A DNA stretch of 43,246 nt, from contig VHDF01000037.1 of the NCBI GenBank assembly GCA_016871495.1, positions 1-43,246 on the forward strand. Direction: 5' to 3'. Positions 1 through 43,246 of the stretch are shown here, in pieces. The stretch's first letter is position 1, and the number at the start of each line of letters is the position of its first letter. The position numbers and the translations under genes were made by a program. The stretch is from Verrucomicrobiota bacterium (lineage in GTDB: Bacteria > Verrucomicrobiota > Verrucomicrobiia > Limisphaerales > VHDF01). The notes under the pieces are model-generated. The model was not told the DNA's origin. It ran no database searches and worked only from the letters and a program-made list of their open reading frames with translations.

Positions 1-155
1 ATTTGAGGTTAAAGGTGGTGCGAGTGCCGGAACGGGATGAAGGTGGGTAAAAGCAATTGAGAAGGGTGAAACTTCGGATCGAGACTGTGATGATATCCCC
101 AATCACCGTGCCCTGCATGCCATCGCAGACGAGGGGAAATCGATCAGCTCGATCG

Positions 156-1724
156 CTACGCTCCAACGAGTGATTTCAACCTTGCTTCCACCACTTGCGG
201 TTGTAATCCGAATTTGTCGGCGTTGCGTATTACGTCCTGAGCGTCTACGGGATACCAGCAGGGCTTCCGGAGAACGCTGAGTCCTGCCGCGTCGAGGGGG
301 GCGATGGCTTGGGGGATGGCCGTTGCCAGTTCGGAGCGTAGAGTTTCCCACGCGCCCTGGGCCGCAGCTTGGCGGGAACGTTCGCAAAGCTCCCGGCATG
401 CTCGAGAGAATTGCGGCTCTTTTCGCAGCAAGAAGGCTGTGGCTTTCTCGCTCACACCCAGACGCCAAGCCAGTTCCGAGTAACTCGCCGCTGCAAAATA
501 GAGCAGGGCCATGCGCTTGAACGACGTGAAGTCGGGCAGCACTGCATAGAGCGCCGAAACCAAGTCTTCTGCAGAATCCAAATCCCGAAGAGTGTCTTCC
601 TCGTAGTTTCTCAAACTGGCATCCCATTCATTCCCGTCACGTTCAGTCAGCAAGGACACGAGCCGGAGAATCCCCCACAAGGCCAGGGGAAACCCCGTGG
701 AGAGCAAGGGATCGATGAACCCCGCCGCCGAGGGAAGCAGCGCCCAACCAGGCCCGACAACGCGACTCGCGCGATAGCCCACCTCCGGCATCCAATGCAA
801 AGCCGTTTCCAGCCGCGAGCATGCGAAATCTTCGGCTATCCCCGGGAAGGTCTTCAAGAGTTCCGCCCAGGACTCCGGTCCAGGCCGCCATCCGTGCTTG
901 CGTTTGGCTTGCCCGGTCCAGACGCCGCCCGCGCTCGTAAGGCGGTTGTTGAACCGCAGGATCCACACCCACCCCCCGTCGAAGAGGTGATGCACCGCGG
1001 CGTCATCCGGCGCATAAGGCGCTCCGGGTCCCGGCGGAAAGCGCTGGTCGATCCGTTCGACACCTGAAAAGTGCGCGAACACGGCCTGCGTCGCCGGCAT
1101 CCAGCGCGGAGGAGACTCTTCGATTGGCAACAGCCGCGACAGCGCGCCGCGGGGACCCGTTGCATCGACGACGAAGCCTGCGGTGCAAGACTGGTCATGG
1201 CCTTCGTGAGACCATCGCAAGCGCGAGCGCGAAGCATCAAGCTCCACCGATTGCAGAGCACATCGATCCGAGTAGTGGACACCGCACGAGACCGCGAGCC
1301 GGGCGGACCAAGCGTCGAAATCTGGACGATACCAATGCGTGTCCGCCACTTCGTCGTTGGGGCTCGCGGCGACAAGCATCTCGTTTTCACGCAAGGTCCC
1401 CGGTTCGAATTTCTGACCCGGGCGATGATGATAAAAAGTAAAGCCGCGCTTTAGTCCGCAACCTACCTCGGGATGATGCCGCTGCCAGGTGCCCCATTGG
1501 GTGAACGGGATCAGTTCAGGCAGATCGAACCGCCGTCCGACCTCCTCCAGGAGCAGATTGGCCAGCGGGGTGGAGGATTCGCCGATGGCGAATCGCGGAT
1601 GCCGGCCCTTCTCGAGCAACAGCACTCGCCGGCCGCGCCGCGCCAGTGCCGACGCGAGGATGGATCCGCCGAAACCCGCGCCCAGCACCACGACGTCGAA
1701 GTCTGTTTGCCGCGAAGCTCTCAT
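156..1724 (-). CDS. Flavin-dependent halogenase-like FAD oxidoreductase
   Basis: A 522-residue flavoprotein of the tryptophan-halogenase-like superfamily. The N-terminus carries a Rossmann FAD site (GAGFGG, residues 15-20) and the family GES motif at 48-50. A lysine at 92 (CGLKRG) sits about where halogenases place their catalytic lysine. The C-terminal FAD motif FIDPLLSTG is at 336-344. The signature WxWxIP is altered to WVWIL at 252-256, so true halogenation is uncertain; oxidation or hydroxylation of a bound substrate is equally possible. A C-terminal extension of about 170 residues follows the FAD domain. Start is the ATG 1 bp beyond the stop of the radical SAM gene. It is the last gene of a three-gene unit, so its substrate is probably a product of the ligase and radical SAM enzymes upstream. 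The family call is firm; the reaction is unknown. Confidence 0.8.
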   Translation of the reverse strand: MRASRQTDFDVVVLGAGFGGSILASALARRGRRVLLLEKGRHPRFAIGESSTPLANLLLEEVGRRFDLPELIPFTQWGTWQRHHPEVGCGLKRGFTFYHHRPGQKFEPGTLRENEMLVAASPNDEVADTHWYRPDFDAWSARLAVSCGVHYSDRCALQSVELDASRSRLRWSHEGHDQSCTAGFVVDATGPRGALSRLLPIEESPPRWMPATQAVFAHFSGVERIDQRFPPGPGAPYAPDDAAVHHLFDGGWVWILRFNNRLTSAGGVWTGQAKRKHGWRPGPESWAELLKTFPGIAEDFACSRLETALHWMPEVGYRASRVVGPGWALLPSAAGFIDPLLSTGFPLALWGILRLVSLLTERDGNEWDASLRNYEEDTLRDLDSAEDLVSALYAVLPDFTSFKRMALLYFAAASYSELAWRLGVSEKATAFLLRKEPQFSRACRELCERSRQAAAQGAWETLRSELATAIPQAIAPLDAAGLSVLRKPCWYPVDAQDVIRNADKFGLQPQVVEARLKSLVGA

Positions 1725-1725
1725 G

Positions 1726-2799
1726 TCACTCCCTCGGAAAGTCCGCCGAGGCGTCGCACTTGGGACAAAGCACCGGAGCGCTCGTCCTCTGTGTTCGATT
1801 CATGTTCTCGAGGTGCTGCCGGCGCGCCTCAAGGCAATGGTGGCAACGGCTGAATTCATCGAGGTTCCAAAGATCGGACAGGATCACCGCGGGGCGGAAG
1901 GTCTGGTTCAAAGCGTCCGACAGGCAGGTTTCGAGCAGAGGCAGAGAGGGTGGGGTGAACAGCCCTTGAGCTGCCAAGGATTCCATCGCGCCGTTGCCCG
2001 CCCGGGTTGGAATGAGTGTGACGACACGAGCTCCTTGCTCGACGGCATGGCGAACGGAACGCAGCGTCCATTTTCGCGTCATCGCGGCATCCATGAACGG
2101 CGGCTGCACCAGCAGGAAGGCGCGCAGATCCAGATCCTGCTGCTTGATCCAGTCCGCCGCGCGGTCGAAATCGCGCACTTCGAACCCTTTGTTCAAGCGA
2201 TTCAACACATGCGGCTCGACGGTCTCCAGTCCCAGCGCCAGCTCCAGCCTTGGCCCCGATCGTTCGGCGTTCGGCGTGGTATTCGAGGGTTGAGCAGGAA
2301 GGGGCGGGGAGAAGCCTGATTTCAAGAGAGTTTTGAACTTGATTACGCCTGCGCCGACGAGCCTGGGGTGGCATTCGACCACGACCCGGTCAAAGTGTCG
2401 CACCTCCCGTGCGATCGTTTCCTGATCCGCGAGAGGGATGGCCCGCGGATCAAAGAAGCTGCCGGCATTGTAAAGTTTGACCCAGCATTCCGCCGGTGAC
2501 GTGGAAATCCATTCCACAACCTCTGGACGGTTCAGGGCTTCATGGACCTGGCTGGAAACCCAACCCGAGGGAGTGGCCTCCGGGAAGGTGTGTTTCCACA
2601 AATCGCACATCGTGCAACGCCACGGACATTCGCGATTGATCAGAAAAATCGTAACGACCCTTGCTGCCTCCCGGCAGCCGTCGGGCTCAGTTTCAAGCAA
2701 CACTTCCGCCCGGCCCATTCCTGGCCGGGGCCGGGACACGGCAGGACGCTGTGCGAGGACCCAGGCGTCCCTCTCTCTTTTCCCTTCGGGATAGATCAA
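1726..2799 (-). CDS. Radical SAM enzyme with C-terminal Cys pairs
   Basis: A 357-residue radical SAM protein. The cluster-binding motif is C58-x3-C62-x2-C65 within RECPWRCTMCDLW. The stretch LETVEPHVLNRLNKGFEVRDF around the middle resembles the COG1244 group (oxidoreductases related to tRNA-modifying radical SAM proteins), which is a recollection, not a search. Two CxxC pairs near the C-terminus (319-322 and 345-348) could bind zinc or an auxiliary iron-sulfur cluster. Translation appears to start at a TTG that overlaps the TGA of the upstream ligase gene (TTGA), implying translational coupling; an internal Met at residue 28 is an alternative start. The next gene begins 1 bp downstream. Substrate unknown; likely the middle step of a small biosynthetic cassette. 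Confidence 0.8.
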   Translation of the reverse strand: MIYPEGKRERDAWVLAQRPAVSRPRPGMGRAEVLLETEPDGCREAARVVTIFLINRECPWRCTMCDLWKHTFPEATPSGWVSSQVHEALNRPEVVEWISTSPAECWVKLYNAGSFFDPRAIPLADQETIAREVRHFDRVVVECHPRLVGAGVIKFKTLLKSGFSPPLPAQPSNTTPNAERSGPRLELALGLETVEPHVLNRLNKGFEVRDFDRAADWIKQQDLDLRAFLLVQPPFMDAAMTRKWTLRSVRHAVEQGARVVTLIPTRAGNGAMESLAAQGLFTPPSLPLLETCLSDALNQTFRPAVILSDLWNLDEFSRCHHCLEARRQHLENMNRTQRTSAPVLCPKCDASADFPRE

Positions 2800-4115
2800 G
2801 CGTAAAGCGCGAGGAACCGCTTCCGATAGTGCGCCTCTTCCGAGGGCAGTCTCGATCGCATGGTTTCTTTCCTCACAGCGCCATGTTGGAATCGCCGCTT
2901 CTCGAAGACGGGCATGGTCTTTCCTGTCCAGTGTTTCACCCCTCGGGCCACGATTTCGCCTTTGAGGCTATAAAGCGTTGGCACGTCGAATCCGGTCAAG
3001 GCAATGAAAGGGATCCCTTCCGCCACCTCGATGACAGCAGGCTGTGTGAATGGGCTGAATCCGTCGAAGCCGAAGTAGCGGCCCGGCGCGTAGGTCCTGG
3101 TATAACTCCGGCTCAGTCCACCCGAATAGGTCAGCGAATGTTTGATTTTCCCCACGCCCCAGCCTTCTTGGTACAGCATGAGGTTGTTGACCACGCTTCG
3201 AATGGTGAGTTCGGGGTTTTCCTCGATCGGATAATCCTTCAAGTTTTCGTCACCACCGTCGCCGTCCAGAAGATGCACCCAGTGGGGGTAGCGCTGGCGG
3301 ATCCCCCGGCAGAGGGCGATGGCCATGCTGGCCGACTCGAGATCGAGCGGCTTGTAATCCTCCACGATGCGGATGGTTTCCGCGACGTCCAGCATTGCGA
3401 GATCGGCCTCGATCGGTTCCAGAAACATTCCTAAGTCCAGTGCCTCCAGGAAACGGCGCGCCTGATCGAGATCGGGGCCGTCCTCAAAACTCAGAGTGAA
3501 TGCCTTGAGCCGCCCGGGATGCATGCCGAGTTTCTTCATGACGTGCAGCGTCATGAGAAAGACCGCCCCGCTATCGATGCCGCCCGAGAAGCAGACGCCG
3601 ACCGGTTCTTTCTCTGGGATTTGTTCCAGCCGCATCCGCAGGATTTCGGCGAGCGCCCCAACGTATTCCCGCCCGATGGCGTCCAAATCCGGCGGCAAAA
3701 CGTTCCGCCGCGGTGTGAAGAAGCGCGTGTAGCTCGGATCTGGGTCTGGACATCCCACCAGTTTGATTTCCACGACGTAGTGGGCTGGCACCATGCGGGT
3801 GTAGCTCGGGTGAAACTGTTCGTGTAATCCCTCCTTTTTCAACTGGGCGTGGATGGAATCGATGCGGTCCGCCACGATCAACGCCGGACCCTCGTGGCGT
3901 TTGGCCAGGAAGTAGCGCATCGGCCGGTCCAGGGAGCGGCACATGCGCACCGTTTTGCCGTCCCGGGCCAGCAGGGCGAAAGATCCCCCGATTGCCCGGA
4001 CGGCTTCCGGGTCGCAGGACAGGACACGGGAACGGGCTTCGTCCTCGGTCATGTTGTGGATGTGGTTGAGGGCGGGATCCAGGAGATCCACCACGCGTTC
4101 GACGTATTCGTTCAT
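2796..4115 (-). CDS. Asparagine-synthetase-like ATP-dependent amide ligase
   Basis: A 439-residue member of the asparagine synthetase B / beta-lactam synthetase superfamily. The C-terminal synthetase domain has the PP-loop SGGIDSG at 177-183 and a later acidic patch LLDGDGGDEN, typical of AMP-forming amide ligases. The N-terminal 120 residues keep the Ntn-glutaminase outline (GGSFALLARDGK, SLDRPMRYFL) but the protein starts MNEY and lacks the Cys2 nucleophile. It should therefore not hydrolyse glutamine and may use ammonia, or an amine in the substrate. The reading frame stays open upstream to 4265, but that extension looks non-coding, so the ATG at 4115 is preferred. First gene of a coupled three-gene unit, divergent from the LarA-type gene. 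Substrate unknown. Confidence 0.8.
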   Translation of the reverse strand: MNEYVERVVDLLDPALNHIHNMTEDEARSRVLSCDPEAVRAIGGSFALLARDGKTVRMCRSLDRPMRYFLAKRHEGPALIVADRIDSIHAQLKKEGLHEQFHPSYTRMVPAHYVVEIKLVGCPDPDPSYTRFFTPRRNVLPPDLDAIGREYVGALAEILRMRLEQIPEKEPVGVCFSGGIDSGAVFLMTLHVMKKLGMHPGRLKAFTLSFEDGPDLDQARRFLEALDLGMFLEPIEADLAMLDVAETIRIVEDYKPLDLESASMAIALCRGIRQRYPHWVHLLDGDGGDENLKDYPIEENPELTIRSVVNNLMLYQEGWGVGKIKHSLTYSGGLSRSYTRTYAPGRYFGFDGFSPFTQPAVIEVAEGIPFIALTGFDVPTLYSLKGEIVARGVKHWTGKTMPVFEKRRFQHGAVRKETMRSRLPSEEAHYRKRFLALYA

Positions 4116-4357
4116 AAGCAGAGCGGGATAGGGTCGGGAGCATCCGCGAATCGTGCGGTTTGTGGCAAGCCCACGGTGGTGAACCGCTCGATTCCATGGG
4201 CGGCATGGTAACCGGCAAGTTCCATTCGTGCCACTGTGCGATGCGATGTGACAGGCCGATAGCACCGTCGTGCTCCGGGGATGTTTCGCCGTCTGTCAAA
4301 AGGCCGCTGGCCTAGTCACTGAAGTCCGCGTAAGGTTGACACAACGATTCGCCACCC

Positions 4358-5620
4358 ATGAAGGTTTCACTCGCATACGGACAAGGCCACCTCGACGTGG
4401 ATCTCCCTGACGGACGCACGACCGTGATTGAACCGCGTTCTGCTCCGGGGTTGGCGGATGAACGCGCTGCGATTCACGACGCCCTCGGCTCTCCCATCGC
4501 CGCCAAGCCGTTGCGGGACTGGATCAAGCCCGGGGACAAGGTCTGTATCGCCTTTACCGACATCACGCGTGCCACGCCCAATCATCGTTTGATTCCCTGG
4601 CTGCTCGAACACCTGGATGGGATCCCTCGCGAGAACATCACGCTGCTGAACCAGCTCGGCACTCATCGACCCAACACTCAGGCCGAGCTCGAGAAAATGC
4701 TCACCCCGGAAGTGGTGAGGAACTACCGCGTGCTCAACCATGAACCTGAGAACCCCGGCGAACTGGCCGCCTTTGGTGTCACTCGCGGAGGCGTGCCCGC
4801 TCTCATCAACAAACACCTGGCCACGGCGGACGTGAGGATCATCACCGGATTCATCGAGCCCCATTTCTTCGCGGGGTTTAGCGGCGGACCGAAAGGGATC
4901 ATGCCGGGCTGCGCGGGGCTTGAAACGGTGATGAGCAACCATGGCGTTCAGAACATCGGCGATCCGCGGGCGGCTTTTGGCATCCTCGACGGCAATCCGC
5001 TGTGGGAGGAGATTCGGGACATCGCCCTGCGCGTGGGGCCGAGTTTTCTCCTGAACGTTTCCCTCAACGAACAACGCCAGATTACGGGTGTCTTTGCGGG
5101 GGACCTCTTGAAGGCGCACCGGACGGGCGCTGAATTTGTCCGGGAATCCGCGATGCAGAAGGTCAAGGAACCTCACGAGGTTGTGGTCACCACCAACAGC
5201 GGATACCCGCTCGATCTCAATCTTTATCAGGGCGTCAAGGGGGCCAGCGCCGCCGCCCGCGTCGTGTGCGAGAAGGGCTTGATCATCCTGGCCTGCGAAT
5301 GCCGTGAAGGCGTGCCGGATGGAAGTCCTCTCGACAAGCTGTTGCGCAGCGCTTCGAGCCCCGAGGAAATTCTGGCCATGCTGGCCACGCCCGGATTTGT
5401 CCGTCCTGAACAATGGCAGGCCCAGATTCAATCCCTGATCCAGCGCAAGGCCCGCCTTCTGGTGTACAGCTCGCTGCCGGATGAGGTCATTCGCCGATGC
5501 CACCTCGAACCGTGCCACGACATTGGAGCCGAAGTCAGGGCCCATTTGGATCGTGACAAGCCCGGCGCCCGCGTGGCCGTGCTTCCCCAAGGCCCGCTTA
5601 CGATTCCGTATCTTGCCTAG
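4358..5620 (+). CDS. larA: LarA-type nickel-dependent lactate racemase family protein
   Basis: A 420-residue protein of the LarA (DUF2088) family, whose founder interconverts D- and L-lactate using a nickel-pincer (NPN) cofactor covalently bound to a lysine. The functional residues of Lactobacillus plantarum LarA (H108, H174, K184, H200) align to H103 (GTHRPNT), H169 (EPHFFAGFSGG), K179 (GGPKGIMPG) and H195 (NHGV), each offset by exactly five. The enzyme is therefore likely a working pincer racemase or epimerase. Many LarA homologues act on other alpha-hydroxy acids, so lactate as substrate is not certain. The cofactor-making genes larB, larC and larE are not in this window. Monocistronic as far as seen, divergent from the ligase cassette and convergent with gpsA. 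Confidence 0.85.
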   Translation: MKVSLAYGQGHLDVDLPDGRTTVIEPRSAPGLADERAAIHDALGSPIAAKPLRDWIKPGDKVCIAFTDITRATPNHRLIPWLLEHLDGIPRENITLLNQLGTHRPNTQAELEKMLTPEVVRNYRVLNHEPENPGELAAFGVTRGGVPALINKHLATADVRIITGFIEPHFFAGFSGGPKGIMPGCAGLETVMSNHGVQNIGDPRAAFGILDGNPLWEEIRDIALRVGPSFLLNVSLNEQRQITGVFAGDLLKAHRTGAEFVRESAMQKVKEPHEVVVTTNSGYPLDLNLYQGVKGASAAARVVCEKGLIILACECREGVPDGSPLDKLLRSASSPEEILAMLATPGFVRPEQWQAQIQSLIQRKARLLVYSSLPDEVIRRCHLEPCHDIGAEVRAHLDRDKPGARVAVLPQGPLTIPYLA

Positions 5621-5746
5621 CCTTTCCTTTCGCCCGCGTGGTGTGTTTGCGATGGGACGGGAAGCCGGATCAAGCGGGTATCCACCGCGCCGTCCAGATG
5701 GAACCGCGTTGCGGATCACCCAACCCTTTCGATGCGTAAACCCGGC

Positions 5747-6730
5747 TCAGGACTGCTCCGATTTTGATTCGCGCGAGGTGAGGTCCTGCACGGCCATCGT
5801 CGCGGCTTTGCCTTCGTGGAGCATGGCATGAACCTGATCGATGATGGGGGTTTCCACCGCGAGTTGGCGGGCCAGGTGAAACGCCGAGCGCGAGGTTGGG
5901 AACCCCTCGGTCACGTGGGTTGAGGTCCGGAGAATGGCGTCCACAGTTTCCCCTCGTCCGAGCCGCTCCCCAAAGGCGCGATTGCGGCTCAGTCTTGAAA
6001 AACAGGTCACGGTCAAGTCTCCCAGCCCACCCAGTCCGGCGAATGTTTCGGCCTGGGCTCCGCACGCGACGCCCAGGCGCCGGATCTCCACGATGGCCCG
6101 GGTGATCAGCGCGGCTTTGGAGTTGTCCCCGAAGCCCAATCCGTCGCAGACCCCGGCTGCGATGGCGACCACGTTCTTCAACGCGCCGCCCAATTCCACG
6201 CCTAATGGATCCGGGCTCGTGTAAACACGGAACGCCGGGCGATGAAACAAACGCTGGACCGCTTCCGCCGCGTCGCGATCGACGGATGCCGAAACCACTG
6301 CTGTCGGAATATCGCGGCCTACTTCCATGGCCAGGCTCGGTCCCGACAAGGCCACGGGTGATGCGAGGGGACAAAGCAGACGCATCACGCCGCACATCGT
6401 GAGTCCCGTTTCGTACTCGATGCCCTTGGTGACGCTTACGATGATGCCTTTGAAGTCGGACAACGCCAGGGCCACCGATCGCACGGCCTGGCTGGGAACG
6501 GCCACCACCATGAGTTCTGCCTCCCCGGCGACTCGTTCCAATTGGGACTCGAAGGCGCAAGGCTCCGGAATGGCGATGCCGGGCAAATGACGGACATTTT
6601 CGCGGCGGCGGGCCAGTTCCTCGATGTGCCCAGGGTCGTGTCCCCAGAGGATCACGGGGTTTCCGGCCAGGGCCAGGAGGCGTGCCAGCGCCGTTCCCCA
6701 AGCACCCGATCCCAAGACTCCGACTTTCAC
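5747..6730 (-). CDS. gpsA: Glycerol-3-phosphate dehydrogenase [NAD(P)+]
   Basis: A 327-residue cytosolic GpsA, which reduces dihydroxyacetone phosphate to sn-glycerol-3-phosphate, the backbone of membrane phospholipids. The nucleotide-binding motif GSGAWGTA starts at residue 7. The core motifs SGPSLAMEV (129-137) and ELGGALKNV with the catalytic lysine K185 are present, as is GLGGLGDLTVTC. Length is typical (about 330). Start is GTG at 6730, overlapping the stop of plsY (GTGA), so the two are translationally coupled. The pairing is functional: GpsA makes the acceptor that PlsY acylates. No frameshift or missing residue seen. Confidence 0.97.
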   Translation of the reverse strand: MKVGVLGSGAWGTALARLLALAGNPVILWGHDPGHIEELARRRENVRHLPGIAIPEPCAFESQLERVAGEAELMVVAVPSQAVRSVALALSDFKGIIVSVTKGIEYETGLTMCGVMRLLCPLASPVALSGPSLAMEVGRDIPTAVVSASVDRDAAEAVQRLFHRPAFRVYTSPDPLGVELGGALKNVVAIAAGVCDGLGFGDNSKAALITRAIVEIRRLGVACGAQAETFAGLGGLGDLTVTCFSRLSRNRAFGERLGRGETVDAILRTSTHVTEGFPTSRSAFHLARQLAVETPIIDQVHAMLHEGKAATMAVQDLTSRESKSEQS

Positions 6731-7380
6731 GGGCGAACCTCCGGGGTCGCTGCCTCCGTCTTTTTCGAGCCGAAGCGGTTCTCCGTGCCGTTGAGCAGAC
6801 GTTGAATGTTGCCCCTGTGTTTGTAGATCGCGAGTCCTCCGATGGCAGCCAGGATCGCGGTCCAGCCCCAGCCGCGATTCATGAGCCAGGCCAGCAAAGG
6901 GAGGGCGGCGGCGGCGCAGATGGAGGCGAGTGAAACAAAGCGGGAAAGGGCGAAGACGACGGCGAAGATGCCGAGCGCCGCGAGAAAGACGGGAGTGATC
7001 AAGGCCCCGAGAACTCCCGCGGTGGTGGCGACTCCTTTGCCACCTTTGAAGTTCAGCCAGAAGGTGTAATTATGCCCCAGGATGGCCGCGAGGCCTCCTG
7101 CCAACGCGTGGCGAGAAGCGAGTTCCGGATCAGCCGATGCGGTGGAGATCCATGCCGCTGCCCAAGGCCCGGCGAAACAGGCGAGGACTCCTTTGGCGGC
7201 GTCCCCCAGAAGCACAAAAACACCGGCGGGTTTTCCGAGAATTCGAAAGACATTGGTGGCTCCGATGTTTCCGCTGCCGACTTTGCGAATATCGACGCCC
7301 TTGGCCAAACCCATCCAATAGCCCGTGGGAAGGGATCCCAGGAGGTAACCGGCGAGAACCGCCAGAAGATAACCGCTCAC
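6727..7380 (-). CDS. plsY: Acyl-phosphate:glycerol-3-phosphate acyltransferase
   Basis: A 217-residue integral membrane enzyme that transfers an acyl group from acyl-phosphate to glycerol-3-phosphate, giving lysophosphatidic acid at the inner membrane. Family motifs are visible in order: GYLLGSLPTGYW (11-22), VGSGNIGATNVFR (36-48), the central GHNYTFWLNFKGGKGVATTAG, and a C-terminal HRGNIQRLLNGTENRFG. Several hydrophobic helices separate them. The start is GTG, 9 bp after the stop of the small lipoprotein gene. The 3' end overlaps gpsA by 4 bp. Length is slightly above the usual 190-210 owing to a charged C-terminal tail. Confidence 0.96.
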   Translation of the reverse strand: MSGYLLAVLAGYLLGSLPTGYWMGLAKGVDIRKVGSGNIGATNVFRILGKPAGVFVLLGDAAKGVLACFAGPWAAAWISTASADPELASRHALAGGLAAILGHNYTFWLNFKGGKGVATTAGVLGALITPVFLAALGIFAVVFALSRFVSLASICAAAALPLLAWLMNRGWGWTAILAAIGGLAIYKHRGNIQRLLNGTENRFGSKKTEAATPEVRP

Positions 7381-7389
7381 CGTCGCGAA

Positions 7390-7554
7390 TCAGCGGCCTT
7401 CCAGCATTTGAGTGGGAAGGCCATGTTCCCAGCCTCGCGGGGAATTCCAGGGGCGGGTTGAAACCTGATTGTCCGTGCTGGCGCACCCGGTCATCCACAG
7501 GACCACGGCCAGCATTCCAATCATCCCCAAACCTCGTCGCGCGGCTCGCTTCAT
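7390..7554 (-). CDS. Small outer-membrane-type lipoprotein, 54 residues
   Basis: A short gene, easy to miss, lying between the coiled-coil gene and plsY with a 9 bp gap to plsY. The product begins MKRAARRGLGMIG, continues with a hydrophobic run (MLAVVLW), and reaches a lipobox MTG-C at residue 24, so the mature protein would be a 31-residue lipopeptide anchored by Cys24. The mature part contains RPWNSPRGWEHGLP, rich in Trp, Pro and Gly. I recall similar tiny W/P-rich lipoproteins in other Verrucomicrobiota, but could not check this. No enzymatic role is suggested; a structural or envelope function next to phospholipid genes is a guess. Confidence 0.7.
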   Translation of the reverse strand: MKRAARRGLGMIGMLAVVLWMTGCASTDNQVSTRPWNSPRGWEHGLPTQMLEGR

Positions 7555-7587
7555 GGTCGACTCAACAATGTTGGGGGTGGGATGGGA

Positions 7588-8346
7588 TTACAGCCCGGAG
7601 ATGACGGCATCGCCTTCCACGACGTCCGACTGTTTCCATTCGGGGAGAATGTTGGCAATTGAGCGATCGGAGTGAACTTTGGTCAGGCGGACTTTGGCGA
7701 CGAGTTTGCCCGCGCGATTCACCAGCATTTCGCCGCGTTCCTCGGCGCCCTGTTCGGAGCCGATGTTCAAGATGACGAAATCGTGTTTGGGATCGATGGC
7801 CACGATTTTGCCTTTCAACCCTGCGGGCAACGTGACTTTGGGTTCTTTGTCGCCTTCGAAAGCCGCCAATTTGCGCTGCAGAATGCGGGTGTTACGTTCC
7901 AAAATGGTGTTTTCGCCCGCGAGCGCCTCCTTTTCTTCCCGCGCGCTCTTGAGGTCGATCTTGAGTTGGTTGATCTGTTCGATGGTGACACTCGTGGCAT
8001 TCCAGCGGGCCAAGCCGGCGCGAGCGGTTTCGCGTTCCTCGTTCGAGGTGATGAGGTTGTCGCTGACTTCCTTCAAGCGTCTGCGGGTGCTTTGCAAATC
8101 GTTGCTGGCCGTGCGGAATTCATCGGCGAGCTGATCCCGTTCGGCGACGAGCTTCTTTTGTTCGTCCAAAGCCTTCTTTTCGTTCTGCTTCGCGGTTCGC
8201 TCATTGCCTTCCGCCGTGGTTTTGGCCGCCGTGGCTTCTTCGAGCTGCTGGGTTTTCTCCTTAAATCCCGATCCGACAACGAGAAAGGCGATGACGAGCG
8301 CCCCAATATTCGAGAGGAGGCCGACGATCAAACAGGCTCTAAGCAT
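7588..8346 (-). CDS. Membrane-anchored coiled-coil protein of unknown function
   Basis: A 252-residue protein with one N-terminal transmembrane helix (residues about 4-24, LIVGLLSNIGALVIAFLVV). A long charged coiled coil follows, rich in E, K, Q and A (about 30-170). The C-terminal domain (about 175-252) is beta-rich: GLKGKIVAIDPKHDFVILNIGSEQG. The layout (anchor, coiled coil, small beta domain) is reminiscent of MreC-like or other envelope scaffolds, but I see no specific family signature. It precedes the lipoprotein and plsY-gpsA by short gaps on the same strand and may be co-transcribed with them. Start is ATG; no anomaly seen. Confidence 0.75.
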   Translation of the reverse strand: MLRACLIVGLLSNIGALVIAFLVVGSGFKEKTQQLEEATAAKTTAEGNERTAKQNEKKALDEQKKLVAERDQLADEFRTASNDLQSTRRRLKEVSDNLITSNEERETARAGLARWNATSVTIEQINQLKIDLKSAREEKEALAGENTILERNTRILQRKLAAFEGDKEPKVTLPAGLKGKIVAIDPKHDFVILNIGSEQGAEERGEMLVNRAGKLVAKVRLTKVHSDRSIANILPEWKQSDVVEGDAVISGL

Positions 8347-8415
8347 TGGAAAATGATGGTTGGGTGTTGAACTGTGTTGGGCACACTACTCACGACCTCT
8401 TGGGGTGTCAACGTC

Positions 8416-9612
8416 TCACGCGGTTTTGACAAATCGCACACAAACCGGGCTCGGAACATCCACTTTATGGCCGGAAAAGCGCAAGGCACCCGTGCTTGGA
8501 TCGATGGCCAGCACCGCGATGGTGTCGCTGCTCTGGTTCTCCGCCAACAAATAGGCTCCCGTCGGGTCGATCGCGAAATTTCGCGGGGTTTTGCCTTCCG
8601 TGGAGGCGTGGCCGGCCGGCTCCAGTCGGCCATCGGACCGGACGCGGAATCCGGCAATCGTGTGGTGTCCCCGATTCGATCCGTAAATAAACCTGCCGCT
8701 GGGATGCGCCACGATTTCGGCGGTCGAATACTCCGGCTTGAGAGGTTCGCCATCGGGCAAAGTGGAAAGCGTCTGGATCTCCCGCAGCGCCCCGGACTTG
8801 GCGTCATGTTCGAAAGCGGTGATGGTGCACACCATCTCATTAATGACGTAGGCGAAACGTCCGCCCGGATGGAACGTGAAATGGCGCGGACCCGATCCCG
8901 GCGCCACCGAGGCGGCGGCGGGCTGACTTGCTTTCAAGGTTCCGGCCTTGGCGTCCAGCCGGTAAATCAAGACTTTGTCCAGCCCCAGATCCGCCGCGTA
9001 GGCGAAGCGGTTGTTGGGCGAGACATTGATGGAATGGGCGTGGGGTTCCTTTTGGCGGTTGGGATTGGTGGAGGAACCTTGGTGTTGAATGAAACTCACC
9101 GCCTCGCTGAGTTCGCCGCCGGGGCCAATCTTGAATGAGGCGACGCTGCCCCCCCCGTAATTGGCCACGAGTACACAACGTCCCGTGCGATCGACGGTCA
9201 GATGGCAGGGACCCGGTCCGCCGGCGGAAACTTGATTGATGAGGGTCAGTTTTCCGTCCTTTCGATTGACGCGAAAGGCGCTGACGCCCCCCGCTTTCTT
9301 GCCTCGGAACTCGCCCATTTCGTTGACCGAGTAGAGCAGGGGTTTGCTGGGATGCACCGCGAGGAACGCCGGACTGGCGATTTCCGCCACCCAACCCACG
9401 GGTTCCAATACACCGTGCGAGGCGTCGAACCGGAAAGCGAAGATGCCTTTGCTTTTGCCGCCGGTGTAGGTGCCTACGTAGGCGAAGAACGAGCGACCCC
9501 GATGGCCGCTATGGGCTGCGAGGGGCGGGATCAAGGGGGCGGCACAAACTGCGGCGGTGGCTGCCGCGGCGCGGCGCAATGCCGCCCTGCGGGTGAGGGC
9601 TTCGAGCTTCAT
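8416..9612 (-). CDS. Lactonase-family seven-bladed beta-propeller (Pgl-like), exported
   Basis: A 398-residue protein of the YbhE/Pgl lactonase family, represented in E. coli by 6-phosphogluconolactonase. The N-terminus MKLEALTRRAALRRAAAATA resembles a Tat leader, so this copy is probably exported and may act on other lactones or serve a binding role. After the leader, FFAYVGTYTGGKSKGIF marks blade one. Repeated family motifs follow: GGPGPCHLTVDRTGRCVLVANY, KEPHAHSINVSPNNRFAYAADLG, GSGPRHFTFHPGGRFAYV and SNRGHHTIAGF. The open frame extends upstream to 9714 but runs into a dispersed repeat, so the ATG at 9612 is chosen. It is separated from the six-gene operon by that repeat. Confidence 0.85.
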   Translation of the reverse strand: MKLEALTRRAALRRAAAATAAVCAAPLIPPLAAHSGHRGRSFFAYVGTYTGGKSKGIFAFRFDASHGVLEPVGWVAEIASPAFLAVHPSKPLLYSVNEMGEFRGKKAGGVSAFRVNRKDGKLTLINQVSAGGPGPCHLTVDRTGRCVLVANYGGGSVASFKIGPGGELSEAVSFIQHQGSSTNPNRQKEPHAHSINVSPNNRFAYAADLGLDKVLIYRLDAKAGTLKASQPAAASVAPGSGPRHFTFHPGGRFAYVINEMVCTITAFEHDAKSGALREIQTLSTLPDGEPLKPEYSTAEIVAHPSGRFIYGSNRGHHTIAGFRVRSDGRLEPAGHASTEGKTPRNFAIDPTGAYLLAENQSSDTIAVLAIDPSTGALRFSGHKVDVPSPVCVRFVKTA

Positions 9613-9670
9613 GCGATGATCCAACACCTTGTCTCCCTCGGATGCAACCCTTGCGTGGTGACGCCAAGGA

Positions 9671-9873
9671 GCGGTGCCTCCAGAGGATGTCGGTGACCGG
9701 GTTGTCGTGGTCACGCAGACCGCCCTGTTTGCTGTGGCGCAGGCTGCCCAGCCTGCGGGGCGACGAAGGGAACCCGGCGCGTGGAGAGCAGGGAAGGGCC
9801 TCGTTCTTCACCCGCCGGGCCGACGGGCCGTCGGCGATACGTCAGGCTGAGCAGCCTGCGCCACACGACAGAC
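9671..9873 (+). repeat. ~200 bp dispersed repeat, copy 1 (family D)
   Basis: About 203 bp that match, in opposite orientation, the segment at 16272-16471 at roughly 90% by eye. It starts near GCGGTGCCTCCAGAGG and ends near CCACACGACAGA. Near-palindromes GCAGGCTGCCCAGCCTGC and CAGGCTGAGCAGCCTG near the middle and end can form hairpins. It fills most of the 298 bp between the lactonase gene and the thioesterase gene. No coding sequence is convincing inside it. Confidence 0.85.
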
Positions 9874-9910
9874 CCCTTTGGGATCCACGGGCCGAGGGGC
9901 GACTTCCCCT

Positions 9911-10369
9911 TCAATGCACGCGCCGGTCGAAGAGCAGTTCGCCCGGCGCCGGTTCGATGTGAACCGCGATGGAATCAGGGATGGAGGCCGCCTTCATGGC
10001 GCCGTTCGAGGCTCTTCGTACACATACAACGGTCAAACCGCCCCGTGCGGTTTCGACGGGTTCCGGGCCTCCAAGGCTGGAGAAGCGAAACAAATAGTCG
10101 ATGGATTTGGAGCGCTTCTTGGCGACGAGCAACCGGACTTCCACCTCGTCCTCGAAGTGCAGGGGCGCGTGGAAATCGCACCAGGCGTGAACTCGCGGCC
10201 AGCCCACGGGAGGCTCGACCTGGCGGGTGACGATGGAAAAACCGAAGGAACGAAAGAAATCGTGCTCCGCCGTTTCCATGAATTTGAAATAGTTCGAGTA
10301 ATGCATGATGCCCGCCATGTCGGTTTCCGAAAACTCGACACGGCGACGGATGCGATGTTCGAAGGGCAT
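9911..10369 (-). CDS. Hot-dog acyl-CoA thioesterase (4HBT/FadM type)
   Basis: A 152-residue single-domain hot-dog thioesterase. The catalytic-loop motif is intact: SETDMAGIMHYSNYFKFMETAEHDFFR, with Asp and the downstream Glu, as in 4-hydroxybenzoyl-CoA thioesterase and YbgC/FadM. The rest fits the fold, with a beta-rich middle (WCDFHAPLHFEDEVEVRL) and a closing GLTVVCV strand. The longer open frame to 10666 is a shadow of the glycosyltransferase; the ATG at 10369 lies 2 bp after that gene's stop, which supports the start. It is the last gene of the six-gene operon. With a chorismate-lyase-like gene upstream, an aromatic acyl-CoA or acyl carrier substrate is plausible, but this is inference. 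Confidence 0.85.
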   Translation of the reverse strand: MPFEHRIRRRVEFSETDMAGIMHYSNYFKFMETAEHDFFRSFGFSIVTRQVEPPVGWPRVHAWCDFHAPLHFEDEVEVRLLVAKKRSKSIDYLFRFSSLGGPEPVETARGGLTVVCVRRASNGAMKAASIPDSIAVHIEPAPGELLFDRRVH

Positions 10370-10371
10370 GG

Positions 10372-11700
10372 CTAGGAAAGGGCCGGGCTCAGCGGAGCAC
10401 GTGGGGAGGGAGAGGACTTCGGTTGGGGAGCAATCCAGCGGACCAGCCGTTCCGCCATGGCGTCTTCCGTGAGGCAGCGCTCCGCGTAGGTTCGCCCCGA
10501 TGCGCCGAGGCGGACGGCTTCCTCCGGACTGTTGATCAATCGCGCCAAGCCTTCGGCCAAGGATTCGGAGTTGCGCGGTTCGCACAAAACGCCTCCGCCC
10601 GAAGCCTCGATCAACTCCGGGAAAGAGGCGACCTTGGGTTGCACGACCGGCACCCCGGCGGCCCACGCCTCGGCCAGATAGAGTCCGAAAGCCTCCCCAT
10701 AATGCGCGGGCACGGAAAATACGGAAAGCGATTCATAGAACCGAATTTTCGAGGCGCGATCGAGGTTGGGATGGAATTCCGCGCGATCGAGCAAGCCGGC
10801 TTCACCCAGTTTCCGCTTCTGTGCTTCCACGAACGCAGCATCGGAGGGTCCGTGGCTGCCGCCTATCTTGAGCCGGACATTCCCCATGCCTGCCCTGGTC
10901 TGAAGCCGGATGAAGGCTTCCACCAGAAGGTCGAGTCCTTTTTCCGGGCATTGCCTGGCGAAGAAGCCCACGACGGGAGGATTCCTGGGGTGGGGATTAG
11001 GATGATAGTCCTGGACATTGATGCCGTTGGCGATGATTTGAACACGGTCCGGCGGGAGGTTCATTCGCCGGGCCATGTGTTCGGCAAAGTACCGTGTGGG
11101 CGCCGCCAGATAATCGACTTCACGGATGCGCGAAGCGAGTTCGGTCCAGGCTTGGCTTCGAAAAGGTTCTGGCAGTCCGTCGAGGAAGGCGTCCTCGCCT
11201 TGCATCATGCAGTAGACGGGCGCATTGATTTCCGAGCGCAACCGCCGTGCCAGACCCACCAGCATGACGTTCGAGAGGCTGATGACATCGGGTTTGGGCT
11301 GGGTACGAAGCCAGGCGATCAGGGCGTCGAGTTCCGAGGCTTGAAAACCCTGTTCACCGCGCAGCATCGAGACGGTGAGGTCACCCACGTCGGCGGCTTG
11401 TGTTTTGGCCGCCTTGCCCGAGGCCCAGCGCAGCAAGGCCGGATGGCTCAACCAGCGGCGGGCGAAGGCGGGAAGATTTCGGAACCACGCGGAGCGTTGC
11501 TCCAAGTAAACGCTGATGCCACCGAAGAACACCGGGGTTCCCAAGCTTTGGTCCGGCGCGTCCAGGGTCATCGGCAGATACAATGGGATCAGCAAGGCTT
11601 GATGTCCCTGCCGACGCAAGGCGCCGGCGAGCGCGTTGTCGCGGAAACAGTTTCCGCAATACATCCCCCCCGCGCCCGGTGTGATCTGGACCCAGTTCAC
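10372..11700 (-). CDS. Family 4 glycosyltransferase (GT-B fold)
   Basis: A 442-residue cytoplasmic retaining-type glycosyltransferase. The N-terminal acceptor domain opens with QITPGAGGMYCGNCFRDNALAGALRRQGH, a signature of a GT4 subgroup. The C-terminal donor domain has VGFFARQCPEKGLDLLVEAF and the EX7E-like nucleotide-sugar site in GEAFGLYLAEAWAAGVPVV. Start is GTG at 11700 with a purine-rich GGAGAACGAAG upstream; there is no in-frame ATG. The gap to the upstream flavoprotein gene is 90 bp and the downstream thioesterase starts 2 bp later. In this operon it may glycosylate the product made by the flavoprotein and aromatic enzymes; donor and acceptor cannot be read from sequence. Confidence 0.88.
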   Translation of the reverse strand: MNWVQITPGAGGMYCGNCFRDNALAGALRRQGHQALLIPLYLPMTLDAPDQSLGTPVFFGGISVYLEQRSAWFRNLPAFARRWLSHPALLRWASGKAAKTQAADVGDLTVSMLRGEQGFQASELDALIAWLRTQPKPDVISLSNVMLVGLARRLRSEINAPVYCMMQGEDAFLDGLPEPFRSQAWTELASRIREVDYLAAPTRYFAEHMARRMNLPPDRVQIIANGINVQDYHPNPHPRNPPVVGFFARQCPEKGLDLLVEAFIRLQTRAGMGNVRLKIGGSHGPSDAAFVEAQKRKLGEAGLLDRAEFHPNLDRASKIRFYESLSVFSVPAHYGEAFGLYLAEAWAAGVPVVQPKVASFPELIEASGGGVLCEPRNSESLAEGLARLINSPEEAVRLGASGRTYAERCLTEDAMAERLVRWIAPQPKSSPSPRAPLSPALS

Positions 11701-11790
11701 GGAAGGTCTTCGTTCTCCACGGTTGGCCCGCTCGGCGACGACTCCATCATGATCCTTTTCCAGTCCGATCGCGTGTGAGAGAGGTGGAGC

Positions 11791-13077
11791 CTAAGCGGCG
11801 ACGCCGGTGGGTGTGGCTGCTTTTGGCATGCCGACGGGCAGGGCATCGGGGAGCGGGGCAAATTCCCGGATGACTTCCCAGAGCCTGGTGTAGTCTTTGT
11901 TGAGGTCCCCCGACAAGCAGTCGGTGATGTCACCGGCCATTTCGGGATAGCGCTCGGTGATGGTGCGGAAACTGAAGTCAGGATTGTAGAACGCGTACAC
12001 CAGCTTCCGCATGTTCTCGATGCCTTCGCGCAAGGAAGCGGCGTAGGGAGCGAAGCGGCCCGGCGAGAAATCACGCGCGACGATGGCCTCATGGATCGCG
12101 TCGCCCGCCATGACCCCGCTCTTCAAGGCCAGCATCAATCCCGAGGAAAAAACCGGATCCAAGAAACAGTAGGCGTCCCCGGCCAGCAGCAACCCTTCAC
12201 AACCGCAATGCCTCGAGTGAAAGGTGTATTCACTCGTGAGAAAATAAGGGCCGAACTGACGTCCAGACGACAAATGGTCTTCGATCCAGCGGTTTTGGCC
12301 CACCTCGCGCTTGAACATGTCTTCGGGAGACTTGACGCCTCCTCGCGTGAGGTAGTTGCCTTCGGCAACGACGCCGACGCTGACTTGATCGTTCTGTTGG
12401 GGAATGTACCAAAACCAGCCCCTGTCAGGAACGAACGCCACGGTCGTGGCGCCTTCATCCAGCCCGAGATCGCGCTGGGCTCCGCGGTAGTAGGTCCACA
12501 CCGCGACTTTGTTCAAATAGGGATCGCGCATCCGCCAGCCGAGGCGGGCGGAGGCGAACGATTCCTTGCCGGAAGCATCGAGGGTGATGGGTGCCCGGAA
12601 GACCCGTGTTTCGCCCGAGGGCCCCTGGGTTTCCACACCCACGACGGCGTCGCCTTCCCTCAGGAGGGAGAGCACTTTGGTTTCCTCCACCACGACGGCG
12701 CCGCGACTGCGTGCGTGATTCGCGAGCATCTGATCGAACTCGGCGCGGGTGACCTGCCACGTCTGAGCCACCGTTTCGCGGTCATAGCGATTAAAGAAGT
12801 AGAATGGCTGTGAAGTCTTGCCGTTGGGGGCGACGAACTGGACGCTGTACTTCTTGACGAAGCAAGAGGACTTCATGCGGGAGATGAGCCCGAGCCGCTG
12901 CAAGGGATGAAAGGTAAACGGAATGAGCGACTCGCCGATGTGGTAGCGTGGAAACTTCTCGCGTTCCACCACCAGCACTCGATGGCCGTATTCCGCGAGC
13001 AGGGTGGCCGCGGCGCTGCCGGCAGGCCCTGCCCCGATGATGATCGCGTCCCAATGGGTTGAAAGTTCCTGATTCAT
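11791..13077 (-). CDS. Flavin-dependent halogenase-like oxidoreductase (WxWxIP intact)
   Basis: A 428-residue FAD enzyme. The dinucleotide motif GAGPAG is at 15-20, GES at 48-50, WFWYIP (the halogenase WxWxIP) at 221-226, and FLDPVFSSG at 305-313. Lysines at 75-76 occupy the region of the halogenase catalytic lysine. The motif set is closer to a canonical halogenase than that of the 522-residue paralogue at the left end, but some relatives with these motifs are hydroxylases or pigment-pathway oxidoreductases, so chlorination is not proven. ATG at 13077 is chosen because upstream sequence belongs to the previous gene, which it overlaps by 4 bp. Probable role: oxidative or halogenating tailoring of an aromatic intermediate. 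Confidence 0.85.
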   Translation of the reverse strand: MNQELSTHWDAIIIGAGPAGSAAATLLAEYGHRVLVVEREKFPRYHIGESLIPFTFHPLQRLGLISRMKSSCFVKKYSVQFVAPNGKTSQPFYFFNRYDRETVAQTWQVTRAEFDQMLANHARSRGAVVVEETKVLSLLREGDAVVGVETQGPSGETRVFRAPITLDASGKESFASARLGWRMRDPYLNKVAVWTYYRGAQRDLGLDEGATTVAFVPDRGWFWYIPQQNDQVSVGVVAEGNYLTRGGVKSPEDMFKREVGQNRWIEDHLSSGRQFGPYFLTSEYTFHSRHCGCEGLLLAGDAYCFLDPVFSSGLMLALKSGVMAGDAIHEAIVARDFSPGRFAPYAASLREGIENMRKLVYAFYNPDFSFRTITERYPEMAGDITDCLSGDLNKDYTRLWEVIREFAPLPDALPVGMPKAATPTGVAA

Positions 13078-13667
13078 GTGCGGGGAAAAATGACGGGGGG
13101 AAGGATTTCGACAATTTCCGAGAGTGGACGTTGCTGCGGATCCCAGTGGGTATTGCGGCGTCCATAGAGGGTGACCGCGCCGCTTAGTCCCAGCGCCTGG
13201 TTGATCACTTCGTCGGAGGTGACTTGGAGGAAGGCCTTTGGACGGCTCTGATGGGGGACTGCGCATTGGCGCAAGATGTGGCCCAGCGGGAGTCTTTCCT
13301 CCAGGATCAGACGGCGGGCTTCGGTCGAAAAGAAGTTGAGGTAGATTTTGATGGCTCCGAATTCGACGGGCTTTCCTGAATCCTTCAACCTCAGGACGAC
13401 TTCGCGGAAATAAGTTTCACCGCGGATCTCCCGCCCCAGAACGCTCAACTCGACTTCCCCTCCATGGAATGCTTCCAGAGTGGGGGTCATGTCCGCGTCA
13501 TGAACCAGCAGGCTTCGGGCGGGTTCCGGAATGCGCATGGGTTCGATGGGTTCGATGGGAGGCAGGGCCAGGCCGGCGCGCGCGTAAAAGTCGTCCAAGG
13601 GATGGGCGACCGGCAAGACGCGCGGAAGCGGGGTGGTGGTGGAGGGAGTCATGGCGCGGTCGCTCAT
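13074..13667 (-). CDS. Chorismate-lyase-like protein (UbiC/DUF98 type)
   Basis: A 197-residue protein that I tentatively place in the chorismate lyase / UTRA superfamily. Core features are LLVHDADMTPTLEAFHG, a REVVLRL strand, PVEFGAIKIYLNFF, and RRLILEERLPLGHIL. Known UbiC enzymes split chorismate to 4-hydroxybenzoate and pyruvate. The conserved-looking PVEFGAI and LPLG segments match my memory of the DUF98 branch. The longer open frame upstream is a shadow of the HemW-like gene. ATG at 13667 overlaps that gene's TGA by 4 bp; an ATG at 13652 is an alternative. The 3' end overlaps the flavoprotein start. If the assignment holds, it would feed 4-hydroxybenzoate to the operon. Confidence 0.55.
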   Translation of the reverse strand: MSDRAMTPSTTTPLPRVLPVAHPLDDFYARAGLALPPIEPIEPMRIPEPARSLLVHDADMTPTLEAFHGGEVELSVLGREIRGETYFREVVLRLKDSGKPVEFGAIKIYLNFFSTEARRLILEERLPLGHILRQCAVPHQSRPKAFLQVTSDEVINQALGLSGAVTLYGRRNTHWDPQQRPLSEIVEILPPVIFPRT

Positions 13668-14995
13668 GTGTAACGCGAGCCCAGATGCTGCGGCAGAAAG
13701 AATTCCTTGATCAAAACATCGACTTGCAACAAGGCACGCCGGTCGAGTCGGACCTGATCCGGTTCCAAGGTCAACCATCCTTCGGTCGCCAGACGCGCGA
13801 GCGGTTCGGCGAACCGCTGGCGGGGGTCTTCGCCAAATTTGCGGGTGAAATAATCGAAATTCAACGTGCCGAGTTTGATTTGGAGGATAAATTCCCGAAT
13901 GAAGCGTTCTTGTGGGGTGGGGGTCAGAGCCCGGTAAACCGGCGTCTTGCCCGCATTCAGAGCCGCGAGGTAGGGTTCGAAGTCGTGCTGGTTTTGGTAA
14001 TGCGTGCCTCCGATGTGTCCGAAGCTCGCAACACCGAGGGACAGGAGGTCGGCGCCGGCCCACAATTTGTCGCGATAGACGAAGCGTGTTTTCGCTTTGT
14101 CTTTCACGACGGTATAGGCGCTGCCCACCGCGTATCCCGCCTTTTCGAACTCCGAGAAGGCGTAATCCACCCAGGCCCGCTTGACCTCCCAATCGGCCAC
14201 CGGCGCCGTGAGACGTCCCTCGGCCTTCATCTGCTTGAAGATGGTGGTGTTGTAGGGCACTTCCATCTGGTAAATGGTGACGCTGTCGGGATTCAGCGCG
14301 ATGGCCTTTTCGACGCAGGTCTTCCAGTTCGCGTCGGTTTCCTCGACCATGCCCGCGATGAGGTCGATGTTAATCTGGGGAAAACCCAGCTCACGCGCGA
14401 AGCCGTAGGCGCGGGCGATTTCTTTGGACCGGTGGGCGCGTCCGTTGATTTCCAGGATGTGATCGTCGAAGTTCTCCACTCCGAGGCTCAAGCGCGTGAC
14501 CCCGATCTCCCGCAATGCCTTGAGCTTGTGATCCGTCAATGTTCCCGGTTCGCACTCAAACGTCACTTCCTCTGCCTGATCCCACGGCAGTTGGGCTTTC
14601 ATGCCCCGCGTCAGCCACAGCAATTGATCCACCGATAGATAACTCGGGGTGCCGCCTCCGAAATAGACGAATTTGGGGTGGCGCCCTCCCACAAAGGGTT
14701 GCCGCGCGTAATACTCCAACTCCTTCAAGGCGGCGTCCAGATAGGCGCGGATCTCGGACGAGTCTTTGTCCGTATAAACTTTGAAATAACAAAAATGGCA
14801 GCGTTTCCGGCAGAACGGAATGTGCAAGTAAACACCGAGTTCCGTGCCGGGCAAGGGCGGGCGCGCCAGCGCTGCTTCGAGTTCACCGATCGCGTCGGTT
14901 CGCCAGGAGCTGAACGGGGGATAGTTGGAGACAAAGTAGTTCCCCGCCTTGGTCTCTCTGGCCAGCGGCGGTGCGGGGGATGTCTGGGCGCTCAT
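13664..14995 (-). CDS. HemW/HemN-like radical SAM protein
   Basis: A 443-residue protein of the coproporphyrinogen-oxidase-like radical SAM group. The cluster motif is C62-x3-C66-x2-C69 in YLHIPFCRKRCHFCYF, followed by FVYFGGGTPSYLS, the SAM-binding strand. EVTFECEPGTL and RLSLGVENFDDHIL are classic for this group, and a HemN-type C-terminal domain follows. HemW proteins are heme chaperones and HemN makes protoporphyrinogen, but family members inside biosynthetic operons often do C-methylation, cyclopropanation or other radical chemistry. ATG at 14995 lies 7 bp after the propeller gene; in-frame upstream codons overlap that gene. Its place in a coupled operon with aromatic-tailoring genes argues against a simple housekeeping heme role. 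Confidence 0.82.
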   Translation of the reverse strand: MSAQTSPAPPLARETKAGNYFVSNYPPFSSWRTDAIGELEAALARPPLPGTELGVYLHIPFCRKRCHFCYFKVYTDKDSSEIRAYLDAALKELEYYARQPFVGGRHPKFVYFGGGTPSYLSVDQLLWLTRGMKAQLPWDQAEEVTFECEPGTLTDHKLKALREIGVTRLSLGVENFDDHILEINGRAHRSKEIARAYGFARELGFPQINIDLIAGMVEETDANWKTCVEKAIALNPDSVTIYQMEVPYNTTIFKQMKAEGRLTAPVADWEVKRAWVDYAFSEFEKAGYAVGSAYTVVKDKAKTRFVYRDKLWAGADLLSLGVASFGHIGGTHYQNQHDFEPYLAALNAGKTPVYRALTPTPQERFIREFILQIKLGTLNFDYFTRKFGEDPRQRFAEPLARLATEGWLTLEPDQVRLDRRALLQVDVLIKEFFLPQHLGSRYT

Positions 14996-15002
14996 AGCAG
15001 GG

Positions 15003-16190
15003 TCAAGGTTTGGGTCCGAAACAATAGGTTGAACCATCGTCGCTCCCAATGACGACGCGTCCATGGGCCACCGCCGGGGAGCTGGTGACACCCTGTCCGA
15101 TGTCATACTGCCAAAGCTCGCTGCCATCGGCGAGGGAGACGAGATAGACACGCCCATCCTCGGAACCGACCACCACTTTGCCGTCACAAATCACCGGGGA
15201 ACTGTCCACCTTGCCCCGCGTGCCAAAAACCCACTTCGCCTCGCCCGTCGCGCGGTCCACGCAATGCAGGCGCTTGTCGCGTCCGCCAAACACGAGCCGG
15301 TCCGTGGTTACCGCGGGTGAAGAGAAGTAGGGAAAGGCGCGATCTCGATAGGACCAAAGGTTCGTCCCTTTCTCGAGGTCGACGCATTGAAAGACGTTTT
15401 CATAATTGCCGAAGTAAGCGCGTCCATTGATCAGGGCGGCGGATCCGGCCACGTAGGCCCCGGCGTCCCCTTCCTTGACTTTCTTGCCATCGGCGAGCCC
15501 GATGATATGAAGGATCGCGTCGCAGCCTCCGAACACGGTGCGTCCGCTGGCAATCGCCGGCGAGCCATTGATATAGTTGCCGGTTTCATAAACCCAGTTG
15601 CTTCGCCCGGTTTCGGCCCCCACGCAATGCAGTTTGAAGTCGTAGCTGCCGACCAGGATCCAGTCTTCTTTGGCGCCTTCCGCGCGGAACCAATTCGGTG
15701 CGCCGAGAATTTTGTCGTCCGTCTTGTATTTCCAAATCAAGGCTCCCGATTGGGCATCCAGGGCGTAAAGGATGCCATCACTGGAGCCTACGAACACGCG
15801 CCCCTGCCGCACGAGCGGTGAGGATTCGATTTCGGCTTGGGTGGTGAAGGACCATCGCTTGGCGCCGGTTTGGAAATTCAGCGCATAGATATTGCTGTCG
15901 CCGGAAGCGGTGAAAACCTGGCCTCCGACAATCGCGGGCGAGGCTTTGACGGGTCCGCCCGATGGATGGGTCCAGAGCAATTTGAGGGAACTGCTCAGTT
16001 TGCCGGAGGCAACCCCTTGCAGAGAAGGATGCCCTCTAAACATGGGCCAATCACCTGCATCCGTGGCCGTGGCGGGCGCATTTTGGGCGAGACTGAGCGT
16101 GAGCAGGGGGAGCCAGGCCAGGACGGCGAGGAAGGGTCTGGGCCGTCTGCCGAACCCCATGCACCAACGCTTCATCTTCCAGGCCATCAT
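15003..16190 (-). CDS. Exported PQQ-type beta-propeller repeat protein
   Basis: A 395-residue secreted or periplasmic beta-propeller. A basic N-terminus ([13 protein letters not shown]) and hydrophobic stretch ([17 protein letters not shown]) form the signal peptide. The mature part opens with [14 protein letters not shown] and contains about seven repeats of the PQQ-like type, such as [40 protein letters not shown] and [22 protein letters not shown]. These repeats do not by themselves show PQQ binding, and no dehydrogenase active site was seen. It is the first gene of the six-gene operon, 7 bp before the HemW-like gene. Possible roles are scaffold, BamB-like envelope factor or carrier of the product; undetermined. 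Confidence 0.85.
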
Positions 16191-16199
16191 ACCCTTTGA

Positions 16200-16262
16200 G
16201 TTTGGCTCAGGAAGGGAGGCGAGGCAAATAATTTATACCTATACGTATTAATTCCGTGCATC
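16200..16262 (-). promoter_or_regulatory. AT-rich candidate promoter of the six-gene operon
   Basis: The stretch just upstream of the propeller gene is unusually AT-rich for this window; on the minus strand it reads AATTAATACGTATAGGTATAAATTATTTG. TATAAA or TATAGG could serve as a -10 box, but no convincing -35 box at proper spacing was identified. This is an inference from base composition and position only. Confidence 0.3.
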
Positions 16263-16271
16263 CCGAAGTTA

Positions 16272-16471
16272 TCTGTCGTGGGGCGCAGGCTGCCCAGCCT
16301 GCCGTATCGCCGACGGCCCGGCGGCCCGGCGGGTGAAGAACGTGGCCCTTCCATGCTCTCCACCCGCCGGCTTCCCTTCGTCGCCCCGCAGGCTAGGCAG
16401 CCTGCGAAACAGCAGACAGGGCTGTCTGCGTGACCACGACAACCCGGTCACCGAAAACCTCTGGACGCACC
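16272..16471 (-). repeat. ~200 bp dispersed repeat, copy 2 (family D)
   Basis: The inverted counterpart of the 9671-9873 element, sharing the CCAGAGG...CGGTGACCGGGTTGTCGTGG start, the GGGGCGACGAAGGGAA middle and the CAGGCTGGGCAGCCTGCG end. It lies 82 bp upstream of the first operon gene, so copies 1 and 2 bracket the operon. The remaining 160 bp up to the pseudopilin stop at 16634 hold no recognisable gene. Confidence 0.85.
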
Positions 16472-16633
16472 GTCTGAATTCGGCGCCTTGCGCAAAGGCG
16501 CTGGCGGGTCGGAGGGCGGCGTGGACGAAGCCTCAACGCCTCAACACCGGCCCTGATCGAAGGGGAGTTTCGCGGTGCCGCGCGCCTGGAGGTGGCTGGA
16601 GATCCGGCCCCGAATTTCCCCGGCAGAAGGCCG

Positions 16634-17587
16634 TCAATTGGAGGGTTCGGTTCGAAGCATGGAGGCGCGTTCCTTGAGCCAAGGCAGGTCGCGATTGCCG
16701 TGAAAATACATGCCGAAGTGGCCTGGAAACGGCCGCTTTTCCGCGTGAAACTCCAGGGGATCCTTCCATTTCCGCGTTTCCACGTGGCCATCCGCGAAAG
16801 CAATCACGCCCGAACCGCGATGTTCCGACGAGGGAACGTGATAGTAGAGCCCTTCGAGGGCGCCCAGGTGGACCACGAAGGCGGAATGACAGAGGGTGGC
16901 CGGGTTTTGGTCCAGGAACGTGAAGATCTGCGACGGGCTGCCTTGGGAGAGTTCGGACATTTTATAGAAAGTCCAGTATCGCGAGCTGTTGAAGCTCGCG
17001 CTTGGGAACTGCCAGCCCAGATAAGCATTGAGGCTGTAACTTCGCGCGTGGGGATGCCAGCGGCCCTCGAGTTCGGCTTTGCCGCGATCCGCCGGGCATT
17101 TGTAGATCGCGGGGTCTTGCAGGTAGGCGCCGAAGGCCGCATGGGCCGGATTGACCAGCAAATCGGTGTTGGTCACGGCCCAGGGTTGCTGGTGGGTGGC
17201 GCCGACCACCCAGAGGCGTCCGCCGGCAAGGAAATCCGGCAGGCCGTATCCGTTGGGTGCCATGGTGTCTTGATGGTCGGCGGCGTAGAGTTGCCAGGTG
17301 AGGCCGAGTTGGCGGAGATTGCTGAGGCATTTGATCTTTTGGGCGCGTGCTTTGGCGCCCGACCAGGCGGGGAAGAGCAGTCCGGCCAGAATGGCGATGA
17401 TGGCGATCACCACCAGAAGTTCGATCAAGGAGAATCCCAGGCGGGAGGATGAATGCAGGAAAGGCTTCCATCGAGCTTGCCGGGGTGCTTGAACGGCCGG
17501 GGAGAAACGCGGTGGTCGAATGAACGTGCCGCCGCTGATGCTGCCGGGATCCACCCGTCGGGGTGAAGAAGCGAGAGGATGCACCAC
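16634..17587 (-). CDS. Type II pseudopilin-like protein, H-X9-DG type
   Basis: A 317-residue protein with a prepilin N-terminal methylation motif: G51/F52-SLIE with Glu at +5, then the hydrophobic helix [17 protein letters not shown]. The globular part has paired cysteines (KCLSNLRQLG, YKCPADRGK) and the C-terminal motif H-RGSGVIAFA-DG-H. This architecture (DUF1559-like / H-X9-DG) is massively expanded in Verrucomicrobiota and Planctomycetota. Function of individual copies is generally unknown; surface structure or secretion has been proposed. The start is uncertain: the earliest codon is GTG at 17587, giving an unusually long 51-residue leader, and there is no closer in-frame ATG. Flanked by repeats on both sides. 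Confidence 0.85.
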   Translation of the reverse strand: MVHPLASSPRRVDPGSISGGTFIRPPRFSPAVQAPRQARWKPFLHSSSRLGFSLIELLVVIAIIAILAGLLFPAWSGAKARAQKIKCLSNLRQLGLTWQLYAADHQDTMAPNGYGLPDFLAGGRLWVVGATHQQPWAVTNTDLLVNPAHAAFGAYLQDPAIYKCPADRGKAELEGRWHPHARSYSLNAYLGWQFPSASFNSSRYWTFYKMSELSQGSPSQIFTFLDQNPATLCHSAFVVHLGALEGLYYHVPSSEHRGSGVIAFADGHVETRKWKDPLEFHAEKRPFPGHFGMYFHGNRDLPWLKERASMLRTEPSN

Positions 17588-17639
17588 AGGGAGTTCGGCG
17601 GGAGTTGAACGTTACGACCAGGAACCTATACCATCGAAG

Positions 17640-17786
17640 CTGCCTCCGCACAACCTTCCATTTGGATTGGTTTCCGTGGGCAAACTCTGATCCAAGGTAG
17701 CGCGTTCCTCGCAACCTTGGGCTGCGGGACGGAATCCCGCTGGGATTCCTGTCGGGACGAATCTGAGTTGCGTGACGTCGGTTGCG
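17640..17786 (+). repeat. Dispersed repeat with GCAACCTTGGGCT core, copy 1 (family C)
   Basis: The part from CCAAGGTAGCGCGTTCCTCGC to GACGTCGGTTGC (17692-17786) matches 39771-39865 in inverted orientation at about 85-90% by eye. An upstream flank around TTGGTTTCCGTGGGCAAACT also resembles the sequence beside the other copy. It contains GGAATCCCGCTGGGATTCC, an inverted repeat able to form a hairpin. It is part of the 882 bp gene-free stretch after the pseudopilin gene. Confidence 0.75.
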
Positions 17787-17876
17787 ACGCACGAATCCAA
17801 AATCTCTGTCCCCAGCGAATTCCGCTGTCCCTAGCGAATTCCGCACGCCAAGAGCGATCGGGCCCGCTTCCCAGCA

Positions 17877-17990
17877 ATTCTCATTTGGCCGGGTAGGGCG
17901 CGCACTCCGCTGCGCGCCGCTCTTGGAAACAGCCGGTCTCGGCGCGCAGCGGAGTGCGCGCCCTACCTTGCTCCAGGCAAAATGAGAACG
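17877..17990 (+). repeat. Palindromic GTAGGGCGCG repeat, copy 1 (family A)
   Basis: A long imperfect palindrome. The inner arms, GGTAGGGCGCGCACTCCGCT (from 17892) and its reverse complement ending CCCTACC at 17967, flank a ~20 bp loop. Outer ends are ATTCTCATTT on the left and AAAATGAGAA on the right. The inner arms match 21245-21320 almost exactly on the left side. Such a structure would fold into a stable hairpin in RNA or single-stranded DNA. Confidence 0.85.
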
Positions 17991-17999
17991 GATGCGCAC

Positions 18000-18450
18000 C
18001 TTCCGATGGGGTCGGCAGAGTGGCGCATCCACCCTGACGACGCGGTCGGTGGCAATGGCGGACGGACCGGGAAAGGTCGTCCTGCGGTGTTCATCATGGG
18101 CACGGTGCTTCCTCTGCGGGAAGCAACCGGAGATCTCTGTCCCCGAAGAACTCCCCCGCAGATCAGCCACAGCTCAAATGGCCCAACCACGTCGTCAGGC
18201 TGTCCACGATGAGGCGCCGTGAACGGCGTGCTCCGAAGGTCACGGCTTCATGTCGGGTTCAAACCTACAGCGGAATCACCGAAGTTCATGAAGCCAGCGA
18301 AGAGGGAGTTGGGGCAAGATTTGGATCATCTCCGAGATCGCTGTCCCCGAAGAACTTCTTCCTCTCCCTGCGAACCATGAGCGGGGAGAGGACCGAGGAG
18401 GGGTAGGCTGAGAATGCCCCTCTCTCCGGCTCTCTCCCCACTCGTGCCTC
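18000..18450. other. Gene-free stretch with low-complexity hairpins
   Basis: No convincing gene on either strand; the open frames here lack family similarity. Small GC-rich inverted repeats are visible, for instance CTCTCCCTGCGAACC / GAGCGGGGAGAGG near 18364-18396 and GGCGCCGTGAACGGCG near 18212. They resemble degraded pieces of the repeat families seen elsewhere. The stretch probably replaced the 5' end of the broken gene that follows. Confidence 0.5.
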
Positions 18451-18454
18451 GCGT

Positions 18455-19655
18455 CCGAACGGCCTCTACATGAATTTCGGCATTACGGATAGCTTTCTGG
18501 GCAAACCTTGCAACGACACCCGCTCGGTGAAGATCTGCGTCGAATATTTTGATGACGCGGCCTTGAAGGACGTCGTGACTTTCGGCCCGGAGGCTTACGC
18601 CACGGACGCGCTGGGCGGGATTGGATTTTACCCGGCGGCCAGCCGCGAAAAACTGAAGGGGTCGGGGAAATGGCAGCGTCGATCGTGGATCGTGCCGGCG
18701 GTGAATCTGCGGGGTGTGAACACGGCTCCGCACACGGGCGGACCCCGCCTCGCTTTCGAAGGGGGGGCGGTTTTCGTCAGCCGGGTCGATCTCGCGGTGC
18801 TCCGTGAAGGCACCCACCCGCTGGCTGGGCAAGATCCGCTCGCCGATTGCTACACGGATCCGAACATCTGCCTGGGACTCTACGGTGACTATGCCGAGAT
18901 GGATTTGGCGAAGGGTCTGTTGGACGGCCTGGCGCCGGGTTCCAGTGGCGGGGATCAGGAAATGATTCAAGAAGAAGCGGGGCCGGCCAATGATCGTCGT
19001 CCATCCATTCGCGCCGCGCTGGACGACGGTTCGCCCGCCTTCCGCCACATTTATCTGAATCTGGCGATCACGGACGAGAAGTTGGGTCCCAACAGCCAGC
19101 CCAACGCCAAGCTGGCGATCTGCATGACGTATTATGACGCGCCGGAACTGGCGGGGGCGAGTTTTCGTCCCGAGGTTTACCAATCCGAGCGCAATGGATT
19201 GGTGACCTTCGCGTTTACTCCTGGAAACATTGCGGTGGTGCTCGAAGGTTCCGGGACCTGGAAGGATGCTTATTTTGAACTGCCGGACGTGAAATTCAAT
19301 GGGGTCAATCAAGGACCTCAGGCGGCTGCGCGCTTCGTGATGTCGGGCAAGATCCCCATCACCCGCGTGCGTTACGCGGTCATCCGCCCCTGCGGACCCA
19401 ACGCCAACAAGAACCTGCTCGAAGGTTGCAAGCCGGTGACCGATGTGACGCTCGGCGCGGCGCGGACCGCGGGCGGACGCATTCGGCTGGCCTGGCCCGC
19501 CGGCGCAGGGGGATTCGTTCTGGCAGGAGACGGATTCGCTGTCGTCGCCGGCTTGGAAGCCTGTGGGGGGTAATCCCACCACGGAGGGCGCGCAGGCGGT
19601 GTTGGAAGTGAGCGCCACGGGTTCGGCCAAGTTTTACCGACTGGTGAAGCCCTAA
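18455..19655 (+). pseudogene. Broken two-domain secreted protein (5' truncated, 3' frameshift)
   Basis: The main open frame (ATG 18470 to 19573) encodes two tandem copies of a ~130-residue domain. The first opens GLYMNFGITDSFLG and contains GSGKWQRRSWIVPAVNLRGVN; the second opens HIYLNLAITDEKLG and contains GSGTWKDAYFELPDVKFNGVN. The pattern resembles carbohydrate-binding-like beta domains. No signal peptide or start context exists; similarity seems to begin mid-domain, so the 5' end is lost. Near 19522 (GTTCTGGCAGGAGACG) one extra base shifts the frame. In the other frame the protein continues ETDSLSSPAWKPVGGNPTTEG and ends SGSAKFYRLVKP-like (read: ATGSAKFYRLVKP) at 19655, the usual C-terminal tail of such Verrucomicrobial proteins. 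Function unknown. Confidence 0.75.
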
Positions 19656-19706
19656 CTCAACCCCTTCGGCGGTTCAAAGATCGCCGCACAAACTTGGATC
19701 CAGGTG

Positions 19707-19735
19707 AGGCCGGATTCCTTTGCGGGATCCGGCCT
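19707..19735. terminator. Stem-loop between convergent genes
   Basis: AGGCCGGATTCC, loop TTTGC, then GGGATCCGGCCT: a 12 bp stem with one G-T type mismatch, followed by TCCCTCTT. It lies between the converging broken gene and the ceramidase-like gene and may terminate both. The U-tract is weak. Confidence 0.5.
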
Positions 19736-19779
19736 TCCCTCTTGTCGGCCGTGCCAGCCGCGGCTTCCAGGTGAGAGCG

Positions 19780-21165
19780 TTACCGGAGGGCCTCGGTCTG
19801 TCTTCGAATCGATGCGGCAATGCGATCCTCGATGCCTTCCGCCCAACGGTGGGCTGGAAATCCATAAACATACATCGAAGTGTTGCCTTCGTATCCCCAA
19901 CGCGGATTCGCCCGGGGCGGCATGTCCTCGCGCAGCACGCGTTCCGAGGGGATGTAGGCCATGACATCATTGCAATAGGCGGCGATCCAGGTGGATTCGC
20001 CGTGCTCCTTCTTGAATCGAAGGGCGTAATCCACCACGACCTCGCCGCCGAGGGCAAACCACCATTGGCGGGCGCCGAGTTTCCAGACTTGCACAGGATA
20101 GTCGTAATGCCGCGGAAAGGATCGTCCGGCCTCCAACTCGGCAAGCAACCGTGACGCCCAGCGGGTGGTCCCGCCGGCGGGTCCGGCAGACATTTGCTTG
20201 AGCTCCTCCCGAGTGGGGGCGGGTCCGAGCGGAAGAGGAATGGATTCCATGGAAGAACGAAGCTCTGGTTCGAGATTGTCTTGGGGTCCGAGAAGCGTCT
20301 CTTCCACCGCGGACGCGAGCATATTGCCGTAACGTTCGGCCAGGCGGAGTTCGCGGCGGGGCAGAGGATTTTGATCGGCTCCGCATCCCATGAAAAACAT
20401 GGCCAGCGCGCCCGGGTGGCTTTTTTCCAGGGTGGATTGGGCGAAACCCGCGTAGTCCCCGCACCATTGATAAAAAGAAAGCGTGGTGTTGTGGCAGGCG
20501 TAGCCGAAGACGACGGCTTTCAAGACACCGCGAGGATCACGAACGCTGAGGACGGGGACCGCGTGATCGACGGGTCCTTTCAGAGCCTGGGTGGCGATCA
20601 GCGTGGGGACTTGTTCTTCGAGGTTGTTGCGCCGATTGATGGCGAAGCGGGTTTGGCCGGAACTGGCGAAGAGGGTGGCGGGGGCCAATCGCGAGAAAGC
20701 TTCCTTGACGGTGGACACGATGCGTTCCTCCAGTTGGTTCGAGTATTGCTCGATGCGGGCGATCTCAGGGCTGGCGATCGGGTAGGCGTCGTAGAGCGCT
20801 CGACGAAGGACGGGGCCGCAATGCGTGTGCGAGGCGTGAAGCATCATCTGGCGGGGTTCCAGATTCAGTTCGTGCTGCAGGCGTTTGGTGACGTTGGAGT
20901 GGATCGATTGCGGGATGCCCAAGGTGTCCGTCGAGAGAATGAGTCCACGCTGGGCGCGTTGGTCCTCGAGGGCGAGCGCTTTGATCCAGAGCGGCTGCGC
21001 GGTGCCTTGCGCGACATTGGTCCTCGCGCCGTAGCCGGCCATCCAGAGCGGTTGCTGGGGCGTGATGTCGAAGGCAGCGGTGCCTGCTTTCCAGTGCGGC
21101 TGAGCCGAGAGAGCGCCCAGGAAAATGAGCAGCAGCAAGGGGGCGGCGCGAAGGGGATGACGCAT
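19780..21165 (-). CDS. Neutral ceramidase N-terminal-domain protein, secreted
   Basis: A 461-residue exported protein matching the N-terminal catalytic domain of neutral/alkaline non-lysosomal ceramidases, which cleave the amide of ceramide. The signal peptide is MRHPLRAAPLLLLIFLGALSAQ. The mature part begins HWKAGTAAFDITPQQPLWMAGYG, and the zinc-site-type motif HASHTHCGPV is present, as are GYACHNTTLSF and FFMGCGADQNP. It lacks the C-terminal immunoglobulin-like domain of full ceramidases, a common form in Planctomycetota and Verrucomicrobiota whose substrate is usually unverified. Start chosen at the ATG in front of the signal peptide; the 22 upstream residues look non-coding. No operon partner. 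Confidence 0.85.
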   Translation of the reverse strand: MRHPLRAAPLLLLIFLGALSAQPHWKAGTAAFDITPQQPLWMAGYGARTNVAQGTAQPLWIKALALEDQRAQRGLILSTDTLGIPQSIHSNVTKRLQHELNLEPRQMMLHASHTHCGPVLRRALYDAYPIASPEIARIEQYSNQLEERIVSTVKEAFSRLAPATLFASSGQTRFAINRRNNLEEQVPTLIATQALKGPVDHAVPVLSVRDPRGVLKAVVFGYACHNTTLSFYQWCGDYAGFAQSTLEKSHPGALAMFFMGCGADQNPLPRRELRLAERYGNMLASAVEETLLGPQDNLEPELRSSMESIPLPLGPAPTREELKQMSAGPAGGTTRWASRLLAELEAGRSFPRHYDYPVQVWKLGARQWWFALGGEVVVDYALRFKKEHGESTWIAAYCNDVMAYIPSERVLREDMPPRANPRWGYEGNTSMYVYGFPAHRWAEGIEDRIAASIRRQTEALR

Positions 21166-21226
21166 CTCAAGAGGACAGCATAGTTGCGTCGGAATGCCAA
21201 TGTCGGACCGCGCTGGCTCAGCATTT

Positions 21227-21333
21227 CTCATTTTGACGGATCAAGGTAGGGCGCGCACTCCGCTGCGCGCCGAAACCGGGTGTTTCCAAAGGCGGCGCGC
21301 AAGGAGTGACGCGCCCTACCCACCTAAATGAGA
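21227..21333 (+). repeat. Palindromic GTAGGGCGCG repeat, copy 2 (family A)
   Basis: Inner left arm GGTAGGGCGCGCACTCCGCT (21245 on) is identical to copy 1 at 17892. The right arm is degenerate: GGCGGCGCGCAAGGAGTGACGCGCCCTACC ending at 21320. Outer ends TTCTCATTTTG and AAATGAGAACGG are again inverted. It fills much of the 305 bp between the ceramidase-like gene and leuS and may overlap the leuS promoter region. Confidence 0.85.
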
Positions 21334-21470
21334 ACGGCTGGCGCTGGCTCTCGGGTGGATCCGCAAGGTGTTTGTCGGAACGCGACGGTGTTGACCGCCC
21401 GCCCGGGGATCGGGACAGCTTGATTCTGGGGTTGCGGGTGCACGGAGGGTTCCCACAAGATCGCCGCCCT

Positions 21471-24245
21471 ATGTCGAGCCGGAAGCAGTATCCTTTTGAT
21501 TTGATTGAGCCGAAGTGGCAGCGATTTTGGAGCGAGCAGGAGACGTTTCGGGCCTGGAATCCGGGCGAGGTTATTCCGGCGGAGCATCCGTTCGCAATCC
21601 GGCACGGGCTGGGGGGAAGGGCGCCGAGGTCCGGGGAGCTGCCGCGGAAGTTTTACATTCTCGACATGTTTCCATATCCCTCGGGCTCGGGGTTGCACGT
21701 GGGGCATCCGGAGGGTTACACGGCGACAGACATCCTTGCCCGCTATCGTCGGGCCGCGGGGTTGAATGTGTTGCATCCGATGGGTTGGGATGCCTTTGGG
21801 TTGCCGGCGGAGCAATATGCGATCAAGACGGGCCAGCATCCGCGCAAGACGACGGAGACCAACATCGCCACGTTCAAGCGGCAGATTCAGTCTTTGGGCT
21901 TCAGCTATGATTGGTCGCGGGAGGTGGACACGACGGATCCCGGCTATTTTCGATGGACGCAGTGGATTTTCAGCCGGATGTACAACGCCTGGTTCAACCC
22001 CGAGACGCGGAGGGCGGAGCCGATTTCGACGCTCCGTTATCCTGAAGGATGCGAGAGCGAACCTGAGCGCCGGGCCTTTCGTGATTCCCACCGGCTCGCC
22101 TATGTGACGGAAGCACCGGTTTGGTGGTGTGAAGCCCTTGGCACCGTGCTGGCCAACGAGGAAGTCGTGGATGGCCGGTCCGAGGTGGGCCAGCATCCCG
22201 TGGTGCGGAAGCCGATGCGGCAGTGGATGCTCCGGATCACGGCCTACGCGGAGCGGCTGTTGTCTGATCTCGAGACCATCGACTGGAGCCATTCGCTCAA
22301 AGAGATGCAACGGAATTGGATTGGGCGCAGCGAGGGGGCGGAAGTGGATTTCACGGTGGCGGGCGACCCACCTGGACGGGCTGGAGCGGAGGCCAGGATT
22401 CGGGTTTTTACGACACGTCCAGACACGTTGTTTGGCGCCACTTACATGGTCTTGTCGCCCGAGCACCGGCTGGTGGAGCGCATCACCACCGGGGAACGGA
22501 AGGCGGAGGTGGAGGCTTACCGGGCAGCCGTCGCGAAGAAATCGGATCTCGAAAGAACCGATTTGGCGAAGGAGAAGACGGGCGTGTTCACGGGAGCCTT
22601 CGCGAGGAATCCCGTGACGGGAAAGAACATACCCATCTGGATTGCGGATTACGTGCTGGCGACGTATGGCACCGGCGCCATCATGGCGGTGCCCGCTCAT
22701 GACGAGCGCGATCTGGAATTCGCCCAAAAATTCAACCTGCCCATCGTGCAAGTGGTGGCACCCGCGGATCCCAAGGCCGAGTGGCGCGGTTACACGGCCG
22801 AAGGGACGGCGGTGCACTCCTCGAACGCGGAGATCGCCCTCGACGGATTGCCCACGGGTGAAGCGAAGCGTCTTATCACTCAATGGTTGGAATCGAAGGG
22901 GCTGGGCACGCGCACGGTCAACTACAAGCTGCGCGACTGGCTGTTCAGCCGCCAGCGTTATTGGGGCGAACCGTTTCCCATCGTCTGGAAGCAGGATGCC
23001 TCGGGAACCTTTCACGAGGGGATTGACGAGTCTCAACTTCCGCTGATGCCTCCGGCGTTGGATGATTACAAGCCCACTCCGGACGGCCAGCCGCCTTTGG
23101 CGCGGGCGGGGGACTGGGTCCGGCCGGCGGCGGGACTTGCGCGGGAAACGAATACCATGCCGCAATGGGCAGGCAGTTGTTGGTACTACCTCCGATATTT
23201 GGACGCGCGCAATGCGAAGCGGTTTGTCGGAGCGGACGCGGAGGGTTACTGGATGGGGCGCGAACCCGCCGGGGGTGGGGAACCGGGGATGAAGTCCGTG
23301 CCGGGCGTCGATCTTTATGTGGGCGGCACCGAGCACGCGGTGTTGCACCTGCTTTACTCACGCTTTTGGCACAAGGTGCTTTTTGACTTGGGATGGGTGA
23401 GCACGGCGGAGCCATTCCATAAGCTCGTGAATCAGGGACTTATCCTGGGTGAGGATGGCCAGAAGATGAGCAAAAGCCGCGGCAACGTGGTGAATCCGGA
23501 CGACATTTTGGCGGAATTCGGCGCGGATGCGTTCCGGCTTTACGAAATGTTCATGGGTCCTTTGCAGGATTCGAAACCCTGGAGCACGAAGGGGGTTGAA
23601 GGGGTCTATCGTTTTCTGGGGCGGGTATGGCGGCTGATGGTGAATGAGAAGTCCGAAGACGCTTTCGAGCAGGCCCGAACCGCCGCGTCCGCGCCCGCTC
23701 ATGCGGGTTTGCTGGATGCGATCCAACTCCATGAATCGATTCGCCCGGTCGAATCCACTCCGGCCCAGAAGAAAGCTCTGCATACCTGTGTGCGGAAGGT
23801 CACGGAAGACCTGGAAGGCCTGCGCTTCAACACGGCCATCTCGGCGATGATGGTGTTTGTGAACGAGGCCACTTCCTGGGAGACGCGTCCCATGGAGGTC
23901 ATGAGGGTGTTTATCCAGTTGCTGGCGCCCTTCGCGCCGCATCTGAGCGAGGAAATGTGGCTCCGACTGCACGCCGATACTCCGGGCGTGGTGCCGAGCC
24001 TGACTTACGCGCCGTGGCCGAAATGGGATCCCGCTTGCCTCGTGGAAGACACGATCGAGATCCCGGTTCAAGTGAACGGCAAGCTGAGAGACGTCCTTCG
24101 TGTGCCAGTGGAGGCGACACGGGCCGAGATTGAAGCTGCGGCGAGGAATTCGGAGAAAGTCCGGATATTTCTCGAAGGCAAGGCCGTGCTCAAGGTGGTG
24201 GTGGTGCCCAAGAAGTTGGTCAACTTCGTCGTGGGATCCCCCTGA
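21471..24245 (+). CDS. leuS: Leucyl-tRNA synthetase
   Basis: A 924-residue class I aminoacyl-tRNA synthetase that charges tRNA-Leu. The HIGH-type motif is in [22 protein letters not shown] and the KMSKS motif in [17 protein letters not shown]. The large inserted editing (CP1) domain contains [20 protein letters not shown] and [16 protein letters not shown], both hallmarks of bacterial LeuRS. The C-terminus has the anticodon-binding and FVNGKLRD-like [15 protein letters not shown] segment. The frame is open from 21306, but the ATG at 21471 fits the family N-terminus ([14 protein letters not shown]). The gene is intact along 2.8 kb, which matters when judging the broken genes nearby. Confidence 0.97.
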
Positions 24246-24293
24246 GGGACAGGGAAATTCGGAGGGGGGAGACCTCCTCGGTTTCGGGGAACT

Positions 24294-25190
24294 TCAGCTT
24301 CGGGAACACGAGGCGATGTAGCCCCACGCCATGCCGGTGACGAGGCCGACGACGTGGACGGTGTTGGCCACGTTCGGAATCCAGCCCACCATGCAAACCC
24401 CCAGCCAGATCAGCATCATATAGACCACGGGTGGATTGAGGAAATAGCCTGAAAAAGGGTCGTATTTGCCGCGAATCCAGACGTATCCGAGCATGCCATA
24501 AACCACCCCGGACATGCCGCCGAAACGCGGTCCGGAAATGAGGAACTGGCTGAGGTTGGAGATGGCCGCGACGACGAGGATGAAGAGCAGCAGGGTGGCG
24601 GCGCCTTCCTTGCGCTCGATGGCGCTGCCGAGGTCCACCAGCCACATCATGTTGAACAGAATGTGGAGGATCCCATAATGCAGGAAGATCGGAGTAAACA
24701 GCCGCCAGACTTGACCTTGCCGGATTTCGGTGAGGCCGAGCAGACGGTCCACCAAGGAGCCGATGGGATAGAACTGGGAGATGACAAGGCTGCGCACACC
24801 CATCTCGCCTTTGATTTGTTGGAGCACGTAAACCGCGACCGTGATGCCGAGCAGCGCCAGCGTAAGGGGGGCGAGGCTGCCTCGCGCGGCGCGACGCAGC
24901 GTTTCTTCGCGGGAATGGACTTTGCGCCGGTAGTTCTCCTCGGACTTTTCCTCTTCAGCGCGGCGTTCGGCGGCTTCCCGCACGATCCTCGGAAACTTCG
25001 GGTCCGCGGGATTGGAGAGGTAATCGTGGAGCAATTGCTGCCCTCGCAACACATGTTCCTCGGCATGAACCCAGACACTCCATTCCTCGCCGGATTCCTC
25101 CTCCACCTGGTTTTCGATTCCCTCGACGTAGAGGTAATCGCTCAACACCCTGGCTTTGGATTCGCCAACGATTTCACCGATTTTTCGCAT
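24294..25190 (-). CDS. Rhomboid-family intramembrane serine protease
   Basis: A 298-residue polytopic membrane protease. A cytosolic N-terminal domain (1-100, SDYLYVEGIENQVEEESGEEW) resembles the small GlpG N-terminal domain. The membrane core has six or so helices starting near 105. The catalytic dyad is visible: Ser227 in GGMSGVVYG (GxSG) and His279 in NTVHVVGLVTG. The helix-2 motif HYGILHILFN with the HxxxN signature is present. ATG at 25190 is preferred because the upstream open frame runs into a dispersed repeat. Convergent with leuS, 48 bp apart. Substrates are unknown; no obvious partner gene adjacent. Confidence 0.92.
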   Translation of the reverse strand: MRKIGEIVGESKARVLSDYLYVEGIENQVEEESGEEWSVWVHAEEHVLRGQQLLHDYLSNPADPKFPRIVREAAERRAEEEKSEENYRRKVHSREETLRRAARGSLAPLTLALLGITVAVYVLQQIKGEMGVRSLVISQFYPIGSLVDRLLGLTEIRQGQVWRLFTPIFLHYGILHILFNMMWLVDLGSAIERKEGAATLLLFILVVAAISNLSQFLISGPRFGGMSGVVYGMLGYVWIRGKYDPFSGYFLNPPVVYMMLIWLGVCMVGWIPNVANTVHVVGLVTGMAWGYIASCSRS

Positions 25191-25304
25191 GAATAATTTC
25201 GCGTTGCGCGGGGCCACATTACTGGCGCTGACCCGGTCAAGCCAACTGCAATTCGGGACCAGAGTCGTGGTCTGCGCGGATATCGTGGCCGGGGTGAGCC
25301 CAGT

Positions 25305-25438
25305 CGTTCTCATTTTGCCCCGGAGCGCGGCGGGGTCGTCCTTCGACGAGCCGCAGCACGTTGAAAAATCTGGAGTCTTCCGAATTGTCCGCGCGCTGCG
25401 GCTGGTTGCCGACCCAGCCGCGCTCCCCAAAATGAGAC
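25305..25438 (-). repeat. ~134 bp repeat with CATTTTG ends, copy 1 (family B)
   Basis: Runs from CGTTCTCATTTTGCCCCGG to CCCCAAAATGAGAC and is thus terminally inverted, with inner arms GGAGCGCGGC / GCCGCGCTCC. Its reverse complement matches 39490-39623 at about 85-90% by eye, including GATTTTTCAACGTGCTGCGGC-type core sequence (core shared as TTTTTCAACGTGCTGCGGC). It lies just upstream of the rhomboid gene. Confidence 0.85.
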
Positions 25439-25450
25439 TTGCCGCGGTGC

Positions 25451-25572
25451 ATCCCGATGTTGCCGGTGATGCAGGTAGGGCGCGTCCGTCCCGGCGCGCC
25501 GCCGGAGCATGATGTTTTGCATCCCGTGGGCGGCGGGCTGGGACGGACGCGCCCTACCAACAACATCGGGAT
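25451..25572 (+). repeat. Nested palindrome, GTAGGGCGCG type, copy 3 (family A)
   Basis: Outer arms ATCCCGATGTTG (25451) and CAACATCGGGAT (25561) are perfectly complementary. Inside them, GGTAGGGCGCGTCCGTCCC (25474) pairs with GGGACGGACGCGCCCTACC (ending 25558), enclosing a third inner inverted segment. It sits directly next to family B copy 1, making a composite repeat block before the second pseudopilin gene. Confidence 0.85.
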
Positions 25573-25730
25573 ACACGGGACTTGCCGGGGTGAGCCACGA
25601 AAAGCTTGTCTTGGCGGTGGGTTTTGAGATAAGTGATTGGTATCCAAATGAATCTCCCAAACCATGGCGTAGCGCTGACCCGCCAGCTTTCCGCGAAGGC
25701 GAGGCCCTTACCCTTCAACCCTCTAACCCT

Positions 25731-26570
25731 ATGAAAATGATTCGCTCCTTTTCCGCTCCGAGCCTCTTCTCGCGCTCGCGGGCTTTCACGCTGATCGAAC
25801 TTCTGGTGGTGATTGCCATCATTGCCATTCTCGCGGGCATGCTGCTGCCGGCCTTAAGCAAAGCCAAAAGCAAGGCGGGCGGCATCCGTTGCATGAGCAA
25901 CAGCAAGCAGTTGGTGTTGGCGTGGACGCTGTATTCCGGCGATAACAACGAGCGGATTGTGCCGAACACATTCGACAATAATTCGTGGATCGACAACGCG
26001 TGGATCCTGAGCGGAGACCTGACGACCATGAGTCCGGACGCCACGAACCGGAACATCATCTCGCGCGGCAAGCTCTGGAACTACAACACTTCCTACGAGA
26101 TTTACCAATGCCCGACGGATCCGCTCTGGCCGCCCAAGGCGCGCATCAAGCAGAAGCGGAACCGCAGTTACTCCATTCAAGGCCGCATGGGCGGCCCCAA
26201 TCCCTTGTTCATCGATCTGCAGCCGAGCGCCAAGGTGAAGTCGCACCGAGCGTTTGACAAAGTCGCCCAGATCACCAATCCCGATCCCTCTGGCGCGCTG
26301 GTTTTCATCGACGAGAGCGAGTATGTGATCGACGACGGGTATTTCATCATCGACGCCTTCAGCACGACGACTTGGCAGAATTATCCCTCCTCGAGGCACA
26401 ACAAGGCGGCGGGGATGTCGTTTGCCGACGGTCATGCCGAAGTGAAGCGCTGGATTGGCGAGAGCACGCCTCTATTCAAAAACACGGGCGGTTTTGTCCA
26501 GGTCAAGACCGACAAGGATCGCGCCGACCTCAGGTGGGTGGGCAGCAAGATCATTCTGGAGGATAAATAA
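25731..26570 (+). CDS. Type II pseudopilin-like protein, H-X9-DG type
   Basis: A 279-residue protein with a short basic leader and prepilin motif (A18/F19-TLIE, Glu at +5), followed by [17 protein letters not shown]. The -1 residue is Ala, not the usual Gly, a variant that prepilin peptidases may tolerate. The globular part has [20 protein letters not shown], and the [13 protein letters not shown] signature near the C-terminus. The open frame starts at 25509 inside a repeat; the ATG at 25731 is the natural start. The 3' neighbour 30 bp away is a broken outer-membrane protein gene. Exact role unknown, as for most members of this expanded family. Confidence 0.88.
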
Positions 26571-26599
26571 CGCCCCGTGCGAAGCCCGATCCCGCTGCT

Positions 26600-27894
26600 A
26601 TGACCGCCCGATTCAACGATGCGCGGAGGTTATTAGGAGCTTCGGGGAGACGTTAGGTTGCCGCTGCGAGTCTTCCGGTCGCCGCGATCCTGGTTGTGGG
26701 AGAAGGCTTTCGCAATCCGCCACCGGGAACGCTGGGGCTGGGGCAGGCGGGGGCGAAGATCGCTCTGGTCGATGACGCGTCGGCGGCCTGGATCAACCCC
26801 GCCAACCTGGCCGGGCAAACGGAATCCGAGGCGCTGGTGGAAATGACGATGGTGCATTTCTCCGTGTAGTACGATTCGCCCGCGGGGGCGAGGAGCTCTA
26901 CCGTCGAACCGTTCAAGCTGCTCCCTTCCCTCTTTGCCTCCATGCCGGTGGGTGAGGACAGGCGCTGGACCTTGGGACTCGGCTTGACCAGCCCGTTCGG
27001 GATCTCCAATGAATGGGAACAGGATGGGGCGTTCGCGGCGCCTTTCGGCTCTTTGCGTTATGCCGCACCTTACTTCGCGGAGTTGAAGACCGTGAATGCC
27101 CAGCCTACGCTGGCCTTTAAGCTGGGGGAACGCCTCGACATCGGGTTGGGCTTCAATGTGCTCTGGTCGGAATTGACCCTGAAACAGTATTATCCCTGGG
27201 CGATTTTTCCCGGAGGGACCGGCGCGGATCCGGATGGCATTGTGCGGTTGAAGGGGGATGGAGTGGGTTTCGGTGGAAACGTGGGATTGACCTGGCGTCC
27301 GGCGGATGATCACGCCTTGGGATTGACCTTTCGCTCGCCGATGAAAGTGGACTATTCGGGTTCGGCCACATTGGGCAACATGCCGGCGCGATGGAGCGCG
27401 GGCCGATGGACACTGAAGTGACGTTTCCGGCCATTGCCGGCGTCGGCTACGGCTTCAAGTGAGGCGAGCGCGTCCGGTTGGGTGTCGATTTCGAATGGAT
27501 TCAGTTCTCACAATTCGACGAGTTGAATCTGGAGTTGGGAGCGAACGGAGCGTTGTTTCCCTCCACGCGGATTCCCCAGGATTGGCATAACACCTTCACG
27601 GCGGGAATCGGGGGCGACTGGGCGGTTTGCCCGCATTTCACGCTTCGGGCCAGTTATCAATTCTACAAGTCGCCGGTTCCGGATGGAGCCTTTTCGCCGA
27701 CGATTCCGGACGCGCATCAGCAGGTATTCACCGTGGGCGGAACGTTTCATTTCGGAAGGCAAGAGTTGGGACTGGCTTACGGGGGGATCTTTTACGAGGA
27801 CCGCGACATTACGGCGGCGATGAATCCCGCTTTCAACGGACGCTACCAGGTGCAGGTGCATCTTGCTTCCGCGAGTTACCGGTTTCGCTTTTGA
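26600..27894 (+). pseudogene. Decayed FadL/OmpP1-type outer-membrane protein gene
   Basis: One continuous FadL-like protein can be traced across several lesions. ATG 26600 opens MTARFNDARRLLG, is cut by an in-frame TAG at 26654, then continues GEGFRNPPPGTLGLGQAG and DDASAAWINPANLAG, the family N-terminus. A second in-frame TAG is at 26867. The frame resumes as SMPVGEDRRWTLGLGLTSPFG. Near 27395 the frame shifts (to MDTEVTFPAIAGVGYGFK), then TGA at 27460, and the barrel finishes GVDFEWIQFSQFDELNL to ASYRFRF at 27894. FadL proteins are long-chain hydrophobe channels of the outer membrane. Three in-frame stops plus one frameshift make function very unlikely. Confidence 0.88.
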
Positions 27895-27940
27895 AGCGGG
27901 GGCGGGGCGTCGTGGCGAGGTGCGCAAACGGGGAGCCACG

Positions 27941-28021
27941 CCGGGAGGGCTGCGTTCCACCGCAGCCCATCTTGATCACCCTCGGAAAACGTGGGACGGC
28001 GGTGGAACGCCGCCCTCCCGG
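27941..28021. repeat. Inverted repeat (23 bp arms)
   Basis: Arms 27941-27963 and 27999-28021 are complementary at 22 of 23 positions (CCGGGAGGGC...TTCCACCGC), separated by 35 bp. It lies 47 bp after the decayed FadL-type gene. It could act as a terminator or belong to the same class of palindromic repeats, although its arms differ from families A to D. Confidence 0.8.
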
Positions 28022-28119
28022 AACCGAGGTGCATGGACACCTCGGAAGATCCGCATGCACGCCGTGGTTGTCCTGGGCAATCGTCCCCCAACAACGAAGT
28101 GATTCTGCTCGGTCTGCTG

Positions 28120-28250
28120 CGACTGGCTTTCAGCACCGTCGCGCTCCGAAGACGCCGGAGCGCGCGGACGGGGCGGAATACTCCCGATTTTTCAACGTGC
28201 TGCGGCGGGTCGAAGGACAACCCAGCCGCGCTCCGGGCAAAATGAGAACG
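28120..28250 (+). repeat. ~134 bp repeat with CATTTTG ends, copy 2 (family B)
   Basis: The right part, from GCGCGCGGAC through TTTTTCAACGTGCTGCGGC to CAAAATGAGAACG, matches the copies at 25305 and 39490. The left end is degenerate and its boundary is approximate. Together with the preceding inverted repeat it fills the 426 bp gene-free gap before the STAS gene. Confidence 0.75.
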
Positions 28251-28320
28251 ACTGGGGGTGAGGTCTGTGCCTTGACATGGCCCGAATCGGACCAAAGGAT
28301 CAGCGCCTCTGTTGACGCAT

Positions 28321-28845
28321 ATGAGTGTTCCTGGCGCCAAAATCTTGCTTGCGGTCTCGGGCCCGAAGGTGTGGGTGAAGGTGGTCGGCAAAGCCTCATT
28401 CTCGGTGAGCGTCGATCTCAAGACCGCCCTCCAATCCCTGGTTCAGCGTGGCCACACCGAATTTATCTTCGACCTGTCCGAGTGTCCGTTGATGGACAGC
28501 ACGTTCATGGGGGTGATGGCGGGCTTTGGGATGGAACGGGCCGCCGGGGCGTTTCCCTGTCTGGTCAAGTTGGTCAATCCCGCCCCTCGCGTCGCGGATC
28601 TGCTCGAGAGCCTCGGAGTGGCCCACCTGTTCACGCTGGTGCGCGGCGAGGCTGTTCCGCCAGCTCCGGGGCCACTCCTGGAAGCCTCTTCGGCCGCGGC
28701 GAGCAAGACCGAGGTTTCCAAAACGTGTCTCGAGGCCCATGAGATCTTGATGTCCTTGAATCCCGCCAATGTCGCCAAGTTCAAGGACGTGGCGCAGTTT
28801 CTCGCGGAGGACATCCGACGGATGGAATCCGAGAAAAATCCTTAG
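28321..28845 (+). CDS. STAS-domain anti-sigma-factor-antagonist-like protein
   Basis: A 174-residue cytoplasmic protein. Residues about 10-110 form a STAS domain: VWVKVVGKASFSVSVDL, then FIFDLSECPLMDSTFMGVMAGF, which matches the phosphorylatable-serine loop of SpoIIAA-type proteins (D-S-T-F). PRVADLLESLGVAHLF closes the domain. The C-terminal 60 residues are extra, Ala-rich then helical. STAS proteins bind anti-sigma kinases in partner-switching; no kinase or phosphatase partner is next to it. ATG 28321 is preferred over a TTG 9 bp upstream. The propeller gene follows after 29 bp and could be co-transcribed. Confidence 0.82.
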   Translation: MSVPGAKILLAVSGPKVWVKVVGKASFSVSVDLKTALQSLVQRGHTEFIFDLSECPLMDSTFMGVMAGFGMERAAGAFPCLVKLVNPAPRVADLLESLGVAHLFTLVRGEAVPPAPGPLLEASSAAASKTEVSKTCLEAHEILMSLNPANVAKFKDVAQFLAEDIRRMESEKNP

Positions 28846-28874
28846 TTGATCCAACGACTCTTTGCTTGACGACC

Positions 28875-30191
28875 ATGACAACGCGATCCTCCCCCCTACC
28901 GGCCCGTCTGAAGTCCCTCCTCTTGCTCAGTTGCTTCTTGGGCGGCATCGGCCTAATGCATGCTGAGAATTGGCCGCGTTTTCGAGGTCCTTCCGGCCAG
29001 GGACTTTCGACGGAGAAGCGTCTGCCGCTGCATTGGAGCGCGACTTCCAATGTGGTTTGGAAAGTGGCGATTCCCGGGGAAGGCTGGTCTTCTCCGATTG
29101 TTTGGGGTAAGCGCGTGTTTGTGACGACGGTGACGGATCAATCCACGCGATGTCGTGTGCTGTGCCTGGACCGTGATTCGGGTGAGCTCATTTGGGACCG
29201 GACGGTCTTCGAGATCGTACCGCTGCGCAAGGAGAGCAAGAATTCCTATGCAACGCCCACCCCGGTGACGGATGGGAAGCGCGTTTATGCGGTATTCGGC
29301 GATGGGAGCATGGCCGCGTTGGATTTCAAAGGCGGCGTCGTTTGGACTAACCGTGAGATCTCCTTTTACAGTCGGCATGGCTTGGGAGCTTCGCCGGTGT
29401 TGCACGACGGGTTGTTGATCATGCCGTTCGACGGCAGCAACCGAGTCTTGAAGGCGGGCATCTGGCCGAACACCTCCGATGAAGAGCGGTTGGGCTGGCA
29501 GATTCCGTGGGACAAGGCCTTCATTGTGGCCGTGGACGCCCGCACGGGACGACGGATTTGGACGGCGTCTCGAGGCAAGTCACGCATCGCGCATGTGACC
29601 CCCAACATTCACGGGACCGGTCGCAAGGCCGAATTGATCAGTCCCGCGGGAGATGTGATTCAAGGATTCGATCTCCGGACAGGAGAACGGTTGTGGACGG
29701 CCTACAGCCAGGGCGAAGGAGTGACGCCGAGCTTTGCCATGGGAGAAGGGCTTGTCTTTACCGCCTCGGGATTCGAGAAGACGACCATTCGCACGTTGCG
29801 GTTGGGCGGGCGTGGCGATGTGACTTCGACGCACGTGGCGTGGGAGCAGCGCCGGGGGGTGCCGTCACAGCCATCGCTCCTTTACCTTGCGCCCCATTTG
29901 CACAGCGTGACGGACGGCGGGGTTGCGCATTGTTATCAAGCGGCCTCGGGAGAGGTGATTTACGCCGAGCGCGTGGGGGGGAACTACTCGGCTTCGCCTG
30001 TGGCCGGCGCCGGACACATCTACTTTTTGAGTGAGAATGGCGAGACGGTTGTGATTCGCCAGGGTGCGGAATTCAGCGTCGTCGCCCGGAACGCGATTCA
30101 AGAGAAGACCCAGGCCAGCATGGCGGTTTCGAACGGGCGACTGTTCATCCGCACCGCGGGCAATCTCTACTGCATCGGCTCCAAGCACTGA
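28875..30191 (+). CDS. Exported PQQ-type beta-propeller repeat protein
   Basis: A 438-residue protein with a signal peptide (RLKSLLLLSCFLGGIGLMHA) followed by ENWPRFRGPSGQGLSTEKRLPLHWS, the usual opening of Verrucomicrobial/Planctomycetal propellers. Blade repeats include VWKVAIPGEGWSSPIVWGKRV, RVLCLDRDSGELIWDR, YATPTPVTDGKRVYAVFGDG and PVAGAGHIYFLSENGETVVI. It is longer than and clearly distinct from the operon propeller at 15003-16190. No catalytic motif of quinoprotein dehydrogenases was seen, so enzymatic PQQ use is doubtful. ATG 28875 is chosen over a TTG 9 bp upstream. Convergent with the following radical SAM gene, 30 bp apart. Confidence 0.85.
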   Translation: MTTRSSPLPARLKSLLLLSCFLGGIGLMHAENWPRFRGPSGQGLSTEKRLPLHWSATSNVVWKVAIPGEGWSSPIVWGKRVFVTTVTDQSTRCRVLCLDRDSGELIWDRTVFEIVPLRKESKNSYATPTPVTDGKRVYAVFGDGSMAALDFKGGVVWTNREISFYSRHGLGASPVLHDGLLIMPFDGSNRVLKAGIWPNTSDEERLGWQIPWDKAFIVAVDARTGRRIWTASRGKSRIAHVTPNIHGTGRKAELISPAGDVIQGFDLRTGERLWTAYSQGEGVTPSFAMGEGLVFTASGFEKTTIRTLRLGGRGDVTSTHVAWEQRRGVPSQPSLLYLAPHLHSVTDGGVAHCYQAASGEVIYAERVGGNYSASPVAGAGHIYFLSENGETVVIRQGAEFSVVARNAIQEKTQASMAVSNGRLFIRTAGNLYCIGSKH

Positions 30192-30221
30192 CCACGAGGC
30201 CGCGGTCGGCCCGCGAAAGGA

Positions 30222-31148
30222 TCAGTAAACTGCCGCACGAAGTCCGGAGATTTCCCGAATTCGACGGGCCGCTCGAGTCAGCGAGCCCAACGGGAGATGG
30301 CCGCAGTGACCACGATGAGAAGGACGGGTGGCGGAATACACCTGAACCTCGGTGATCCGCGCCCCGGACTCCTTCAGTTCGTGCAAGGTGCGCCCCAGGG
30401 CTTGGATTTCCTCGCCCGACGGGCCGCGTCCGTCCAGGGATGGCATCATGGTTTGGATGACCACCGGGCGACGCTGCGAGATTCGTCGCACGGATTCGAT
30501 CATGGCGGGGAATTCGCATGGGGCTCGGTTGATGCGCTGGAAATGTTCCGGGCTGCCGGCGTCCAGTTTGAGCCACACCTCGTCGCGCGGTCCGAACAAA
30601 TCGAGCGCTTCAAGGCGGTCGCGCTCCTGTAATCCCGCTCCGTTGGTCAGCAGGACCAATTTGAAAAAGGGAAAACACCCGCCCGCCCTCAAATGAACGA
30701 CAGTTTCGACCGCTTCGGTAAAATTTGGACAGAGCGTTGGCTCTCCGTCCCCGCTGATGGCCACCTGTTTGAGGGCCAGCATTTCCCGGGGCACATGCGC
30801 GTAGGCGGGCCGGGATTGAATGCGGCCGGACAGGACCAGATCGAGACCTTCGGAAAGTTCAAAGGAAAGCCTTTGGCTGTCCACCGAAATCTCCTCGGCT
30901 CCTTCACCGCCCCGGTCGATTTCGCAGTACACACAATCGTAATTGCAGACGCGCCTGGGGTTGAGATTCACTCCCAGCGAGAGTCCCCGGGCACGGGACG
31001 AAATGACCGCGTAAACGTAACGATGATTCAGTGGGTCGCGGGGACAACCGAACGCGGTGGAGGGTTTCACGGCATCTCGCCGCCTGGCCTCTGGAACATG
31101 AGCGGGTGCGGGTGAGGAGGCTTCAGCGAGCGAGGAACTCATGCTCAT
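30222..31148 (-). CDS. Radical SAM protein (COG0731-like)
   Basis: A 308-residue radical SAM enzyme. The cluster motif is C-x3-C-x2-C in NPRRVCNYDCVYCEIDRG; upstream lies [33 protein letters not shown], characteristic of a small family of stand-alone radical SAM proteins related to COG0731. VAISGDGEPTLCPNF is the SAM/glycyl-like strand typical of this group, followed by KLVLLTNGAGL and VWLKLDAG. The C-terminal His-rich segment RPSHRGHCGHLP may contribute a metal site. The start at 31148 overlaps the 3' end of the universal stress gene by 26 bp; an ATG at 31142 is an alternative. Substrate unknown. Confidence 0.85.
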   Translation of the reverse strand: MSMSSSLAEASSPAPAHVPEARRRDAVKPSTAFGCPRDPLNHRYVYAVISSRARGLSLGVNLNPRRVCNYDCVYCEIDRGGEGAEEISVDSQRLSFELSEGLDLVLSGRIQSRPAYAHVPREMLALKQVAISGDGEPTLCPNFTEAVETVVHLRAGGCFPFFKLVLLTNGAGLQERDRLEALDLFGPRDEVWLKLDAGSPEHFQRINRAPCEFPAMIESVRRISQRRPVVIQTMMPSLDGRGPSGEEIQALGRTLHELKESGARITEVQVYSATRPSHRGHCGHLPLGSLTRAARRIREISGLRAAVY

Positions 31149-31683
31149 CCTCCCGCACCACCAGCACTGGGCACGGTGCGCGGCGAACCACGTTTTCCAC
31201 TACGCTGCCCAGCAGGACATGCTTCAGACCGGTGCGTCCATGGGTTGAGATGACGATCAGGTCCGCGTCCAATTCTTTGGCAGTTTCGGTGATGACGCCG
31301 GTGGGTTGGCCGGTTCGGACGCGCAGCGTGAAGGGCACGCGGCCTCCGATTTCTTCCGACGCGAGCTTGGCCAGCTCCTTCTCGCCATGAGCGGACATGC
31401 TGGCTTGCAATTCGGTGTAGTCGGGCACCGCGAATTCGGAAGCCGCGTAAAGAGGCGCCACCGCGTAAAGCAGGGTGATGGCCGCCTCGTGTTCCTCCGC
31501 GAAAGGAACGGCATACCGCAGGGCCTTGCGGGAACACTCCGAAAAGTCCACCGGCACCAGCACCCTCTTGATGAGGAAGGCCGAGTTTGGCCGCGTCCGT
31601 TCGGCCGCGTTGATCATGGGCTCGTCTTTGCGGTTCAATTCGAGCACAACACCGCCAGCTTTTTTTCCCAGTTTGGCTTTCAT
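31123..31683 (-). CDS. Universal stress protein (UspA family)
   Basis: A 186-residue single-domain Usp. After a variable 37-residue N-terminus comes IKRVLVPVDFSECSRKALRYAVPFAEEHEA, the first strand with the nucleotide-binding Asp. The ATP-binding signature G-2x-G-9x-G-S/T is present: THGRTGLKHVLLGSVVENVVRRAPCPVLVV. Such ATP-binding Usps help survival under starvation or oxidative stress. The ATG at 31683 lies 8 bp after the stop of the upstream Usp paralogue, so the two form an operon, with the radical SAM gene overlapping at the end. Confidence 0.92.
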   Translation of the reverse strand: MKAKLGKKAGGVVLELNRKDEPMINAAERTRPNSAFLIKRVLVPVDFSECSRKALRYAVPFAEEHEAAITLLYAVAPLYAASEFAVPDYTELQASMSAHGEKELAKLASEEIGGRVPFTLRVRTGQPTGVITETAKELDADLIVISTHGRTGLKHVLLGSVVENVVRRAPCPVLVVREDEHEFLAR

Positions 31684-31691
31684 GGCATGAA

Positions 31692-32228
31692 TCAGGTTGA
31701 GGGTTTTCGAGTGGCGACAAAGTCTTTCTCCGATTCGCGGACCACCAGGACAGGGCAGGGAGCATGCCGCACCACACGTTCCGCCGTGCTCCCCAGGAAC
31801 GCGTGCTTGATCCCGGTGTGCCCGTGGGTGGAAAGGATCACAAGGTCCGACTTCAAATCCCGGGCAGCCTCGGCGATTTCGTGATAGGCGGTTCCGAAGC
31901 GCACGGAGGCCCGCTCGATGAGGGCGGGCGGGATGCGGAGTTTCTTGGACGTGGTTGCCAGTGACTTCCTCGCCTCGGCGGCGGCGCGGTCGTTGTCCAT
32001 GGACAAAGGAAATGCTCCCACGAAGTCGGGGGTGGCCAAGGGTTCGACGACATGCAGGAGGGCGATCTTGGCCCCGAGCAGCTTGGCCATCGGAACGGCG
32101 TAGGAGAGGGCCTTTATGGAACAGTCTGAAAAATCGACCGGCACCAGGATCGATTCCACCCTTCTCAACCGAGGGGTGCCGGCATTCCGGACCGGCTTGG
32201 AAACCTTGGAAGCAACTTTCTTTTTCAT
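31692..32228 (-). CDS. Universal stress protein (UspA family), paralogue
   Basis: A 178-residue Usp. A basic tail (KKKVASKVSKPVRNAGTPRLRR) precedes VESILVPVDFSDCSIKALSYAVPMAKLLGAK. The ATP-binding signature is THGHTGIKHAFLGSTAERVVRHAPCPVLVV, nearly the same as in the downstream copy, pointing to tandem duplication. The open frame extends to 32399 but the extension is unlike the family; the ATG at 32228 is preferred, with AAGGA about 15 nt upstream. First gene of a probable Usp-Usp-radical SAM operon. Confidence 0.9.
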   Translation of the reverse strand: MKKKVASKVSKPVRNAGTPRLRRVESILVPVDFSDCSIKALSYAVPMAKLLGAKIALLHVVEPLATPDFVGAFPLSMDNDRAAAEARKSLATTSKKLRIPPALIERASVRFGTAYHEIAEAARDLKSDLVILSTHGHTGIKHAFLGSTAERVVRHAPCPVLVVRESEKDFVATRKPST

Positions 32229-32582
32229 ATACAGCCCAATCCTTTCATCGGTAGGAAAATGCCACTCTCGGGTCGTCCAGCCTACCCTGAGCTTGGGCAA
32301 AGCGAGCCCTTTATTGGTGTCGGAAAGACCAAGGCGGGTTGGGTCCGCCGTCGAATGCCGGTTCCCCACTTGGTCTCCACCGCATGAAGGTTGGAACAAG
32401 GCATTGGGGCGGTGAGTTCGTTTGAAGGACCGGCCGGGCTCGAGGCGAAATCACCTCTTTTGATCTCCATGCATCCGATTTCCGTCCGGCTTCGTTAAGG
32501 GTGTAGTAACAGGCCGCCTTTCAGGGCGGGCTCCGTTGTTTGATGCCGAACCATGACCTTGAACTCAACCCTGTCGAATCCC
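32229..32582. other. Divergent intergenic region
   Basis: 354 bp between the Usp operon (minus) and the broken DUF4331 gene (plus), so it should hold promoters for both directions. No standard -35/-10 pair, operator palindrome or RNA motif was recognised by eye. No copy of repeat families A-D is present. Confidence 0.4.
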
Positions 32583-33420
32583 ATGAAACATTTCCCACCT
32601 CCCTCGCCGTCGCGGCTGCTCGCCGCGTGTTGCACGCTGTCCGCGGCCTCCTTGTTCGCCTCCAGTCACCGCGAAGCGCCCGGGATCACCTCCACACCGA
32701 AACTGGATTGCTCCGACTTCTATTTCTTCAACAGTTACGAGTCCGGACGCGCGGACTATGTCACGGCGATCGCGAATTACATCCCGCTTCAAGACGCCTA
32801 TGGCGGCCCCAACTACTTTTCTCCCGCAACTACGTTCGAGGGGCGCTACGAAATTCATTTCGATAACACCGCCGATGCGCGTGAGGATCTCACGTTTCAA
32901 TTCCGGTTCACTCGCACGACCAAGGACATCGCCCTTCCCATCGGTCCGTCCGGCAGCCAAAAGCAAACGGCTGTTCCCTTGATCACCGTGGGACCCCTTT
33001 CCGCGGGCAACACGGCGAGTTTGAATGTGGAGGAATCCTTTGCCATCGACCTCATTACGGGGGACCGCCGCACGGGCGCCATCACCGTCATTTCGAACGC
33101 CGTCACCGGCGCCGCTGCCCTTCACCGATGGCGCCTTGGTGAACGCCACCATGTTCAGCGACAAGTTCCCTTACCTCCAGCCGCCTTTGGGGGGGGCACC
33201 CAACGATCAGACCCTGAACATTATCCTTCAATCGGCGGCCCGGGTGGAGGGGCCGTATCGTCCGACCTCGGCCTCGTTCGACACGGCTTCGAAGGCACTG
33301 AGCGCCTCCGCTCCCGATGCGGGCGCTGGTTTCTTCCGGCTCCTGTCGGACGGACGGGTGAAGTTTGATTCCATCCGCGTGGTGGAGGGTGTCATCAATC
33401 TCGGAATCGGATCCGAATAG
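32583..33420 (+). pseudogene. DUF4331 protein gene with internal deletion and frameshift
   Basis: The 5' part encodes a signal peptide (SRLLAACCTLSAASLFA) and the start of a DUF4331 protein: SSHREAPGITSTPKLDCSDFYFFNSYE, YGGPNYFSPATTFEGRYEIHFDN and EDLTFQFRFTR. It runs to about residue 175 (LITGDRRTGAITVISNAVTG). Near 33105-33118 the frame changes and the sequence resumes with the family C-terminus (LPFTDGALVNATMFSDKFPYLQPPLGG). It then gives a discoidin/tail-like end to 33420. From memory DUF4331 proteins are about 450-600 residues, so several hundred residues are missing at the junction. An internal deletion out of frame is the simplest explanation. Function of the family is unknown; often exported. 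Confidence 0.8.
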
Positions 33421-33472
33421 TCCTTCCACGGCAAGCTGCGCTCACGCTTGTATTGCGAACCTGGAATCGATC

Positions 33473-34719
33473 ATGAAACGTTTCCACCCACTTGGAGCCG
33501 CGGGGCTTCGGTTCCGCGGCGCGGTTCGAACCGCGTTCCTCGCGGGTTGCGTTTGGCACCTGATGATCCCGGGTTGGGCGGAACAAACGAGCTCACTTCC
33601 GTTCATCCCGAAGGAGGACTCCGTTGTTCTGGCACACCGGCCGCCCCGGTTGGTTCCATCACAGGAGGTGGAGCTGGAACAAGCACGCAAGGCCTTTCGA
33701 GAACAACCGGACGATTCCGCCAAGGCCCTGGCCCTCGCGGCGGTCTTGATGCAGAAAGGCCGGACCTGGGCGATCCGCGATTTGTCGGCCAAGCCCAGGC
33801 TGTATTGCATCCCTGGTTGTCGCAGGCTGCTCCTTCGCCGGAAATGCTCCTCTTCCGCGCGGACGTCTCCCAATTCCTGCACGATTTCGAATCGGCGCTG
33901 AAGGACTTGGACGCGGTGTTGCGAACCCATCCGCGCCGCGCCCAGGCCTGGCTGATGCGTGCCAATATCCTGCAAGTGCAGGGTCAATACGCGGAGGCCC
34001 GGGCGGCCGCCGTCCGACTCGTGACCGTTGCGCCCCAGTTGATTTCGGTGGGATGCGCATCCGGACTGGCGGCGGTGACGGGCTCGGCTCGTCAAGGCTA
34101 TGCGGTCTTGGAGGAGACCTTGACACGATCCAGCCTGGCGCCGGCGAGTGAACGACGCTGGGCCCACACGATCCTGGCCGAAACCGCCGCGTCCTTGGAA
34201 CAAACCTTCGACGCGGAGCGACACTTCAGAGCGGCACTCGAACTCGAGCCTCAACATGCCTACACCCTGGCCGCGTACGCCGACTTCCTGATGGATCAGG
34301 ATCGTCCGATGGATGTGGTTCGATCGCTGCGGGGAAAAGACGGGCCCGAGTCCGTGTTGCTCCGGCTTGCCTGGGCTGAACGGACGATATCGCCTCAGGG
34401 CGGAAGCTGGCGCGAGCTTGCTGCAAGATTGCGCGGCCGGTTGGAGAGCACGGACAGCCGGGGCGAACCTTTGCATCGGCGGGAGTACGCGATGTTGCTG
34501 CTTCGTGTCCTGGGTCAACCGCGCTTGGCCCTTTCAGAAGCGAAGCTCAACTGGGAAACTCAAAAAGAACTCGCCGACGCCCGGATCCTGCTGGAGGCCG
34601 CGGCCGCCTTGGGGGACTCGGAATCCGCCCGACCGGTGCTGAACTGGATGACGGCGACCCGGATCGAAGATGTCCGACTCCACTCCCTGGCTCGCCGGCA
34701 TGGGAGCGCGACACTCTGA
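33473..34719 (+). pseudogene. TPR protein gene with a single frameshift
   Basis: ATG 33473 opens a signal-peptide-like N-terminus (MKRFHPLGAAGLRFRG...) and then VVLAHRPPRLVPSQEVELEQARKAF in one frame up to about 33755. The continuation is in another frame: DLGDPRFVGQAQAVLHPWLSQ, FESALKDLDAVLRTHPRRAQAWLMRANILQVQGQY, FDAERHFRAALELEPQHAYTLAAYADF, to 34719. TPR helices are thus uninterrupted if one base is corrected near 33760. This could be a real mutation or a base-calling error. The protein would be exported and is followed 18 bp later by the HupE-like gene. Together with the DUF4331 gene this is a set I recall as recurring in other bacteria. Confidence 0.75.
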
Positions 34720-34737
34720 CTCTGGTGGAGGAATGCG

Positions 34738-35988
34738 ATGACTCTATATTTCAAGCCACGAGGCGGACGGCGGTTTTTGGGAGCAGGGTTGTTGCGAGGG
34801 TGTGGATGGCGGTCTGGGACAGGCCGGACCTCGCCGTGGACCCTTGGGAAATGCATGCCGCGGTTTGGTTTTCTACTTGTATGGTTGTGCTGCGGATCAT
34901 TTTCGGCCGGAGCCCATACCGCGAGTGATAGTTTTTTGGAATTGCGCCATGCTGGATCTGAATTGCAAGGGCGGTGGGATTTGCCGCTGCGGGATCTGGA
35001 ATTGGCCTTGGGCCTGGACCTCAATCAGGATGGCGTTATTACGTGGGGCGAACTCAAAGCCCGGGCTGGGGCGGTTACCACCTACGCGCTGGCACGGCTG
35101 AGCATGGACGCGGGTGAGGTCACGCTCGCACCCGAGCCGGAGGATCTGATGGTCTCGTCGCGCATGGGGACTTCCTATGCGGTCGTGCGATTTCGATGCC
35201 GAGGCGTGCCGGAAGGTGAATCGCTCAAAGTGCGGTATGGACTCTTTTTCGACCTCGACCGGCAGCATCACGGTTTTCTGACCTATCATCGGAGTTCGGG
35301 TGAGGTCGAGACCGCGGAATTCAGTCCTGCTCGCGCCGCCCATGAGTTGTCGTCAGCTCCGACTTCCGCCAGCGCGGTCGTTTCGCGGTTTTGCGCGGAA
35401 GGAATTCGTCACATTTGGGTGGGATACGATCATATTTTGTTTCTGGGCGCTTTGCTGCTTTCGGGAGTGTTGTTGCGGGGGGAGCGTGGCGGGGTGGTGG
35501 GAGTCACCCGTGGGCGCGAATCCCTTTGGAGTGTGCTCAAGGTGGTGACGGCGTTCACGCTGGCTCATTCCATCACCCTGAGTTTGGCGGCCCTGGGTTG
35601 GGTAGTTTTTCCTCCCCGCTTGGTGGAGATCGCGATCGCGGCCTCGGTGGTGGTGGCTGCGGCCAACAATGTGGCGGGTTGGATGCCAGCCCGAGGCTGG
35701 CTCATCGCCTTCGCGTTTGGATTGATCCATGGTTTCGGATTTGCGTCGGTGTTGTCTGAATTGGGATTGCCGCGGGGATCCATGGCGCTGGCCCTGGCCT
35801 CATTCAATGTGGGAGTTGAATTGGGCCAGGCCGCCATCGCCGCCGTCTTTTTGCTCCTGGCTCTGGCCTTCAAGCAGTCCTGGTTTTTCCAGCCCGCCGC
35901 CATGCGCTACGGTTCGGTGGTCATCGCCTTGTTTGGAATAACCTGGATGGCGGAACGGATTTGCGATCGTTCCTTTCTGCCGTTCTAG
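34738..35988 (+). CDS. HupE/UreJ-type membrane protein
   Basis: A 416-residue protein with a secreted-type N-terminal domain and a C-terminal HupE/UreJ-like membrane module, a family linked to metal (nickel/cobalt) uptake. The first part includes an EF-hand-like loop (DLNQDGVITWGELK). Membrane signatures are GIRHIWVGYDHILFLGALLL, FTLAHSITLSLAAL, FGLIHGFGFASVLSELGL and FNVGVELGQ, with conserved His residues suited to metal binding. Two starts compete: ATG 34738 has an ideal GGAGG 8 nt upstream, while ATG 34855 would place a clean signal peptide (FGFLLVWLCCGSFSAGA) at the very start. It is the only unbroken gene of the DUF4331-TPR-HupE set. Confidence 0.85.
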   Translation: MTLYFKPRGGRRFLGAGLLRGCGWRSGTGRTSPWTLGKCMPRFGFLLVWLCCGSFSAGAHTASDSFLELRHAGSELQGRWDLPLRDLELALGLDLNQDGVITWGELKARAGAVTTYALARLSMDAGEVTLAPEPEDLMVSSRMGTSYAVVRFRCRGVPEGESLKVRYGLFFDLDRQHHGFLTYHRSSGEVETAEFSPARAAHELSSAPTSASAVVSRFCAEGIRHIWVGYDHILFLGALLLSGVLLRGERGGVVGVTRGRESLWSVLKVVTAFTLAHSITLSLAALGWVVFPPRLVEIAIAASVVVAAANNVAGWMPARGWLIAFAFGLIHGFGFASVLSELGLPRGSMALALASFNVGVELGQAAIAAVFLLLALAFKQSWFFQPAAMRYGSVVIALFGITWMAERICDRSFLPF

Positions 35989-36190
35989 CCGGAAATGCTT
36001 GCCCGTTCCGCGATTGGGAATGTCCAAGCTGACCCGCCGGGCGCCAGCGTGAGGAGATCGCCGCGGGCGGTTTGAGAAGGGGGAAACGCCATGAACGTTG
36101 CGCTCCGACAACGTGCGGATGGGCCGGTCTGGCGGCAGCCGAGAAATCCGGACTGGCCAGTCCGCCGCAGATCTGTCATCGACGCCTTTC

Positions 36191-37580
36191 ATGAGCCCGG
36201 ATTCAGTGGATCCCCAAACCCAGGCCCCGGCACCGGGGACAACCCTGCAGACAGCGCTGTCTTGGGAAGAGGTGTTGCGAAATCGACGTTCCCGACGATT
36301 CTGCCTCGGCATGTCGATGGAAGGCGGGCCGCTGGCGTATCGCAGCATGTATCCACCGAGGCCCCTGACCGAAATGGAAACAGGCGCCCTGGCATTTGCC
36401 GCCTGCGGCATCACCGGTCACGCGTTGATCGATCTTCGTTTTGACGCCGGGCATGGCGGGAACATTGTTGCGGGCGCCCTTGGACGCACGATTGCGAGCG
36501 GCGACGCCATTCATACTTCGGGGCTCGCCGTGATCGACGACCAGGCGACATGGTATGTGAAACGGCCCCAGGATTTGGCTCCGGACGCTGTCCGCAAGGC
36601 CATCGAACTCGGACGCCGCGGAGATCACGCGGGTTTCTTCACGCTTGCGAGAGTGAAGCTGCGCGATGGTCGGGCGGCTCCCCGGCTGGACCCGATTTAC
36701 AACATTCGGGTGAATCAGTGGTCACTCTACCGGCCTGGCACGACCCATTTTCCTGCCCTTGAGCGAGTTGTCGTTTCTCTACATCAACGGCTTGTTGGAG
36801 ATTCTCAACGAAGATACCGGGGCGTTCATCGTGGACGAGCGAGCCTTGTTTCGACCGGCTGGACTGGCCGCCTTTGGGCGCAGCCGAGGGGGGCATCTCG
36901 AGGATGATCCGCGTCTCGGCCGGACGGTCACGGTTCAGCGTGTTGAGTCCATGGTGGCCGAGTTCGCGGCGATCGAGCAGGGCATGATGTTGCAGAATCT
37001 CGGATTGATGGCGGAAGCGATGGGATTGGGTGGATTCCCCAATTTTGCCAATCACGAATATGCCTGGTTCGAGTCCTTGGGTTTTCGCATGAGTTCCATG
37101 AGGGCCTCGCGGTATCTGTCGATGCCGGGGTGGGTGGGAATGCTCTTGAGTTGGACGGGCCGCGACGTGCCGGTTCCTTTGCCGCTGGGGCTTCAGGTGG
37201 AAGAACACTGGCTCATGCGAGCGTAGTGTCCACCGATCTTTCCTTCGATGCGGGACGCGGTTTTGTCGGTGGTGGAAGCGAAGTTTGGTGCGAGCGGCGT
37301 GTTTCGCGATTCACTCTCCGGGCATGCGTGGAAGGACGTGCAGTTGCAAAAGGCGGTGCCGGGGCTTTCCGAGCGTGCGATTGAAGCGACCGTCGCCTAT
37401 TGCGAATACGTGTGGAAGCGTTATGGACGTTTCCCGGCGACGCTGCCGCCTTTTCGCACCACCGTAGGATTCCAGGCCTGCCACCTGGACGCCGAATTCT
37501 ACGACCGTTTTTATCGCCCGGAGGCCCTGAGCCCGGCTCATCGCGCCGATTTTGAGCGATGTCGCGGTGCTGGATCTTAA
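36191..37580 (+). pseudogene. Nitroreductase-like protein gene with frameshift and in-frame stop
   Basis: ATG 36191 opens a protein with LSWEEVLRNRRSRRFCLG, PRPLTEMETGALAFAACGITG and RTIASGDAIHTSGLAVIDD, weakly nitroreductase-like. Near 36747 (CATTTTCCTG) the frame shifts: beyond it the sensible frame reads LPLSELSFLYINGLLEILNEDTG, MMLQNLGLMAEAMGLGG, and VEEHWLMRA to a TAG at 37224. The same frame continues past the TAG as CPPIFPSMRDAVLSVVEAKFG, AIEATVAYCEYVWKRYGRFPA and HLDAEFYDRFYRPE to 37580, and I believe this tail belongs to the same family. If so, two lesions inactivate it. Alternatively the last 110 residues are a separate small gene starting at 37248. Function unassigned. Confidence 0.65.
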
Positions 37581-37764
37581 ACCTGGAGACGGGAATTGAT
37601 CCGCATCATCTTTCGGCAGGTCTTTGACACTCAAACTTTTGCGCATCTCGACGCTGCTCAACTGCCGTTTCCAGCCAAAAAACTCCGCCGGGCCGAGGTG
37701 CGGAGCGGTGAGTAACTTCACCATCAAGTCAGTCGGGAGGATGAAAGGACCAAGCCCTGCGGAC

Positions 37765-38385
37765 CTACTTCATTCCCAACGCGGCCAGGTTTTCGAGACT
37801 CACGACGGCGATCAGGGTGCAGCCGTCTTCGGACCAATTCACACCATGCGCGGTGCCCGGTCCTGCCCGGTGGAAGTCTCCCGGTCGCAGGAGACGGTCC
37901 CCAACGTGTAAATCACCGGTCAGCATGTAAAGACTCTCTGGACCGGCGTGAGCATGCGCCGGAAAATGAGTGCCAGCTTCCAATCGCCCGAGGACCACGG
38001 CGTAACCGCGAGCCTGTTCAAGTGACAGCACCTTGATGAAGGCGCCCGGAACGGCCAGTGGACGCCATTCTCCCTGACCTGAAGGGAGATAATGGAATTC
38101 GAGTGAGGTGTCTGGCGTTGGCTCGATTTGGGTGTGAAGTGAAGGGGGACGTCCCGACAAGTTCTTCAGCAGACGAGCCTTGAATTCAGGGCGCGGCTCT
38201 CGAACCTGCGACTTGGCGAGACCCATGACCAACGCGGCTTCGCGGAAGGCGGCGGACTCACGCGCCCATTCCTGATCTCCAGCTTCGCGGAGTCGCCGGC
38301 ACTCTTCGGCGTCGGCTGCATCCAACGCGCCGAGCGCGGCCAAGGCTGCCAGCTCCGATTTTCGTTCTAAGCTCATGGTGCTCAT
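37765..38385 (-). CDS. Cupin-type anti-sigma factor (ChrR-like)
   Basis: A 206-residue cytoplasmic protein. The N-terminal third (LAALAALGALDAADAEECRRL, WARESAAFREAALVMG) looks like an anti-sigma helical domain but lacks the HxxxCxxC zinc motif of classical ZAS/ChrR domains. The C-terminal cupin has HFPAHAHAGPESLYMLTGDLHVG and GDFHRAGPGTAHGVNW, with the His set for a metal. In Rhodobacter, ChrR senses singlet oxygen and releases its sigma factor. The gene follows the ECF sigma gene by 76 bp on the same strand, the classic regulator pair order. An alternative start is ATG 9 bp downstream. Confidence 0.85.
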   Translation of the reverse strand: MSTMSLERKSELAALAALGALDAADAEECRRLREAGDQEWARESAAFREAALVMGLAKSQVREPRPEFKARLLKNLSGRPPSLHTQIEPTPDTSLEFHYLPSGQGEWRPLAVPGAFIKVLSLEQARGYAVVLGRLEAGTHFPAHAHAGPESLYMLTGDLHVGDRLLRPGDFHRAGPGTAHGVNWSEDGCTLIAVVSLENLAALGMK

Positions 38386-38461
38386 CGACTTCGGTTGGGG
38401 CGGTGAACTATCCCGTCCACGAAGTCCTCGAATACTATCATATAGAACCTGATTTCGCCCA

Positions 38462-39046
38462 TCAAACTCTGCCTTCCAAGAAATCTCTCAACCGTGCCAT
38501 GCCGCGGCGAATTCGCGCCTTGATCGTGCCGAGGGGTTCGCCGGTAGCGGCGGCAATCTCGGTTTGTGAGAGTCCGCGAAAAAAGGCCATTTCGATCGCC
38601 GCGAGTTGCTCCGGCGGCAACTCATCCAGCATTTTCCTGACCGTTAAAGCGCGTTCGGCCAGTTGCATCTCGCGGTCCGCCAGAGGGGTGGCGCCGGGTC
38701 CACGGACCTCGAACTCCGCGGTGGCTTCGCGCTTCGTTTTTTCCCTGCGCAGGGAGGACCTCAGGGAATCGATGGCCTTGTTGCGGGTGAGAGCCGCTGC
38801 CCAGGCGAGCGCACTGCCGTAGCGAGGATCATAAAGCCGCGCTTTGTCCCAGATCTGAAGCATCGCCTCCTGCAAGACATCCTCGGCGGCTGCTTCATCC
38901 CGAACGATCGACAACACAATACCCAAGAGAAACTTGGCGTTCCGATCGTAGAAGGACTCGAAAACCTGGAGATCACCCAATGCGATGCGGTGGAGCACTT
39001 CCGCATCCTGGTCCTTGGAGAATCCTAGGTTTTCTTTGGGCTCCAT
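38462..39046 (-). CDS. ECF-type RNA polymerase sigma factor
   Basis: A 194-residue sigma-70 family factor of the extracytoplasmic-function group. Region 2 is FESFYDRNAKFLLGIVLSIVRDEAAAEDVLQEAMLQIWDKA, with the core-binding and -10 recognition helices. Region 4 is LDELPPEQLAAIEMAFFRGLSQTEIAAATGEPLGTIKARIRRGMARLRDFL, the -35-binding helix-turn-helix. The linker is Arg- and Glu-rich. The frame is open to 39613 through a repeat; the ATG at 39046 gives the right family length. It probably controls its own operon and is held inactive by the downstream cupin protein. Confidence 0.93.
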   Translation of the reverse strand: MEPKENLGFSKDQDAEVLHRIALGDLQVFESFYDRNAKFLLGIVLSIVRDEAAAEDVLQEAMLQIWDKARLYDPRYGSALAWAAALTRNKAIDSLRSSLRREKTKREATAEFEVRGPGATPLADREMQLAERALTVRKMLDELPPEQLAAIEMAFFRGLSQTEIAAATGEPLGTIKARIRRGMARLRDFLEGRV

Positions 39047-39489
39047 AGCATGACCTACGGAACTCGCGAGCGCGGCCTTCCCGAGCGCGGGTGGAGGTAA
39101 GCCTCTTGCCGCGTGCCCCGCCTCCCGTTTGAGGTCATGCGGGCAAGGGCAGATCGCCGAGCCGCGGAATCGCACGTCGATGACAGTCGATGAACAGTCA
39201 AGTTTTCCAAAAATTGGGTAAGTGTCCTGCCTGAAAAGCCCTGCCTCAGGCAGGTCCATCAGGCAAGTCCGGCGCCAAACCGCGCCGTCTACATCAACCA
39301 GGCCCGGCTCTGACAAGCTTGCGTCCCGGTCCAGCCCAATCCGTTCATTTTGCATGTTGTTGACTTCTGGAGCCGGACTGATCACACCCGCAGCGCGGGG
39401 TCCTATCCTCCGACTCGTGGCCGGAGCCCTATCCAACCAACGGTGCACGGGATCAATCGGACGCAGCGCGCGAAAAAAAGTTCGGGGAA
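39047..39489. other. Upstream region of the sigma gene
   Basis: Left part of a 1.6 kb gene-free stretch. It must hold the promoter of the sigma/anti-sigma pair. A short inverted repeat, CCTGCCTGAAAAGCCCTGCCTCAGGCAGG, near 39229-39257 is visible. No gene or recognisable RNA was found on either strand, and no clear ECF-type -35/-10 pair was identified by eye. Confidence 0.4.
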
Positions 39490-39623
39490 GTCTCATTTTG
39501 GGGAGCGCGGCTGTGTCGAAGATCAGCTGCAGCGCGCGGACAGGTCGGAATTCTCCAGGTTTTTCAACGTGCTGCGGCGGGTCGAAGGACAACTCAGCCG
39601 CGCTCCGGGACAAAATGAGAACG
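39490..39623 (+). repeat. ~134 bp repeat with CATTTTG ends, copy 3 (family B)
   Basis: Starts GTCTCATTTTGGGGAGCGCGGC and ends CAAAATGAGAACG, with the shared core TTTTTCAACGTGCTGCGGC. It is the best-preserved match to the element at 25305-25438 (opposite strand). Terminal arms GGAGCGCGGCTG and CAGCCGCGCTCC pair with each other. Confidence 0.85.
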
Positions 39624-39770
39624 ACGGCGAAAGAAAGAGTGCTTCCTGACTGTCACCTCAATGCAACGGAATATCTGTTGGCCCTCCGGGCTGGGTCATC
39701 CTCCTATTCCACCGAAAACAGCGAAGAACCATTCATCAAGGCCAATTAATGTTTTGAGGTCTAACCCTTT

Positions 39771-40045
39771 GCAACCGACGTCACGTAACTCAAACTCGTC
39801 CCTCCAGGAATCCCACCGGGATTCCGTCCCAAAGCCCAAGGTTGCGAGGAACGAGCTACCTTGGGTCACGGTTCGCCAATGGAAACCAACCCCAACGGGG
39901 TTGCGACGAAAACCTATTTCCGATTGGCGGGGTAAAGCCACAACCGCGTTGCGGTTGAATTCATTTCCAAACAGCGACCCAAGGTAGCTCGTTCCTCGCA
40001 ACCTTGGGCTGGAGGACACAATCCCTTTGGGATTGAAGGCGAGAC
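39771..40045 (-). repeat. Repeat with GCAACCTTGGGCT core, two opposed copies (family C)
   Basis: The first copy (39771-39865) matches 17691-17786 inverted. A partial second copy (39978-40045) runs the other way, so CCAAGGTTGCGAGGAACGAGCTACCTTGG and its complement face each other across about 110 bp, forming a large potential hairpin. No coding potential is convincing inside. Confidence 0.75.
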
Positions 40046-40205
40046 TGCGCGCCTCCACAGAAACGATTCTTCCGACCTCCGCCTCATCGGTCGCCAAGTG
40101 GGCGCGACCTGATTCCGCGCCAGGTCAGGAGTTCTGAGACTTTTATTGAGTGGAACCGGCCAGATAGTGCATTCACAGGTTGTCGGTGATGCGCGCGGCA
40201 GCGCC

Positions 40206-40374
40206 GGGGCGCGGCGTTCACGCCGCTTCAAGGAGTCTCTTCAAAGGGGCATGGCATGTTCAACGGGCAAGGGTGCTGCCAAGGCGAAGGCATCCACCCT
40301 TGGCGGGCCATGGAACAGGAGGAGATCGCCGCGGTCGATTGGCGCGAGCGGAAGCGCCGTGAACGGCGCGCCCC
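40206..40374. repeat. Inverted repeat with 24 bp arms (family F)
   Basis: Arms 40206-40229 (GGGGCGCGGCGTTCACGCCG...) and 40351-40374 (...CGTGAACGGCGCGCCCC) match at 22 of 24 positions, with about 120 bp between. A diverged relative of the right part seems present near 36054-36115 (GGAGATCGCCGCGG and CGCCATGAACGTTGCGCTCC). The rest of the stretch up to 40644 has no recognised gene. Confidence 0.7.
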
Positions 40375-40644
40375 GACAACCAGCGGATGCACCGCCGCTA
40401 GACTTGCAAAACCGCTTGCTTTGCCCCGGCATGTCGATGAGACTCACTTCACGTTTCCATGAGAGCTCCTCCTGCGAGGCATGTATTGTGTCTTTGAAGG
40501 TTGTAAAGCGGTTGACCGGTCATGGTTGCCCGAAGGTTGAGTGTGCAACCGAAGCGGATGCAGTCGACGGGCAAAACGTGACGGTGTTGCGACGCGGGAG
40601 TTCGATGGAAAACGGTCCTAATCGACAATAACCCAACAGCGATA

Positions 40645-43246
40645 ATGAGAAGTCTATCGAGAAACAAGATCACCGGAACAAGTTGGCCGCTAGCCATGAG
40701 TCTGGCCGCGATGGGAATCGTAGCCGGGCAAGCCGCAAATTTTACATCGAACTTTGCCAATGACCCTGGAGGCACGCCCTTAGGCGTGGCGGAAGTCGAA
40801 GATGGGGTTTTGAAGTTGACCGACCTGGGAGATTTGCCCCCGGCCGATCCGCCTAAACCCCTTCCTCAGAACGGATCCTATATTCTTCCCGACTTCAACT
40901 CGGGCGCGCGGATCCAAAGTTTCAACGCCAAGTTCAAGGCTGCGGTGGGCGGCGGAACTTCGCTGGGCGCCCAAGGGTTCAGCTTCGTGCTGGGGGGCGA
41001 TCTGGGCGTTGATGGCCGCACCTTCCGAGAAGGTGGTGGCGACTCCAAAGGGCTCGTCATTTCCTTCGACACGATCGACAACGACGGGAGCAGCAACGCC
41101 GAAGGCAATTTGCCAGGCGACGCGCCGGGCATCATCATCAAGATTGGTGGAGCTCGAGTCGCAGCAAGGTCCTTCCGCGGCATCCAAACCTATCCGGCGG
41201 ACTCGACCGCTACCCGATTCGCCAATGTCGAAGTGAACGTGGACCCGGATGGAACCCTCGACGTGGTCTATGACGGGATCAAAGTCTATGACAATGTGGG
41301 CATCGGTTATACCCCCATTGCCGGTCAATTCGGATTTGGCGCCGGAACGGCGGAACTGACCGCCGCCATTCGGAACAACCACTGGATCGATGACGTCAAC
41401 ATCTCGACCACCACGGTGGCGAGCGGCGCCTTCGTCTCCTCGCGCGCGCCCGCTCCGTCCGGAGCTCGGGCGGATGCGGTGGTGTCCGTGGTGGTGGAAA
41501 ACCTCGCCAATCCGGCGGTGACCATGACCTTTGACGGCCAATCGGTGACTCCTGTGGTGACAAGCGTGGGGAATACCCGCACGGTCACTTACGATCCGCC
41601 CGGGTTCCTCCCGTCGGGTTCCTCTCATCGCGTGGTGTTGACATTTGATTCCACCAAGGTGTTTGCGTTCGACTTCACCGTGGATCGATTTGTGACCATT
41701 CCAGCGTCGGCCAAGGCCAGGGCCGGCAGCGTGAACACGGGATCCAGTGGATTCAAGGCGCGGGTCTATCAGACCGCGGGTCCGGCGCCCATCAGCGTGA
41801 CGCAGGCTGAACGTCTGCTCGCCGGAGCCTCCGGCCCCAACATCGCCGACTTGAGCGCCGCTCAAGGCGGACTGTTCAATCTGAACACGATTAACTGGGA
41901 CGACAATGGAGACGGGGTTGGGCAATTCTCGCCTGACGACGCCATTCCCGGTTATCCGGGCCTCAATCCCGCGGGTGACGTGGCGGTCGACAGCATTGCG
42001 ATTGAATCCATCGCGTTCCTCGACCTTCCGGCCGGGCTCGTGACGCTGGGGGTGACGAGCGATGATGGCTTCAAGCTGACGATTGGCGCGGATCCTCGGG
42101 ACGTGACCGCTCCAGTGGTGGGGTCGTTTGAAGCGACCCGTGGTGCTTCCGAGTCCGTCTTTTCGTTTCTCGTGGCGGAAGCGGGTATCTACGGCGCCCG
42201 GTTGGTTTGGTTCGAGGGTGGTGGAGATGCCAACTGCGAACTCTATTCCATCAATGCCGCGGGCACTCGAATCCTCGTCAACGACCGTTCCAGTGCCGGC
42301 CATATCAAGGCGTATCGCGATCGGTCCGGAAGTGCTTCACCTTATGTCAGCAGCGCGAAACCCGCTCCCGGTGAGGTTTCGGTCAATGCCCGCCTGAACT
42401 TCGAAGTGTTGATTACGGAAGACGCGGCTGCGGTGAACTCGAGCTCCATCGAGCTCAAGATCAAGGACGTCAAGGTCACGCCGACCGTGACGAAGAGCGG
42501 AAAAGTAACCACGGTGAAATATGCTCATGCGGGTGCAGTGCCTGAAGGCACCTACACGGTCAGCCTGAGCTATTCCGATGGAGCTTCCGCCCAGGTCAGC
42601 AGTTGGTCGTTTTCGACCGCTCCCGGACCCTGCGAAAACGCCGCGGGTCCCGCGGCCACCGGCTACTGGTTGTTCGACTCCGCCAGTCTCAAGGCCAAAG
42701 TGGGCAGTGACATCGCCTACATCGATGCCTCCCTCAGCTCCCTTTATTCGTTCGGCACCAGCGGCCAGGGGGCTGCGGCGGATGTGCCAAGCTTGGATGG
42801 CCGGCCGATGAAATTCCTGACCATCCCCAGAAACGAAAATGGCACGGACTTCAAGAAGACCGGTATCCGTGTGAAACCGGGCCTGGCGCCCAGCGCCGGT
42901 GGCAAGAACGCCAACACGTGGACCATGATTGCCGACGTGCTGTGGGGCGAAGGGCACGGCTTCGGCACGATTCTGCGCACGCACGATCTGAACCAGGATA
43001 ACGACGGCGACTTGTTCTGGCGCGCTTCAGATGGATCTTACGGCAAGGGCTGCTGCTCGAGTTACGATGGGAACACCGAAGCCAGCAGGCACGAGCGCGG
43101 CAAATGGGCTCGAGTCGTTCTGGTGGCGGACATGACCTCGACGCCGAAGCGTTTCGCGAAGTATGTCAACGGCGCGAAGCATCGTGAGGATGTCACCGGT
43201 GACGGCGCCAACATCGACGGGCGCTTCTCGCTGCCGGCTGAAATCT
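40645..43246 (+). CDS. Large secreted lectin-like multidomain protein (3' end outside window)
   Basis: An open frame of at least 867 residues from ATG 40645 to the window edge, with no stop. The N-terminus has a signal peptide (WPLAMSLAAMGIVAGQAA). A legume-lectin/concanavalin-A-like domain follows (NFTSNFANDPGG, FSFVLGGDLGVDGRTF, LVISFDTIDNDGS, GTLDVVYDGIKVYDN). Next come an Ig-like linker, and a PA14/GLEYA-like segment (IAFLDLPAGLVTLGVTSDDGFKLTIG, GIYGARLVWFEGGGDANCELYSI). A second Ig-like stretch leads to a LamG-like region starting near 42720 (WTMIADVLW, KWARVVLVADM). It probably binds glycans or sits on the cell surface. The minus-strand open frame at 40780-42303 is its shadow. Function beyond binding is not deducible. 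Confidence 0.82.
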   Translation, partial: MRSLSRNKITGTSWPLAMSLAAMGIVAGQAANFTSNFANDPGGTPLGVAEVEDGVLKLTDLGDLPPADPPKPLPQNGSYILPDFNSGARIQSFNAKFKAAVGGGTSLGAQGFSFVLGGDLGVDGRTFREGGGDSKGLVISFDTIDNDGSSNAEGNLPGDAPGIIIKIGGARVAARSFRGIQTYPADSTATRFANVEVNVDPDGTLDVVYDGIKVYDNVGIGYTPIAGQFGFGAGTAELTAAIRNNHWIDDVNISTTTVASGAFVSSRAPAPSGARADAVVSVVVENLANPAVTMTFDGQSVTPVVTSVGNTRTVTYDPPGFLPSGSSHRVVLTFDSTKVFAFDFTVDRFVTIPASAKARAGSVNTGSSGFKARVYQTAGPAPISVTQAERLLAGASGPNIADLSAAQGGLFNLNTINWDDNGDGVGQFSPDDAIPGYPGLNPAGDVAVDSIAIESIAFLDLPAGLVTLGVTSDDGFKLTIGADPRDVTAPVVGSFEATRGASESVFSFLVAEAGIYGARLVWFEGGGDANCELYSINAAGTRILVNDRSSAGHIKAYRDRSGSASPYVSSAKPAPGEVSVNARLNFEVLITEDAAAVNSSSIELKIKDVKVTPTVTKSGKVTTVKYAHAGAVPEGTYTVSLSYSDGASAQVSSWSFSTAPGPCENAAGPAATGYWLFDSASLKAKVGSDIAYIDASLSSLYSFGTSGQGAAADVPSLDGRPMKFLTIPRNENGTDFKKTGIRVKPGLAPSAGGKNANTWTMIADVLWGEGHGFGTILRTHDLNQDNDGDLFWRASDGSYGKGCCSSYDGNTEASRHERGKWARVVLVADMTSTPKRFAKYVNGAKHREDVTGDGANIDGRFSLPAEI

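Follow-up and report, generated by a model that had tools for sequence, protein, structure and literature searches.

A phylum-wide family of tiny predicted lipoproteins in Verrucomicrobiota, encoded predominantly beside a gene for a predicted membrane-anchored coiled-coil protein

A frame of 54 codons, easily overlooked at this length, in a genome of Verrucomicrobiota encodes a member of a family of tiny predicted lipoproteins that, judged from sequence, is phylum-wide in Verrucomicrobiota and undescribed. The gene usually follows directly on a gene for a predicted membrane-anchored coiled-coil protein, here called the partner; this pairing predominates, and the exceptions to it, found for either gene, are real. 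Together, lipoprotein and coiled coil suggest an envelope component of two parts that is as yet undescribed, and the best explanation, to which we assign a probability of roughly 40%, is that an outer-membrane peptide anchor works with the membrane-anchored coiled-coil partner. That such a pair is kept across a diverse phylum, in which one member is a lipopeptide of ~30 residues, several of them nearly invariant, points to an unnamed envelope function, and the two small genes would offer a simple genetic entry point to how Verrucomicrobiota hold their envelope together.

A conserved lipoprotein gene of 54 codons

We analysed a stretch of 43,246 nucleotides, contig VHDF01000037.1 of a Verrucomicrobiota bacterium (assembly GCA_016871495.1), referred to as the window. 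A sequence-only reading had pointed to a frame of 54 residues with a lipobox (MTG-C) and a mature peptide of 31 residues, 9 bp before plsY. This frame is present as described, on the minus strand, which that reading had not stated; plsY starts 9 bp past its stop codon, and on the plus strand a stop inside 7390-7554 leaves no intact frame. The features concerned are:

7390..7554, minus strand: coding sequence of the 54-aa lipoprotein, a member of a conserved family; ATG at 7554, stop at 7392-7390
7486..7554, minus strand: predicted signal peptide MKRAARRGLGMIGMLAVVLWMTG, residues 1-23, read from the sequence and alignment A5
7483..7485, minus strand: lipobox Cys24, predicted lipidation site, with Ala at +2 and Ser at +3; the Cys is invariant in 81/81 members of A5
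7426..7452, minus strand: core motif PWNSPRGWE, residues 35-43, from the conservation in 81 aligned members
6727..7380, minus strand: plsY (PF02660, TIGR00023; GTG start), downstream neighbour, local and not conserved
5747..6730, minus strand: gpsA, next downstream, overlapping plsY by 4 bp, local and not conserved

The lipobox reads ...LWMTG before the Cys, and the full protein consists of MKRAARRGLGMIGMLAVVLWMTG followed by the mature peptide CASTDNQVSTRPWNSPRGWEHGLPTQMLEGR of 31 residues. A charged n-region, a hydrophobic stretch and a lipobox Cys near residue 20, all read from the sequence, are those expected of a signal peptidase II substrate. Among the 81 aligned members, a subset of 126 distinct members that was also used for the Pfam and NCBIfam scans, P35 and W42 are invariant together with the Cys (81 each); W36 (75), P39 (77) and E43 (80) are each kept in at least 90%, and core position 37 has N in 61 members and S in 16. 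Across the 126 distinct members, the mature part has 28-39 residues.

A search with the single protein over 38 genomes of the window's order (own included) matched all 38 at E≤1 and 34 at the stricter E≤1e-5, or 33 of 37 when the own genome is set aside, and thus bore out the conservation of the frame in relatives. A profile of eight sequences picked up the lipoprotein in no fewer than 162 of the 288 phylum genomes (the window's own among them), both within the window's class and beyond it; 157 of the 162 have one match each. The 162 are an undercount. Moreover, the order-level motif PWNxP[KR][GST]WE was scanned over one genome per species (84,980 species) and gave 138 stretches, 102 of them relatives. 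Eighty of these were kept as loci L021-L100, chosen on this single motif alone with their neighbours disregarded; their titles are mainly Verrucomicrobia. Some MAG titles, 'Proteobacteria bacterium' and 'Akkermansia muciniphila', are odd beside an order-type locus (L089, L031, L032, L047, L051, L052, L078 and L087), and these MAGs are probably mislabelled bins.

A pattern that combines lipobox and core, composed after the family had been seen, gave 124 matches over the six frames of 150 loci (962,406 bp), every one at the position of the lipoprotein gene (112 matches in lipoprotein-selected and 12 in partner-selected loci); since most of these loci had been selected by motif or profile, the count shows specificity and not frequency. 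In close pairs of lipoprotein copies, dN is mostly far below dS, as in L033/L057 (dS 0.46, dN 0.026) and L023/L044 (dS 0.76, dN 0.033); the trio L073/L074/L080 has few changes and dN/dS ratios of ~0.3 to 0.85. By these estimates, the lipoprotein gene is mostly under purifying selection. That the frame is not a gene, and instead a chance open frame or a leader beside plsY, is therefore extremely improbable given that sequence, position and codon-level selection are conserved across the phylum, even though it has only 54 codons and no promoter-like site was found in 5600-8700, which says little. In total, these comparisons indicate that the 54-codon frame is a real gene and not a chance occurrence. 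The proposal that tiny lipoproteins of this style are a conserved envelope feature of the phylum holds for the conservation, given the 162 or more of 288 genomes and the small lipoproteins in 18 of 20 genomes examined after the profile had given no match (see below); an action in the envelope would follow from the lipobox.

The sequence-only reading had also placed the gene beside plsY-gpsA and proposed to check the synteny with plsY. This linkage was rejected: among ORFs of ≥110 aa in 129 other loci (L021-L149), of which 120 hold ≥700 bp downstream (73/80 and 47/49), neither plsY nor gpsA of the window had a match (E≤1e-5). The linkage with plsY is thus local to the window (0/129), and the conserved neighbour is the upstream coiled-coil gene, which had gone unmentioned. 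A frame not conserved in close relatives with the same plsY locus had been named as refutation; no relative with the same plsY locus was seen, and the frame is conserved nonetheless.

The upstream partner

The partner gene and its parts lie in the window as follows:

7588..8346, minus strand: partner gene, 252 aa, 33 bp upstream of the lipoprotein gene; conserved neighbour with an N-terminal hydrophobic anchor, a long coiled coil and a C-terminal beta barrel
8272..8334, minus strand: predicted membrane anchor, ~residues 5-25, a hydrophobic stretch in the sequence from which the topology is deduced; model pLDDT is low there
7855..8268, minus strand: helical coiled-coil part, ~residues 27-164, with model helices 2-117 and 122-164
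7591..7824, minus strand: C-terminal beta barrel, residues 175-252, from the AlphaFold2 model and fold matches

A coiled-coil gene of ~250 aa lies directly upstream of the lipoprotein gene, on the same strand, in 80/80 order loci (L021-L100). The gap between the two genes is -4 to 44 nt in 73/80 of these loci and 33 in the window, and in 10/80 the genes overlap by 4 nt. In the window, the stop codon of the partner and the start codon of the lipoprotein share one frame, 33 bp apart (7554-7590), an in-frame arrangement that recurs in 14 other loci among L021-L100 (gap ≥0, full-length partner). When flanking ORFs of ≥110 aa were clustered, the partner was found in 113 loci and every other neighbour family in at most 26, antisense shadows of the partner aside. 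Loci L001-L020 partly duplicate L021-L100 (e.g. L002 and L034) and were excluded from this clustering and from later counts; L114, L139 and L149 repeat the places of L109, L107 and L108, respectively.

Outside the order, 40 phylum loci (L110-L149) were picked for spread among the matches listed and not at random; in 29 of them, a barrel profile built from the order loci only detected the partner upstream, no more than 341 bp away. The 40 matches of this profile in the 2137 ORFs of L101-L149 were all the partner gene or its tandem copies. An iterated profile raised the count to 30/40; its E-values, here and for the discordant genomes described below, involve phylum members in the profile, which for this count are the hits themselves, and the order-only profile is the independent version. 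With the iterated profile, the partner was not found upstream in L111, L115, L116, L118, L122, L126, L130, L133, L135 and L138. Among these, L133 is a false lipoprotein match (a TPR-like protein matched by its signal peptide); it was kept in the 40 as a miss and left out of the dN/dS, +2 and mature-length counts. The partner is present in two tandem copies in L153, L159, L160, L164, L165, L166, L168 and L169 as well as in L105 and L131, and in L164 two small lipoproteins follow in a row after the tandem copies.

An AlphaFold2 model of the partner (62 sequences) had a mean pLDDT of 90.8 and a pTM of only 0.50, and the arrangement of the parts is therefore uncertain. By fold, the barrel is closest to the C-terminal domain of FlgT (Z 11.3 and 10.4, over 76 and 72 residues; rmsd 2.3 for Z 11.3), and residues 175-252 alone align in this comparison, the rest of the model being helix. 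The N-terminal barrels of F1-ATPase match at Z 10.1, and thus the fold of the barrel is a common one. The first rank in Foldseek was MreC (2j5u, E 8.7e-5). The partner as MreC itself was rejected: the window protein had no PF04085 match at E≤0.1, and the same genome has a separate, true MreC beside MreB on contig C31 (PF04085, 8.2e-39). PDB sequence matches of the partner to tropomyosin and similar proteins were taken as coiled-coil composition. Altogether, the partner is a predicted membrane-anchored coiled coil with an MreC/FlgT-C-like barrel; it has an MreC-like layout without being MreC.

Exceptions and flanking genes

In a whole-genome search, the barrel domain matched in 231 of 288 genomes of the phylum. 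Both profiles were present in 125 genomes, the lipoprotein only in 37, the barrel only in 106 and neither in 20; at the thresholds used, the presence of the two profiles over the 288 genomes is not associated (odds ratio 0.64, Fisher p 0.18), a result to which members missed by either profile contribute. Accordingly, we examined 20 of the 106 genomes with the barrel only: a small lipoprotein was encoded directly downstream of the barrel gene in 18, with a clear core in 14 and a diverged sequence in four (L153, L164, L165 and L170), of which that of L165 contains ...TERSKPWNESQKFEAE.... In L168 and L169, the two others of these 20, the partner is present and the lipoprotein was not found just downstream. 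Conversely, in 20 of the 37 genomes with the lipoprotein only, a barrel gene lay upstream in 11 (iterated profile) or 8 (order-only profile). Many discordant genomes are therefore detection failures (18/20 on the barrel-only side and 11/20 on the lipoprotein-only side).

In the remaining 9/20 genomes with the lipoprotein only, the partner was not found beside the lipoprotein with the iterated profile; four of these belong to one family and five to another. Upstream of the lipoprotein gene lies, in three of the four, a gene that we take to be metF-like and, in four of the five, what is presumably an HU gene. Moreover, L111, L115, L116, L118 and L122, from one further family, have no partner beside the lipoprotein and no barrel match genome-wide. 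PGI is kept upstream in three of these five loci and a methylase downstream in all five, as in relatives with the partner in between. Loci in which the lipoprotein is kept without a detectable adjoining partner are thus L111, L115, L116, L118 and L122; L130 and L174-L177; and L135 and L178-L182. Since such loci occur in at least three families, the lipoprotein can persist without a detectable partner.

Since the partner is missing in some lineages, the lipoprotein may have an independent target, for example a machine of the outer membrane. The peptide could bind a universal machine of the LptD or BamA type and help to assemble or gate it, in which case the coiled coil would be linked through the operon only, much as LptM, in the available part of its description, is a lipoprotein of ~6 kDa that stabilises a conformation of LptD (PMC10567701). 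That several families retain the lipoprotein although no partner is detectable fits this reading; against it, the linkage to the partner is far stronger than any other seen, and the window protein had no match at E≤0.1 to the LptM models PF13627 and NF047847 in either library. PF13627 is absent from the Pfam families listed for the 81 members, and NF047847 matched 4/81 weakly (best E 0.004). We regard an LptM-like accessory as possible, if on the whole doubtful.

Other flanking genes mark subgroups. Downstream of the pair, 13 loci encode MreB, 12 encode MreC and 11 a PBP2-like transpeptidase (representatives confirmed by Pfam). The ORF in between in the mreB/mreC loci had no Pfam match at 1e-8, and we assume that it is MreD. 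The 13 MreB loci have similar lipoproteins and, on that basis, appear to form one clade. In L030, L032, L048, L051, L060, L066, L072, L078, L079, L087, L090 and L091, mreB and mreC follow directly on the pair, with the PBP2-like gene in 11/12, and this group raises a possible functional link to wall elongation. Among loci from other orders of the window's class, 18 have PGI upstream and 17 have a gene of the tetrapyrrole-methylase family, presumably RsmI, downstream; L109 and L114 being one place, these are 17 and 16 places, respectively. RNase Y, in convergent orientation, lies downstream of the pair in 23 order loci. In the window itself, frame 4358-5620 looks to us like a protein of the lactate-racemase (LarA) type and frame 8416-9714 like a lactonase-type beta-propeller.

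A candidate envelope pair and its relation to known systems

In the proposed pair, the usual lipoprotein enzymes would process the lipoprotein, and sorting would place it in the outer membrane, on the inner leaflet, with its Trp/Pro peptide of ~30 residues displayed to the periplasm; the N-terminal stretch of the partner would anchor that protein in the inner membrane. The barrel or the coil of the partner may be the docking site for the PWNxPxxWE core, a short peptide, and the pair would link the two membranes in a minimal way or position the partner at the outer membrane. The outer-membrane location is suggested because none of the 126 distinct members has Asp at +2 (0/126), following the E. 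coli rule that outer-membrane lipoproteins are without Asp at this position, a rule that may not hold in Verrucomicrobiota. The same count, with the same reservation, speaks against a modulator in the partner's own membrane, i.e. a lipoprotein that stays at the inner membrane, or is there transiently, and folds, oligomerises or inhibits the partner's barrel; the tight gene order with its 4-nt overlaps would suit such a modulator and the membrane-anchored partner fits either membrane, and we consider this unlikely.

In favour of the pair of outer-membrane peptide and coiled-coil partner, the partner lies upstream in 80/80 order loci and 29/40 phylum loci, and the reciprocal examination recovered the lipoprotein in 18/20 genomes; the absence of Asp at +2 and the confidently modelled helices and barrel of the partner also speak for it. 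Against it stand the missing profile association, the lineages without a partner, the pTM of 0.50 and the lack of any sign of docking: in an AlphaFold2 single chain in which the C-terminal half of the partner was read through the stop into the lipoprotein, the mature peptide had a pLDDT of 52-60 and gave no such sign, in a run without PAE or an isolated-peptide control. A more specific form of the pair, a phylum-typical inter-membrane connector with an inner-membrane coiled-coil stalk and an MreC-like barrel head that the lipidated PWNxPxxWE peptide of 30 residues catches at the outer membrane, perhaps with a coupling to wall elongation, seems rather unlikely.

Pfam and NCBIfam scans of the 81 members gave weak, scattered matches and no convincing model, and annotation pipelines therefore leave the lipoprotein unnamed. 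NF058595 ('invert_tail') was rejected (E 0.057, 13.8 bits vs a cut-off of 37), and a PDB sequence search with the lipoprotein gave no match below E 0.038. In the open-licence literature, we found nothing that describes the lipoprotein family and nothing for FlgT/H-ring. CT421.2, which presumably binds nucleic acids, was considered for the lipoprotein and compared by its description. It is a small PVC-wide protein of about 53 aa in Chlamydiaceae, and the word 'lipoprotein' was not found in the part of the description available (PMC3444138).

The partner resembles MreC (PF04085) in its anchor, coiled coil and C-terminal beta domain; unlike MreC, PF04085 matches only weakly in 14/62 partner members (best E 0.001), and the NCBIfam MreC model reaches E 0.002 and 17.5 bits with the window partner against a cut-off of 343. 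The partner's barrel may share the fold of the C-terminal domain of FlgT (PF16538, weak in 5/62 members), and this domain alone aligns.

Like Lpp (Braun lipoprotein), the family consists of small lipoproteins, and NF040598, the alanine-zipper model of Lpp, matched 17/81 members weakly (best E 0.001), which was taken as similarity of the signal peptides. Lpp has a mature part longer than the 28-39 residues of the family. Unlike in Lpp, where a C-terminal Lys joins the peptidoglycan, a C-terminal Lys is found in 2/126 family members and Arg in 91, the window lipoprotein ending in Arg. These differences make an Lpp-like wall linker, a peptide that would bind peptidoglycan or be joined to it without involving the partner, distinctly unlikely; for such a linker speak the tiny size, the locus group with the pair just before mreB, mreC and the PBP2-like gene, and the precedent of a different Verrucomicrobiota lipoprotein of 139 aa. 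The available part of its description presents this protein, WP_009060351 of Methylacidiphilum fumariolicum, as a proposed wall linker with a conserved C-terminal part of 53 residues and a conserved C-terminal Tyr and Lys, whose gene adjoins amyA and galT (PMC10260701). It too is a lipoprotein, has a part restricted to Verrucomicrobiota and, by that description, is set apart by its length, C-terminal end and gene context (PMC10260701).

Finally, like LptM (YifL), the present protein is a tiny lipoprotein, predicted at the outer membrane, whose short mature peptide would carry the function; unlike LptM, the family has the core PWNxPxxWE, is found in Verrucomicrobiota and is linked to a coiled-coil gene.
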